56,174 bases of DNA from NCBI GenBank assembly GCA_003963115.1, contig RXJQ01000035.1, forward strand, positions 1 to 56,174. The letters are read 5' to 3'. Below the pieces are notes generated by a model that saw only the letters and a list, made by a program, of their open reading frames with translations, was not told where the DNA came from and made no database searches. This DNA comes from Burkholderiales bacterium (GTDB lineage: Bacteria; Pseudomonadota; Gammaproteobacteria; Burkholderiales; Burkholderiaceae_C). The position numbers and the translations under genes are program-made. Positions within the stretch are counted from its first letter, which is position 1, and each line of letters begins with the position of its first letter. Positions 1 through 56,174 of the stretch are shown one piece after another.

Positions 1-108
1 ACGGTCAAGCTGATCGCCCCGATCGCCATGGAAGAAGGTCTGCGCTTCGCCATCCGCGAAGGTGGCCGTACCGTCGGCGCCGGCGTGGTTGCCAAGATCC
101 TCGACTGA
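1..108 (+). CDS. tuf: Elongation factor Tu, C-terminal fragment (cut by window edge)
   Basis: Frame 1 encodes 35 residues and a stop. They contain the end of EF-Tu domain 3 ([20 protein letters not shown], then VAKILD), one of the most conserved stretches of the family. EF-Tu delivers aminoacyl-tRNA to the ribosome in the cytoplasm. The gene sits 77 bp before rpsJ on the same strand, as expected for the end of a str operon (rpsL-rpsG-fusA-tuf) running into S10. The start lies outside the window. Confidence 0.95.
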
Positions 109-185
109 TTCGCATGACACCGCCCGTTATCGATCTTGGGGTCGTGGCGGGCGTCTCATCGCTCTTTAATTAAAGGAAGTGTGTC

Positions 186-497
186 ATGGCACAACAGAAG
201 ATCCGCATCCGCCTGAAGGCGTTTGACTACAAGCTGATCGACCAATCGTCGGCTGAAATCGTTGAAACGGCCAAGCGCACCGGCGCCATCGTCAAGGGCC
301 CCGTGCCCCTGCCAACCCGCCTGCAACGTTTCGACATCCTGCGTTCGCCACACGTCAACAAGACTTCACGCGACCAGTTCGAAATCCGCACCCACCAGCG
401 TCTGATGGACATCGTGGACCCGACCGACAAGACGGTTGACGCCCTGATGAAGCTCGACCTGCCCGCCGGCGTGGACGTCGAAATCAAGCTGCAGTGA
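186..497 (+). CDS. rpsJ: 30S ribosomal protein S10 (NusE)
   Basis: A 103-residue protein of the same length as E. coli S10, opening [19 protein letters not shown] and carrying the conserved [17 protein letters not shown] loop. S10 belongs to the head of the small subunit and also acts as NusE in antitermination with NusB at boxA sites. The start is supported by an aaaggaag ribosome site about 7 nt upstream. Unlike the textbook S10 operon, it is followed at once by a strong terminator and not by rplC. Here it therefore looks like the last gene of the str/tuf transcript. Confidence 0.98.
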
Positions 498-526
498 TGT
501 TGCGCATCCCTCGGGATGCACCTCAA

Positions 527-563
527 GAAAACCGCCCCTGGCGCAGGCCTTGGGCGGTTTTTT
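527..563 (+). terminator. Rho-independent terminator after rpsJ
   Basis: The arms AAAACCGCCC and GGGCGGTTTT enclose a short loop, and the 3' arm runs into a T tract. It separates rpsJ from the promoter of rplC. Confidence 0.9.
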
Positions 564-592
564 CATGCCGAGTGAGCGGTCATGGTGAGCCC

Positions 593-621
593 TTGCGGGA
601 ATCACAAGGGCTTGCTATACT
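593..621 (+). promoter_or_regulatory. Sigma-70 promoter for the rplC-rpsQ operon
   Basis: TTGCGG (593-598) and TATACT (616-621) are separated by exactly 17 nt, close to the sigma-70 consensus. Transcription would start near 628 and give an untranslated leader of about 210 nt before rplC. Confidence 0.75.
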
Positions 622-837
622 GGCGAGCTTTCCCGTAATGGGCGGATAACGCATTGCCTGAATTTTAAGCATTTGAAATTTAGGCACTGTGGCAGCCGGC
701 CAAAACAGGATCACAAGGCGGCTTTCGTTCAAGTAAAGAGTGAAGGTTTGCCGAAAGAGTCGGCCCGGCCAATCGATGTCGGGTTTGTGTACAAGGCTCC
801 TGGTCGTTTTCATGACGTGCGGAGCTGGAGAAAATAT
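622..837 (+). promoter_or_regulatory. Long structured leader of rplC
   Basis: This stretch lies between the promoter and the rplC start and has no convincing gene. It holds an 11-pair hairpin, arm 655-665 against 676-686 (TGCCTGAATTT with AAATTTAGGCA, one G-U pair), followed by GC-rich segments that can pair with one another. An autogenous control element for the ribosomal protein operon, comparable in role to the E. coli S10 leader, is possible. That role is inferred from position and structure only. Confidence 0.4.
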
Positions 838-1512
838 ATGAGTCTTAGCAATCGCCTCGGATTGCTGGGCCGCAAGGTGGGCATGATGCGCATCTACACA
901 GACGACGGCGACGCCGTTCCTGTGACGGTGCTGGACGTGTCCAACAACCGCGTGACCCAGGTCAAAACCGTAGAGACTGACGGCTACACCGCCTTGCAGG
1001 TGGTGTTCGGTGCGCGCAAGGCATCGCGCGTGACCAAGCCCGAAGCCGGCCATCTGGCCAAGGCTGCCGTGGAAGCAGGTGAAGTCACCCGCGAATTCCG
1101 CGTCGCCCCTGAAGTCGCTGCCGAATACAAGGCTGGCGCCACGATCGCCCCGACCGCGCTGTTCCAGGCTGGTCAGAAGATCGACGTGCAAGGCACCTCG
1201 ATCGGTAAGGGCTTCACCGGCACCATCAAGCGCCACAACTTCGGTTCGCAACGTGCTTCGCACGGTAACTCGCGTTCGCACAACGTTCCCGGCTCCATCT
1301 CGATGGCCCAGGATCCTGGCCGCGTGTTCCCCGGCAAGCGCATGTCTGGTCACGCAGGTGACGAGACCGTGACCACGCAAAACCTCGACATCGTGCGCGT
1401 TGACGAAGCCCGTCAACTGCTGCTGGTCAAGGGTGCCGTGCCTGGCGCCAAGGGTGGCTTCGTCACCGTGCGTCCGGCCGTCAAGGTCAAGGTCAAGAAA
1501 GGAGCCAACTGA
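838..1512 (+). CDS. rplC: 50S ribosomal protein L3
   Basis: A 224-residue protein beginning [20 protein letters not shown], with the conserved [26 protein letters not shown] loop region that reaches toward the peptidyl transferase centre. The ATG at 838 is chosen because GGAG stands about 8 nt before it and because L3 homologues start with this motif. The frame is open upstream to 673, but that part resembles nothing in L3. The stop overlaps the rplD start by one base (TGATG), which suggests translational coupling. Confidence 0.98.
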
Positions 1513-2135
1513 TGGCACAGCTCGAACTGCTCAATGAGCAAGGTCAGGCTGCTTCCAAGGTTGAAGCATCCGACACCGTGTTCGGCCGTGAGTACAACGA
1601 AGCCCTGATCCATCAGGTCGTCGTGGCTTACCAGGCCAATGCCCGTCAAGGTACCCGCGCTCAGAAAGACCGCGAAACCGTCAAGCACACCACCAAGAAG
1701 CCCTGGCGCCAAAAGGGCACTGGTCGCGCTCGTGCTGGTATGTCGTCCTCGCCCCTGTGGCGTGGCGGCGGTCGGATCTTCCCGAACAGCCCTGACGAAA
1801 ATTTCACCCACAAGGTCAACAAGAAGATGTACCGCGCCGGCATGGCCGCCATCTTCTCGCAGCTGGCCCGCGAAGGCCGCCTGGCCGTGGTGGATTCGAT
1901 CGCTGTCGAAGCCCCCAAGACCAAGCTGCTGGCCGCCAAGCTGAAGGCCATGAACCTGGACCACGTCCTGGTCATCGCCGACACCGTGGACGAGAACCTG
2001 TTCCTGGCCGCTCGCAACCTGCCCAATGTGCTGGTGGTGGAGCCCCGTTACGCCGATCCCCTGTCCCTGGTCTTCTACAAGAAGGTCGTGGTCACCAAGG
2101 GTGCGATCGCCAAGCTGCAGGAGATGTTCGCATGA
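1512..2135 (+). CDS. rplD: 50S ribosomal protein L4
   Basis: 207 residues, with the typical central segment [14 protein letters not shown] and GGGRIFPN that forms the extended loop lining the peptide exit tunnel. The family length is about 201-210. L4 binds 23S rRNA domain I, and in gammaproteobacteria it represses its own operon. Whether that holds here is unknown, but the long rplC leader would be the place to look. The start overlaps the end of rplC and the stop overlaps the rplW start (ATGA). Confidence 0.98.
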
Positions 2136-2446
2136 GCACTCTGAAATTCGATGAAAGCCGCCTGCTGAAGGTCCTGGTCGCTCCGATCATTTCGGAAAAG
2201 GCCACCGCCGCTGCTGAAGAGCGCGGCCAAGTGCTGTTCAAGGTGCTGCGCGACGCCACCAAGCCCGAGATCAAGGCCGCTGTTGAGCTGCTGTTCAAGG
2301 TCGAAGTGAAGTCCGTGCAAGTCCTGAACCAGAAGGGCAAGACCAAGCGCTTCGGTGGCCGTATCGGCCGTCGTGACCATGCCAAGAAGGCCTTCGTGGC
2401 CCTCAAGGAAGGTCAAGAGCTGAACTTCTCTGGGGAGGCTGCGTAA
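2132..2446 (+). CDS. rplW: 50S ribosomal protein L23
   Basis: 104 residues with the family pattern [19 protein letters not shown] near the N-terminus and [16 protein letters not shown] near the C-terminus. L23 sits at the tunnel exit and docks trigger factor and SRP. The ATG overlaps the rplD stop by 4 bp, and the stop is 3 bp before rplB, so the genes are tightly coupled. Confidence 0.98.
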
Positions 2447-2449
2447 ATC

Positions 2450-3274
2450 ATGGCCGTCGTCAAAGTCAAACCAACTTCGCCTGGCCGCCGTGGCGTGGTC
2501 AAGGTGGTGCACAAACACCTGCACAAGGGCAAGCCGGAAGCTTCGCTGCTGGAACCCCAGAAGCAGAACTCGGGCCGCAACAACAACGGTCACATCACGG
2601 TTCGCCACAAGGGCGGTGGTCACAAGCACCACTACCGCGTGGTCGATTTCATCCGTAACAAGGATGGCATCCCCGCGAAGGTCGAGCGCATCGAGTACGA
2701 CCCCAACCGCACGGCTCACATCGCCCTGGTGTGCTATGCCGACGGTGAGCGTCGCTACATCATCGCGCCCCGTGGTCTGGACGTCGGTGCCACCATCCTG
2801 AGCGGCTCGGAAGCGCCGATCAAGGCTGGCAACACCCTGCCCATCCGCAACATCCCCGTGGGTTCGACCATCCACTGCATCGAGATGATGCCCGGCAAGG
2901 GCGCGCAGATCGCGCGTTCGGCTGGCACTTCCGCGGTGCTGATGGCCCGTGAAGGCACTTACGCTCAGGTCCGCCTGCGCTCCGGTGAAGTCCGCAAGAT
3001 CCACATCGAATGCCGCGCCACCCTGGGTGAAGTGAGCAACGAAGAGCACAGCCTGCGCCAATACGGTAAGGCCGGTGCCATCCGCTGGAAGGGCATCCGT
3101 CCGACCGTTCGTGGCGTGGCCATGAACCCGGTGGATCACCCGCACGGTGGTGGTGAAGGTCGTACTGGTGAAGGTCAAGTCCCCGTGTCCCCATGGAACA
3201 CGCTGACGAAGGGCTACCGTACCCGTAACAATAAGCGCACGCAGACGTTCATCGTTTCGCGTCGCAAGAAGTAA
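2450..3274 (+). CDS. rplB: 50S ribosomal protein L2
   Basis: A 274-residue protein of full family length. It carries [18 protein letters not shown] near residue 45 and the diagnostic [15 protein letters not shown] segment near residue 225, whose histidine lies close to the peptidyl transferase centre. L2 is needed for subunit association. It starts 3 bp after rplW and is followed by rpsS after a 13 bp gap containing a ribosome site. Confidence 0.98.
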
Positions 3275-3287
3275 GAGGTAGGCTGAA

Positions 3288-3563
3288 ATGGCTCGTTCTC
3301 TGAAAAAGGGTCCGTTCGTGGACCATCACCTGTTGGCCAAGGTTGAGAAGGCGGTGTCCACCAAGGACAAGAAGCCCGTCAAGACCTGGTCGCGTCGTTC
3401 CACCATCCTGCCCGAGTTCATCGGCCTGACGATTGCCGTGCACAACGGCAAGCAGCATGTGCCCGTGTACATCCAGGATCAGATGGTTGGCCACAAGCTC
3501 GGCGAGTTCGCCCTGACCCGTACATTCAAGGGTCACCCTGGCGACAAGAAAGCCAAGAAATAA
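3288..3563 (+). CDS. rpsS: 30S ribosomal protein S19
   Basis: 91 residues beginning [16 protein letters not shown], with the [21 protein letters not shown] core typical of S19. It binds 16S rRNA in the head next to S13. An AGAGGTAGG-like ribosome site precedes the ATG. Normal family length and nothing unusual. Confidence 0.98.
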
Positions 3564-3575
3564 GGAGCAGCGACG

Positions 3576-3905
3576 ATGGAAACCAAAGCAATCGTTCGCG
3601 GTGTTCGCCTGTCTTGCGACAAGGGTCGTCTGGTCGCTGACCTGATCCGTGGCAAGAAGGTGGACCAGGCCCTGAACATCCTGACTTTCACCCAGAAGAA
3701 GGCAGCCGGCATCATCAAGAAGGCTCTGGAGTCGGCAATCGCCAACGCCGAGCACAACGACGGTGCCGACATCGACGAACTGAAGGTCACCAGCATCTAT
3801 GTGGAGCAAGGCACCACGCTGAAGCGTTTCACCGCCCGCGCAAAGGGCCGTGGCAACCGCATCAGCAAGCCGACCTGCCACATCTATGTGACCGTGGGCA
3901 ACTAA
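3576..3905 (+). CDS. rplV: 50S ribosomal protein L22
   Basis: 109 residues. It contains the beta-hairpin region that reaches into the exit tunnel ([19 protein letters not shown]) and the C-terminal [11 protein letters not shown] strand. It is one residue shorter than E. coli L22. The AAGGAG site 8 nt upstream supports the start. Confidence 0.98.
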
Positions 3906-3918
3906 GCAGAGGCTGACT

Positions 3919-4791
3919 ATGGGACAGAAAATCCACCCAACCGGCTTCCGCCTGGCCGTCACCCGCAACTGGGCATCGCGTTGGTACGCTACCAACCGTC
4001 AATTCGCCTCGATGCTGGCTGAAGACCTGGAAGTCCGTGAATTCCTGAAGAAGAAGCTCAAGAACGCGGCCGTGTCGCGCATCTTGATCGAGCGTCCCGC
4101 CAAGAGCGCACGCATCACGATTTTCTCGGCTCGTCCGGGCGTGGTGATCGGCAAGAAGGGCGAAGACATCGAAAACCTGAAGCTCGAACTGGCCAAGCGC
4201 CTGAACGTGCCGGTCTCGGTGAACATCGAAGAAGTGCGCAAGCCTGAAGTCGATGCTCAGCTGATCGCCGACTCGATCACGCAGCAGCTGGAAAAGCGCA
4301 TCATGTTCCGCCGCGCGATGAAGCGTGCGATGCAGAACGCCATGCGCCTGGGCGCTCAGGGCATCAAGATCATGTCCTCGGGTCGTCTCAACGGCATCGA
4401 AATCGCTCGTACCGAGTGGTACCGTGAAGGCCGCGTGCCTCTGCACACCCTCAAGGCTGACATCGACTATGGCTTCTCCGAAGCCCACACCACCTACGGT
4501 GTGATCGGTGTGAAGGTCTGGGTCTACCGTGGCGACCGCCTGGCCAATGGCGAAGCACCGGTGCTCAAGGGTGACGACCGTGAAGACGATCGTCGCAACC
4601 GCCGTGGCCCCCGCAGCGATCGTCCTAACGATCGTCGTGGCCCCCGTGGTGGTGGTCGTGGTGCCCCTCGCGGTGATTTGGCCGCTTCGGGCGCACCTGC
4701 TGACGGCGCCGACAAGGCTGCCGCCGTGGGCGCGGCTGACGCCAAGCGCGTTCGCAAGGCAGCACCTGCTGCCGACGCGAAAGGAGAATAA
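3919..4791 (+). CDS. rpsC: 30S ribosomal protein S3 with long disordered C-terminal tail
   Basis: Residues 1 to about 212 form normal S3: [18 protein letters not shown], the KH-domain motif [13 protein letters not shown], and the C-terminal [12 protein letters not shown] strand. S3 lies at the mRNA entry channel and has helicase activity. The protein is 290 residues long against about 233 in E. coli. The extra part, from about residue 220, is low complexity: first Asp/Arg-rich repeats ([18 protein letters not shown]), then an Ala/Asp/Gly-rich tail. It is in frame and ends 3 bp before rplP, so it is a real extension and not a frameshift artefact. Confidence 0.97.
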
Positions 4792-4794
4792 AAC

Positions 4795-5211
4795 ATGCTG
4801 CAACCTAATCGTCGCAAGTTCCGTAAGGAGCACAAAGGCCGTAACACGGGTGTTGCCACCCGTGGCGCCGATGTGTCCTTCGGCGATTTCGGCCTGAAGG
4901 CCACCGAGCGTGGTCGCATCACCGCTCGTCAGATCGAAGCTGCACGTCGTGCGATTTCCCGTCACGTCAAGCGTGGCGGCCGCATCTTCATCCGCATCTT
5001 CCCCGACAAGCCGATCTCGAACAAGCCTGCCGAAGTCCGTATGGGTAACGGTAAGGGTAACGTGGAGTACTACGTGGCTGAAATCACGCCCGGCAAGGTG
5101 CTCTACGAGATCCAAGGTGTGCCTGAAGAGCTCGCTCGCGAAGCCTTCAAGCTGGCCGCTGCCAAGCTCCCGCTGTCCACGACTTTCGTGGGCCGTGAGT
5201 TCGGCATCTGA
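4795..5211 (+). CDS. rplP: 50S ribosomal protein L16
   Basis: 138 residues opening [17 protein letters not shown], with the conserved [25 protein letters not shown] and [14 protein letters not shown] segments. L16 helps shape the A-site region of the 50S subunit. AAAGGAG stands just before the ATG, at the end of rpsC. Normal length. Confidence 0.98.
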
Positions 5212-5232
5212 TTGACGCGCAAGGAGAAAGAC

Positions 5233-5439
5233 ATGGCTAACAAAGCCTCTGAATTGCGCGCCAAGGATGTGGCAGCGCTGGAAAGCGAAATCAAGGATCT
5301 GCTGAAGTCTCACTTCAACCTGCGCATGCAGCGTGCGACCCAGCAGCTCAATGACCACTCGGCACTGGGCAAGACGCGTCGCGACATCGCTCGCGCCAAG
5401 ACCATCCTGGCCGAGAAGAAGCAAGGAGCCGCCAAATGA
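5233..5439 (+). CDS. rpmC: 50S ribosomal protein L29
   Basis: 68 residues starting [12 protein letters not shown], with the [19 protein letters not shown] helix and the [11 protein letters not shown] ending typical of L29. L29 sits at the tunnel exit beside L23. The frame is open from 5212, but the ATG at 5233 is preceded by AAGGAG and matches the family start. The stop overlaps the rpsQ start (ATGA). Confidence 0.96.
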
Positions 5440-5705
5440 CGGAAGCTCAAACCAAGGTGACCCGCTCGCTCGTGGGCAAGGTCGTCTCCGACGCCCGCAA
5501 CAAGACCGTGACCGTGCTGGTCGAGCGTCGCGTCAAGCATGAGCTGTACGGCAAGATCGTGGGCAAGTCCCGCAAGTACCACGCTCACGACGAGAAGAAC
5601 GAGTTCCACATCGGTGACGTCGTGGAGATTCAGGAAAGCCGTCCGCTGTCCAAGACCAAGAACTGGGTGGTGTCCCGTCTGGTCGAGAAGGCTCAAGGCG
5701 TCTGA
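5436..5705 (+). CDS. rpsQ: 30S ribosomal protein S17
   Basis: 89 residues with the OB-fold features of S17: [49 protein letters not shown] and a terminal [10 protein letters not shown]. It binds 16S rRNA early in assembly. It starts inside the rpmC stop codon. It is the last ribosomal gene of this cluster: a terminator and an unrelated peroxiredoxin follow where rplN (L14) would normally stand. Confidence 0.98.
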
Positions 5706-5792
5706 TCGTTCTTGCTGGCGATGCGGCTGGGTGATGCACCCGGCCTCATCCCACGGTGCCGTTGGGGAGTTTCTCCTAAAGGCGACAAATTC

Positions 5793-5827
5793 AACCGGCC
5801 TGCCAGTCATACTGGCGGCCGGTTTTT
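5793..5827 (+). terminator. Terminator after rpsQ
   Basis: AACCGGCC and GGCCGGTT arms with an inner TGCCAG/CTGGC pairing, then TTTTT. It ends the rplC-rpsQ transcript just before the peroxiredoxin gene. Confidence 0.85.
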
Positions 5828-5848
5828 CATTTTCGAGGAGAGATCATC

Positions 5849-6364
5849 ATGGTCAAGGTCGGTGACAAGCTGCCCGCTGGCACCCTGTTCGAATACATCG
5901 AGGTGGAAGGCGAGGGCTGCAGCCTGGGGCCCAATGCTTTCGATATCGCCAAGTCCACGGCGGGCAAGACGATCGCCCTCTTTGGTCTGCCGGGCGCGTT
6001 CACGCCCACCTGCTCGGCCCAGCATGCACCGGGCTACATCGCCAAGGCGGAGGCCTTCAAGGCCGCGGGTGTCGACGAGATCTGGTGCGTGTCGGTGAAC
6101 GATGCCTTCGTGATGGGCGCGTGGGGCCGTGACCTGAAGGCGGCTGGCAAGGTGCGCATGATGGCCGATGGCAGTGCTGACTTCGCCAAGGCCACGGGCC
6201 TGACGCTGGACCTGAGCGCCAAGGGACTGGGCCTGCGCTCGGGCCGCTACAGCATGCTGGTCAAGGATGGCACGGTGCTGGCGCTGAATGTGGAAGAAGG
6301 CGGCGGCTTCAAGGTCAGCGATGCGGAAACGCTGCTGGGGCAGGCGGCCAAGCTCGAGGCCTGA
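5849..6364 (+). CDS. Peroxiredoxin, Prx5 type
   Basis: 171 residues. The motif PGAFTPTCS around residues 48-56 carries the peroxidatic cysteine Cys55 in the Prx5 form, and a second Cys at 80 might resolve it. Such enzymes reduce hydrogen peroxide and organic hydroperoxides in the cytoplasm, usually with glutathione/glutaredoxin or thioredoxin. No fused glutaredoxin domain is present. GAGGAGAG stands 9 nt before the ATG. Terminators on both sides suggest a single-gene transcript, although its promoter was not recognised. Confidence 0.9.
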   Translation: MVKVGDKLPAGTLFEYIEVEGEGCSLGPNAFDIAKSTAGKTIALFGLPGAFTPTCSAQHAPGYIAKAEAFKAAGVDEIWCVSVNDAFVMGAWGRDLKAAGKVRMMADGSADFAKATGLTLDLSAKGLGLRSGRYSMLVKDGTVLALNVEEGGGFKVSDAETLLGQAAKLEA

Positions 6365-6382
6365 TCCGGCCTGGCATTCAAC

Positions 6383-6409
6383 AAAGGCGGCTCTGGTGGC
6401 CGCCTTTTT
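6383..6409. terminator. Terminator between convergent genes
   Basis: AAAGGCGGC and GCCGCCTTT arms with a short loop, then a T run. It lies between the peroxiredoxin gene and the convergent DUF962 gene and could serve both. Confidence 0.8.
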
Positions 6410-6433
6410 CCTTGTCCTGGCTCGACGTGGGTG

Positions 6434-6934
6434 TCAGCGAGGACAGCCGGCGCGGGCATTGACCTCGTCTTCCACGTCCTTGCGCAGGCCCAGCAGGAAG
6501 CCGGCCTCGGCCGTGACAAAAAGCGGCCCGATCAGCAGGCCGATCATGTCGTCCACAAAAGCCGGCTTGCGGCCCTCGAAGTAGTGGCCGACGAACTGGA
6601 TGACCCAGCCGACTGCGAATAGCCCGACCCCGATGCCCAGCCAGGCGGCCGTGCTGTAGACGGCCAGGGATTGCGCGCCGCTCAGGCAGGCAAACAGGTA
6701 GGCGCCCAGCACGACGCCGTAGCGCCAGTCCAGCCGCAGGTAGTACAGCGTGATGGCCGCCGAGATGAGCGCACCCGGTGTGGACCAGGGCAGCTCGTGC
6801 GACAAGATCGGGCGCGACAGCAGGATGCAAAGGGATGCCACGATCATCGGCACCCCGACGAAATGGGTCACGATGTTGCGCCGGTCGCGGTGGTAGGTGG
6901 CGTACTGGCTGAGTTGATCGACGAGGGTCTTCAT
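6434..6934 (-). CDS. DUF962 / Mpo1-like membrane protein
   Basis: 166 residues from the ATG at 6934. The frame extends six codons further to a TTG, which I do not favour. The N-terminal YATYHRDRRNIVTHFVGVP pattern and the later FVGHYFEGRKPAF motif are hallmarks of DUF962. The family includes yeast Mpo1, an iron-dependent dioxygenase of 2-hydroxy fatty acids. The conserved histidines would bind the metal. About four hydrophobic segments predict an inner-membrane protein. Its substrate here is unknown. It stands alone, convergent with the peroxiredoxin gene. Confidence 0.85.
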   Translation of the reverse strand: MKTLVDQLSQYATYHRDRRNIVTHFVGVPMIVASLCILLSRPILSHELPWSTPGALISAAITLYYLRLDWRYGVVLGAYLFACLSGAQSLAVYSTAAWLGIGVGLFAVGWVIQFVGHYFEGRKPAFVDDMIGLLIGPLFVTAEAGFLLGLRKDVEDEVNARAGCPR

Positions 6935-7128
6935 GACGACGTGAGGAAGCAAGCTGAAACTTTGTGCATGAATGCTAAGGGCGGCCGGCTTTTCAAGGTG
7001 TCATGTAGCGGACGATTGACCTGAGCTTAGGATTAGCCACCTGATATGTGGGGGATGGTGGCGCGAGGCTTCGCCAAATGCTGCTAACCTGCACTTTCAA
7101 TCAATCATTCAATACGGAGGATCGTCCC

Positions 7129-7944
7129 ATGACTCGTCTCCCCAGAAGCAATTTGGCCAGGCATCTGCCGGCTTCTTGTGCATCTGCATTGGCCATGGGC
7201 CTGCTGATGCTGGGTAGCCAGCAAGCTTCGGCACAACTCAGCTATACCACTCAGCAGTACGACGTGAATGCGACCATCAAGGGTGTGTACCCAGATGGCA
7301 GCGGTGGGCTGGTTCCGGTTGACCAGTCAATCGATCGCCAGGGAGGAGACCCTGTCTCGACCTCGGTGGGGCCTATGCTCAAGGGAGCCAGAGGCACGCC
7401 GCTCGATAGCACTCACGCTGACGCAGGCTACATCTCAACATTGAATGTGGACAGCTTTCACCTGCTGCTGTGGAGTGGTGCTCTTGGAATGGTCTCAGGG
7501 GCAGGCGATGGGTTTTCCGTTCAGGTAGGCGCCGCGTCGACCTTGGCGTTCGGCTTTAGCCTGGACCGGGCGGGTGATTTCACGGTCAGTGCCACCACTT
7601 CGACGAATATGAATAATGTAAATTATGGAGACGGCTCCGTTGATTCTGCCGAAAGCATGGTGAAACTGCTGGACGCAAACCAGCAGGTCGTCTTCTCGCT
7701 GGCTGGGGGCCAGGGATTGTCGCAGGTGCTGTCGTTGCAGGCAGGAAACTACACGCTGACTGCCTCGGCCGCGAATGGCAGCTTGCTCGGCCCTGATGCG
7801 GTGTTTGCCACAGAGGCGTACGTGACAGTCGACCTCGCGGCTGTCCAGCAGGCGGTACCCGAGCCGGCCAATGCCGCCTTGATGTCGCTGGGGCTTGTTG
7901 CGGTTGGCGCGGTTGCGCGTCGCCGGCTGCAAGCAAAGGCTTGA
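7129..7944 (+). CDS. PEP-CTERM sorting domain protein
   Basis: 271 residues. The ATG at 7129 follows an excellent CGGAGG ribosome site, although the frame is open to 7048. Residues 1 to about 36 form a Sec signal peptide ending ASA-QL. The body has no domain I recognise and looks like a beta-rich secreted protein. The C-terminus has the PEP-CTERM signal: VPEPANAAL, a hydrophobic stretch, then a basic RRRLQAKA end. Such proteins are processed by exosortase and often accompany exopolysaccharide or biofilm formation. No exosortase gene is in the window. A terminator hairpin follows. Confidence 0.88.
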   Translation: MTRLPRSNLARHLPASCASALAMGLLMLGSQQASAQLSYTTQQYDVNATIKGVYPDGSGGLVPVDQSIDRQGGDPVSTSVGPMLKGARGTPLDSTHADAGYISTLNVDSFHLLLWSGALGMVSGAGDGFSVQVGAASTLAFGFSLDRAGDFTVSATTSTNMNNVNYGDGSVDSAESMVKLLDANQQVVFSLAGGQGLSQVLSLQAGNYTLTASAANGSLLGPDAVFATEAYVTVDLAAVQQAVPEPANAALMSLGLVAVGAVARRRLQAKA

Positions 7945-7954
7945 TGATGGCGTG

Positions 7955-7992
7955 GGCCCAGGGCCTCGGAAAATGAGGGCTTGGGCCATTTT
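7955..7992 (+). terminator. Terminator after the PEP-CTERM gene
   Basis: GGCCCAGGGCCTC (7955-7967) pairs with GAGGGCTTGGGCC (7975-7987) with two mismatches and is followed by ATTTT. It sets the upstream limit for the promoter of the aroG leader. Confidence 0.6.
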
Positions 7993-8016
7993 GCACATCC
8001 GCATGGTGGCGACTCG

Positions 8017-8025
8017 TGCTACATT
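8017..8025 (+). promoter_or_regulatory. Possible extended -10 element for the aroG leader
   Basis: TGC followed by TACATT fits the extended -10 form TGnTATAAT. No -35 element at normal spacing was found. Transcription would begin near 8031-8033, at the leader-peptide ATG itself, giving a nearly leaderless mRNA. Weak evidence by sequence alone. Confidence 0.3.
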
Positions 8026-8032
8026 GGTGAAC

Positions 8033-8107
8033 ATGTACAGCGCCCGCTTCTACTTTTGGCATTTTTACTTCTCGCCTTCGACCGGCGCAGGAGTGGCCAA
8101 GTCATAA
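8033..8107 (+). CDS. Aromatic-rich leader peptide upstream of DAHP synthase
   Basis: A 24-codon reading frame, not a normal protein gene. Codons 6-13 read Phe-Tyr-Phe-Trp-His-Phe-Tyr-Phe, and with Tyr2 there are eight aromatic residues in the first 13. It stands about 100 bp before the gene for the first enzyme of aromatic amino acid synthesis and is followed 20 bp later by a terminator. This is the expected layout of an attenuator sensing charged tRNA-Phe, tRNA-Tyr and tRNA-Trp together. GGTGA lies only 2 nt before the ATG, too close for a good ribosome site, so leaderless initiation is possible. No homologue search was made. Confidence 0.75.
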   Translation: MYSARFYFWHFYFSPSTGAGVAKS

Positions 8108-8159
8108 GCAAGCCACACCACATCCTGAAAACCGCCGGTCCACCCCGGCGGTTTTTTTT
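8040..8159 (+). promoter_or_regulatory. Transcription attenuator of aroG
   Basis: Four mutually exclusive segments are visible: 1, GCGCC (8040-8044); 2, GACCGGCG (8080-8087); 3, CGCCGGTC (8133-8140); 4, CCGGCGG (8145-8151). Segment 1 can pair with GGCGC (8084-8088, overlapping segment 2) over 5 bp, segment 2 with 3 over 8 bp without mismatch, and segment 3 with 4 in the terminator. A ribosome stalled on codons 6-13 would cover segment 1 and free segment 2 to break the terminator. The pairings are read from the sequence; the mechanism is inferred by analogy with trp and phe attenuators. Confidence 0.7.
8128..8159 (+). terminator. Attenuator terminator upstream of aroG
   Basis: AAAACCGCCGG (8128-8138) pairs with CCGGCGGTTTT (8145-8155) around a six-base loop, followed by an unbroken T run to 8159. 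It lies between the leader peptide and the DAHP synthase gene, with no gene ending nearby that would otherwise need it. Confidence 0.9.
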
Positions 8160-8209
8160 CATCCACGCACGCACAACGTACGCCAACTTCACCCGCAACA
8201 GGAAGCCCC

Positions 8210-9328
8210 ATGAACGCCAAATCCAGCGCCGCAGAAGGCTGGGTCCCACCCGCCGACAAGACCTCGCAGACCGATGACGAACGCATCAAGAACGTCACGC
8301 CGTTGCCCCCGCCCGAGCACCTGATCCGATTCTTCCCGATCCGCGGCACGCCGGTGGAGACGCTGGTGGCGCACACGCGCAAGGCCATCCGCAAGATCGT
8401 GCACGGCAAGGACGACCGCCTGCTGGTCATCATCGGCCCCTGTTCCATCCACGATCCGGCCGCGGCCGTCGAGTACGCGGGCAAGTTGCGGACGCTGCGC
8501 GATCAGTACGCCGACACGCTGGAAGTCGTGATGCGCGTCTACTTCGAGAAGCCCCGCACCACCGTGGGCTGGAAGGGTCTGATCAACGACCCGTATCTGG
8601 ATGAGAGCTTCAAGATCGACGAAGGCCTGCGCATGGCCCGTCATCTGCTGCTGGAGATCAACCGCCTGGGCGTGCCCGCCGCCAGCGAGTTCCTGGACGT
8701 GGTTTCTCCTCAGTACATCGGTGACCTGATCAGCTGGGGTGCCATCGGTGCGCGCACCACCGAAAGCCAGGTTCACCGTGAACTCGCTTCGGGCTTGAGC
8801 GCACCGATCGGTTTCAAGAACGGCACGGACGGCAACATCAAGATCGCCACAGACGCCATCCAGGCTGCCGCACGTCCGCACCATTTCCTGTCTGTGCACA
8901 AGAATGGTCAGGTCGCCATCGTCGAGACGGCCGGCAACCCCGACTGCCATGTGATCCTGCGTGGCGGCAAGGAGCCCAACTACGACGCCGGCAGTGTGGC
9001 CGCCGCCTGCAAGGACCTGGAAGCCGCCAAGCTGCATCCTTCGCTGATGGTCGATTTTTCGCATGCCAACAGCTCCAAGCAGCATGAGCGCCAGGTCGTG
9101 GTGGCCAAGGACATCGCCGCGCAGGTGTCGGGCGGTTCGACCAAGGTGTTCGGCGTGATGGTGGAAAGCCATCTGTGCGCCGGCGCCCAGAAGTTCACGC
9201 CGGGCAAGGACGATCCGTCCAAGCTGACCTATGGCCAGAGCATCACGGACGCCTGCATCGGCTGGGACGATTCGGCTGATGTGCTGAAGATCCTGTCCGA
9301 TGCGGTGAAGGCGCGCCGCGTGCGCTGA
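8210..9328 (+). CDS. aroG: 3-deoxy-7-phosphoheptulonate (DAHP) synthase, class I
   Basis: 372 residues. It contains GPCSIHDPAAA near residue 76, MRVYFEKPRTTVGWKGLINDP near residue 105, and VMVESHLCAGAQ toward the end, all typical of the AroG/AroF/AroH family. The enzyme condenses phosphoenolpyruvate with erythrose 4-phosphate in the first step of the shikimate pathway. Family members are feedback-inhibited by Phe, Tyr or Trp; which applies here cannot be read from sequence. AGGAAG precedes the ATG. The upstream aromatic leader peptide and terminator imply transcriptional attenuation. A terminator follows the gene, so it is transcribed alone. Confidence 0.95.
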   Translation: MNAKSSAAEGWVPPADKTSQTDDERIKNVTPLPPPEHLIRFFPIRGTPVETLVAHTRKAIRKIVHGKDDRLLVIIGPCSIHDPAAAVEYAGKLRTLRDQYADTLEVVMRVYFEKPRTTVGWKGLINDPYLDESFKIDEGLRMARHLLLEINRLGVPAASEFLDVVSPQYIGDLISWGAIGARTTESQVHRELASGLSAPIGFKNGTDGNIKIATDAIQAAARPHHFLSVHKNGQVAIVETAGNPDCHVILRGGKEPNYDAGSVAAACKDLEAAKLHPSLMVDFSHANSSKQHERQVVVAKDIAAQVSGGSTKVFGVMVESHLCAGAQKFTPGKDDPSKLTYGQSITDACIGWDDSADVLKILSDAVKARRVR

Positions 9329-9351
9329 TATCACCCTTAAGAGGGTAAAGC

Positions 9352-9380
9352 GGGCCGATCCAGCGTGATCGGCCTTTTTT
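9352..9380 (+). terminator. Terminator after aroG
   Basis: GGCCGATC (9353-9360) and GATCGGCC (9367-9374) form a perfect 8 bp stem followed by six T. Confidence 0.9.
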
Positions 9381-9426
9381 ATGTGCGGCGAAGCGCGATA
9401 CTCCCGGAGACTGCCTGCCCTTTTCC

Positions 9427-10113
9427 ATGAGCGCCGCCGCCCCTCACTTTCTGCTGGTTGACGACCACGCCTTGTTCCGCACAGGGCTGGGTCTGATGCT
9501 GTCGGAGCACTGGCCGCAGGGGCGCGTGACGCAGGCGGCCACCTGGCAGCAGACGCTGGCGGCTTTGCAGGTGGAAACGCCTGACCTGATCCTGCTGGAT
9601 GTGAACCTGCCCGATGGCCATGGCCTGGCGGACTTGCCGGCCCTGCGCGTGCCGGCGCCGCAGTGCCCCGTGCTGATGATGTCTGCCGACGTCAATGGCG
9701 AGCAGATTCGCCAGGCGCGTGAGGCAGGCGTCACGGGCTTTCTGCCCAAGGTGGCGTCGGCGCCGGAGGTGCTGGAGGCCGTGCGATCAGCCTTGCGCGG
9801 GCAGCTCAGCTATGCGGCCGTGCCCTATAAGGTGTTGTCGCCGGCGCGCGCGGTGGGCGATGGTGCAGGACATGGCGCAGGTGAGGCCGTAGCGCATGTG
9901 GCCGAAGCGCCGCCCTCGGCCTTGACCGCGCGCCAGCTGGCCATCCTCCAGTATCTGGGGCGCGGTACGCCCAACAAGGCCATTGCCCGCAAGATGGGCA
10001 TGAACGAGACCGAGGTCCGTGCCGAGGTGTCGTGGCTCACGGAGTGGCTGGGCGCCAGCAGCCGCGAGCAGGCGCATGCCGAGGCCGTGGCCAGAGGGTT
10101 GTTGCAGCCATGA
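9427..10113 (+). CDS. LuxR/NarL-type response regulator
   Basis: 228 residues. Residues 1 to about 125 form a receiver domain: the acidic pair in LLVDDHALFRTGL, the phosphoacceptor Asp in LILLDVNLPDGHG, and the conserved Lys in GFLPK. Residues about 160-220 form a LuxR-like helix-turn-helix (LTARQLAILQYLGRGTPNKAIARKMGMNETEVRAEVSWLTEWLG). The gene overlaps the next one, a hybrid histidine kinase, by 4 bp (ATGA), so the two are a cognate pair. Targets are unknown. Confidence 0.9.
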   Translation: MSAAAPHFLLVDDHALFRTGLGLMLSEHWPQGRVTQAATWQQTLAALQVETPDLILLDVNLPDGHGLADLPALRVPAPQCPVLMMSADVNGEQIRQAREAGVTGFLPKVASAPEVLEAVRSALRGQLSYAAVPYKVLSPARAVGDGAGHGAGEAVAHVAEAPPSALTARQLAILQYLGRGTPNKAIARKMGMNETEVRAEVSWLTEWLGASSREQAHAEAVARGLLQP

Positions 10114-11936
10114 AGCTGCCCGCCCCCTTGACGCGAGCCTGGCGCTTCGACAGCCCCAGGGTCTTGTCGGCGCAGATGGAATTGTTGGACCGCAACCTGC
10201 CTTATGCCTTCATGATCTCGGCCATCGTGGCCCTGTTGACGGCATGGATCGGCAGCCATGCCGGCCACATCGAAGGGACATGGACCTGGGCCCTGGGCAC
10301 CACCGGCGTGACCTTGCTGTGCCTGTCGGTGCGCCAGGCGTTGCCGTCGCCATCCGACCAGAGCAAGGTGCTGATCTACGCCCACATCGTGCGCATCATG
10401 GCGGGCATCATCGGCCTGTGCTGGGGCGCCCTGGGTGTGCTGATGCTGGACTTTGCCAACCCGATCTCCATTGCCATTGTGCTGGGCATCACGGCGGGCA
10501 TGAACTCGGGGGGGCTGGCGGTGTTCGCGCCGTCCTGGCCGGTGGCCATCACCTACTGGCTGACCAATATCACGCCGGTGATGGCGGTGTTGCTGCGTTC
10601 AAGAGATGAGTTCGGTTTCCTGATGGGGCTGGCGGTCACCCTGTACCTGATGGCCATGACGGTGTTTTCCTACTTCGCGTCACGTGGCGCCTTGCGGGCC
10701 ATCGAGCTGGGCTTCGAGAACGAGGGGCTGGTCACGCGCTTGCGGGACCAGACACAGCGGGCGTTGGAGGCGCGCCAGGTGGCCGAGGTGGCCCTGGCCG
10801 AGGCAGAGGAGGCCAACCGCGCCAAGACCGTGTTCCTGGCGTCGGCCAGCCACGACCTGCGCCAGCCCTTGCATGCGATGGGCCTCTTTCTTCATGCCCT
10901 GGCGAGGTCGGACCTGAACGAGCGGCAGGCCCATTTGTTGTCGCAGGCACATGCCTCGGCGCAGGCCACTGGCGAGATGCTCAACACTTTGCTCGATTTC
11001 TCCAAGGTGGATGCGGGCGTGGTCAAGCCGCAGATGCAGCCCTTTGCCTTGCAGCCCCTGCTGCGCAAGCTGGAGCGGGAGATGGCGCCGCTGGCCGAAG
11101 AAAAGGGCTTGGCCTTCCGCACGCGGGACTCGTCCGTGGTCCTGCATGCCGACCCCGCGCTGGTGGAAATGATCCTGCGCAATCTGGTGCTCAATGCCAT
11201 CCGCTACACCGAGCAGGGGGCCATCCTGCTGGCCTGCCGGCGTCGGGGCATGCGTGCGGTGATCGAGGTGTGGGACACGGGTATGGGCATAGCGGCCGAG
11301 CAGCACGCAGCGATCTTTCGCGAGTTCCACCAGCTGGGCAACCCGGAGCGCGACCGCCGCAAGGGCCTGGGGCTGGGCTTGGCCATCGTGGAAGGGCTGG
11401 CCAGGGCCATGAGCGTGGACGTCACCTTGCGCTCGCAGCCGGGCAAAGGTTCGGTGTTTCGCTTGTGGCTGCCGGTGAGCATGGCGCCCTGGGCCGCATC
11501 ATCCGAGCCGGTGTCCGACGACGAGCCCGATCTCAGTGGCTTGAAGGTGCTGCTGATCGATGACGACGAAACCGTGCGTGCGGCCATGTGCGATCTGCTG
11601 GCCAGCTGGGGCTGCTGGTGCGAGGCCGTGGCCAGCGACGACGATGCCATGCCAGTTATCCACGGCTTCGACCCGGACGTGGTGCTGGCCGACTACCGGC
11701 TGCGCAGTCACCGTACGGGCTTGCAGGCGGTGCAGAGTGTGCGTCAGCGTTTGGAGCGCCATGTGCCGGCGGCCATCCTCACGGGTGACACGGCGCCGGA
11801 GCGCCTGCGCGAGGCACACGATAGCGGCCTGCCCTTGCTGCACAAGCCGGTGTCGGCCGAGCGCCTGCAGGCCACGCTCTTCAGTCTGTGGCACGAGACG
11901 GCCTCCCCGCCCGTGTTTGCATCAGCAAGAGGCTGA
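10110..11936 (+). CDS. Hybrid sensor histidine kinase with C-terminal receiver
   Basis: 608 residues from the ATG overlapping the regulator stop; an upstream in-frame ATG at 10032 lies inside the regulator gene and is rejected. Residues about 30-190 hold six or so membrane segments with no periplasmic sensor of note. The dimerisation box ASHDLRQPLHAMGLFLHAL lies near residue 245, and the ATPase boxes NLVLNAIRYT (about 360), DTGMGIA and GLGLGLAIVEG follow. Residues about 478-600 are a receiver with LLIDDDE, VVLADYRL (phosphoacceptor Asp about 526) and LLHKP. The input signal is unknown. The last 56 bp overlap the convergent MFS gene. Confidence 0.9.
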   Translation: MKLPAPLTRAWRFDSPRVLSAQMELLDRNLPYAFMISAIVALLTAWIGSHAGHIEGTWTWALGTTGVTLLCLSVRQALPSPSDQSKVLIYAHIVRIMAGIIGLCWGALGVLMLDFANPISIAIVLGITAGMNSGGLAVFAPSWPVAITYWLTNITPVMAVLLRSRDEFGFLMGLAVTLYLMAMTVFSYFASRGALRAIELGFENEGLVTRLRDQTQRALEARQVAEVALAEAEEANRAKTVFLASASHDLRQPLHAMGLFLHALARSDLNERQAHLLSQAHASAQATGEMLNTLLDFSKVDAGVVKPQMQPFALQPLLRKLEREMAPLAEEKGLAFRTRDSSVVLHADPALVEMILRNLVLNAIRYTEQGAILLACRRRGMRAVIEVWDTGMGIAAEQHAAIFREFHQLGNPERDRRKGLGLGLAIVEGLARAMSVDVTLRSQPGKGSVFRLWLPVSMAPWAASSEPVSDDEPDLSGLKVLLIDDDETVRAAMCDLLASWGCWCEAVASDDDAMPVIHGFDPDVVLADYRLRSHRTGLQAVQSVRQRLERHVPAAILTGDTAPERLREAHDSGLPLLHKPVSAERLQATLFSLWHETASPPVFASARG

Positions 11937-13050
11937 GCGCGAGCAGGGCCAGCCAGCTGCCCTGGCCACCGATGCCGAAGTGGTCGAACATCCAGCCACT
12001 GACGATCGGGCCCAAGGCGCCTCCGGCGGTGTAGCCGGCGATCATGGCCGAGGTGCCGGCCAGCGCAGAGGTGTCGGCGAAATCATGCGCAACGCGGATC
12101 ATGCTCAGGGTGTAGAGCGCACCGCCCACGCCACCCCAGGCCGCCGCGCAGATCCAGATCAGCGAAGGCCAGTTGGCGGCTTGAACAAAGGCCAAGGCAC
12201 TGAGCACGAGGATGCCAGCGCCAGCGGCGAAGAGGCGGCGCGGTGGCAGGTGGTCGGCCAGCCAGCCGATGGGGTATTGCGCCAGGAAGCTGCCCATGCC
12301 CAAAGCGCCCGCGATGGAGGTGGCAGCGGCGAGGTTGAGCCCGATCTGCGAGCCATAGGCCGTGGTGATGGAGCCCAGGCCGACTTCGAAGACCCCGCCG
12401 ACCACCGCCGCCCAGGCCAGGGTGGGCCGAAAGCGCCAGGCACTGACCATGCTCATGTGCTCCTGGTCATCGTGCATGGCCTTGAGATACGTGACGGCGG
12501 GCGCCAACGTGATCAGCAGCCCCAGGGCCAGGCCGGCGGCAGCCAGGGCGTTGGCCTCCATCGGGCCCACGCGCAGCAGGCCGGGCAGCATCGGGCCCAG
12601 GGCCATGCCCGCGCCCAGCAGCGCCTGGTACAGGCCGGTGAGGCGGCCGCGGTGGCTGGCCGGCACATTGTGGGCAATCAAGGCTTCGGTGGCGTTCCAG
12701 GCGGCCGCAGCGCCCATGCCGGCCATGAGGCCCAGGGCGCACCAGGCCCGGTAGTCGGTGGTGACCATGTAGCCCAGGCAGGAAAGCAGCTCGAGCAGCA
12801 CGCCCGCGCGGTAGGCCTGGCCCACGCCCACACGTGCGAACAGGCGCGGCACCAGAGGCACAAGGGCGGCCACGCTGATGAAGGGCAGCATGGCCACCAG
12901 GCCAATGGCCGTGCTGCTGGCGCCGCTGGTCTGCAGGCGCACGGCCAGCACGGGGTTGAGCAGGCTGTAGCTCAGCACCACGAGGGTGGTGCCCAGCATC
13001 ACGCGCAGCAGGCCGTCGGGCAGTTGCTTGAGTTGGTCGAAACGCAGCAC
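11881..13050 (-). CDS. MFS transporter
   Basis: 389 residues with about 12 hydrophobic segments, arranged as two six-helix halves around a polar loop near residue 195 (KAMHDDQEHMSM). The first half contains RGRLTGLYQALLGAG, resembling the loop 2-3 or 4-5 signature of the major facilitator superfamily. The substrate is not deducible. Translation seems to start at a GTG only 2 bp after the corA stop, so it probably forms a two-gene transcript with corA. The 3' end overlaps the convergent kinase gene by 56 bp. Confidence 0.85.
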   Translation of the reverse strand: MLRFDQLKQLPDGLLRVMLGTTLVVLSYSLLNPVLAVRLQTSGASSTAIGLVAMLPFISVAALVPLVPRLFARVGVGQAYRAGVLLELLSCLGYMVTTDYRAWCALGLMAGMGAAAAWNATEALIAHNVPASHRGRLTGLYQALLGAGMALGPMLPGLLRVGPMEANALAAAGLALGLLITLAPAVTYLKAMHDDQEHMSMVSAWRFRPTLAWAAVVGGVFEVGLGSITTAYGSQIGLNLAAATSIAGALGMGSFLAQYPIGWLADHLPPRRLFAAGAGILVLSALAFVQAANWPSLIWICAAAWGGVGGALYTLSMIRVAHDFADTSALAGTSAMIAGYTAGGALGPIVSGWMFDHFGIGGQGSWLALLALSLLLMQTRAGRPSRATD

Positions 13051-13052
13051 TG

Positions 13053-14012
13053 TCAGTTCAGCCAGCCTTTGCGGCGGAAATACCAGAAGGGTGTGATCAC
13101 CGAGGCCATCATGATGGCCAGTGCGAAGGGGTAGCCAAGGCTCCAGTCCAGCTCGGGCATGGCCTTGAAGTTCATGCCGTAGATGCTGGCGATCAGCGTG
13201 GGCGGCAGCAGGGCCACCGAGGCCACCGAGAAGATCTTGATGATCTTGTTCTGGTTGATGTTGATGAAGCCGACGGTGGCGTCCATCAGGAAGTTGATCT
13301 TGTCGAACAGGAAGGCCGTGTGGCTGTCCAGCGAATCGATGTCGCGCAGGATCTGGCGGGCTTCCTCGAACTGGTCGGCGTTGAGCATGCGGGCGCGCAT
13401 CATGAAGCTCACGGCGCGGCGCGTGTCCATGACGTTGCGCCGGATGCGGCCGTTCAGGTCTTCCTGGCGGGCGATGGCGGCCAGGGCCTCGGCAGCGGCC
13501 TGGTCGTTGATCGCGCTCTTGAGCACGCGGTGGCTGACCTTTTCGAGGTCGTCGTAGATGCCTTCGAGCGTGTCGGCGGAGTACTCGGCGTCGGCGTCAT
13601 ACAGCTTGAGCAGCACGTCCTTGGCGTCTTCGATCAGGGCGGGGATGCGGCGGGCGCGCATGCGCAGCAGGCGGAACACGGGCAGGTCTTCCTTGTGCAC
13701 GGAAAACAGGACGTTGCCATGCAGGATGAAGGCCACGCGGACGTTGCGCGGGGCCTCGTCATCGTCGATCAGGAAGTCGGAGCGGATGTGGATGGCGCCT
13801 TCTTCTTCGTAGAAGCGTGCGGACTCTTCCAAGTCATCGTCGATGATGTCGCCGGGGATGACCAAGCCGAACTTGACGGCGATCCAGCCTTTTTCCTCAG
13901 GGGTGGGGTCTTCCAGGTCGACCCAGACCGGACGGGCTGGCGTGAGCTCGTCAAGGCTGTCGATTTCTTCCTGAAACAGCCGGCCATTGGCCAGCGTGAA
14001 CACGTTGAGCAT
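13053..14012 (-). CDS. corA: CorA-type magnesium/cobalt transport protein
   Basis: 319 residues. The start is ATG at 14012, because CTGGAG stands 6 nt upstream and the protein then begins MLNVFTLANGRL; the frame is open to 14159 but that part is unlike CorA. A long cytoplasmic helical domain (residues about 1-255) is followed by two C-terminal membrane helices, with the signature YGMNF after the first. The GMN motif is the ion selectivity filter of this pentameric channel family. The MFS gene follows after 2 bp. Confidence 0.94.
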   Translation of the reverse strand: MLNVFTLANGRLFQEEIDSLDELTPARPVWVDLEDPTPEEKGWIAVKFGLVIPGDIIDDDLEESARFYEEEGAIHIRSDFLIDDDEAPRNVRVAFILHGNVLFSVHKEDLPVFRLLRMRARRIPALIEDAKDVLLKLYDADAEYSADTLEGIYDDLEKVSHRVLKSAINDQAAAEALAAIARQEDLNGRIRRNVMDTRRAVSFMMRARMLNADQFEEARQILRDIDSLDSHTAFLFDKINFLMDATVGFININQNKIIKIFSVASVALLPPTLIASIYGMNFKAMPELDWSLGYPFALAIMMASVITPFWYFRRKGWLN

Positions 14013-14339
14013 GGGAACTCCAGCATGGGGGCCCCACGGTGCCTGCTCGGGCGGGCGTGAGGCCCTGCTTGGTGGGATGGGGTGGATGTGGTGTGCCGCC
14101 CCCTCCCGCTGTTGGCGCCATGCACGGGGCATTGGGCCGCACCTGGCTTGCGTGCCCAAACGACTGGGCCGGGGCCGGGTGGCTGGAGTGGGCGGTCACC
14201 GAGGGTGACTGTCCAAGGTGATCGCTCCAATGGAGCCGCTCATGCGGCTCAAGCTGACATTATCGCTTGCTACGTAAGTCGCAGGGCGTCGGCGTGCACC
14301 AAAAAGTCACGCCTGTTGGCAGGGTGTAAGGTGGCGGCC
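14013..14339. promoter_or_regulatory. Divergent regulatory gap between corA and a LysR gene
   Basis: 327 bp without a supported gene. It holds a perfect 7 bp hairpin (GAGCCGC 14234-14240, GCGGCTC 14245-14251), which would fall in the 5' part of a corA transcript. On the minus strand GATAAT (14259-14264) could be a -10 box. No clear -35 box, riboswitch or small gene was recognised. Confidence 0.4.
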
Positions 14340-15272
14340 ATGGCCATCCCCGCATCCCGCATCGACCTCAATCTGTTTCGCGTGATGGACGCTGTGCATG
14401 AGCACGGCGGCATCTCTGGCGCGGCGCGGCATTTGCACCTCAGCCAGCCGGCGGTGAGCCATGCGCTGGCCCGCTTGCGCCAGTTGTGGGACGACCCGCT
14501 GTTCGTGCGCCAGGGCAACAGCATGGTGGCCACCGAGTTGACGCGGCGTGTGATCGGCGAGGTGCAGGCGCATCTGCGTGGTTTGCAGTCGCTGGTGGGG
14601 CAGGCTGACAGTTTCGATCCGGCCACGCTGGACATGACCTTGCGACTGGGCATGCGCGATGTGCTGGAGGCCATCACCCTGCCTCCCCTGATGGCGCGCC
14701 TGGCTGACGTGGCACCTCGCGTGCGGCTGGCCAGCGTGCGGGTGCCGCGCGACGAGCTGGAGCGCGTGCTCACGCAGGGCGAGGTGGACCTGGTGATCGA
14801 CCGCGAACGCCGCCTGGGCAAACGCATCCGGGGGGCGCACCTGGCCGACGAGCGCCTGGCGGTGCTGATGCGCAAGGGTCATCCTTTGACGCGTCGCCGC
14901 ATGGACCTGGCCGCCTACTTCAAATGCCAGCATGTGATGGTGACCTTGCAGCCCGACCAGCCTGATCCTTTGCAGGCCTTGTGGGCCATGAACGGCCAGG
15001 GCGAGCGCGACGTGATCCTGCGCTGCCAGCATTACTTCGCGGCGGCCAATGTGGCGGTGCACAGCGACGTGCTGGTGACGCTGCCCCGTACCTACGCCAT
15101 GGCCCTGACGCGCGCCCTGCCCTTGAGCGTGCGTGACCTGCCCTTGAGCGTGCCGCCGCTGGGCATCTGGATGTACTGGCATGCCGACCGGGACGACGAC
15201 CCGGTGCACCGCTGGATGCGCGAGCGTGTGCAGGGTGAGGCCTTGCAGGCGATCCAGGGGCGGGTGCGCTGA
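14340..15272 (+). CDS. LysR-family transcriptional regulator
   Basis: 310 residues. The N-terminal winged helix reads IDLNLFRVMDAVHEHGGISGAARHLHLSQPAVSHALARLRQLWDDPLFVR, a classic LysR DNA-binding region in residues about 5-60. The remainder is the two-lobed effector domain. The ATG at 14340 is preceded by AAGGTGG; the frame is open further upstream without meaningful similarity. It lies 141 bp before a catabolic acyl-CoA dehydrogenase cluster on the same strand and is the likely regulator of that cluster. The effector may be a CoA ester or the free acid. Confidence 0.93.
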   Translation: MAIPASRIDLNLFRVMDAVHEHGGISGAARHLHLSQPAVSHALARLRQLWDDPLFVRQGNSMVATELTRRVIGEVQAHLRGLQSLVGQADSFDPATLDMTLRLGMRDVLEAITLPPLMARLADVAPRVRLASVRVPRDELERVLTQGEVDLVIDRERRLGKRIRGAHLADERLAVLMRKGHPLTRRRMDLAAYFKCQHVMVTLQPDQPDPLQALWAMNGQGERDVILRCQHYFAAANVAVHSDVLVTLPRTYAMALTRALPLSVRDLPLSVPPLGIWMYWHADRDDDPVHRWMRERVQGEALQAIQGRVR

Positions 15273-15303
15273 GATGATGCCGAACAAGCAGGTCATTCAT
15301 CTG

Positions 15304-15341
15304 GTGCATGACTTGCGATGAAAATTCATCATTTGATGCAC
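15304..15341. promoter_or_regulatory. Nested palindromes before the acyl-CoA dehydrogenase gene
   Basis: GATGAA (15317-15322) and TTCATC (15325-15330) form a 6 bp dyad. It sits inside a wider dyad of GTGCAT (15304-15309) and ATGCAC (15336-15341). Position and symmetry suit an operator for the LysR protein encoded just upstream. Binding is inferred. Confidence 0.45.
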
Positions 15342-15413
15342 AGCCTGGGTAGCCGTAGGATGGCGGCTGTCTGAGGACAAGCAGCACAACCCCACACCGA
15401 TCAGGAGATCACC

Positions 15414-16646
<1,233 letters not shown>

Positions 16647-16721
16647 CCCCCCGAAGCGCCTTCGGCGCTCCCCCCAGGGGGCGCCGCCAGCGGGCCGGCA
16701 AAGCCGGATCTGCGGCGGCCG
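16647..16721. repeat. GC-rich palindromic intergenic element (REP-like)
   Basis: Three adjoining hairpins fill the gap between two genes: AGCGCC-TTC-GGCGCT, a CCCCC/GGGGG pair, and GCCGCC...GGCGGC enclosing CCGGC-AAA-GCCGG. Elements of this look are widespread between genes in Comamonadaceae and relatives. Only one copy occurs in the window, so the repeat status is from general knowledge. Confidence 0.55.
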
Positions 16722-16793
16722 CTTGGTGGTGGGGAGCGATGGCAAGCATGGAGCAATTGGAATGAGTGGGCTGCAAGTGCATGGGGCTGTGTC

Positions 16794-17891
16794 ATGACGG
16801 ACGTCCAGGATCGGGGCGGACAGGTAAGAGTAGGTGAAGAGCTCAATGTGGCGGCTGTGGACGCGTGGCTGAAGGGCCATGTGCCCACCTTGCAGGGCCA
16901 GCCGGAGATCACGCAGTTCTCGGGCGGTGCGTCCAACTGGACCTACCGGCTGAAGTACGCGGGTGTCGAGCATGGGGGGGACTTCATCCTGCGTCGCCCG
17001 CCCCATGGCACCAAGGCCAAGGGCGCACACGACATGGGCCGCGAGTACCGCGTGCAAAAGGCGCTCAAGCCCCTGTACCCCGTGGTGCCGACGATGATTG
17101 GCTTGTGCGAGGACGAAGCCGTCACGGGTAGCGAGTTCTATGTGATGGAGCGCATCGCCGGCATCATCCCGCGCAAGAACATGCCACGCGGCCTGCAGCT
17201 TGATGCCGCCACCACACGCAGACTGTGCATGAATGTGCTGGACAAGCTCGTCGAGCTGCACCAGGTCGATGTGCAGGCCACCGGGCTGGACAGTCTGGGC
17301 AAGGGCAGCGGCTACTGCAAGCGGCAGATCGACGGCTGGAGCGAGCGCTACATCAAGGCCAAGACCTGGAACGTGCCCAGCTACCGCTACGTGATGGACT
17401 GGCTCAAGGAGCACACACCGCAGGATGTGGCCAATGTCGTCATCCACAACGACTGGCGCTTCGACAACGTCATCCTGGCCGAGCAGGATCCGACCCGGGT
17501 GATCGGCGTGCTGGACTGGGAGATGGCCACGCTGGGCGACCCGCTCATGGACCTGGGCAATGCACTGGCCTATTGGATCCACGACGACGACAATGCCCTG
17601 CTCAAGGCCACGCGCCGCCAGCCTACGCACCTGCCGGGCATGTTGCGGCGTGAAGAGGTGGTGGACTACTACCTCGACAAGAGCGGCTACAAGATTGATC
17701 GCCGGGGCGCCATGGGTGATTGGGCCTTCTACGAGGTCTATGGTCTGTTCCGCCTGGCGGTGATCGCGCAGCAGATCTACTACCGCTACCACCACAAGCA
17801 GACGCGCAACCCGGCCTTCAAACACTTCTGGATCCTGGTCAACTACCTGGACTGGCGCTGCAAGGGCCTGATCAAGCGGGCCAAATCCTGA
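16794..17891 (+). CDS. APH-family phosphotransferase, ACAD10/11 kinase-like
   Basis: 365 residues. Kinase-like elements are visible: FSGGASNWTYRL (nucleotide loop, about residue 42), HNDWRFDNVIL (catalytic loop, about 218), and VLDWEMATLGDPLMDLG (metal-binding Asp, about 240). This is the aminoglycoside-phosphotransferase/choline-kinase fold in the form fused to ACAD in vertebrate ACAD10/11. It also corresponds to LvaA of Pseudomonas putida levulinate catabolism, which phosphorylates 4-hydroxyvaleryl-CoA. An antibiotic-resistance role is unlikely given the neighbours. It starts 147 bp after the acyl-CoA dehydrogenase gene. Confidence 0.88.
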   Translation: MTDVQDRGGQVRVGEELNVAAVDAWLKGHVPTLQGQPEITQFSGGASNWTYRLKYAGVEHGGDFILRRPPHGTKAKGAHDMGREYRVQKALKPLYPVVPTMIGLCEDEAVTGSEFYVMERIAGIIPRKNMPRGLQLDAATTRRLCMNVLDKLVELHQVDVQATGLDSLGKGSGYCKRQIDGWSERYIKAKTWNVPSYRYVMDWLKEHTPQDVANVVIHNDWRFDNVILAEQDPTRVIGVLDWEMATLGDPLMDLGNALAYWIHDDDNALLKATRRQPTHLPGMLRREEVVDYYLDKSGYKIDRRGAMGDWAFYEVYGLFRLAVIAQQIYYRYHHKQTRNPAFKHFWILVNYLDWRCKGLIKRAKS

Positions 17892-17910
17892 ACACGAAAG
17901 ACAGCACACC

Positions 17911-18603
17911 ATGGGCGCCATCTACCTCTTGCGGCACGGCCAGGCTTCGTTTGGCTCCAACAACTACGACCAGCTCTCGCCGGTGGGGCACCAGCAGGCC
18001 CGCGTGCTGGGCCGGGCCTTGAAGGCGCGCGGCATCCAGCCCGAGGTGGTGATCAGCGGCAGCATGCAGCGCCATCAGGAGACGGCCTCGGGCGCGCTGG
18101 AAGAGCTGGGGCTGGCGTTGACACCGCAGCAGCATGCCGGTGTCAACGAGTTTGACCACGAGAACGTGATCGAGGTGGCCGAGCCGCGCTATGTCGACAA
18201 GCTGGTGATGATGAGCGACATGGCTGCCACGGGTGACCCGCGCCGGGCTTTTCAGAAGTTCTTCCAGGACGCCGTCTCGCGCTGGGTGGGCGGCAACCAC
18301 GATGACGAGTACGCCGAGCCCTGGTCCGTGTTCAAGCTGCGCGTGGTCTCGGCACTGGAAGACCTGGTCAAGGCCACGCCCTCCAAGGGCAGCACACTGG
18401 TGTTCACCTCGGGCGGCACGATCAGCGTGATCTGCGCGCACCTGCTGGGCTTGAACGACAGTCAGGCCTTCACGATCAACTGGACGCTGGCCAATGCCGG
18501 CGTCACCCGCATCCAGGCGGGCCGCGAAGGCCTGCACCTGATTGCCATCAATGAGCACGCACATCTGGAAACCGAGCAGCCGTCCTTGCTGACCTACCGC
18601 TGA
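17911..18603 (+). CDS. Histidine phosphatase (phosphoglycerate mutase-like)
   Basis: 230 residues beginning MGAIYLLRHGQASFGSNNYDQLSPVGHQQA. RHG contains the catalytic histidine of the branch 1 histidine phosphatase family, and the second histidine region may be VFTSGGTIS. It is 19 bp after the APH-like kinase and co-directional, so probably co-transcribed. Its partner status is suggestive: vertebrate ACAD10 carries its own phosphatase domain of a different fold (HAD). The true substrate is unknown. Confidence 0.88.
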   Translation: MGAIYLLRHGQASFGSNNYDQLSPVGHQQARVLGRALKARGIQPEVVISGSMQRHQETASGALEELGLALTPQQHAGVNEFDHENVIEVAEPRYVDKLVMMSDMAATGDPRRAFQKFFQDAVSRWVGGNHDDEYAEPWSVFKLRVVSALEDLVKATPSKGSTLVFTSGGTISVICAHLLGLNDSQAFTINWTLANAGVTRIQAGREGLHLIAINEHAHLETEQPSLLTYR

Positions 18604-18670
18604 CGCATACTGCTGATCTGGGCCGGCACGCGGACGCCGGCGAGATCAACAAGCTGGGAATGGTCAGAAC

Positions 18671-19621
18671 ATGAAAGTCTTGAAGATCGCGGGCCTGGTG
18701 CTCGCTTTACTGGTGGCGGCTTTGGTCGCCGGGGTGTGGATGGCCTGGGCGCCCGACCGCGACCCGCAATCGCTCACGGCCCGATGGGCGCAGGCCCCTT
18801 CTCAGTTCATCACCGTCGATGGCATGCAGGCCCATGTGCGTGACGAGGGGCCGCGCAACGACCCCACGCCCATCGTGCTGCTGCACGGCACCTCGGCCAG
18901 CCTGCACACCTGGGATGGCTGGGTGGCAGCACTCAAGGACAAGCACCGCGTGGTCCGCGTGGACATGCCGGGCTTTGGTCTGACCGGGCCCACGCCCGAT
19001 GGCAACTACACCATGCCGGTGTACACGCACTTCGTGATCTCGATGATGGATGCGCTGGGCATCAAGCAGGCGGTGATCGCGGGCAACTCCTTTGGCGGCT
19101 ATGTGGCCTGGAAGACCACGGTGGACCACCCGGACCGCATCAGCAAGCTGGTGCTGGTGGATGCGGGCGGCTATGACTTCAAGGCCACCTCCGTGCCGAT
19201 TGGTTTCAAGCTGGCGCAGATCTCGGCCTTGGCGCCGCTGATGAGCAAGCTGCTGCCGCGCAGCATGATCGAGTCCAGCGTGCGCAATGTCTATGGCGAT
19301 CCATCCAAGGTCACGCCCGCGTTGATCGATCGCTATTACGAACTCACGCTGCGGGCTGGCAACCGCCAGGCCCTCGTCGAGCGCTTCAAGCAGAGCAAGG
19401 GCGGCGAGTTCGAGTCGCAGATCAAGCAGATCACCAAGCCCACGCTGATCATCTGGGGCGGGCAGGACCACCTCATCCCGCCGGACAATGCCGACCGCTT
19501 CCAGCACGATATCGCGGGCAGCCGCCTGGCCGTGTTCGATGGGCTCGGCCACGTCCCCCATGAGGAAGACCCGGCAGCCACGGCAGCTGCGGTGCAGGCC
19601 TTCCTGGATGAGCTGCACTGA
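18671..19621 (+). CDS. Alpha/beta hydrolase, membrane-anchored or secreted
   Basis: 316 residues. A hydrophobic N-terminal segment (residues about 4-25) suggests a signal anchor. The fold markers are VLLHGTSASLHTWD (oxyanion loop), the nucleophile elbow GNSFGG (Ser about 141), GGQDHLIPP (acid), and GLGHVPHEEDP (His). It belongs to the haloperoxidase/esterase-type alpha/beta hydrolases. It follows the histidine phosphatase gene by 67 bp in a same-strand catabolic cluster and might release a carboxylate from an ester or lactone. Confidence 0.88.
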   Translation: MKVLKIAGLVLALLVAALVAGVWMAWAPDRDPQSLTARWAQAPSQFITVDGMQAHVRDEGPRNDPTPIVLLHGTSASLHTWDGWVAALKDKHRVVRVDMPGFGLTGPTPDGNYTMPVYTHFVISMMDALGIKQAVIAGNSFGGYVAWKTTVDHPDRISKLVLVDAGGYDFKATSVPIGFKLAQISALAPLMSKLLPRSMIESSVRNVYGDPSKVTPALIDRYYELTLRAGNRQALVERFKQSKGGEFESQIKQITKPTLIIWGGQDHLIPPDNADRFQHDIAGSRLAVFDGLGHVPHEEDPAATAAAVQAFLDELH

Positions 19622-19680
19622 CTTCGCGCTTTCCTTTTCACCACCTCGTCCATCAACCCACCCTCGCAGAAAGACAAGCC

Positions 19681-20436
19681 ATGGCCCAGCGCAGACAGAA
19701 CATCCTCATCACCGGCGCCAGCTCGGGCCTGGGCGAGGGCATGGCGCGTGAGTTCGCGGCGATGGGGCGCAACCTGGCGCTGTGCGCGCGTCGCGTGGAC
19801 CGCCTCATCGAGCTCAAGCAGGAGCTGGAGGCCAAGCACCCCGGTGTGAAGGTGTTGGTGCGGCCGCTGGACGTCAACCAGCACGAGCAGGTCTTCGAGG
19901 TGTTCCGTGCCTTCAAGCAGGAGATGGGGCAGGTCGACCGCGTCATCGTCAATGCGGGCCTGGGCAAGGGCCAGCCCATCGGCAAGGGCCGCTTCGATGC
20001 CAACTTGCAGACCGCGCAGACCAACTTCATCGCGGCGCTGGCGCAGTGCGAGGCGGCGGTGGAGATCTTCCGGGCACAGAACAGCGGGCACCTGGTCAGC
20101 ATCTCGTCGATGAGCGCGATGCGGGGTCTGCCGCGCAACCTCACCACCTATGCCGCCACCAAGGCCGGCCTGGCCGCGCTGACCGAGGGCATCCGTGCTG
20201 AGCTGCTGCGCACGCCCATCAAGGTCACCACCATCTACCCGGGCTACATCGAGACCGAGCTGAGCAGCAAATCGGCCAAGACACCGCTGATGGTCGACAC
20301 GGCTTCTGGCTGCCGCGCGCTGGTGGCCGCCATCGAGCGCGAACCCGTCAAGGCCTGCGTGCCCAGTTGGCCCTGGACGCTGGTGGGCTGGTATATGCGC
20401 AACGCGCCACTGGCTTGGATTGCGAAAATGTCGTGA
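19681..20436 (+). CDS. SDR-family oxidoreductase
   Basis: 251 residues. It shows the cofactor loop ILITGASSGLGEGMARE (residues about 8-24), NAGLGKG, the catalytic serine in SISSMSAMRG, and the YAATK tyrosine-lysine pair. This is a classical short-chain dehydrogenase/reductase. Arg40 and nearby basic residues (CARRVDR) hint at NADP. In the setting of a kinase and ACAD pair it could oxidise a 3-hydroxyacyl-CoA, as LvaD-like proteins are thought to do. It is the last gene of the cluster and starts 59 bp after the hydrolase. Confidence 0.9.
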   Translation: MAQRRQNILITGASSGLGEGMAREFAAMGRNLALCARRVDRLIELKQELEAKHPGVKVLVRPLDVNQHEQVFEVFRAFKQEMGQVDRVIVNAGLGKGQPIGKGRFDANLQTAQTNFIAALAQCEAAVEIFRAQNSGHLVSISSMSAMRGLPRNLTTYAATKAGLAALTEGIRAELLRTPIKVTTIYPGYIETELSSKSAKTPLMVDTASGCRALVAAIEREPVKACVPSWPWTLVGWYMRNAPLAWIAKMS

Positions 20437-20510
20437 CGCATTTTGTCTTTTTTTGTCACGGTCATGCACTTTGAGGTGTCTGTCGCGCGTATTTCCTAGC
20501 CGAAATCCCG

Positions 20511-20543
20511 TGTGTGTGAAATAGATTTACGCCTTCACACACA
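20511..20543. promoter_or_regulatory. Inverted repeat upstream of the TPS transporter gene
   Basis: TGTGTGTGAA (20511-20520) and TTCACACACA (20534-20543) are perfect 10 bp arms around 13 bp. It lies 51 bp before the tpsB-like start and may be an operator or an mRNA hairpin. The spacing does not fit a CRP site. Confidence 0.5.
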
Positions 20544-20593
20544 ACTCATTACATCCAACGGATCTGGGCGGAGCCGGTTGGGCGTGCATTGGC

Positions 20594-22330
20594 ATGGCAA
20601 ATCAATCCAAGGTAGTGGCGTCCTTTGCGGCGTGGGGTCTGGTTCTGGCAACGGCAAGCACGCAGGTGCTGGCGCAAAGCGCGGCAGACATTGACGCGGC
20701 CCGGCGGCAGGCCGAGATCCTGCAGCGCCAGCAGCAAGAGCAGATCAAGCGCGAGCAGGAGGCCAGGCAGCCTGCCGAGAAAGCGCCTGGCGGCATCGAC
20801 ACCCGCACGCTGGTGCCCAAGGTGGACGCGTCCAAGGCGGCCGGCAAGTGCCGTGACATCAGCGAGATCGTCATCAGCGGCGCGCCGCACCTGTCTTCAT
20901 CGGTGCGCGAGCAGATCAACAAGCAATACGCGGGACACTGTCTGGGCGTCACCGAGATCGAGCAGATCCTGGGCGAGGTCACCAAGGACTATGTGCTGCA
21001 GGGCTACGTCACGACCCGTGCCTACCTGCCGGCGCAGGACCTGACCCGGGGCAAGCTCGAGATCCTCGTGGTCGAGGGCACGATCGAGAAGCTGCGCATC
21101 GAGGACAAGGGCCACCGCAGCTTTGCGCCAGGCAACACCATCCCCGCCAAGCCCGGCGACCTACTGAACCTGCGCGATCTGGAGCAGGGTATCGACCAGA
21201 TCAACCGCCTGGCCTCCAACAAGGCCACGCTGGACATCCAGCCGGGCAGCCAGCCTGGTGGCAGCGAGGTGGTAATCCGCAACGAGCCTGCGCCCTTTTA
21301 TCACTGGATGTTCTCGCTGGACAACCAGGGCAGCTTGGCCACGGGCAAGGACCAGTTCGGAGCGAGCCTGTCGACCGACAGCCTGCTGGGCTGGTCGGAG
21401 TTCATGCTGTTCACGCACCGCGAGTCGGTGCCGGGCGACAAGCTGCACCGGTGGTCCCTCAGCGACTCCTTCCTGCTGAGCGTGCCTTATGGCTACAACA
21501 CCTTCAGCTACAACGGCAGCATCTCGCGCTATGTGAGCACGGTCCATGCACCCAGCGGCCTGGACCTCACCGCCAGTGGCGACAGCACCAGCAACGCCCT
21601 GACCTGGGACCGCGTGGTCTACCGCGACCAGCGCACCCGCGCCAATGTGGCCGGCACCTTCACGAACAAGGAAACGCGCAGCTTCCTGGAAGACCAGTTG
21701 CTGGGTGTGAGCAGCCGCAAGCTGTCCATCGTGGACCTCGATGGCAATGTCTCCACCGGTCTGGGCTCGGGCATCCTGGGCCTCAATGTGGGCTGGGCCG
21801 AAGGCCTGAGCTCGGCGGGTGCGCTGCGCGACATGGACGGCCTGCCGGACGTCGCACCGAAAGCCCAGTTCAAGAAGCTCAAGTACGGCGGCTCTTACAA
21901 CCTGCCTTTTGAGTGGCAGGGTGGCGAGTGGACGCTGAGCTCCGTGCTGACCGGACAAGCGGCCCGCACGACCTTGTACGGCTCCGAGCAGATGGCCATT
22001 GGTGGCATCTACAGCGTGCGCGGTTTCGTGCGCAGCACCCTGGCTGGCGACAGCGGCTACTACCTGCGCAATGACCTGTCGTTGCGCCAGATGATCAACC
22101 TGGCCGGGGTGCAACTGCCCACGCGCTGGTTCGTGGCCCTGGACATGGGCGCGGTGCGCAACCGCGTGCCCGAAGTGCCGCAAGGTTCGCTGGTGGGGGC
22201 CGCTGTGGGCGCCTCCATCAACTGGAAGGGCGCCACCTGGGACATCTTTGGCACCTGCCCTGTGGCCTTGCCCGATGGTCTGGAGCGTGAGCCCTGCCAG
22301 ATGTGGTTTCGCCTGAGCTTCGCGATCTGA
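20594..22330 (+). CDS. Two-partner secretion transporter (ShlB/FhaC family, TpsB)
   Basis: 578 residues. Residues 1-28 are a signal peptide ending VLA-QS. A charged helix (DIDAARRQAEILQRQQQEQIKREQEARQP region) follows, like the plug helix H1 of FhaC. POTRA-type sequence spans residues about 85-200 (ISEIVISGAP..., VLQGYVTTRAYLPAQDLTRGKLEILVVEGTIEKL). The rest is a 16-strand type barrel containing YSVRGF and ending RLSFAI. It exports its partner across the outer membrane. The 3012-residue exoprotein gene begins 37 bp downstream. No strong ribosome site precedes the ATG. Confidence 0.93.
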   Translation: MANQSKVVASFAAWGLVLATASTQVLAQSAADIDAARRQAEILQRQQQEQIKREQEARQPAEKAPGGIDTRTLVPKVDASKAAGKCRDISEIVISGAPHLSSSVREQINKQYAGHCLGVTEIEQILGEVTKDYVLQGYVTTRAYLPAQDLTRGKLEILVVEGTIEKLRIEDKGHRSFAPGNTIPAKPGDLLNLRDLEQGIDQINRLASNKATLDIQPGSQPGGSEVVIRNEPAPFYHWMFSLDNQGSLATGKDQFGASLSTDSLLGWSEFMLFTHRESVPGDKLHRWSLSDSFLLSVPYGYNTFSYNGSISRYVSTVHAPSGLDLTASGDSTSNALTWDRVVYRDQRTRANVAGTFTNKETRSFLEDQLLGVSSRKLSIVDLDGNVSTGLGSGILGLNVGWAEGLSSAGALRDMDGLPDVAPKAQFKKLKYGGSYNLPFEWQGGEWTLSSVLTGQAARTTLYGSEQMAIGGIYSVRGFVRSTLAGDSGYYLRNDLSLRQMINLAGVQLPTRWFVALDMGAVRNRVPEVPQGSLVGAAVGASINWKGATWDIFGTCPVALPDGLEREPCQMWFRLSFAI

Positions 22331-22367
22331 TCGATCGTTCCCTTCTTCGCATTCGAAAGTAGTCGCC

Positions 22368-25300
22368 ATGAACGGACACGCTTCTCTCAATCGCAGCTAC
22401 ACCCACGTTTGGAGCGATGTGCTTCAGGCCTATGTGGTCGTCCCTGAAACCGCCCGTCGCAGGGGCAAGCGCTCCGGCGTGTCGCTCAAGCCGCTGGTTC
22501 AGGCTGTGGCCGCGGCCGCCCTGGCCATGGGGGCTTCATCGGGGGCGTTCGCGCAGATCAAGCCTGCCACGACCGTGGTGCCCACCGGCAGCAACGCCAA
22601 TGCCTATATCTCGCCCAACGGCGTGCCGGTGGTCAACATCAGCACGGCCAACAGCGCGGGCATCTCGCACAACCAGTTCACGCGCTATGACGTTGAAGCC
22701 AACGGCATGGTGCTCAACAATGGCAACACCAGCCAGGTGGCGCGCCAGTCGCAACTGGCCGGCCAGGTGATGGCCAACGTGAACCTGGCCAGCGAGGCAC
22801 GCATCATCCTCAACGAGGTGGTGTCGACCAGCCGCAGTACCTTGGCCGGCTTCACCGAGGTGCTGGGCGGCAAGGCCGATGTGATCGTGGCCAACCCCAA
22901 TGGCATCACCTGCACGGGGTGCGGCTTCATCAACACCGACCGCGTCACGCTGACCACGGGTACGCCCAATCTGGCCGGTGACGGCAGCCTCACCGGCTTC
23001 ACGGTGAACCGCGGCGACATCCTGATCAACGGCATGGGCTTCAATGCCAGTGCCCAGCAGATCCTGGATATGGTGGCGCGCTCGGTGAAGCTCGATGGCC
23101 AGGTCAATGTGCCCGATCTGGGCATCGTGACCGGCGCGAACGTCTGGAACTACACCAGCCGCAACGTGACGGGCAGCGCCACCGCGACAGGCACCGTGCC
23201 GGGCTACGCGATCGACTCCACCGCGCTGGGTGGCATGTATGCAGGCCGCATTCGCCTGATCGCCACCGAAGTGGGTGTGGGCGTGCGCATGCTGGGCGAA
23301 GCCGCGGCCACGGCCGATGACTTCACCTTGAACGCGGCGGGCAAGGTGGACATCCGCAGCAAGGTCTCGGCCGAGCGCGACCTGAGCCTCACCAGCACGA
23401 TGACCGGCGCTGATGCGCTGAGCCTCACCGACGGCACCCTGACGGCGCGTCGCAACCTGAGCCTGACGGCCACATCGGGCGGTGCGACCTTCAATGGTAG
23501 CGTGCTGGTGGCCAGCAATGACCTGAGCCTGGCTTTGGGAAGCCTGACGGATGCCGCGTCCAGCACCGTGCTCGACGACAACAACAAGCGCTATGCCGGT
23601 CATGCCTTGAGCCTGACGGTGTCGCAAGCGGCCAGCATCGATGGCACGAGCTGGGGCTCGGGCAGTACGGTGAACGGCACCGTGGGCAGTTTGACGGTGG
23701 GCGCGAGCGGCGCCACGCTGTATGCCACCGACACCTTGTCGCTGACGGCCACCACGGGCAATCTGTCGCTGGGCACCGCGGCGATCGTGGCCACCAACGA
23801 CCTGAGCCTGACGGCTTCCGCCGGTGCGATCAGCACCACCGCTGGCGCCGCACAAGGCGTGGAAAGCAGCCATGGCAACATCAGCCTGAACGCGGCCACG
23901 GGCCTGAGCAATGCCGGTGTGATCAGCGCCGATGCGGGCGACGTCACCGCGCGCCTGGGCGGCACGGTCACCAACAGCGGTACCGTCTATGCCCATGGCA
24001 CGCTGGACGTGGCCGATGGCAGCAATGGCGCCACCGAGAACTTCACGAACAGCGGCACCATGCTCGCTGATGGCAGCTTGAGCCTCAAGGGCGCGGCACT
24101 CACCAACACCGGCAGCATGCAAGGTACGACCGGCAGCACGGTGACGGCCACCTCGCTCAACAACAGCGGCCTGCTGGTGGCCTCGGCCACCACGGGGCAC
24201 TCGGGCACCTTCACCTTGGGCTCGCTGACCAACAGCGGCACGCTGCAGTCGGCCCAGGACCTCACGGTCAACCTCAGCGCCGGCCTGAGCAACAGCGGCA
24301 AGCTGCTGGCTGATCACGACTTGTCGATCGCCAGTGGCAGTGCGGCGGTCAGCCTGAGCAACAGCAGCAGTGGTGTCATCCAGGCGGCCAATGCCTTGTC
24401 GGTGACGGGCAGCCAGGCGGCCTTTGGCACCCAGGCCGGCGTGCTGCTGGGCCACACGGCCACCTTGAACATTGCCAGCCTGAACAACTCGGGCACGCTG
24501 CAATCCGACACCAGCCTGGGCCTGACCACCAGCGGTGCGGTCAGCAACAGCGGCACGGTGCTGGCCAAGACGTCCTTGACCCTGGGCGCGGCCAGCCTGA
24601 GCAACAGCGGCATGCTGGAGTCCGACACCACGATGGGCCTGACCCTCAGCGGTGCCTTGACCAACACCGGCAGCGGCACCATTCTGGCCAAGACCACACA
24701 ATCGATCACGGCCGGCAGCCTGAGCAACGCTGGTGCGATCCAGGCTGATGGCGCGCAGACCGTGAACATCGGCGGTGCAGCCACCAACACGGGCACGATC
24801 CTCGCGCAAAGCACGCAAGGCTGGACCTCGGCCAGCCTCAACAACAGCGGCACGCTCGAAGCCGATGGCGCCCAGACCATGACGGTCAGCGGTGCCGTGA
24901 GCAACAGCGGCACCTTGCTGGCCAGCACGACGCAGACGGCCAGCGTGGGCAGCCTGAGCAGCAGCGGGGTGTGGGAAGCCGAGCAAGGCACGGGCCTGAC
25001 CGTGAGCGGCGCGCTGACCAACTCGGGCAAGCTGATCACCTCGGCCACGACGGGCCACAACGGCAGCATCACGGCCTCCACCTTGAGCAACACGTCGGCG
25101 GGCACGATCCAGTCGGCACAGAACCTGACCATCAGCCTCAGCGGTGCCACACTGAGCAACGCGGGCAAGATCCTGGCGGTCAATGACCTGAGCGTGACCT
25201 CCACCGGCAGCGGCCTGACCTTGAGCAACCTCAATGGCGGCTATGTGCAGGCGGGCGGCAACTCGGGCGACACCTTGACGCTCTCGGGCAACGGCTTCGT

Positions 25301-28300
25301 GCTCGACAACCAAGCTGGCTCGTGCCTGCTGGGCGACCAGTTGAGCCTGACCCTGGCTTCGCTGACCAACGCCGGCACCGTGCAAGGTGGCGCGGCCGCC
25401 AGCAGCGTGAGTGTGAGCGGCACGCTGACCAACAGCGGCACCATGACGCTGTCGACCAGCAATGCCGGCAGCGGCACCGTGACGGCCGACACCGTGAGCA
25501 ACAGCGGCACGCTGCAATCGCAAGGCGCGATGGCGCTGAACATCGCCACAAGCCTGACCAACAGCGGCACCACCTTGTCCATGGGCAATGTGACCGTGCG
25601 TGGCACGGACGGCAGCTACACCATCAACAACACCGGCCTGATGGAGTCGCGTGCGGCGCTGGACCTCAAGGGGCAGAGCGCCGGCAATGGCGTGACCATC
25701 TCGGTGGGTGGCAGCGGCGTGCTCAAGGGCGCCTCGATGGCCATGAACACCAGCAGCCTGACCATCGCCAATGGCGGCATGGTCAACACCACGGGGGCCA
25801 TGAACCTGAGCCTGGGTAGCCTGAGCATGGGTGGCTCGACCTCGCGCATCGTGGCGGGCACGGGCTCGTCCACGATCGGCATCAGCAACAGCTTCACCAA
25901 CAACGGTGCCGTCTATGCCGCTGGCAACCTGACGCTGACGGCCACGAGCATCAACAACAGCAGCACGGGCGGCATCGCGGCCAGCGGCAACCTGACGGCC
26001 CAGGCGACCGGCGGCAACTTCGACAACTACGGTGCCTTGTATGCGGGCGGCACCTTGACGGCCTCGTCGACGGGCACCTTCACCAACTACGGCACCAGTT
26101 CGGCCGCACAAGGCACGATCGACGCGGGCGGTGCGGTCGGTATCAGCGCATCGACCTTCGTCAACAGCAGCACGATCAACAGCGACGGCAACATCACCAT
26201 CTCGGCGACGACCTTCCACAATGATGTGGCCGGTGGCGATACGCGCCATTGGGTGACGGTGAGCGATTCGGGCAATGTCCACGACCGCACGGACGACTGG
26301 TACAGCTTTCCTGACGACTATGAGCGCGACTATTGGTACCGCACCCGCCGCACCGAGCAGCAGTTCTCCGGCGCGACGCCCACCTTCAAGCCGCAAATTC
26401 TGGCAGCGCAGACACTGACCATCCAGAACTTCAGCACCGGTACCAACGTGGGTGGTGTGATCTCTGGCAACACGGTGACCTTGTCGGGCAATGGCGGCGG
26501 CAGCACCTTCACCAACAATGACCTGTCCCTGAACTACATCACCTATCGCCACGATTGGGACTACTACACGCACTGGATCGCATTGGGCCCGGCCAAATAC
26601 GACGACCATGTTCTGGAAGACCACCCAGAAGTGCAGACGGGTTCAGGCCTGGTCAGCTCCATCGGGGCAGGCGTCTTTGCCAACACCCTGAATGCAGGCG
26701 GCTTTGCGCTGAGCAACGCAGGCTCACCTCAAAGCGCCTCGGCCAACAGCCGTAGTACCGGTGGTGCATCCGGTGGCAACATGAGTGGCAGCGTGTCCGG
26801 CACGTCCAGCACGTCGGGCGCTTCAGGCACGTCGGGTGCATCAGGTGTCCCGGGTACGTCGGCTTCTACAGGCTCCAGCGCCATCAATTTCCCGGGTTTG
26901 AGCCTGACACTGCCCAGCAACCCCAACGGCTTCTTTGTCGTCTCGGTCAACCCGAACGCGCACTTCCTGGTTGAAACCAACCCCTTGTATGCCGTGGGTT
27001 CCAACTTCGTGGGCTCCAACTACCTGGCCGAACGCTATGGCTTCAACCCCGATACGGTGGAGAAGCGCCTGGGTGATTCGAACTACGAGGCCTACCTGAT
27101 CCGTCAGCAGTTGATCAAGCAGACGGGCAACAACATTCTGACGGGCCAGGCCGATGAGGCCACACAGATGAAGAGCCTGATGGACAACGCCGTCACGCAA
27201 GGCAAGCAACTGGGCCTGACATGGGGCCAGCCCTTGAGCGCTGCGCAGATCGGCAACCTCAAGGAAGACATGGTCTGGATGGTGGAAACCACCGTGGCCG
27301 GCCAGAAGGTGCTGGCGCCCGTGGTCTATCTGTCGGCCGCTACCAAGGCTTCGATCGAGACTGGCGCGGTGATCGCAGCCAAGGATGTCAACCTCAACCT
27401 GACATCGCTGAGCAACACGGGCGGCACGATCAGCGGCAGCAACTCGCTGAACATCACCTCGCAAGGTGACATCACGAACCTCAGCGGCACCATCAAGGGC
27501 GGTGATGTCAGCCTGACCTCGACCAAGGGCAGCATCCGCAACGAGACCGTGGCCACGACCACCGGCGATGACAAGTACCAGAACACCGTGATCGGCAAGA
27601 CCGCAGGCATCACGGCCACCAAGGGCCTGTCGCTGGACGCGGCCAAGGACATCACCGTCAAGGGCGGCCAGGTTTCGGCTGGAGGCGACGCGTCGCTGAG
27701 CGCAGGCGGGAATGTCACCTTCGACACGATCGAAAACAAGAAGGCCAACACCACCTCATCGACCTCATCCAATGGCCTGACATCGAGCGTGACCACCACG
27801 ACCGTGGCCACCACCGAGCAGATCAAGTCGGGGCTGACGACCGGTGGCAACCTCAGCATCAAGTCCAAGAACGACATTACCCTGGCCGGTACCGATGTGA
27901 AGGCCGGTGGCAATGCCGATCTGGATGCCGGCGGCAGCGTCAACCTGCTGGCCCGGGCCAACAGCACCAAGACCACGTCGAGCACAACCACCTCGGGTCT
28001 CGGTGTGGGTGGTGGCCTGGTGGGCAGCCAGACCACGGACACGGTCAAGGGCAGCGACCGCAACGTCGGCACCACGCTCAATGTGGGCGGCAATGCCTCG
28101 ATGACCGCCAAGAAGGACATCACGCTGGAAGGCGCGACCGTCGACGTGAAGGGTGACGGCAAGCTCAATGCCGGCAACAACATCAATGTGCTGGCTGGCA
28201 AGGACGCCGACTACAGCAAGACCACGACCAAGACCACGACCTTCCTGAAGGTGGACAGCGGCAGTGGCGAGTCGGGCTCCAATTCGCAGTCCTCGTCCGG

Positions 28301-31300
28301 TGCGACCTCTGGCAACGGCGCGGCCTCGGCCGATGCCAGCGCCTCGGCCGGCGCGAACGCCAGCGGCAAGGGTGGCCTGATCCTGGGCGAGACCTCCACG
28401 AGCACGACCACCACGCTGGATCAGCGCAGCGTGGGCTCCTCGGTGAAGTTCGGTGGCAATGTCGACGTCAACGCGGGCAACACACTCACGCTCAAGGGCT
28501 CGGAGCTGTCTGCCGGTGGCGACGCCAACATCAATGCCAAGGACGTGAAGGTGCTGGCTGGCGAGAACATCAAGACCAGCAACACGACGACCTCGACCAC
28601 CTCGATCGGCTTCATGGGCGAGAGCGACAACAAGGCCAATGCCCAGGCCAAGGCCGGTGCCTCGGCTGACTCCGGTGGTGCCGGCGCCTCCGGCAAGGCG
28701 GGCAAGGGTGGTGTGGGCGGCTATGCCGGCGCTGACGCCAACAAGCTCGGTGCCCAGGCCTCCGCCGACGCATCGGCCGAAGCCAGCAGCGAGAACAAGC
28801 TGGCCCTGGCCCGCACGAGCAACACCTCCGACAGCTCGCTGGACATCACGCACACGGGCTCGGCCATCAAGTCCGGTGGCAACATGAAGATCAACGCCAG
28901 CAACTCGCTGACCACGGTGGGCTCGTCCATCGAGTCGGGCGGGAACATGGATGTCAAGGCCAAGGACATGAGCTTCCAGGCCGCACAGGACGTGCATGAA
29001 ACCCGCAGTTCCAGCGACGTGACCTCGGTGGGCCTGTATGCCGATGCCAGCGCCTCGGCCAAGGCGCAGGCCAATGGCCAGGTGGGTGGCGGCAGCATGT
29101 CGGCCAGCGGCTCGGCCAGTGCCGAAGCCAAGGCCGAAGGCAGTGTGGGCCTCTACGGCAGCAACACCAAGAGCAACAATGTGCAGGGCTCGACCACGGC
29201 GGTCACCTCCAGCCTCAAGGCCGGTGGCAACATGACCCGCACGGCCACCAACAGCATCACCGATGTCGGCACCAACATCGAAGCCGGTGGTGATTTCACG
29301 CAGTCGGCCAAGACCATCACCAGCAAAGCCGCGCAGAACACGACCTACGCCTCGTCCAACTCCGAGAAGAACGAGGCCAAGCTGGGCTTGTATGCCGAGG
29401 CGGGGGCCAGCGCGTCGGCCAGTGCCAATGGCTCGGCCGGTATCGGCGGCGCGGTGAGCGGCACCAACACCAGCACCAGTGCGGACGCCAGCGTCGGCAT
29501 CAAGGCCAGCTATGAAAACGACAAGAGCGGCAGTTCCTCGTCGACCAGCAATGCGGTGGTGTCCACCATCAAGGCGGGTGGCAAGGTCTCCAGCACCTCC
29601 AGCGGCAAGACCAGCCTGGAGGGCACGCAGATCACGTCCGGCGGTGACACCGAACTGAACGCGGGCTCGCTGGACTACAAGGCCGCAGCCAACACCAGCA
29701 CCTCCACCAGCACCGACAGCAAGGGGCAGGCGGAACTCAAGGTCGACATCAAGCTCAAGGGCGGCAGCCTGGGCGGCGGCTATGACACCTCGACCACCAA
29801 GGACAGCTCGTCCGAAGCCGTGGTCGGCGGCATCAACGCCGGTGGCAACCTCAAGATCAACACCAAGGGCGACACCCGTCTGGAAGGCACGCAGCTCAAC
29901 TCCGGAGGTGACACCAACATCACCACAGGCGGCAACCTGAAGGTCGATGCCGCGCGCAACACCCAGTCCAGCTCGACCACTGGCTACAACGTGGCGGCTG
30001 AGATCTCGGCCAGCAAGGGCAAGGGTGGTTCGTCAGGTGGCATCGAAGCCAGTGGCGGCTACAACGACAGCAGCTCGAACGCCTCACAAGCGGTGGTGAG
30101 CAACATCCAGTCGGGTGGCAAGCTGAACGTGAAGTCCGGCGGCAATGCCAGCTTCGAGGGCACCAACATTGCCTCGCAGGGTGATGCTAGCATCGCGGCC
30201 AAGGGCGACCTCGCCTTCAATGCGGCCAAGGACACCTCGTCGAGCCAGTCGCTGGATGTGAGCGCCAAGATCGGTGCCAGCAAGTCCAATGACAAGGGGG
30301 GCACCAACGCCAAGACCGGCGAAACCACCAAGCCCTCGTCCAGCAAGGAAGGCTCTTTCGGTGCCAGCGCCGACTATGGCCAAAGCAGCAGCACCACGGC
30401 CAAGGGCGGCACCATCCAGTCGGGCGGCAACCTGAAGCTGTCGTCGGGCAATGACACCACGCTGGAAGGCACGCAGGTGGCAGCCCAAGGCAAGACCACG
30501 GTGGCAGCGGGTGGCAACGTCAACGTGAAGGCGGCCGAGAGCACGTCGTCCGACCTGTCGGTGGGCGGCTCGATTGGTGGCTCCACCAAGCACGAGACCA
30601 CCACCGGCGACGATGGCAAGAAGACGACCAAGAAGACCAATGAGATGGCCTCGGCCGACAACGGCTTCCAGCTTGCGGGCAGCAAGTCGACCACGTCCAG
30701 CGTGGCCAGCATCGCCGGTGGCCAGGGCGTGGACATTGTCGCGGGCAAGGACGTGACCCTGGTGGGCACCAAGGTCGACAGCGGTGGCGACACCAACATC
30801 GCCGCGGGCGGCAACGTCAACCTCAAGGCGGCCACCAGCAGCCATGTGGGCGGTGCCATCGGTGGCACGGCGGGCGATGGTGGTGCCGTCATCAACCGGG
30901 CCGAGATCGGCGGTGGCACGAGCAAGGAAGGCGTCACCATCAACGGCGGTGGCAACCTCAAGATCAACTCGGGCGGCGGCACCTCGATGGAGGGCACGCA
31001 AGCCAAGGTCGATGGCTCGGCCAGCATCAACGCGGCTGGTGGCATCCAGAAGTCGGATGCCGTCAGTGGTGGCGCCACCTTGGGCATGACCAAGGCCGGC
31101 GCTGAAGTCGACGTCACCAAGACCAGTATCCAGGCCAAGGGCGGCGTCACCGAGAAGACAGGTGCAGCGGCCGGGCCTCAGGTGAAGGCCGTGGTGCAGC
31201 TGCCGGCCAACTTGCCGCCTGGCAAGACCATCGAGGTCAAGACGGCGGACGGCAAGCCCATGCCCTCATGGGTGAAGTTCGACCCGGCCACAGGCGCCTT

Positions 31301-31406
31301 CACGGGCACCCCGCCGGCCGACTTCAAGGGCACGCTCAACCTCGTGGTCAAGGTACCTCAGGCCGATGGCAGCGTGAAATCGGTGCCGGTCAAGATCGGC
31401 CAGTAA
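22368..31406 (+). CDS. Filamentous haemagglutinin-like exoprotein (TpsA adhesin)
   Basis: 3012 residues. Residues 1-62 form an extended (ESPR-type) signal peptide: RSYTHVWSDVLQAYVVVPE, a basic stretch, then a hydrophobic core ending AFA-Q. The TPS secretion domain spans about 65-320, with NPNGI at 176-180 and a CTGC pair at 182-185. Residues about 330-1460 are repeats rich in TNSGTL and SNSG, expected to form a beta-helix. Near 1465-1640 a Ser-rich linker leads into the FhaB-type segment containing YLAERYGFNPDTVEKRLG. Residues 1660-2930 are haemagglutinin repeats of the GGN..DI.L.GT...GGD type with Ala/Ser/Gly inserts. The last 70 residues resemble a putative Ig (CADG) domain. No VENN motif or toxin tail is seen. 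Confidence 0.92.
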   Translation: MNGHASLNRSYTHVWSDVLQAYVVVPETARRRGKRSGVSLKPLVQAVAAAALAMGASSGAFAQIKPATTVVPTGSNANAYISPNGVPVVNISTANSAGISHNQFTRYDVEANGMVLNNGNTSQVARQSQLAGQVMANVNLASEARIILNEVVSTSRSTLAGFTEVLGGKADVIVANPNGITCTGCGFINTDRVTLTTGTPNLAGDGSLTGFTVNRGDILINGMGFNASAQQILDMVARSVKLDGQVNVPDLGIVTGANVWNYTSRNVTGSATATGTVPGYAIDSTALGGMYAGRIRLIATEVGVGVRMLGEAAATADDFTLNAAGKVDIRSKVSAERDLSLTSTMTGADALSLTDGTLTARRNLSLTATSGGATFNGSVLVASNDLSLALGSLTDAASSTVLDDNNKRYAGHALSLTVSQAASIDGTSWGSGSTVNGTVGSLTVGASGATLYATDTLSLTATTGNLSLGTAAIVATNDLSLTASAGAISTTAGAAQGVESSHGNISLNAATGLSNAGVISADAGDVTARLGGTVTNSGTVYAHGTLDVADGSNGATENFTNSGTMLADGSLSLKGAALTNTGSMQGTTGSTVTATSLNNSGLLVASATTGHSGTFTLGSLTNSGTLQSAQDLTVNLSAGLSNSGKLLADHDLSIASGSAAVSLSNSSSGVIQAANALSVTGSQAAFGTQAGVLLGHTATLNIASLNNSGTLQSDTSLGLTTSGAVSNSGTVLAKTSLTLGAASLSNSGMLESDTTMGLTLSGALTNTGSGTILAKTTQSITAGSLSNAGAIQADGAQTVNIGGAATNTGTILAQSTQGWTSASLNNSGTLEADGAQTMTVSGAVSNSGTLLASTTQTASVGSLSSSGVWEAEQGTGLTVSGALTNSGKLITSATTGHNGSITASTLSNTSAGTIQSAQNLTISLSGATLSNAGKILAVNDLSVTSTGSGLTLSNLNGGYVQAGGNSGDTLTLSGNGFVLDNQAGSCLLGDQLSLTLASLTNAGTVQGGAAASSVSVSGTLTNSGTMTLSTSNAGSGTVTADTVSNSGTLQSQGAMALNIATSLTNSGTTLSMGNVTVRGTDGSYTINNTGLMESRAALDLKGQSAGNGVTISVGGSGVLKGASMAMNTSSLTIANGGMVNTTGAMNLSLGSLSMGGSTSRIVAGTGSSTIGISNSFTNNGAVYAAGNLTLTATSINNSSTGGIAASGNLTAQATGGNFDNYGALYAGGTLTASSTGTFTNYGTSSAAQGTIDAGGAVGISASTFVNSSTINSDGNITISATTFHNDVAGGDTRHWVTVSDSGNVHDRTDDWYSFPDDYERDYWYRTRRTEQQFSGATPTFKPQILAAQTLTIQNFSTGTNVGGVISGNTVTLSGNGGGSTFTNNDLSLNYITYRHDWDYYTHWIALGPAKYDDHVLEDHPEVQTGSGLVSSIGAGVFANTLNAGGFALSNAGSPQSASANSRSTGGASGGNMSGSVSGTSSTSGASGTSGASGVPGTSASTGSSAINFPGLSLTLPSNPNGFFVVSVNPNAHFLVETNPLYAVGSNFVGSNYLAERYGFNPDTVEKRLGDSNYEAYLIRQQLIKQTGNNILTGQADEATQMKSLMDNAVTQGKQLGLTWGQPLSAAQIGNLKEDMVWMVETTVAGQKVLAPVVYLSAATKASIETGAVIAAKDVNLNLTSLSNTGGTISGSNSLNITSQGDITNLSGTIKGGDVSLTSTKGSIRNETVATTTGDDKYQNTVIGKTAGITATKGLSLDAAKDITVKGGQVSAGGDASLSAGGNVTFDTIENKKANTTSSTSSNGLTSSVTTTTVATTEQIKSGLTTGGNLSIKSKNDITLAGTDVKAGGNADLDAGGSVNLLARANSTKTTSSTTTSGLGVGGGLVGSQTTDTVKGSDRNVGTTLNVGGNASMTAKKDITLEGATVDVKGDGKLNAGNNINVLAGKDADYSKTTTKTTTFLKVDSGSGESGSNSQSSSGATSGNGAASADASASAGANASGKGGLILGETSTSTTTTLDQRSVGSSVKFGGNVDVNAGNTLTLKGSELSAGGDANINAKDVKVLAGENIKTSNTTTSTTSIGFMGESDNKANAQAKAGASADSGGAGASGKAGKGGVGGYAGADANKLGAQASADASAEASSENKLALARTSNTSDSSLDITHTGSAIKSGGNMKINASNSLTTVGSSIESGGNMDVKAKDMSFQAAQDVHETRSSSDVTSVGLYADASASAKAQANGQVGGGSMSASGSASAEAKAEGSVGLYGSNTKSNNVQGSTTAVTSSLKAGGNMTRTATNSITDVGTNIEAGGDFTQSAKTITSKAAQNTTYASSNSEKNEAKLGLYAEAGASASASANGSAGIGGAVSGTNTSTSADASVGIKASYENDKSGSSSSTSNAVVSTIKAGGKVSSTSSGKTSLEGTQITSGGDTELNAGSLDYKAAANTSTSTSTDSKGQAELKVDIKLKGGSLGGGYDTSTTKDSSSEAVVGGINAGGNLKINTKGDTRLEGTQLNSGGDTNITTGGNLKVDAARNTQSSSTTGYNVAAEISASKGKGGSSGGIEASGGYNDSSSNASQAVVSNIQSGGKLNVKSGGNASFEGTNIASQGDASIAAKGDLAFNAAKDTSSSQSLDVSAKIGASKSNDKGGTNAKTGETTKPSSSKEGSFGASADYGQSSSTTAKGGTIQSGGNLKLSSGNDTTLEGTQVAAQGKTTVAAGGNVNVKAAESTSSDLSVGGSIGGSTKHETTTGDDGKKTTKKTNEMASADNGFQLAGSKSTTSSVASIAGGQGVDIVAGKDVTLVGTKVDSGGDTNIAAGGNVNLKAATSSHVGGAIGGTAGDGGAVINRAEIGGGTSKEGVTINGGGNLKINSGGGTSMEGTQAKVDGSASINAAGGIQKSDAVSGGATLGMTKAGAEVDVTKTSIQAKGGVTEKTGAAAGPQVKAVVQLPANLPPGKTIEVKTADGKPMPSWVKFDPATGAFTGTPPADFKGTLNLVVKVPQADGSVKSVPVKIGQ

Positions 31407-31425
31407 GGGCAACAGGGTCGAGTGT

Positions 31426-31454
31426 GCGCAGTGGGCCTTTGTGCCCACATGCGC
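31426..31454. terminator. Hairpin between the convergent tpsA and fadH genes
   Basis: GCGCA-GTGGGC (31426-31436) pairs with GCCCAC-ATGCGC (31443-31454) across a six-base loop. There is no T tract, so termination is uncertain, but the position between two gene ends fits. Confidence 0.45.
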
Positions 31455-31471
31455 TGCTTGCTAGGCATTTG

Positions 31472-33715
<2,244 letters not shown>

Positions 33716-33757
33716 TCATGGGCCCAGACCAACTAACTACTTTGCATTGGGGTTTGT

Positions 33758-34330
33758 ATGGACATGAAAAAGCTGATCGCGGCGGCAGCGTTGCTGGCGT
33801 GTGTGGGTGGCGCCTCGGCGCAGGTCTATGTGGGCGGCGCGCTTGGCGCCACCAACCAGGACGTGGATTGCCAAGGTGCCAGTAAATGCGACAAGAACGC
33901 TGTTGGCGGCAAGCTGTACGCAGGCTACGCCATCGACCCGGTGTTCGCGCTGGAGGCAGGCTATGCCAATTTCGGCAAGTTCTCCGCTTCGGGCAATGTG
34001 TCAGGAGTGGGGTTGGTTTCGGTTGATCTGCGCTCCAGCGCCGTGTTCATCCTGGGGGCCATTCGCGGCACGGTGGCACCCGACATGAAGCTGGTGGGGC
34101 GTCTGGGCATGGCCAATGTCACCAGCAAGATCGACGTGTCCGTGCCCAGCGCATCGGGTAGCGACTCCATGTCGGAAATCAGCGCCTACTATGGTATCGG
34201 GCTTGAATACACCATCAACAAGAACCTGTCGGCATCGGTGGAAGCCGACTTCACCAAGGCGGCTGACGTGGCGGAAACCGGCAACGGCCTGATCCGCATG
34301 ATCTCTGTCGGGGCGCAGTACCGCTTCTGA
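33758..34330 (+). CDS. Small outer-membrane beta-barrel protein, paralogue 1
   Basis: 190 residues. Residues 1-22 are a Sec signal peptide (KKLIAAAALLACVGGASA-Q). The mature part alternates as in an eight-strand OmpA-like barrel, with VYVGGALGATN first, GIGLEYTINKNLSASVEADFT later, and a C-terminal GAQYRF ending in Phe, the usual barrel-assembly signal. The first loop carries DCQGASKCD, a CX5C pair. Three close paralogues lie nearby (34570, 37991, 38709). Substrate or function is unknown. Confidence 0.85.
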   Translation: MDMKKLIAAAALLACVGGASAQVYVGGALGATNQDVDCQGASKCDKNAVGGKLYAGYAIDPVFALEAGYANFGKFSASGNVSGVGLVSVDLRSSAVFILGAIRGTVAPDMKLVGRLGMANVTSKIDVSVPSASGSDSMSEISAYYGIGLEYTINKNLSASVEADFTKAADVAETGNGLIRMISVGAQYRF

Positions 34331-34373
34331 CGAGGGGCCTGACGCGAAAAGAGGGAGCGAGGGGGCCGACATC

Positions 34374-34405
34374 AACAGCCTGGCAGGGCGAGGCTGTTTC
34401 TCTTT
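34374..34405 (+). terminator. Terminator after barrel paralogue 1
   Basis: AACAGCCT (34374-34381) pairs with AGGCTGTT (34391-34398), followed by a T-rich TCTCTTT stretch. Confidence 0.6.
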
Positions 34406-34569
34406 GGGGCCTCCGCTGTCTTCTATTCCTAATCCCCCGGACTAAACCGACGTCCAGTTTGCGTCTTGCGCACCACATTTCCCCGTGTCCATGGGGGTAT
34501 CGAGCGGCCTCATTTATCTACACTTCGCGCGTCGAATTGCCGACGCACTATTGAGTATTTGGGGTTTAT

Positions 34570-35151
34570 ATGAACATGAAGAAGCTGATTTCAGCCGCGG
34601 TGTTATTGGCGGCTGTGGGGGGCGCTTCGGCGCAGGTCTATGTGGGTGGTTCTGTTGGCGCAACCAACGTGAACGCCGATTGTTCTGGTACCAGCGATTG
34701 CAAGAACAATGACACGGGCTACAAGCTCTATGTGGGCTACAAGCTCAATCCTGTGTTCTCTGTGGAGGCTGGCTACATCAACTTCGGCAAGCCCTCTGCC
34801 ACGGCCTACGTCTATCCCTACGGCAACATCAAGGTTGATCTGGAGTCGAGTGCACCCTTCGTGGTCGGTGCGGTTCGCGGCAACTTCACGCCTGAACTGA
34901 GTGGTGTCGCGCGCCTGGGTCTGGCCAATATGGAAACGAAACTGAAGGCCACGCAGGTCATCACCAGCGCCTCGGGCTCCGACTCCAAGTCGGAAATCAA
35001 AGCCTTGTTCGGTTTGGGGCTGGAGTACGCCTTTACCAAGAGCTTCTCGGCTTCTGTTGAAGCGGACTTCAGCAACACGACCGAAGTCATCAGCGGCATG
35101 GGTAGCGGCTCCATCCGCATGCTCTCGATTGGCGGCCAATACCACTTCTGA
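34570..35151 (+). CDS. Small outer-membrane beta-barrel protein, paralogue 2
   Basis: 193 residues. The signal peptide (residues 1-21, MNMKKLISAAVLLAAVGGASA) is almost the same as in the gene at 33758, and the bases before the start are too (TTGGGGTTT then ATG.ACATG), so a tandem duplication is likely. The barrel begins QVYVGGSVGATN and ends GGQYHF. The loop contains DCSGTSDCKNND (CX5C). SDSKSEIKALFGLGLEYAFTKSFSASVEADF aligns with the same region of the paralogue. Function unknown; surface exposure is inferred. Confidence 0.85.
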   Translation: MNMKKLISAAVLLAAVGGASAQVYVGGSVGATNVNADCSGTSDCKNNDTGYKLYVGYKLNPVFSVEAGYINFGKPSATAYVYPYGNIKVDLESSAPFVVGAVRGNFTPELSGVARLGLANMETKLKATQVITSASGSDSKSEIKALFGLGLEYAFTKSFSASVEADFSNTTEVISGMGSGSIRMLSIGGQYHF

Positions 35152-35197
35152 TCCTTGCGCTTGAGGCAAGGCCGGCCCAGCCGGTTTGCCAACGAAC

Positions 35198-35234
35198 AAC
35201 GGCCTCGCATGCTGGCATGCGGAGGCCGTTTTTT
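35198..35234. terminator. Terminator between barrel paralogue 2 and the DUF4105 gene
   Basis: AACGGCCTC and GAGGCCGTT arms with inner GCATGC/GCATGC pairing, then TTTTTT on the plus strand. The two flanking genes converge on it, and it may act in both directions. Confidence 0.85.
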
Positions 35235-35242
35235 GGGGCGGC

Positions 35243-37231
35243 TCACAAATAGCGCTGCACACCAATCAGGCAGCTCTGGCTGACGGGTGCCTCCCTGCGC
35301 TTGGTGGTGTCACATTGCGCATGGAGGTTCCAGTGCTTGTCAAGGCTGTAGCGCGAGCGCAGGAGCAGGCTGGTTTCAGCCGGTTGTCTGTCCAGGTAGG
35401 CGCGACCTGACACCTCGACCTGAACGCGCCATGATGGGCTCGGGTCCGCCAGCATGCCCAGCGCCAGGCCACTGCCGATGGCCCAGGGCTCACGTGGCAG
35501 GGCACGGTCCCAGCGAGCCTGGTTGTCCAGGAAGACATAGCCCAGGACACGCTGATCGGCCGAGAGCTCATAAGACAGACCAGGGCCGCCATTGAGGTTC
35601 AGGCCCAGCGGCCGGGTGCCATCCTGTCGCACCTGATTGCTGCGCTCCAGTCCGACATGCACACGCCACGAACGCGCCGACAGCAGCGGCTCGCGGGGGC
35701 TTAGTGACGCGATCTCCACCGGCACGAAGCGCTCCAATTGCACATGGCCGTCGGAGGTCTTGCTCATGGCCAGACTGAAGAAGGTGATGGCCGCGCCGCG
35801 CTGGTAGCCCTCTTCGGTGTCCATCAGCTCATGATAGGCCGGACGCGCCTGCAACATCACCATCCCATGCCCATTGCGCTGCCCCACCATCAGATCGACA
35901 CGGGCGGTGTCATGGCCCTGCGTGGGATCCATGCGGGGTGTGGGCACGGTCAAGGCGGGGCCGGAAGGCAGCGCCGCCCGGGCGGCCAGCAAGCTGATGC
36001 GCTGTTTCTGGGTCTCGCTGTCCACACTGACATGGCGTGTGGCGTCATAGGCCGTCAGTCGCTCGGCGGTTTCCAGGATCAGGGCGCGGCGCTCCGGCGA
36101 AGGCTCCAGCTCGCTCAAGCGTTCGACGGGTAGTTGTCCCTGCATGATCGCCTTGGCTTGCGCGGCGCTCTGCGGTCCCAGCAGGTTCGCACGGTAATGC
36201 AGCTCGGAGCTGTTGGCCGGACGGTAGCGCACGGACGTGACCAGGCCCGGTACCCTGGCAATGGCCTTGATCGTGTCCAGAGGAATGGCCCACCAGGTGA
36301 ACTGCTCCGACAAACGCAGTTCGGGCCTGGCGGCATCGATCAGCGACAGCAGGTGGTACGAACAGTTCTCGTCGAAGAAGTAGTAGTCGAAAACGGTGGG
36401 GCCCAGCTCCCATGTGTGGGCCATGAGCCGGTCGACCTCTTTCGGCGTGAGGTTGAGCTCGTACTCCCAGATATCCCGGTTCTCGAGGTCGTTGTATTCG
36501 CGGATGCGGATGTAATAGGGCGAATTGGTGAAGGCGCCGGCATACAGGCCCGTCAGCCCCTTGAACGCAAAAGCCAGCCCTTCGTTCTCGTTGCCATTGG
36601 CCGCGTAGTTCACGGCATACGACAGCAGTGGTGAAGCCTTCGGGCCGCTGGCGGGCTTGGGGTCAAGCCGAAGGAAGGTGTGGCCATACATGGAGGCCGG
36701 GCTGTTGAGATAGGCCGAAGGGAAGATCAGTGTCACCTTCTCGGCAGCAATGCCCTCGCGCCATTGACGGTAGCGCACGCAGTTGGGCTCGGGCAGCAGC
36801 TTGGGGTCGAAGTGCAGCCGTTCGTCCAGCCATTGGTAGCGCGCGACGAAGCGGCAGGCCGCAGACTGATCCAGCGCATAGCGCAAAGTGGGGTCGAAGA
36901 AGGCGGCGAGCGTGGCGTCCAGTTCTGCGCCTGGCTGGTATTTGCCCGTGGGGGCCAGAAAGAATTCGGGGTCGTCGGCCAGGCTGCGGTTGACGCGTGC
37001 GATGGGGTGCACACGGTAGTGCATCAGTGTCTGCCACATGAGCTCATCGGCCAGCTTTTGCTGGCTGGCCTGGGCTTGCAGTTGCTGAAGATAGACCTTC
37101 TGCTCTGGCGTGGCCGGTTCCAGAATGGCGGTGGCGGGCGCATCGTGCGCCTGCGCCAGCCGAGGGGCAAGGCAAGTCAAGGTGAGCACGGCCAACACGG
37201 CCATGCCGCCAATCAAGTTTGAAGTGCGCAC
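35243..37231 (-). CDS. DUF4105 (Lnb-like) domain protein
   Basis: 662 residues from a GTG start with AGGA 7 nt upstream. A signal peptide covers residues 1-28 (MAVLAVLTLTCLAPRLAQAHD region). The middle contains the DUF4105 pattern: LIFPSAYLNSPASMYGHTFLRLD, YAVNYAAN, and later FDYYFFDENCSYHLLSLIDAARP. A conserved His and Cys stand where cysteine-peptidase-like folds place their catalytic pair. The C-terminal third looks like a beta-barrel. DUF4105 proteins often pair with DUF3015, as here (gene at 37313 upstream on the same strand). Bacterial role unknown; Lnb is a related-fold lipoprotein acyltransferase. Confidence 0.85.
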   Translation of the reverse strand: MRTSNLIGGMAVLAVLTLTCLAPRLAQAHDAPATAILEPATPEQKVYLQQLQAQASQQKLADELMWQTLMHYRVHPIARVNRSLADDPEFFLAPTGKYQPGAELDATLAAFFDPTLRYALDQSAACRFVARYQWLDERLHFDPKLLPEPNCVRYRQWREGIAAEKVTLIFPSAYLNSPASMYGHTFLRLDPKPASGPKASPLLSYAVNYAANGNENEGLAFAFKGLTGLYAGAFTNSPYYIRIREYNDLENRDIWEYELNLTPKEVDRLMAHTWELGPTVFDYYFFDENCSYHLLSLIDAARPELRLSEQFTWWAIPLDTIKAIARVPGLVTSVRYRPANSSELHYRANLLGPQSAAQAKAIMQGQLPVERLSELEPSPERRALILETAERLTAYDATRHVSVDSETQKQRISLLAARAALPSGPALTVPTPRMDPTQGHDTARVDLMVGQRNGHGMVMLQARPAYHELMDTEEGYQRGAAITFFSLAMSKTSDGHVQLERFVPVEIASLSPREPLLSARSWRVHVGLERSNQVRQDGTRPLGLNLNGGPGLSYELSADQRVLGYVFLDNQARWDRALPREPWAIGSGLALGMLADPSPSWRVQVEVSGRAYLDRQPAETSLLLRSRYSLDKHWNLHAQCDTTKRREAPVSQSCLIGVQRYL

Positions 37232-37254
37232 AGGAGTGTCCTGCTGTAAGTAAG

Positions 37255-37303
37255 CATGCCCAGCCTAGGCTGGGCATGGTTCATGGCCGCAAGGGGCGGC
37301 CAT
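37255..37303. repeat. Twin hairpins between DUF3015 and DUF4105 genes
   Basis: 37255-37278 is a perfect 24-base palindrome centred on CCTAGG. Directly beside it ATGGCCGC (37283-37290) pairs with GCGGCCAT (37296-37303). Both lie in the short gap between two minus-strand genes and have no T tract, so mRNA processing or partial termination is more likely than full termination. Confidence 0.6.
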
Positions 37304-37312
37304 CGTCATGCA

Positions 37313-37786
37313 TCAGATGACGTTGGCGTAGCCAGCCAGTTGGGTGTTGGCGGCCAGCACAGCCTTCAAGTTGACGGCCACTTGCTCATTGGCAAACACG
37401 GTGGCGAAGTTGGCCTTGATCGTCGAGGCGAACAGGGCGCGGTCTTCGGCCTTCACGCCCATCAGGGCAGCCAGCACGTCCAGGCTTTCACCTTGACCAG
37501 CAGCGGCGTCACGGGCCAGGGCCACGCGGTTGCCGTCGATGTACATGGCGGTCTTCCAGGTCGAGGACACCACGCCGTCCTGGGTACAGCCGGACGTACC
37601 GGAAGTGATGGCGAACGTCTGGTTGCCCGAGGTTCCGTTGGTCGTGACGGCCAACACTTGCGGTGCAATACCCGATTGACCTTCGAACAGCTTGGAGCCC
37701 CAACCGCAGCTACCCACGTTGTTCTGGGCGGCCATGGACGATGCAGCGGCAACGGTTGCCAGTGCGGCAACAAAAATCTTCTTCAT
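37313..37786 (-). CDS. DUF3015 family periplasmic protein
   Basis: 157 residues beginning MKKIFVAALATVAAASSMAA-Q, a clear Sec signal peptide. The mature start NNVGSCGWGSKLFEGQSG and the later SGTSGCTQDG are the two cysteine regions typical of DUF3015. The protein is probably periplasmic with one disulfide. AGGAGTTAC precedes the ATG. It is upstream of the DUF4105 gene and on the same strand, a known recurring pair. The biochemical role is unknown. Confidence 0.88.
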   Translation of the reverse strand: MKKIFVAALATVAAASSMAAQNNVGSCGWGSKLFEGQSGIAPQVLAVTTNGTSGNQTFAITSGTSGCTQDGVVSSTWKTAMYIDGNRVALARDAAAGQGESLDVLAALMGVKAEDRALFASTIKANFATVFANEQVAVNLKAVLAANTQLAGYANVI

Positions 37787-37990
37787 ATGTAACTCCTAGG
37801 TTTGTGGCAAATAGCAGGTGGAGGGCCCCATGCCTTCCGGAAAACATTCTAGGCGGACCGCAGTGGTGTCCCTGCAACCCTCCTGATGGGGTATGGAGGC
37901 ATGGCTTTGCTGGTGTATTTGCTGTAAGGCGTCCACAGCTTCGCCACCTACAATTTGTGGCGCTGAACGTTCAGTGTCACAAACCTTGGG

Positions 37991-38548
37991 ATGCATATGA
38001 AGAAGACTGTATTGGCGGCCGCCGTGTCGATCTGGATGGTGGGCGGGGCCTGTGGGCAGCAGGCTTACGTGAGCGCGGCACTGGGAACCAGTCACGTCAA
38101 CCTGGATTGCAATGGCACGACCCAATGCGACCAGAACGACAGCGGCTTCAAGTTGCTCGGCGGGCTCAAGATGAGCACCAATCTGTCGCTGGAGGCATCC
38201 TACATTGACTTTGGCAAGGCTCGCTACGAATATGTCCAGGGCAGCACGACCATAGGCGGGCGCCTCGATGCTTCGGCCCTCACGGTGGGCGGCGCTTTGC
38301 GCTACGACTTCATCCCCGAGTTCACGGGCGTGCTGCGTCTGGGCATGGCGTATGTGACCAGCAAGGTGGACGAACCCAATGCCGCGGCCACCTCGCATGC
38401 CACCAAGCCCTATTGGGGCCTGGGTGCCGAGTACGCCTTCGACAAGAACTGGAAGGGCGTGGCCTCGGCCGACTTCACCACCGGCAAGTTCCGCGGTACC
38501 AATGGCGTGGTCCGGCTTTACTCCGTCGGCGCGCAATATGGCTTTTGA
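37991..38548 (+). CDS. Small outer-membrane beta-barrel protein, paralogue 3
   Basis: 185 residues. Signal peptide to about residue 19 (MVGGACG-QQ). The barrel starts AYVSAALGTSHVNLDC and ends YSVGAQYGF. The first loop has DCNGTTQCDQNDSG, the CX5C pair shared with the other three paralogues. YWGLGAEYAFDKNWKGVASADFT matches their second-half strand pattern. It lies 204 bp from the divergent DUF3015 gene, so both may share regulation. Function unknown. Confidence 0.83.
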   Translation: MHMKKTVLAAAVSIWMVGGACGQQAYVSAALGTSHVNLDCNGTTQCDQNDSGFKLLGGLKMSTNLSLEASYIDFGKARYEYVQGSTTIGGRLDASALTVGGALRYDFIPEFTGVLRLGMAYVTSKVDEPNAAATSHATKPYWGLGAEYAFDKNWKGVASADFTTGKFRGTNGVVRLYSVGAQYGF

Positions 38549-38586
38549 TGGGCCAGTGATCGCGATTTGATCCCCGCAGAAACAAT

Positions 38587-38630
38587 CGCCCACAGTCCTT
38601 ACCGGATTGGTGGGCGAACCATCCCTTTTT
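38587..38630 (+). terminator. Possible terminator after barrel paralogue 3
   Basis: CGCCCAC (38587-38593) pairs with GTGGGCG (38610-38616). TTTTT begins 10 bases later, further than usual, so the call is tentative. Confidence 0.4.
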
Positions 38631-38708
38631 CAGGGGGGGATGCGGCCACCTGGCCGGGGCAAGATGCGCGCTTCATTTGTCGATCCCCGTTGAGCGGGGC
38701 AGATCCCC

Positions 38709-39263
38709 ATGAAGATGAAGCAACTTGTTATCGGCGCCGTGGCCCTGGCTATGTCGGCTGCCACCTCCGCCGAGAATTACATTGGCGCCACCATCGGCCC
38801 CAGCCACATCGACATCGACTGCGGCCTGGGCACGCAATGCGATGACGGCGATACCGGCTTCAAGCTGTACGGCGGCTTTGATGTGTCGCACCAGGCTTCG
38901 CTGCCCGGCCTGGCACTGGAAGTGGCCTACATCGATTTTGGCAAGGCCAATACGTCGATCCTTTCCGTCACGACCCAGTCCATCGAGGTCTCGGCGTTGA
39001 CTTTTGGCGCGGCCATCCATCCCAAGTTCACGTCTGCGCTCACCGGCGTGGCGCGCCTGGGTCTGGCCTATGTCGACGCCAAGTCCAGTGGGCTGTTTGC
39101 CAGCTCGTCTTCCAAGCTCAAGCTCCACGGCGGTCTGGGCCTGGAGTATTCGCTCAACCGGCAGTTCAAGTTGGTCGGCAACGCCGACTTCACCAGCTAC
39201 GACACCGGCCGTCAAAGCGGCTCGGCCCACCTGTTGAGCATCGGCGCGCAATATGGCTTCTGA
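38709..39263 (+). CDS. Small outer-membrane beta-barrel protein, paralogue 4
   Basis: 184 residues. Signal peptide residues 1-20 (KQLVIGAVALAMSAATSA-E). The barrel begins NYIGATIGPSHIDIDC and ends LLSIGAQYGF. The loop DCGLGTQCDDGDTG again has CX5C. GGLGLEYSLNRQFKLVGNADFTSY aligns with the other three. There is no ordinary ribosome site; a GGGG that could serve is caught in a hairpin (38685-38699). An ATG two codons later (38715) is an alternative start. Confidence 0.83.
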   Translation: MKMKQLVIGAVALAMSAATSAENYIGATIGPSHIDIDCGLGTQCDDGDTGFKLYGGFDVSHQASLPGLALEVAYIDFGKANTSILSVTTQSIEVSALTFGAAIHPKFTSALTGVARLGLAYVDAKSSGLFASSSSKLKLHGGLGLEYSLNRQFKLVGNADFTSYDTGRQSGSAHLLSIGAQYGF

Positions 39264-39291
39264 TCGGTTGGCGCAATCGGTCGCACCATGA

Positions 39292-39320
39292 AAAAAGGCA
39301 CCCATCACGGGTGCCTTCTT
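39292..39320. terminator. Bidirectional terminator between barrel paralogue 4 and glcB
   Basis: AAGGCACCC and GGGTGCCTT arms with a five-base loop. Read on the minus strand it ends in six T, an excellent terminator for glcB; on the plus strand the tail is TTCTTGTT. Confidence 0.85.
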
Positions 39321-39353
39321 GTTGGGGCCTCTCAACCAAGATAGAGGGGCTGA

Positions 39354-41543
39354 TCAGCCCTGGGCCTTCTTCTTCAAACGCCATGCATGCAGCAGCGGCT
39401 CGGTGTAGCCCGAAGGTTGCTCCTTGCCCTTGAAGACCAGGTCCAGCGCAGCCTGGAAGGCGGCACCGTCGGGGTTGGCCACCAGCGACTGGTAGAGGCT
39501 GTCGCCGGCGTTCTGCTTGTCCACCACGGCGGCCATGCGCGTGAAGGTCTCGCGCACCTGGGCTTCGGTCACCACGCCATGGTGCAGCCAGTTGGCCACG
39601 TGCTGGCTGGAGATGCGCAGGGTGGCGCGGTCTTCCATCAGGCCCACGTTGTGGATGTCGGGCACCTTGGAGCAGCCCACGCCCTGGTCGATCCAGCGCA
39701 CCACATAACCCAGGATGCCCTGGATGTTGTTGTCCAGCTCCTGCTGCTTCTCGGCATCCGACCAGTTGGCGCTTTCCACCACGGGGATGGTCAGCAGCTT
39801 GTCCAGCAGCGACTGAGGATCTTCACCGTTCTTCTCGATGTCGGCCTGGATGGCGGCCACGCTTACCTGGTGGTAATGCGTGGCGTGCAGCGTGGCAGCC
39901 GTGGGCGAAGGTGTCCAGGCGGTGTTGGCACCGGCCTTGGGGTGGGCGATCTTCTGCTCCAGCATGCCGGCCATCAGGTCGGGCATGGCCCACATGCCCT
40001 TGCCGATCTGGGCACGACCACGCAGGCCGCATTGCAGGCCGATCAGCACGTTGCGGCGCTCGTAGGCGGCGATCCAGACGCTGTTCTTGATGTCGCCCTT
40101 GCGCATCATCGGGCCGGCCAGCATGGCGGTGTGCATCTCGTCGCCGGTGCGGTCCAGGAAGCCGGTGTTGATGAAGGCCACGCGGCTCGAAGCGGCGGCG
40201 ATACAGGCCTTCAGGTTCACCGAGGTGCGGCGCTCTTCGTCCATGATGCCCAGCTTGACGGTGCTGTCAGGCAGGCCCAGGACTTGTTCCACACGGCCGA
40301 ACAGCTCGGCGGCAAAGGCCACTTCAGCGGGGCCGTGCATCTTGGGCTTGACGATGTAGACCGAGCCGGTGCGCGAGTTGCGGATGGCCTGGCCCTTGAT
40401 CTGGCCATGGCCTTGCAGGTCGTGCAGGGCGATGGTGGTGGTGATCACCGCGTCCATGATGCCTTCGGGGATCTCCTTGCCGCCGTCCCACAGGATGGCC
40501 GGGTTGGTCATCAGGTGGCCCACATTGCGCACGAACATCAGCGAGCGGCCGTGCAGCTTGACCTCGCCACCATTGGGGGCGGTGTAGACGCGGTCGGCGT
40601 TGAGCGAGCGGGTGAAGCTCTTGCCACCCTTGGCGACTTCTTCGGTCAGCGTGCCCAGCTGGATGCCCAGCCAGTTGCTGTAGCCCAGCACCTTGTCTTC
40701 GGCGTCCACGGCAGCCACGGAGTCTTCCAGGTCCAGGATGGTGGACACGGCCGATTCCAGCACCACGTCGGCCACACCGGCGGCATCGGTCTTGCCGATG
40801 TTGGTGTTGCGGTTGATCTGGATGTCGACGTGCATGCCGTTGTTGACCAGCAGCACGCTGCTCGGTGCGGCAGCATCACCTTGATAGCCCACCAGCTGGG
40901 CCGGGTTCTTCAGGCCGACGGTCTTGCCGCCCACGGTCACGGCCAGCTGGCCGTTGACAATGGCGTAGCCGGTCGAATCCTTGTGCGACGCGCCTTCCAG
41001 CGGGGCAGCGGTGTCCAGGAAGTTGCGGGCCCAGGCGATGACCTTGTTGCCGCGCACTTCGTTGTAGCCGGGGCCCTTGGCGGCGCCACCGTCTTCGCTG
41101 ATGGCGTCGGTGCCGTACAGCGCGTCATACAGGCTACCCCAGCGCGCGTTGGCCGCGTTCAGGGCGTAGCGGGCGTTCAGGATGGGCACCACCAGCTGCG
41201 GGCCGGCTTGCAGGGCCAGTTCGGCGTCCACATTGGCGGTGGTGGCCTTCACGTCGGCTGGCACTGGCACCAGGTAGCCGATCTTTTCCAGCTGGGCCTT
41301 GTAGGCGCTGAAATCCTTGATCGGGCCGGGGTTGGCCTTGTGCCAGGCGTCCATCTCGGTCTGGATGCGGTCGCGCTCGGCCAGCAGGGCGGCGTTCTTG
41401 GGCGCGAGGTCCTTGACGATGGCGTCGAAGCCGGCCCAGAACTTGGCGCTGTCGACGCCCGTGCCCGGCAGCACCTTGTCTTCAATGAAACGGTAGAGCT
41501 CGGTGGCCACTTGGAGGCCGTGGACGGTGGTGCGTGCGGTCAT
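39354..41543 (-). CDS. glcB: Malate synthase G
   Basis: 729 residues from the ATG at 41543, close to the 723 of E. coli GlcB; the frame is open to 41630. Family segments include [55 protein letters not shown], and [18 protein letters not shown], which supply the acetyl-CoA, glyoxylate and Mg-binding residues. The enzyme makes malate from glyoxylate and acetyl-CoA in glycolate or glyoxylate use. It is divergent from a LysR-type gene with palindromes between them, so that protein is the likely regulator. Confidence 0.95.
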
Positions 41544-41858
41544 GGTGAACCTCGTCTGGAAGAAGAGCGTCAGTAGAAGGGATGTGGCGCGGAAATGCCA
41601 GCAGCCGTGCCTCGAAATGGGCATCAGCAAATGGCAGACCCGGTGTCAGTGCGGCAGTTTATTCGATACTTGAATAAACATTAACAACTCAAAAATACAT
41701 TGATTAATGACTTTTAAGTAAAAATCAAGGCCGTGGTGTGCATGAATGGGACACGCAGGGTTGCCCCCGGATTGTCTTGCCTGCATGACCTGATCAACAT
41801 GCGTCGTCCAGAAGAAGTGGCCAGCCTGGGGTCGCGCACAGGCAGCGGGTGAGGAACC
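41544..41858. promoter_or_regulatory. glcB / LysR divergent control region
   Basis: 315 bp without a gene and much richer in A and T than its surroundings from 41655 to 41730. It contains two dyads: TTTATTC (41658-41664) with GAATAAA (41672-41678), and TTGATT (41700-41705) with AATCAA (41723-41728). LysR proteins commonly bind dyads in such divergent gaps. Binding is inferred. Confidence 0.5.
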
Positions 41859-42782
41859 ATGGATCGACTCAAGCAGATCGAATCATTTGTGGCCGTGTCC
41901 ACGAAGGGCAGCCTGACGGCGGCGGCGACCGCTGAAGGCGTGGCACCGGCCGTGATCGGGCGTCGCATCGACGCGCTCGAAGAGCGCCTGGGTGTCAAGC
42001 TGCTGGTGCGCACCACGCGCCGCATCAGCCTCACGCACGAGGGCAGTGCCTTTCTGGAGGATGCCCAGCGCCTGCTGGCCGACCTGTCCAATGCCGAGGC
42101 CAGCGTGAGCGCAGGCGGCCTGCAGGCCAGCGGGCATCTGCGCATCACCGCGCCGGCGGGCTTTGGGCGCCGCCATGTGGCGCCGCTGGTGCCGCGCTTC
42201 GTGGGCCTGCATACGGAGGTGTCCCTGTCCCTTAACCTGTCAGACCGCCTGGTGGACCTGGTCAATGAAGGCTTCGATTGCGCCGTGCGCGTGGGCGATC
42301 TGCCCGATTCCAGCCTGGTCAGCGTGCGTCTGGCCGACAACCGGCGCCTGTGCGTGGCCAGCCCGGCTTACCTGGGTCGACGTGGCCGTCCCACCCGCCC
42401 GGAAGACATCGCCCGGCACGATTGCCTGACGCTGAGTTCCGAAGCGAGCCAGACGCGAGGCTGGGCCTTCACGGTGGACGGGCAGTTGCACCATGTGCGG
42501 CCTTCCACGCGGCTTGATTGCTCAGATGGCCAGGTGCTACACGCCTGGTGCCTGGAAGGCCTGGGTCTGGCCTGGCGCTCGTGGTGGGAGGTCGAGGCCG
42601 ATGTGCGCGCCGGGCGCTTGCTCAGCGTGCTCGATGAATACGCCGCGCCGCCCAATGGCATCTATGCGGTGTTCGCGCAGCGCAAACACCTGCCGTTGCG
42701 ACTGCGGCTGTGGATCGATTTTGTCAAGGAGACTTATGGCGACCCCGGTTATTGGCAGCGCGGTCACGTTGAGCCGGCATGA
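41859..42782 (+). CDS. LysR-family regulator, probable glcB regulator
   Basis: 307 residues. N-terminal helix-turn-helix: MDRLKQIESFVAVSTKGSLTAAATAEGVAPAVIGRRIDALEERLGVKLLVRTTRRISLT. This is the CrgA/DmlR-like branch that starts MDRL. The effector domain follows with LRITAPAGFGRRHVAPLVPRF. GTGAGGA lies before the ATG. It is divergent from malate synthase G and overlaps the following DUF2214 gene by 4 bp. Confidence 0.93.
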   Translation: MDRLKQIESFVAVSTKGSLTAAATAEGVAPAVIGRRIDALEERLGVKLLVRTTRRISLTHEGSAFLEDAQRLLADLSNAEASVSAGGLQASGHLRITAPAGFGRRHVAPLVPRFVGLHTEVSLSLNLSDRLVDLVNEGFDCAVRVGDLPDSSLVSVRLADNRRLCVASPAYLGRRGRPTRPEDIARHDCLTLSSEASQTRGWAFTVDGQLHHVRPSTRLDCSDGQVLHAWCLEGLGLAWRSWWEVEADVRAGRLLSVLDEYAAPPNGIYAVFAQRKHLPLRLRLWIDFVKETYGDPGYWQRGHVEPA

Positions 42783-43246
42783 TGGGCCCCATGCTGATCG
42801 AATCCCTGCTGGCCTACGCCCACTTCATCGCGATCCTCAGTGTGGTCGTGTTCCTGAGCAGCGAGGCGGCCCTGTGCCGGCCTGAGTGGCTCAATGCGGA
42901 GGTGGTGCGCCGCCTGGTGCGTGTGGATGCCATCTACTTCGCGGCGGCCATGGCCGTGCTGGCCACCGGCGTGGCGCGGACCTGGTGGGGCATGAAGGGA
43001 ACGGGCTGGTACTGGCATCAGCCGCTGCTGCATGCCAAGCTGGGCCTGTTCGTGCTGATCGGGCTGGTTTCCATCAAGCCGACCCGGTCCTTTCAGCGCT
43101 GGCGCCGTGAGCTGGATGCCACGGGGCGCCTGCCGTCTGCGGACGAGGTGCGCGGCGTGCGCAAGCTGATCATGCTGGAGGCCCACCTGCTGGTGTTGAT
43201 CCCGGCTGCGGCCGTGTTGCTGGCGCGTGGGGTGTGGACGCGCTGA
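42779..43246 (+). CDS. DUF2214 family membrane protein
   Basis: 155 residues with four hydrophobic segments (about 5-27, 48-68, 85-102, 130-150). Pattern features are LAYAHFIAILSVVVFLSSEAAL at the N-terminus, RVDAIYFAAAMAVLATGVARTWWGMKG, and WHQPLLHAKLGLFVLIGLVSIKPT, as in DUF2214. The conserved His, Arg and Lys residues in membrane segments might bind a cofactor, but no function is known. It is translationally coupled to the LysR gene (ATGA). The ATG at 42791 is an alternative start. Confidence 0.82.
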   Translation: MMGPMLIESLLAYAHFIAILSVVVFLSSEAALCRPEWLNAEVVRRLVRVDAIYFAAAMAVLATGVARTWWGMKGTGWYWHQPLLHAKLGLFVLIGLVSIKPTRSFQRWRRELDATGRLPSADEVRGVRKLIMLEAHLLVLIPAAAVLLARGVWTR

Positions 43247-43271
43247 TGCACCCCATCAGACCTGTGAAGTG

Positions 43272-43295
43272 AAACAGGCCCCGAAGGGCCGTGTT
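43272..43295 (-). terminator. Terminator after the PsiF-repeat gene
   Basis: GGCCC-TTCG-GGGCC on the minus strand, a stable UUCG-type tetraloop hairpin with AAC/GTT flanks, then TTTC. Confidence 0.55.
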
Positions 43296-43296
43296 C

Positions 43297-43563
43297 TTAC
43301 TTGGCGGTGGCCGCTTCCTTTTCGCACTTCTTCATGAAGCTGCTCTTGGCAGCGCCGGCCAGGGCCTTGCCGTTCTTGTCGACAGCCTTGGCTTCGCAGG
43401 CCGCGCCACCGGCTTCCTTCTCGCACTTCTTCATGAAGCTGGTTTTGGCGGCGCCAGCCAGGGCCTTGCCATTCTTGTCAACGGCCTTGGCTTCGCAGGC
43501 TTCGCCTGCATGGGCCAGGGTGGACAGCAGGGCCAGGGAAACGGTCGCAATCAGTGCACGCAT
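43297..43563 (-). CDS. Small secreted protein with two PsiF-like repeats
   Basis: 88 residues. Residues 1-19 are a signal peptide (MRALIATVSLALLSTLAHA). The rest is two nearly identical 33-residue units of the form CEAKAVDKNGKALAGAAK.SF followed by MKKCEKEA, each with two cysteines. They resemble the PsiF repeat (C...KA..K..KG....FM..C). The DNA copies are offset by 99 bp (43313 and 43412) and differ at only a few bases, so the duplication is recent or selected. The product is probably periplasmic. PsiF is phosphate-starvation induced in E. coli; no Pho box was recognised here. Confidence 0.78.
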   Translation of the reverse strand: MRALIATVSLALLSTLAHAGEACEAKAVDKNGKALAGAAKTSFMKKCEKEAGGAACEAKAVDKNGKALAGAAKSSFMKKCEKEAATAK

Positions 43564-43652
43564 GTCAGGACTCCATCAAGGTTGGTTGGCAGGCGGGCCA
43601 CGGCGGCCGCGTCTTCCCTTGTAACGCATGATGGATGAAATCGGATGACGCG

Positions 43653-44990
43653 CTACATGATCCGCCGAGGGTGCGCCAGCGCCTCGTGCGCCGCATGCAG
43701 GCGCCGCACCAGCACGCGGATGAAGGCCTCGTCGAACAGGTGTCGGCAAGCCGGGCTGAGCTGCTGCATGGCCTCGGGCGTGAAGGAGATGGTCGTGGTC
43801 GGCTCGGTCACCACCACATCGGTGCTGTGGCGGCGCAATTCCGGGCTGGGCGCCAGGTAGGCCATCTCGCCCACCGAGGTGCCCGCGCCCAGCAGGGCCA
43901 CACGCTTGGCGTTGCGGTACACCTCCACACTGCCCTGCGCGATGATGTGGAAGGTGCGGCCTTCCTCGCCCCGTCGGTACAGCGCGTGCCCGAAGGAGAA
44001 GCGCTGCCACTTGGCGCGGTGCACCACCTCCCACAACTCCACGTCGCCGAAGGTCGAGAAAAAATCCAGCGTGCGAAGCAGGTTGAAGCGCTCGGAGTCC
44101 AGCACGCCCTGCAAATGGCCGCGCGGCACCTTGTGCTCGGTGATCAGGCCCGACAGCGCCTGGGCGAATTCGTCCCAGTTGCCGTAGCGGTCCTTGGGCT
44201 CCTTGGCCAGTGCCCGGAGGATGACCTGGTCGACCGCCTCGTTCACACCGGAGCGCATGCCGGCCAGCGGCGGCGCGTCCTGGTTGTAGATCAGGTTCAT
44301 CAGCGCCGCTTGCGAGGGCGCATCGAAAGGGGGCTTGCCGGCCACCAGGTGGTAGAGCACGGCGCCCAAGCCATAGATGTCGGCGCGGCAGTCGGGCACC
44401 TGGCCATCGAGCTGCTCGGGCGACATATAGGCCAGCGAGCCAACCTGGTGGACCTGCGTGGAGTCCGCCGCGAGGTTGAGCACGCTGCCGAAGTCCGTGA
44501 TCTTCACATCGGTGACCACGCCCTGGCTGTTGGTGATGGCCAGGATGTTGGCCGGCTTGACATCACGGTGGATCAGGCCTTGGCGGTACACATAGCCCAG
44601 CGCCATCGCGCACTTGAAGCCGACTTCCACGATCAGCTCCAGCGGCAGCAACTGGTCGGGGCGGCAGTAGGTGCGCAGCGTGGTGCCCGGCACATACTCC
44701 ATCACCACATAGGGCGAGGTTGGGTCCGGCACCGCGTCGAAGATCTGCACGACATTGGGGTGCTGCAGCCGGCCCACCAAGGCGGCTTCGGCCGCGAAGA
44801 AGCGGGCGTACACGGGCCCGTCCACCGCGTCACCCAGCGCCGAGGAGCGCACACGCTTGATCGCCACGTCGCGGTCGTGGAAGTCGTCGCGGCAGAGGAA
44901 GACCTCGCTGGTGGCACCTTCGCCCAGTCGCTTGAGGATCCGGTACTTGCCGATCAGTCCGGTGTCGATATCGATGTCGATGTCACCCAT
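43653..44990 (-). CDS. Ser/Thr protein kinase with cyclic nucleotide-binding-like tail
   Basis: 445 residues from the ATG at 44990; an in-frame ATG at 45023 is the alternative, and neither has a clear ribosome site. The kinase domain (about 15-280) is complete: LGEGATSEVFLCRD, AIKRV (ATP lysine), LIHRDVKPANIL (HRD), ITDFGSVLNL (DFG), GSLAYMSPEQL. Residues about 315-420 look like a cNMP-binding domain: FSFGHALYRRGEEGRTFHIIAQGSVEVYR, then GTSVGEMAYLAP. The usual Arg of the phosphate cassette is not plainly in place (RRHSTDV), so the ligand is uncertain. No membrane segment is seen. It is divergent from the hydrolase at 45288. Confidence 0.88.
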   Translation of the reverse strand: MGDIDIDIDTGLIGKYRILKRLGEGATSEVFLCRDDFHDRDVAIKRVRSSALGDAVDGPVYARFFAAEAALVGRLQHPNVVQIFDAVPDPTSPYVVMEYVPGTTLRTYCRPDQLLPLELIVEVGFKCAMALGYVYRQGLIHRDVKPANILAITNSQGVVTDVKITDFGSVLNLAADSTQVHQVGSLAYMSPEQLDGQVPDCRADIYGLGAVLYHLVAGKPPFDAPSQAALMNLIYNQDAPPLAGMRSGVNEAVDQVILRALAKEPKDRYGNWDEFAQALSGLITEHKVPRGHLQGVLDSERFNLLRTLDFFSTFGDVELWEVVHRAKWQRFSFGHALYRRGEEGRTFHIIAQGSVEVYRNAKRVALLGAGTSVGEMAYLAPSPELRRHSTDVVVTEPTTTISFTPEAMQQLSPACRHLFDEAFIRVLVRRLHAAHEALAHPRRIM

Positions 44991-45287
44991 GGAGGCCCAA
45001 TGTGTCGCGCCGCAAGGTCCCATTCATGCCACATCGCATGTCGCACGCAGACCCTTTGGCAGCTCATGACGCCATCTTGGCACTGTGCGCGCTTTGCCTC
45101 CTTCTGAAAAGACCCCCGTGGAATGTGCATTTCTTCGCACTTTGTGCGTGGTGCCCGGCCGTGGCGGTGTCGTTGTGGATGCCTTTTGTCGGGCAAAGAC
45201 CTATGAAATCAGTCGGCCGACGTGGGATCGTGAAGGCTCGCGGTCAACCCGTCAGTTCATCTTTTTACTCACGCATCCTGACTCGCC
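44991..45287. other. Divergent gap between kinase and hydrolase genes
   Basis: 297 bp with no supported gene. I saw no convincing promoter boxes, terminator or RNA element. Short open frames run through it but lack ribosome sites and family features. Confidence 0.4.
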
Positions 45288-46178
45288 ATGACAACAACAC
45301 AGAGACAACATCCGCAACCCCACATCACGCCGCGCGAGAAGCTCGACTTCCAGCTCGATGCCGATGACATCCCCCGTTACTGGTGGGATGGTGACGCCTT
45401 CAAGACGCGTTTCGCCGACGCCATGTCCACCACCTTCCCGGTGGGCGAGCGTTTCTTCATCTCCTGCGTGCGCGACTACCGACACCGCGTCAAGGACCCG
45501 GCCATGCTGCGGGAGATCAAGGACTTCATCCGCCAGGAAGGCCAGCACGGCATGGTGCACGACCTCTTCAATGGCCGACTCAAGCAGCAGGGCGTGGCCG
45601 TTGGCATCCTGGAGCGCATCTACAAGTACTGGCTGTTCGACTTCTTCCGTGGCCGCTTCTCGCGCCGCCACACGCTGGCCTTCACGGCCGCTGCCGAGCA
45701 CATGACCGCCATCATGGTCCACCTGCTGTTCGACTCGCCACACATGATCGAGCAGGCCGACCCCCGTCTGGCCGGCATGTACGCCTGGCACGCCATGGAA
45801 GAGATGGAGCACAAGGCCGTGGCCTTCGACGTGATGCAGAAGGTCGCCAAGGTGGGCTATTTCACGCGCATCCTCGGCTTCATCGAGATCAGCTTCTTCT
45901 TCCCCCTGGCCACCTTCATGGTGATGAACCACATGTTCGAGGTCGACGGCATGACGCGCGGTCAGCGCATCAAGACCTGGTTCAAGGGCCTGTGGTGGCT
46001 CTATGGCTGGGGCGGCCTGTTCAGCCGGCCCGCCTTCCTCAAGCACTACATCTCCTACATCAAGCCGGGCTTCCATCCTTGGGACGCTGGCGAGGTCGGT
46101 ACCTACAAGCGCTGGCTTGAGGTGCTTGACCAGACCGGAGACCCGATCGCGGCGGGGCAGTCGCTGAAAGTGGCCTAG
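45288..46178 (+). CDS. PF10118-type metal-dependent hydrolase
   Basis: 296 residues. The pattern includes LDADDIPRYWWDGDAFKTRFADAMSTTFPVGERFF at the start, IRQEGQHGMVHDLFN, TAAAEHMTAIM, and YAWHAMEEMEHKAVAFDV. The spaced Glu and His residues (EGQH, AAEH, EEMEH) look like a di-iron helical bundle, as in this poorly characterised family. One hydrophobic segment near residue 200 (ISFFFPLATFMVM) may insert in the membrane. The reaction is unknown. It is transcribed alone, 70 bp before argS. Confidence 0.82.
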   Translation: MTTTQRQHPQPHITPREKLDFQLDADDIPRYWWDGDAFKTRFADAMSTTFPVGERFFISCVRDYRHRVKDPAMLREIKDFIRQEGQHGMVHDLFNGRLKQQGVAVGILERIYKYWLFDFFRGRFSRRHTLAFTAAAEHMTAIMVHLLFDSPHMIEQADPRLAGMYAWHAMEEMEHKAVAFDVMQKVAKVGYFTRILGFIEISFFFPLATFMVMNHMFEVDGMTRGQRIKTWFKGLWWLYGWGGLFSRPAFLKHYISYIKPGFHPWDAGEVGTYKRWLEVLDQTGDPIAAGQSLKVA

Positions 46179-46247
46179 GAGCGGCGCAAGGGTGGCAGAA
46201 GGGTGGCGCAAGGCGGCCTGTCACGGGGCAACGCCTAGAATGCGGGG

Positions 46248-47939
46248 ATGATCCAAGCCAAGCGTGCCCTTCTCTCTGCCCTGGGTGATGCCCTGCGCCA
46301 AGCCGCGCCTGACGCCGACGCGTCCTTCACCCCTGTTTTCGAGGCCCCCAAGCAGGCCGCTCACGGCGATTTGGCCGTGACGGCGGCCATGCAACTGGCC
46401 AAGTCCCTCAAGAAGAACCCGCGCGAGCTGGCCACGGCCCTGGTCGCTGCCCTGCAGGCCCAGCCGGCCGTGCAGCAATGGGTCTCGGCCATCGAGATCG
46501 CCGGGCCGGGTTTCATCAACCTGCGCCTCAAGCCGGAGGCCAAGCAGGCCATCGTGACCGATGTGCTGACCGGCGGTGACAAGTTCGGCTGGCAGCCCCT
46601 GTCCGACAAGAAGGTGCTCGTCGAGTTCGTCTCGGCCAACCCCACGGGTCCGCTGCACGTGGGGCACGGTCGCCAGGGCGCCTTGGGTGATGCGCTGTGC
46701 AATCTCTTTGAAACGCAGGGCCAGGCCGTCACGCGCGAGTTCTATTACAACGACGCCGGCGTGCAGATCGCAACCCTGGCCACGTCCACACAGGCGCGCA
46801 TCAAAGGCCTCAAGCCCGGTGACGCCAACTGGCCTGAGTCCGCCTACAACGGCGACTACATCGCCGACATCGCCGCTGACTTCATGGCCAAGAAGACCGT
46901 GAAAGCCGACGACCGCGAATTCACCGCCTCGGGCGACCCCGAAGACCTCGACGGCATCCGCCAGTTCGCCGTGGCCTACCTGCGCCATGAGCAGGACCTG
47001 GACCTCAAGGCCTTCGGCGTGCGCTTCGACAACTACTACCTCGAATCGAGCCTGTACACCTCGGGCCGGGTCGAGGCTGCGGTGCAGAAGCTGAAAGACG
47101 CGGGCAAGACCTTCGAAGAAGACGGCGCCCTGTGGTTGCGCTCCACCGACTACGGCGACGACAAGGACCGCGTGATGCGCAAGTCCGATGGCGGCTACAC
47201 CTACTTCGTGCCCGATGTGGCGTATCACATCGCCAAGTGGGAGCGTGGCTTCCAGCAATGCGTGAACATCCAGGGCTCCGACCACCACGGCACCATCGCC
47301 CGCGTGCGCGCCGGCCTGCAAGCCGCTGGTGTCGGCATCCCGCAAGGCTGGCCCGACTACGTGCTGCACAAGATGGTCACCGTGATGAAGAACGGCGAGG
47401 AGGTGAAGATCTCCAAGCGCGCCGGCAGCTACGTCACGCTGCGCGACCTCATCGAGTGGACCAGCAAGGACGCGGTGCGCTTCTTCCTGATCAGCCGCAA
47501 GGCCGACACCGAGTTCACCTTCGACGTCGACCTCGCCCTCAAGCAGAACGACGAGAACCCCGTGTTCTACGTCCAGTACGCCCATGCCCGCATCCACTCC
47601 GTGCGCGCGCAGTACGTCGAAAAGCTTGGCGGCGACCTGGCGACCCTGTCGCAAGCCAATCTGGGTTTGTTGTCCGCTGAAACGGAACTGGCCTTGATGA
47701 CGAAGCTGGCCGAATTCCCCGGCATGCTGACCTCGGCCGCACAGGGCCTGGCCCCGCATGATGTGGCTTTCTACCTGCGTGACCTGGCCAGCGCCTTCCA
47801 CAGCTATTACGCCGCGGAACGTTTCCTTGTGGACGATGTCGAACTCAGCCGAGCCCGCGTGGCGCTGCTGACCGCCACGGCCCAGGTGCTGCGCAACGGC
47901 CTGGCGCTGCTGGGTGTGAGCGCACCTGAAAAGATGTAA
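46248..47939 (+). CDS. argS: Arginyl-tRNA synthetase
   Basis: 563 residues, normal for the family. The class I signature appears as [20 protein letters not shown] (HIGH equivalent HVGH) around residue 130, and the second signature is the modified KISKRAG after [10 protein letters not shown]. The C-terminal DALR anticodon-binding region contains [15 protein letters not shown]. It attaches arginine to tRNA-Arg and needs the tRNA for amino acid activation. It is the first gene of a co-directional run with the SPOR and dsbA genes. Confidence 0.97.
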
Positions 47940-47961
47940 AGAAGAAAGAGGATCTGATCCC

Positions 47962-48654
47962 ATGAAATCCCAACGCGGAGGCTTCTTCCTCGGCATGATC
48001 GTCGGCCTGTTGATCGGATTGGGGCTGGCCCTGGGCGTGGCGCTGTACATCGCCAAGGTCCCGCTGCCCTTCATCGACAAGGTGCCACAGCGCACCCCTG
48101 AGCAAGACGCGGCCGAGGCCGAGAAGAACAAGAACTGGGATCCCAACAGCCCGCTGTACGGCAAGAACCCGGCCAAGCCCCATGCTGTTCAGGAGGAGGC
48201 TTCCGCTGCCTCGGCTGCGGCTTCCGGTGGCGAGCCTGCTGCTCAGCAGGAGGTGCCTGTTGCACCCGTCGTCACGCCGCCAAGTGCCGTTGCGCCGGCC
48301 ACCTCTGCAGCCAGCGCGGCCAAGTCCTCCAGCAAGGCCGCCAGCGCGCCGGCCAGCAACCGCAACCCGGCAGCCATCCTCTCGGGCGAACCCGTGTCCA
48401 CCGCTTCGGCCCCTGATTCGTTGAGCTACCAAGTGCAGGCCGGCGCCTATGGCAGCCAGGCCGAGGCCGAACAGCAACGCGCCAAGCTGGCCATGATGGG
48501 CATGGAGCCCAAGATCCAAGAGCGCGAGGTCAACGGTCGCACGATGTACCGTGTTCGCGTCGGGCCCTTCGCCCAGCGGGAACAGGCCGACGAAGTGCGT
48601 GTCAAGCTGCAGGCAGCCGGCATCGAGTCGGCCCTGGTCCGGATTCAGAAGTAA
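47962..48654 (+). CDS. SPOR domain protein, FtsN-like
   Basis: 230 residues. Residues about 8-32 are one membrane helix (FFLGMIVGLLIGLGLALGVA) with a short cytoplasmic N-terminus. A long Ala/Ser/Pro-rich linker follows (residues about 60-150). The SPOR domain (about 155-230) reads YQVQAGAYGSQAEAEQQRAKLAMMGMEPKIQEREVNGRTMYRVRVGPF and binds denuded glycan strands at the septum. Small SPOR proteins next to argS are common in betaproteobacteria. It sits 22 bp after argS with AGAGGAT before the ATG. Confidence 0.92.
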   Translation: MKSQRGGFFLGMIVGLLIGLGLALGVALYIAKVPLPFIDKVPQRTPEQDAAEAEKNKNWDPNSPLYGKNPAKPHAVQEEASAASAAASGGEPAAQQEVPVAPVVTPPSAVAPATSAASAAKSSSKAASAPASNRNPAAILSGEPVSTASAPDSLSYQVQAGAYGSQAEAEQQRAKLAMMGMEPKIQEREVNGRTMYRVRVGPFAQREQADEVRVKLQAAGIESALVRIQK

Positions 48655-48691
48655 GCACAAACAAGCGCTGAGCTAAGCGAAAGGATGTTCC

Positions 48692-49366
48692 ATGAACCGC
48701 CGTGAGTTTTCGATCCAGACTTTGAGTGCCACCCTGGGCGCGGCTGGTCTGGGCGCGGGTGTCGCGTCGCTGCCGTCCCTGGCCCTGGCGCAAGGTGGCG
48801 AGCCTGTTGAGGGCACGCACTACGTCAAGTTGACCCAGGCCGCACCCACGACGGCACCGGCCGGCAAGGTCGAGGTGGTCGAGTTCTTCTGGTACGGCTG
48901 CCCGCACTGCAACCACTTCGAACCCTATTTGGCAGCCTGGGCGGCCAAGGTGCCGGCCGATGTGGCCTTCCGCCGCGTGCCCGTGGCCTTCCGCGAGAAC
49001 CCCTTCGGCGTGCATCAGCGCCTGTTCTACGCGCTGGACTCCATGGGCCTGCTGCCCACCTTGCACGCCAAGGTCTTCCACGCCATCCACGAAGAAGGTC
49101 TGAAGCTTGACAAGCCCGAGCTGATCGCCGACTGGATCGCCAAGCAAGGTGTCGACAAAGCCAAGTTCCTTAGCGTGATGGAGTCTTTTGGCGTGCAGAC
49201 CAAGTGCCGCCAGGCCCGTACACTGGCCGATGCCTACAAGATCGACGGTGTGCCGACCGTGGGCATCGCGGGGCTCTACTACACCTCGGTGGGCCTCAAC
49301 GGCACGCCCGAGAAGACCCTGGCCACCACCGATGCCCTGATCAACAAGGTGCGCAAGGGCAAATAA
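48692..49366 (+). CDS. dsbA: Thiol:disulfide interchange protein DsbA
   Basis: 224 residues. The active-site motif CPHC lies in VVEFFWYGCPHCNHFEPYL (about residues 71-74), and the cis-proline loop is DGVPTVGI. The enzyme introduces disulfide bonds into periplasmic proteins. The signal peptide begins MNRREFSIQTLSATLG, with a twin-arginine-like RREF, and ends LALA-QG. Export by Tat is therefore conceivable, unlike E. coli DsbA, which uses SRP/Sec. It follows the SPOR gene by 37 bp and may be co-transcribed with argS. Confidence 0.93.
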   Translation: MNRREFSIQTLSATLGAAGLGAGVASLPSLALAQGGEPVEGTHYVKLTQAAPTTAPAGKVEVVEFFWYGCPHCNHFEPYLAAWAAKVPADVAFRRVPVAFRENPFGVHQRLFYALDSMGLLPTLHAKVFHAIHEEGLKLDKPELIADWIAKQGVDKAKFLSVMESFGVQTKCRQARTLADAYKIDGVPTVGIAGLYYTSVGLNGTPEKTLATTDALINKVRKGK

Positions 49367-49470
49367 GCCCGCAGTCACAACGCGAATAACACGAGGGGCG
49401 CTGCATGCCCCTCATTCCGGTGTGACAAACCCGACTGTGGTGCGTCGATTTCGCCAAATTGAGCACCACG

Positions 49471-50145
49471 ATGCAGCGCTTCATGGCTAAAATGAATGCA
49501 AAATTCATGCCGAAAATGCTGCTGACTTTCCCTAGCTTTTCTCGACTCACACTGGCCTGCGGCTTGCTCGCCGTATTGTGGGGCACGCCTGCCTGGTCCG
49601 AGAAGTCAGACCGCGCGCAACCGCTCAATTTCGCGGCGGATTCCGCACGGGTCGATGATGCCCAGCGCCTGAACATCCTCACCGGCAACGTCGAGATCAC
49701 CAAGGGCACGATGACGGTCAATGCCGATCGTGTGGAGGTCCGCCAGAACGCCGATGGCACCCAGACAGCCACCGCGCTGGGCGGCCCCGGTGGCCGCGCC
49801 TACTTCAAGCAAAAGCGCGATGGTGTGGACGAGTCGATCGAAGGCGAGGCAGAAAAGGTCGTCTACGAAGGCAAGGACGACACCGTGCATTTCTCGGGTC
49901 GGGCCGTCATGCGCCGCCTGCGTGGCGCCACCTTGACCGACGAGGTCACCGGCCAGGCCATCCTCTACGACAACAAGACCTCGGTCTTCCAGGTCGTGGG
50001 CAATATGGGCAACACCACGTCGACCAAAGGTCGTGTGCGCGGTGTGATCACCCCACGCAACACCGAGCCGCCCGTCGCACCCAAAGACAAGGGCACCAAC
50101 CTGACACCGGCGCCCACGCTGTCCCAACCGGAAGGCGGGCGCTGA
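49471..50145 (+). CDS. lptA: Lipopolysaccharide transport periplasmic protein LptA
   Basis: About 224 residues from the ATG at 49471. Other possible starts are a TTG at 49459 and later ATGs at 49483, 49492, 49507 and 49516; none has a strong ribosome site. A hydrophobic signal segment (SRLTLACGLLAVLWGTPAWS) is followed by the OstA/LptA fold: LNFAADSARVDDAQRLNILTGNVEITKGTMTVNADRVEV. LptA bridges the periplasm to carry LPS from LptC to LptD. The usual upstream partner lptC is absent; dsbA stands there instead. Confidence 0.92.
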   Translation: MQRFMAKMNAKFMPKMLLTFPSFSRLTLACGLLAVLWGTPAWSEKSDRAQPLNFAADSARVDDAQRLNILTGNVEITKGTMTVNADRVEVRQNADGTQTATALGGPGGRAYFKQKRDGVDESIEGEAEKVVYEGKDDTVHFSGRAVMRRLRGATLTDEVTGQAILYDNKTSVFQVVGNMGNTTSTKGRVRGVITPRNTEPPVAPKDKGTNLTPAPTLSQPEGGR

Positions 50146-50922
50146 ATGATGAATGTGCCACCCGCCTCCGCACATGTCGAACCCAGTCGCCTGAAGGCCG
50201 AGGGCCTCAAGAAGCGCTACGGCGCACGCACGGTGGTGCACGACGTGCATGTGGCGGTGCAGGCCGGTGAGGTCGTGGGCCTGCTGGGCCCCAACGGGGC
50301 GGGCAAGACCACGAGCTTTTACATGATCGTGGGCCTGGTGCGCGCCGATGCCGGTCAGATCGACATCGACGGCCAGCGCGTCGAGCGCCTGCCCATCCAC
50401 CAGCGCTCGCGCCTGGGCTTGAGCTACCTGCCGCAAGAGGCGTCGATCTTTCGCCAGCTCAATGTCGAAGACAACATCCGCGCGGTGCTGGAGTTGCAGG
50501 TCGACGAGCAAGGCAAGCGCCTGAGCAAGCCCGTCATCGAAGACCGTCTCAATACGCTGTTGCGCGACCTGAGCATCGAGAAGCTGCGCACCAGTCCATC
50601 ACTGGCACTGTCTGGTGGCGAGCGCCGTCGTGTCGAGATCGCGCGGGCCCTGGCCACCCAGCCGCGCTTCATCCTGCTTGATGAACCCTTCGCCGGCGTC
50701 GACCCGATCGCCGTGATCGAGATCCAGCGCATCATCAGCTTCCTCAAGGCGCGCGGCATCGGTGTGTTGATCACCGACCACAACGTACGCGAGACCTTGG
50801 GCATCTGCGACCGCGCCTACATCATCAGCGAAGGCCGGGTGCTGGCCGAAGGCCGTCCGGCGGACATCATCAACAACGCCGAGGTCCGCAAGGTCTACCT
50901 GGGCGAGCACTTCCGCATGTGA
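50146..50922 (+). CDS. lptB: LPS export ABC transporter ATP-binding protein LptB
   Basis: 258 residues. Walker A is GLLGPNGAGKTT, the ABC signature LALSGGERRRVEIARAL, Walker B RFILLDEPFAGVDP, and the switch His is in LITDHNVRE. It energises extraction of LPS from the inner membrane with LptF/LptG. It starts directly after the lptA stop (0 bp between) and is followed by rpoN after 22 bp, the standard lptA-lptB-rpoN order. The N-terminus is about 12 residues longer than typical. Confidence 0.96.
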   Translation: MMNVPPASAHVEPSRLKAEGLKKRYGARTVVHDVHVAVQAGEVVGLLGPNGAGKTTSFYMIVGLVRADAGQIDIDGQRVERLPIHQRSRLGLSYLPQEASIFRQLNVEDNIRAVLELQVDEQGKRLSKPVIEDRLNTLLRDLSIEKLRTSPSLALSGGERRRVEIARALATQPRFILLDEPFAGVDPIAVIEIQRIISFLKARGIGVLITDHNVRETLGICDRAYIISEGRVLAEGRPADIINNAEVRKVYLGEHFRM

Positions 50923-50944
50923 GCGAGCCAGGCAGGACGCAGTC

Positions 50945-52480
50945 ATGAAGCCCTCCTTGCAATTTCGGCTCTCACAACATCTGGCACTCACGCCGCAGCT
51001 GCAGCAGTCCATCCGCCTGTTGCAACTGTCGACCCTGGAGTTGCACCAGGAAGTCGAGCAGATGCTGGAGCAAAACCCTTTCCTGGAGCCCGAAGAAGAG
51101 TTCGCGCCACTGGAAACGGCGGCCTCGGCCGAGTTCGAGCGCCAGCGCAACGAGCGCGTCAGCAGCGAAGACAATGGCGCCGACCGCGAAGGGGGCACCA
51201 GTGAAGCCGAGTCGGGTGGCCTGGACACCGCCGAGCTGGGCACGACCGAGCGTGATGACTGGGAAAACGGCACCGAGCGCGATGACTTCGATGGCATCCG
51301 CGAAACGCCCTCGCGCCAAAACGACGACGACGACTTCGACCCGCTGGAGCGCAACAGCGTCTCCATCTCGCTGCAAGAGCATCTGCGCCAGCAACTGAGC
51401 GGCACACGCCTGAGCGCGCAGGACATGGCCGCGGTGGACATCCTCATCGAATCGCTCGATGAAGACGGCTACCTGGCCGACCCCATCGAAGAGATCGCCG
51501 CCAGCCTGCTGCCCGAAGGCGCCGATGAAGAGATGCTGGACGAGGTGCTCTCCAGATTGCGTTGCGCCCTGGGGTGGTTGCAGAACCTCGAGCCCGTGGG
51601 AGTGGGGGCGGCCAATCTGTCCGAGTGCCTGATCCTGCAGCTGCGCACCCTGCCTGTGAGCGAGGTGCGCCAGGTTGCCATCCTCATCTGCCAGCACCAC
51701 CTGGAGCTGCTGGCACGCCGCGACACCAAGAAGCTCATGGCTGCCACCGGCGCCGACGAGGCCATGCTCAAAGAGGCGCAGGCCGTCATCGTGGTGCTGG
51801 AGCCCAAGCCCGGCCGCGCCTTCTCGCGTGCCGAGGCCAACATCATCGTGCCCGATGTCATCGTGCAGAAGTCGGGCCGGGGCTGGAGGGTCGTGCTCAA
51901 TCCCGATGTGATGCCCAAGCTGCGCATCAACGACCTGTATGCACAGGCCTTGCGCTCGTCTCGTTCGCCACGCGGCACGGCGGCCACCGAGAGCCACACC
52001 GCGCTGAGCTCGCGCCTGCAAGAGGCCCGCTGGTTCGTCAAGAACATCCAGCAGCGTTTCGACACCATCCTGCGTGTCTCGCAAGCCATCGTCGACAGGC
52101 AGAAGAACTTCTTCACCCACGGCGAGATCGCGATGAAGCCGCTGGTGCTGCGCGAGATCGCCGACGAACTCGGGCTGCACGAGTCCACCATTTCGCGTGT
52201 GACCACGGCCAAGTACATGAACACGCCCTTCGGCACTTTCGAGCTGAAGTACTTCTTCGGCTCCTCGCTCAACACCGAGGCGGGCGGCAACGCGTCCAGC
52301 ACCGCCGTGCGCGCGCTCATCAAGCAACTGGTGTCTGCCGAAGACCCCAAGAAGCCGTTGTCCGACAGCCAGCTGTCCAATATGCTCGAAGAGCAGGGCA
52401 TCCAGGTCGCGCGCCGCACCGTGGCCAAGTACCGCGAAGCCCTCAAGATCGCGCCCGCCAATCTGCGCAAGGCGCTCTGA
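50945..52480 (+). CDS. rpoN: RNA polymerase sigma-54 factor
   Basis: 511 residues. Region I is Gln/Leu rich (MKPSLQFRLSQHLALTPQLQQSIRLLQLS) and contacts bacterial enhancer-binding proteins. Region II (about 50-135) is very acidic. Core binding and the helix-turn-helix follow, with LHESTISRVTTAKYM. The invariant RpoN box ARRTVAKYRE is at about 489-498 near the C-terminus. It directs transcription from -24/-12 promoters. No hpf or PTS genes follow, which is where they usually stand in proteobacteria. Confidence 0.97.
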   Translation: MKPSLQFRLSQHLALTPQLQQSIRLLQLSTLELHQEVEQMLEQNPFLEPEEEFAPLETAASAEFERQRNERVSSEDNGADREGGTSEAESGGLDTAELGTTERDDWENGTERDDFDGIRETPSRQNDDDDFDPLERNSVSISLQEHLRQQLSGTRLSAQDMAAVDILIESLDEDGYLADPIEEIAASLLPEGADEEMLDEVLSRLRCALGWLQNLEPVGVGAANLSECLILQLRTLPVSEVRQVAILICQHHLELLARRDTKKLMAATGADEAMLKEAQAVIVVLEPKPGRAFSRAEANIIVPDVIVQKSGRGWRVVLNPDVMPKLRINDLYAQALRSSRSPRGTAATESHTALSSRLQEARWFVKNIQQRFDTILRVSQAIVDRQKNFFTHGEIAMKPLVLREIADELGLHESTISRVTTAKYMNTPFGTFELKYFFGSSLNTEAGGNASSTAVRALIKQLVSAEDPKKPLSDSQLSNMLEEQGIQVARRTVAKYREALKIAPANLRKAL

Positions 52481-52520
52481 GTTGTGGCTGTCGCTGCGTG
52501 CGACACCAAGCCAGCACGCC

Positions 52521-53252
52521 ATGCGCCTCGTGGACACCGACATGCCCAGTTCCTTCTCTAGCTTCATGAGCCTCATGCCCTGGCCGGACTGGGCTGCGCT
52601 CGCGCTGTTCTTCTTCGGCTGGATCGGCTACGCGCTCTTTGCCAGCCGCCGGGCCAAGGTCGAAAGCACCCTGCTGGCCAGCACCAACCACTTCCGGCGC
52701 CTGTGGATGGCGCAGGTCACCTACCGCGACCAACGCATCGTGGACGCGGCCGTCACGCAGAACCTCGCCAGCAGCCCCAGCTTCTGGGCTTCGACGACCA
52801 TCCTGGTGCTCGGTGGCCTGCTGGCCGTGCTGGGTACCAATGAGCGCGCCAACGAGCTCGTCAAGGACCTGCCCTTCGCCGCGCGCACCTCCATGCTGGT
52901 CTTTGACGTCAAGATCATCGTGCTGCTGGCCGTCTTCGTGTATGCCTTCTTTCGCTTCACCTGGTCCATGCGCGTCTACTCCTTCGGCGCCATCCTGGTC
53001 GGGGCCGCGCCCAATGTCGACGTTTTCGAGCGTGGCGAGGCCGATCGCGAAGAGTTCGCCAACCGCGCCGGCAAGCTCATGGGCATGGCCGCCGAAAGCT
53101 TTGCTGACGGCCTGCGCGCCTACTACATGTCCTTCGCCGTCATCGGCTGGTTCGTCTCGCCCGTGGCCTTTGCCATCGGCACCCTGGCGGTCCTGTGGGT
53201 CCTGTATCGGCGAGAATTCCGCTCCGACGTGCTGGCCATCCTGCGTGCCTGA
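52521..53252 (+). CDS. DUF599 membrane protein
   Basis: 243 residues from the ATG at 52521. The frame reaches a TTG at 52482, and the ATG at 52542 is also possible. About four membrane segments: WAALALFFFGWIGYALF, a second around TTILVLGGLLAVLG, a third around IIVLLAVFVYAFFRF, and VIGWFVSPVAFAIGTLAVLWVL. Between them lies the DUF599 pattern FRRLWMAQVTYRDQRIVDAAVTQNL and a later NRAGKLMGMAAESFADGLRAYYMSFA. Function unknown. It lies directly after rpoN. Confidence 0.83.
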   Translation: MRLVDTDMPSSFSSFMSLMPWPDWAALALFFFGWIGYALFASRRAKVESTLLASTNHFRRLWMAQVTYRDQRIVDAAVTQNLASSPSFWASTTILVLGGLLAVLGTNERANELVKDLPFAARTSMLVFDVKIIVLLAVFVYAFFRFTWSMRVYSFGAILVGAAPNVDVFERGEADREEFANRAGKLMGMAAESFADGLRAYYMSFAVIGWFVSPVAFAIGTLAVLWVLYRREFRSDVLAILRA

Positions 53253-53282
53253 TCGCGTCTTCACCTGATCTTTTGCCTGCTC

Positions 53283-54908
53283 ATGCCCATCAAGCCGCCT
53301 CGTCGTCCCGTCGTGTCCTCGGTCACCGGCCGTCCTTCGGGTTCGCCTGGTGGAGACCGACCCCAGCCAGGTCGCTCCCTTGACGCGCCCGCAGATCAGG
53401 TCGCCCGCAAGTCCACGCATGGCCCAGTGCCGGCTCGACAGGATGCGCGGCATGGCGCTCAGCCTCCTGACCGCCGTCCGCCCTCGCGCCCCGCCGTTCG
53501 TTCGGAAGGTCGTCCGGAAGATCGCCCGCGTCCCGCTGCACCCGTGCTGGCCGCAGACCGACCGGCCGCGCTCTACCTGTCCTGCCCTTCGGGCGTGGAA
53601 GCTCTGCTGGCTGATGAGGCCACCCGCATCCTGCAAGACCAGGCGCAGGTCACGGCATCCCGTGGCGGTGTCGAGATTCAGCCGTTAGCCAATGTGGATA
53701 CCGCACCCGCCCGTCAAGCCGCGCTGGCCGACTTCGCCATGCGCCTCAACCTGGAGAGCCGCCTGGCCCAACGTGTCCTGTGGCGCGTGGCTTCGCGCGT
53801 CTATCGCCACGAAGACGACATCTACCACCTGGGTCGCAGCGTCAACTGGTCGGAATGGATCACGCCGCGTCACACCCTGCGTGTCGATGTCACCTCGCGC
53901 CGTAGCCACCTGCAGAGCCTGAACTTCGCCGCGCTGCGTGTGAAAGACGCCGTCTGCGACGACATGCGCGAGCGCAGCGGCGAGCGCCCCAGCGTCGACA
54001 CCCGCCACCCCGACCTGGGCCTGGTCCTTTACATGGATGACATCGAGGCCACGCTGTATGTCGACACGTCCGGCGAAGCCTTGTTCAAGCGCGGCTGGCG
54101 TGAAGACACCGGCGAAGCGCCCTTGAAGGAAACCTTGGCCGCCGCCATGCTGGCCGCCGCAGGCTGGCAAGGTCGCCCCGAAGATGGCGCCCTGCTGGAC
54201 CCTTGTTGCGGCGCCGGCACCATCCCCATCGAGGCTGCGCAGATTGCCTGCGGCATTGCGCCCGGCCTGCAGCGCCGCTTCGCCTTCGAAAAGCTGCTGC
54301 CCTTCCGGCCGCATCTGGCGGCTTGGCAGGCACTCAAGCAGGCCGCGCGCGCGCGCCAGCACCCGCCCCAGGTGGCCATCTACGCCGGCGATGTTGCCTT
54401 CCGCATGACCGACTTTGCTACGCGTAACGCGGAGCGCGCCGGCGTCAAGCACGCCATCGAATTCAAGACGGCGGACGCCTTGCAGCGCCCCGTCCCCTGC
54501 GACCGTGGCGTCTTGATGTTCAACCCGCCTTATGGCGAGCGCATCGACACCAAGGGGGTGGCGCGCAATGCCTACCGCGACCGTACCGATCCCGATGACA
54601 TCGACAACCCTGTCGATGCAATACGCGCCGGCCGAGAGAGCTTCCAGGACGAGGAAGCGTCCACCTTCTTCCAGCGCCTGTCATCGCACTGGAAGAAGCA
54701 ATACACCGGCTGGACCGCCTGGATCCTCAGCCCCGACATGAAACTGCCCGGCGCCATGCGCCTGAAGGAAAGCCGTCGCGTCGTGATGTTCAACGGCCCC
54801 ATCGAATGCCGCTTGTTCCGCTTCGATCTGGTGGCGGGCGGCAACCGCCGCCCCGTTGCGGGTACGGCCGACGACGCCACACCCTCGCCGCCGGCCAGCG
54901 AGCCTTGA
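53283..54908 (+). CDS. rlmL: RlmL-type 23S rRNA guanine-N2 methyltransferase
   Basis: 541 residues. Residues 1 to about 95 are a Pro/Arg-rich disordered extension. THUMP-like and ferredoxin-like regions follow (LYLSCPSGVEALLADEATRIL; RVLWRVASRVYRHEDDIY). The methyltransferase domain has the SAM loop LLDPCCGAGTIPIEAAQIA and the catalytic NPPYGER near residue 416. It matches the N-terminal half of E. coli RlmKL, which makes m2G2445 in 23S rRNA; the RlmK half is missing, as is usual outside gammaproteobacteria. A GTG near 53551 would remove most of the extension and is an alternative start. Confidence 0.87.
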   Translation: MPIKPPRRPVVSSVTGRPSGSPGGDRPQPGRSLDAPADQVARKSTHGPVPARQDARHGAQPPDRRPPSRPAVRSEGRPEDRPRPAAPVLAADRPAALYLSCPSGVEALLADEATRILQDQAQVTASRGGVEIQPLANVDTAPARQAALADFAMRLNLESRLAQRVLWRVASRVYRHEDDIYHLGRSVNWSEWITPRHTLRVDVTSRRSHLQSLNFAALRVKDAVCDDMRERSGERPSVDTRHPDLGLVLYMDDIEATLYVDTSGEALFKRGWREDTGEAPLKETLAAAMLAAAGWQGRPEDGALLDPCCGAGTIPIEAAQIACGIAPGLQRRFAFEKLLPFRPHLAAWQALKQAARARQHPPQVAIYAGDVAFRMTDFATRNAERAGVKHAIEFKTADALQRPVPCDRGVLMFNPPYGERIDTKGVARNAYRDRTDPDDIDNPVDAIRAGRESFQDEEASTFFQRLSSHWKKQYTGWTAWILSPDMKLPGAMRLKESRRVVMFNGPIECRLFRFDLVAGGNRRPVAGTADDATPSPPASEP

Positions 54909-54920
54909 GCTGACGCCAGC

Positions 54921-55706
54921 TTACCGCTCGTACACCGAGGCGATCACGCTCAGGGCGGCCAGTGGCGCCGTATCGGCCCGCAGCACACGCCTGCCCAGCG
55001 TGATGGCCGTCCAGCCCGCATCCAGTGCGCTTTGCTCTTCATGGGCAGACAGCCCGCCTTCCGGCCCGCTCAAAAAGACGAAGCGGGGTGCTGAGGTCAG
55101 GGCTTCTTCCGAGCGGGGTGTCAGTCCCGCATCTCTCGTCAGCCATTGTGGCAGCGACATCGCATCGCGCAGGCTGAGAACACCTCGCTGCCACGCAGGG
55201 CCGCGAACCTCGTCATCTGCGCCTTGCAGCCAGGTCGACAGAGTCTGCACTTGGCGTACGACCGGCACCACGGCCCGCCCCGACTGCTCGCAAGCCGAGA
55301 CGGCCACGGCCTGCCAGTGCGCCACCTTCTTGGCAGCACGCTCGCCATCGAGCCGCAACACAGATCGCTCGCACACCAGCGGCTGAATGGTGCGCGCGCC
55401 CAACTCGGTCGCCTTCTCGATCAAACTGTCCATGCGGTCGTTGGCAGGCATGCCCAGCGCCAACGTGACCTGCGCAAGCAACTCGCGGTCGCTGCTCAGA
55501 GCTGCTTCGACCTGAACCGTGACCTGCTTGCGCCCCATCTCCATGACCTGCGCACGGTATGCCAGGCCTTGCCCATCAAACAGCTCAATTTGATCGCCAG
55601 GCTGCATGCGCAGCACCTGAACATGTCGAGAGACGTCATCTGGCAATACGCAGACCTCACCGTTTCGCAAAGGCAGAGCATCTCCAACATGAAAACGAGG
55701 CAACAC
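54921..55706 (-). CDS. rsmE: 16S rRNA (uracil1498-N3)-methyltransferase RsmE
   Basis: 261 residues. It begins MLPRFHVGDALPLRNGEVCVLPDDVSRHVQVLRMQPGDQIELFDGQG, the PUA-like N-terminal domain of RsmE. The SPOUT-type catalytic part contains MDSLIEKATELGARTIQPLVCERSV and the knot motif FVFLSGPEGGLSAHEE, then LGRRVLRADTAPLAALSVIA. It methylates U1498 at the decoding centre. The gene is convergent with the RlmL gene, only 12 bp between stops, and its start faces the rRNA promoter region. Confidence 0.96.
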   Translation of the reverse strand: MLPRFHVGDALPLRNGEVCVLPDDVSRHVQVLRMQPGDQIELFDGQGLAYRAQVMEMGRKQVTVQVEAALSSDRELLAQVTLALGMPANDRMDSLIEKATELGARTIQPLVCERSVLRLDGERAAKKVAHWQAVAVSACEQSGRAVVPVVRQVQTLSTWLQGADDEVRGPAWQRGVLSLRDAMSLPQWLTRDAGLTPRSEEALTSAPRFVFLSGPEGGLSAHEEQSALDAGWTAITLGRRVLRADTAPLAALSVIASVYER

Positions 55707-55970
55707 GGTCGCAGGCCTTTCTCTTCATCCAGTGTGTCGAGGGTGTCGTTGTCGGGTGGACGTCATCATCGTGAGTCGCCACCCTGTCCAGTATTGTCAC
55801 CGTGAGGCTGGCCTGATCTCCTGTTCATACGCTGCGCTCAATAGACAGTAGAAATGGACAGTAGACAGGCGGCCAACAGGCGCGCGAGGCCTCCGGCAAC
55901 ACCGAGCAAGGCGGTCACACAAGCCAGCCAGACGAGGCGCTTGCCAGGTGAGAGCAGCGTCGCAAGACCA
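55707..55970. other. Gap between rsmE and the rrn promoter
   Basis: No gene is supported. A direct repeat GACAGTAGA occurs twice at about 55842-55872. A minus-strand open frame of 72 codons runs through here into the rrn promoter and is judged spurious. Confidence 0.35.
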
Positions 55971-56024
55971 TTTCCAACTTTTTTATAAAAGGACTTGCAA
56001 TGACTGTCAAAACGGTGCCATAAT
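55971..56024 (+). promoter_or_regulatory. Ribosomal RNA operon promoter with UP-like element
   Basis: TTGCAA (55995-56000) and CATAAT (56019-56024) are 18 bp apart. A T/A-rich block (55971-55990, containing TTTTTTATAAAA) stands just upstream, where an UP element would contact the RNA polymerase alpha subunits. It drives the rRNA leader that runs off the window. Confidence 0.75.
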
Positions 56025-56174
56025 TGCGTTCTTCGCTGATCGCGACAGCAAACCAAGCAGTCAGCAAACAGCGAAGCAGTTCTTTAAAAATTAACAGCCG
56101 ATAAGCGTGGGTGTTTGGACAGGTTGGCAGGTCGAGAGATTTGTCTTGAGACCGACAAACACTCATGGATAGAT
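56025..56174 (+). promoter_or_regulatory. rrn leader with boxA-like antitermination site (16S gene beyond the edge)
   Basis: GTTCTTTAAAAA (56079-56090) followed by TTAACAGCCGATAAG is the conserved pre-16S leader of Burkholderiales, with a boxA-like sequence for NusB/NusE loading. The 16S rRNA itself is not reached. Confidence 0.8.

What the first reader, a model, noticed from the sequence alone, without database searches (positions are those of the whole stretch)
8033..8159. Aromatic leader peptide attenuator controlling DAHP synthase
Codons 6-13 of a 24-codon frame read Phe-Tyr-Phe-Trp-His-Phe-Tyr-Phe, directly before a strong terminator and the first gene of aromatic amino acid synthesis. 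Three alternative pairings can be drawn: 8040-8044 with 8084-8088, 8080-8087 with 8133-8140 (8 of 8), and 8128-8138 with 8145-8155. A single leader mixing codons for all three aromatic residues would let one ribosome sense Phe, Tyr and Trp together, instead of the usual separate feedback routes. I do not recall a description of this device in Burkholderiales.
Basis: partly seen in the sequence, partly recalled or inferred. Interest (0 to 1): 0.78.

Follow-up and report, generated by a model that had tools for sequence, protein, structure and literature searches.

The report
Leaderless pan-aromatic attenuator of DAHP synthase
In front of the one gene found in this genome for the first step of aromatic amino acid synthesis lies a tiny reading frame packed with Phe, Tyr and Trp codons and then a terminator, an arrangement conserved in many related bacteria and predicted to switch the gene on when any of these amino acids runs short.

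Summary
Window 8033-8107 encodes MYSARFYFWHFYFSPSTGAGVAKS, followed by an intrinsic terminator and the only DAHP synthase gene found in the genome (8210-9328).

The device is conserved. Aromatic leaders precede 88 distinct DAHP synthase loci of 110 fetched. In 300 genomes of the order, 77 of 79 listed full-length covariance-model hits lie directly upstream of a DAHP synthase, in 14 families; two more lie outside the order. Third-position-only codon differences in the aromatic core are 4070 synonymous to 67 not. The antiterminator strand lies inside the frame and changes together with both terminator arms, though some pairing tests gave no support.

Beyond the finding: an extended -10 box ends 6-8 nt before the leader ATG in 58 of 66 loci of two groups, with little Shine-Dalgarno, so the leader mRNA is predicted to be leaderless. 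Phe control codons are mostly UUU (67% against 11% in the gene).

Corrections: Trp is lineage-specific (65 of 88; 36 of 79), and the claimed 1:2 pairing is not conserved in this clade. Nothing seen in Rfam or the searched papers describes it. Attenuation itself is inferred.

The parts
8017..8025 (+). extended -10 promoter box TGC-TACATT; hexamer 8020-8025 ends 7 nt before the leader ATG (predicted transcription start at A8033)
   Evidence: sequence; TGnTAnnnT at 6-8 nt in 58 of 66 loci of two groups, shuffled about 0.15 in all; start site not mapped; consensus scan found no promoter
8033..8107 (+). leader peptide frame, 24 codons, MYSARFYFWHFYFSPSTGAGVAKS, predicted leaderless
   Evidence: aligned with 87 other leaders; synonymous substitution pattern
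8048..8071 (+). control codons 6-13: TTC TAC TTT TGG CAT TTT TAC TTC
   Evidence: alignment
8080..8087 (+). segment 2, antiterminator 5' strand GACCGGCG inside the frame
   Evidence: pairs 8 of 8 with 8133-8140; covariation
8088..8127 (+). distal part of the antiterminator: 8088-8092 CAGGA with 8123-8127 TCCTG, 8093-8097 GTGGC with 8112-8116 GCCAC
   Evidence: fold; complement of at least 4 nt in 21 of 21 leaders of the clade, 33 of 44, 5 of 10 and 0 of 12 of the other groups
8133..8140 (+). segment 3, antiterminator 3' strand, overlapping the 5' arm of the terminator
8128..8159 (+). intrinsic terminator: 8128-8138 with 8145-8155, loop 8139-8144, T run 8152-8159
   Evidence: [AG]CCGCC...GGCGG[TC] found before the gene in 88 of 88 leaders
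8200..8205 (+). Shine-Dalgarno-like AGGAAG of the DAHP synthase gene
   Evidence: by eye
8210..9328 (+). DAHP synthase gene (AroFGH type), the only DAHP synthase found in the genome

Best explanation
This is a conserved leader-peptide region before the only DAHP synthase gene found in the genome, predicted to work as a ribosome-mediated transcription attenuator that reads Phe, Tyr and likely Trp supply at once. Shown by sequence comparison: a frame with the substitution pattern of translated sequence and with aromatic control codons, a uniform terminator, an antiterminator strand inside the frame that changes together with both terminator arms, and the association with DAHP synthase. Inferred: transcription likely starts at the A of the leader AUG, so a ribosome would load on a leaderless 5' end. 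If charged tRNA-Phe, tRNA-Tyr or tRNA-Trp is short, the ribosome would stall in codons 6-13, leaving 8080-8097 free to pair with 8112-8140; the terminator arm 8132-8138 would then be captured and the gene read. If all three are plentiful, the ribosome would run on over segment 2 and the distal stem to the stop codon, the terminator 8128-8155 would form, and a transcript of about 127 nt would be released. UUU codons, unusual in these genes, would slow decoding at Phe positions.
For: Aromatic leaders precede 88 distinct DAHP synthase loci of 110 fetched. In 300 genomes of the order 79 full-length model hits were listed, at most one per genome; 77 lie upstream of a DAHP synthase (65 by coordinates; 12 by tblastn), including all 75 with E at or below 6.3e-6. 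Two hits in one family outside the order also precede a DAHP synthase. Third-position-only codon differences in seven core columns, counted over pairs of sequences: 4070 synonymous, 67 not; TTN/TAN codons are TTT 245, TTC 120, TAT 64, TAC 97, TTG 7. Terminator motif in 88 of 88. Antiterminator: 76.2% of cells paired, 72.4% in shuffles, at most 43.2% when slid; 45 double-change cells against 22.7, 0 of 500 shuffles as high. Three-way state ORF|5' arm|3' arm: C|G|C 54, T|A|T 15, A|T|A 2, T|G|C 5, not fitting 12 of 88. Leaderless signature in 21 of 21 and 37 of 45. One DAHP synthase found in a genome 99.6% complete (the other PF00793 hit is KdsA). The upstream gene at 7048-7944 has no match in the held stretches of the other 109 loci, so the terminator goes with the DAHP synthase.
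Against: No expression data. RNAalifold found no pairs on alignment A1. Synonymous recoding showed no selection for ORF-arm pairing: 6 of 88 within the best 5%, and the window's clade paired worse than its recodings (-13.4 against -15.1 kcal/mol). Swapping arms between groups was own-best for two groups, a tie for the window's clade, and own-worst for Oxalobacteraceae-type frames. In one search two of five measures did not exceed shuffles clearly (pairs with a change on both sides 4, 238 of 500 shuffles as high; further pair types 14, 52 of 500), and these shuffles do not correct for relatedness. Trp is absent from 23 of 88 leaders, 7 of 21 in the window's clade, and the window's Trp column holds Trp in only 14 of 88 (12 of 21 in the clade). 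The promoter and terminator scan found nothing. The 110 loci were chosen by similarity to the window's enzyme. 19 of the 110 loci show no leader at the score used, and one search found no full-length model match in them.
Confidence: 0.78

Rival explanations
1. The attenuator senses Phe and Tyr only; Trp codons are tolerated but carry little signal.
For: Phe and Tyr occur in 88 of 88 leaders, Trp in 65 of 88 and in 36 of 79 of the family-spread sample; all 10 Oxalobacteraceae-type leaders lack it. The window's own Trp column holds Trp in 14 of 88 leaders and in 12 of 21 of its clade; other members have Gly, Ala or Ser there.
Against: Another core column holds Trp in 44 of 88 leaders of two groups, so Trp is placed in the run more than once; no second DAHP synthase for Trp was found in this genome.
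Confidence: 0.2
2. The frame is translated from an ordinary 5' UTR; TGCTACATT is not the promoter box, or the start lies upstream.
For: The promoter scan found none; Burkholderia-like and Oxalobacteraceae-type loci lack the box at this place (0 of 12, 0 of 10) and show TATAAA- or TATAGT-like boxes further upstream by eye.
Against: Spacing of 6-8 nt to the ATG in 58 of 66 loci against about 0.15 in shuffles, C at -1 in 76 of 88, weak anti-Shine-Dalgarno energy at the leader start.
Confidence: 0.15
3. The hairpin is the terminator of the upstream gene and the aromatic frame is incidental.
For: A frame ends at 7944 on the same strand.
Against: That gene has no match in the held stretches of the other 109 loci, while leader and terminator persist in 87 of them; 77 of 79 full-length model hits precede DAHP synthase; aromatic run absent from 40 simulated windows.
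Confidence: 0.01

Closest known systems
Classical leader-peptide attenuators of Enterobacteria (trpL, pheL, hisL, ilvL)
   Same: Short translated frame with control codons, intrinsic terminator, mutually exclusive antiterminator, biosynthetic target gene (recalled; trp, his, leu, thr, ilv and pheA attenuators are listed in a passage of PMC1183508 seen).
   Different: Target is the common first step; Phe, Tyr and often Trp codons mixed in one run; antiterminator strand inside the frame; no conserved 1:2 stem in this clade; little Shine-Dalgarno. Mixed control codons as such are known from ilvL (recalled).
Leaderless trpL / rnTrpL of Sinorhizobium meliloti
   Same: The attenuator RNA starts with the ATG of the leader frame (PMC7298713, passages seen).
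   Different: Trp only, trpE target, alphaproteobacterium; action in trans of its RNA and peptide is reported there, nothing of the kind is known here. Leaderless leader peptides are also reported in Streptomyces lividans (PMC8079986, passages seen).
uORFC-13-1 motif upstream of aroF in Acholeplasma
   Same: Predicted leader-frame attenuator before a DAHP synthase gene (PMC8632094, that section read).
   Different: 24 representatives in Acholeplasma and unassigned environmental sequences, at least one Phe codon, no Tyr/Trp run described, a distant lineage. Its sequence was not compared here.

Membership tests
Ribosome-mediated transcription attenuator | short translated leader frame rich in codons of the pathway's end product | tested here: met
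   translation inferred from the substitution pattern
Ribosome-mediated transcription attenuator | intrinsic terminator between leader and gene | tested here: met
   the simple scan missed it
Ribosome-mediated transcription attenuator | antiterminator that takes the terminator's 5' arm | tested here: met
   no support
Ribosome-mediated transcription attenuator | 1:2 protector hairpin (a usual feature, not an essential one; recalled) | tested here: not met
   complement of 5 nt or more in 2 of 21 of the window's clade, 12 of 44, 3 of 10, and 12 of 12 Burkholderia-like
Ribosome-mediated transcription attenuator | readthrough rises on starvation for the sensed amino acid | not testable with these tools
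   needs a reporter experiment
Rfam RNA families (the library holds leader families and the T-box, by recall) | match at the curated gathering score | tested here: not met
   none in the window; Leu_leader at 8088-8158 with 20.1 bits, gathering 50
Leaderless attenuator RNA (rnTrpL type) | transcript 5' end is the leader AUG | tested here: inconclusive
   promoter spacing and scarce Shine-Dalgarno; start site not mapped

The most novel reading that the evidence does not exclude
One leaderless mRNA acts as a three-input OR gate: a single stalled ribosome on Phe, Tyr or Trp codons opens the entry to the whole aromatic pathway, and the released transcript of about 127 nt and its 24-residue peptide act in trans on other aromatic genes, as rnTrpL and peTrpL act in trans in Sinorhizobium.
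Probability: 0.1. Interest if true: 0.82.

Novelty: new variant of a known kind. Interest (0 to 1): 0.62.

Why it matters
It supplies a predicted control for entry into aromatic amino acid synthesis in a large group of bacteria; the one comparative study of aromatic regulons read here (PMC5343134, section 10) describes TrpR and TyrR regulons in gammaproteobacterial lineages only. It shows how one sensor could stand in for three dedicated isoenzymes, and it gives a natural series of leaders with and without Trp, with and without a 1:2 stem, and with and without the leaderless signature, in which the logic of attenuation can be tested directly.

Tried and rejected
A synonymous-recoding test for selection on ORF-arm pairing gave no support; GC-rich arms pair with most recodings. 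RNAalifold on the gappy alignment gave no pairs. The simple promoter and terminator scan found nothing. A protein-conservation reading of the C-terminal part (TGAGV, PGGRE, LADREG) was dropped because the antiterminator strand is encoded there. The upstream-gene terminator reading was rejected. A count of class II DAHP synthases over the order could not be made, as the search did not complete. Isoenzyme type was not settled by family names: the protein is above the cut-offs of TIGR00034, NF009395 and NF009396 (a Trp-sensitive AroH model) and just below that of NF006723 (AroG).

The literature search was limited to the held open-access library: ten listings, passages or term counts from PMC2965389, PMC4833913, PMC5343134, PMC8632094, PMC5688073, PMC5760752, PMC4603805, PMC7298713, PMC8079986, PMC11955535, PMC1183508, PMC10219788, and one section each of PMC8632094 and PMC5343134. 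In what I saw none describes a DAHP synthase leader in Burkholderiales. Vitreschak et al. 2004, a survey of proteobacterial attenuators (recalled, and cited in a passage), was not read and may mention it. Supplementary tables of the Burkholderia cenocepacia transcript papers were not available to me and may list the short transcript.

Full report
Observation. The frame, control codons, terminator and the three pairings are in the sequence at the stated coordinates. FYFWHFYF is the only 8-codon run with at least 7 of F/Y/W in six frames of the window, and none appeared in 40 simulated windows. The terminator folds at -19.9 kcal/mol (z -5.28). 8073-8144, which lacks the 3' arm, folds into one long hairpin at -26.9 kcal/mol (z -4.57) with 8080-8087/8133-8140, 8088-8092/8123-8127 and 8093-8097/8112-8116; with the 3' arm present the terminator is in the best fold.

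Gene and genome. 8210-9328 encodes a class I DAHP synthase. In the whole genome (99.61% complete) PF00793 finds this gene and one other, which is KdsA between pyrG- and eno-like frames (neighbours named by recall), and PF01474 finds none.

Conservation, sample 1. The best short frame in up to 400 nt upstream was scored for aromatic density, after turning minus-strand loci (the earlier one search had them unturned). With a score of 4.5 or more, 88 distinct leaders remained after dropping L008 (same contig as L031) and L106 (a GTG frame in Vibrio, judged spurious). Of the other 20, L061 has only 37 nt upstream and 19 show no leader at this score: L027, L029, L030, three Polynucleobacter, two Cupriavidus, Thauera, Azoarcus, Rhodocyclus, Thioalkalivibrio, Pantoea, Citrobacter, Enterovibrio, three MAGs labelled as other phyla, and one beta MAG; the model search found no full-length match in these 20 or in L106. 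Named carriers include Variovorax, Acidovorax, Hydrogenophaga, Comamonas, Polaromonas, Ramlibacter, Burkholderia, Caballeronia, Paraburkholderia, Cupriavidus lacunae, Massilia, Rugamonas, Janthinobacterium and Xanthomonas bonasiae. The peptide alignment shows an aromatic core and a C-terminal part that differs by lineage. I sorted the 88 by C-terminal motif: 21 of the window's clade (TGAGV type), 12 Burkholderia-like, 10 Oxalobacteraceae-type, and a residual 45, mostly Comamonadaceae-type but with others such as Xanthomonas L103 and L024-L026.

Conservation, sample 2. A covariance model of 146 positions from 48 leaders was run on 300 genomes of the order. 135 had some match at E 0.01 or less, many of them terminator-only. 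I took the 79 full-length matches in the printed list (E up to 7.6e-4; the list was cut at E 0.0023). 65 have a listed DAHP synthase 13-146 nt downstream, 12 more by tblastn, and two of the four weakest (G267, G141) have none. 233 of the 300 genomes have a DAHP synthase of this type, so about a third of those carry a device this model can see. No genome had two full-length hits in the list. In G182 the leader is on the less similar of two DAHP synthases. Over 274 genomes of the class the only full-length hits outside the window's family were two in one family, f63, both before a DAHP synthase. The 79 leaders (77 + 2) fall in 14 families of the order plus f63; frames were picked automatically and a few are poor in aromatics (L149, L151, L191). 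A few genomes are in both samples (G000, G026, G031, G035, G036).

Translation. In seven core columns third-position-only differences are 4070 synonymous and 67 not; all single-base differences are 4070 synonymous and 3280 not (counted over pairs, so not independent). TTT makes up 245 of 365 Phe codons in the leaders, against 82 of 722 in the first 350 codons of the DAHP synthase genes of the same 88 loci.

Antiterminator. On alignment A1 of 88 sequences (87 distinct) the nine pairs between the frame and the terminator's 5' arm are formed in 76.2% of cells; slid registers reach at most 43.2%; 45 cells carry changes on both sides against 22.7 in shuffles, and the covariation score is 0.108 against 0.062 (0 of 500 for both). 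Two further measures were not clearly above shuffles: 4 pairs with a change on both sides (238 of 500) and 14 further pair types (52 of 500). At one position frame, 5' arm and 3' arm change together: C|G|C 54, T|A|T 15, A|T|A 2, plus wobble T|G|C 5; 12 of 88 do not fit. Not in support: synonymous recoding, where 6 of 88 were within the best 5% and the window's clade paired worse than its recodings; arm swapping, own-best for Burkholderia-like and residual groups, a tie for the window's clade, own-worst for Oxalobacteraceae-type; RNAalifold, no pairs.

Leaderless start. TGnTAnnnT ends 6-8 nt before the leader ATG in 21 of 21 leaders of the window's clade and 37 of 45 of the residual group, 0 of 10 Oxalobacteraceae-type and 0 of 12 Burkholderia-like; shuffles give 0.04-0.11 per group. 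Base -1 is C in 76 of 88. 15 of 88 have even a three-base Shine-Dalgarno match, and the mean anti-Shine-Dalgarno energy before the leader (-1.1 to -3.0 kcal/mol by group) is weaker than before the DAHP synthase match start (-3.9 to -6.5). In sample 2 the strict pattern is seen in 28 of 79: f1 9 of 9, f23 8 of 8, f44 5 of 7, f4 5 of 7, f40 1 of 1, none in the other ten families. The leaderless start is thus a prediction for several families, not for all. S. meliloti rnTrpL shows that such an attenuator exists (PMC7298713, passages).

Amino acids sensed. In sample 1, Phe and Tyr are in 88 of 88; Trp in 14 of 21 (window's clade), 41 of 45 (residual), 0 of 10 (Oxalobacteraceae-type) and 10 of 12 (Burkholderia-like). 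The window's Trp column holds Trp in 14 of 88, another column in 44 of 88. In sample 2, Phe 79, Tyr 72, Trp 36, all three 35 of 79. For the window all three are present; for the kind as a whole, Phe and Tyr are the core.

Geometry (inferred, with a recalled footprint of about 12 nt beyond the first A-site base). Ribosomes waiting at codons 6-12 leave 8080 onward free; at codon 13 about two bases are covered. A ribosome at the stop codon 8105-8107 would lie on about 8088-8117 and so on the distal antiterminator stems. This fits the proposed switch.

Comparison. No Rfam family reaches its gathering score (weak Leu_leader). The nearest published predicted case I saw is uORFC-13-1 of Acholeplasma (PMC8632094, section read). 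The kind is known; the pan-aromatic run on the entry enzyme, the leaderless signature and the spread over the order are, as far as the searches listed under Tried and rejected go, not described.

Noticed in passing
window 8048-8071 and relatives: Phe control codons are mostly UUU in leaders (245 of 365) although the DAHP synthase genes of the same loci use UUC (640 of 722).
   Followed up: partly
window 7048-7944: The upstream gene, which ends in a PEP-CTERM-like tail (recalled motif), has no match in the held stretches of the other 109 loci; it may be a local insertion before the attenuator.
   Followed up: partly
Burkholderia-like leaders (L078-L080, L082-L084, L086, L087, L089, L090, L092, L105): The start of the frame pairs with the antiterminator strand in 12 of 12, so the N-terminus MSAK may be fixed by RNA structure.
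   Followed up: partly
L074, L073, L076, L081: MAGs labelled Bordetella parapertussis, Planctomycetota, Verrucomicrobiia and Gemmataceae carry a DAHP synthase 66-71% identical to the window's; labels or binning look doubtful. Of the four only L074 has a leader.
   Followed up: no
L057, L058, G182:C15: Two Cupriavidus genomes and unnamed G182 hold a DAHP synthase close to the window's (76-77%) without the leader; in G182 the less similar copy has it.
   Followed up: no
window 9427-11936: A response regulator-like and a hybrid histidine kinase-like frame follow the DAHP synthase (by eye); the first is found in the held stretches of 17 of the other 109 loci.
   Followed up: no
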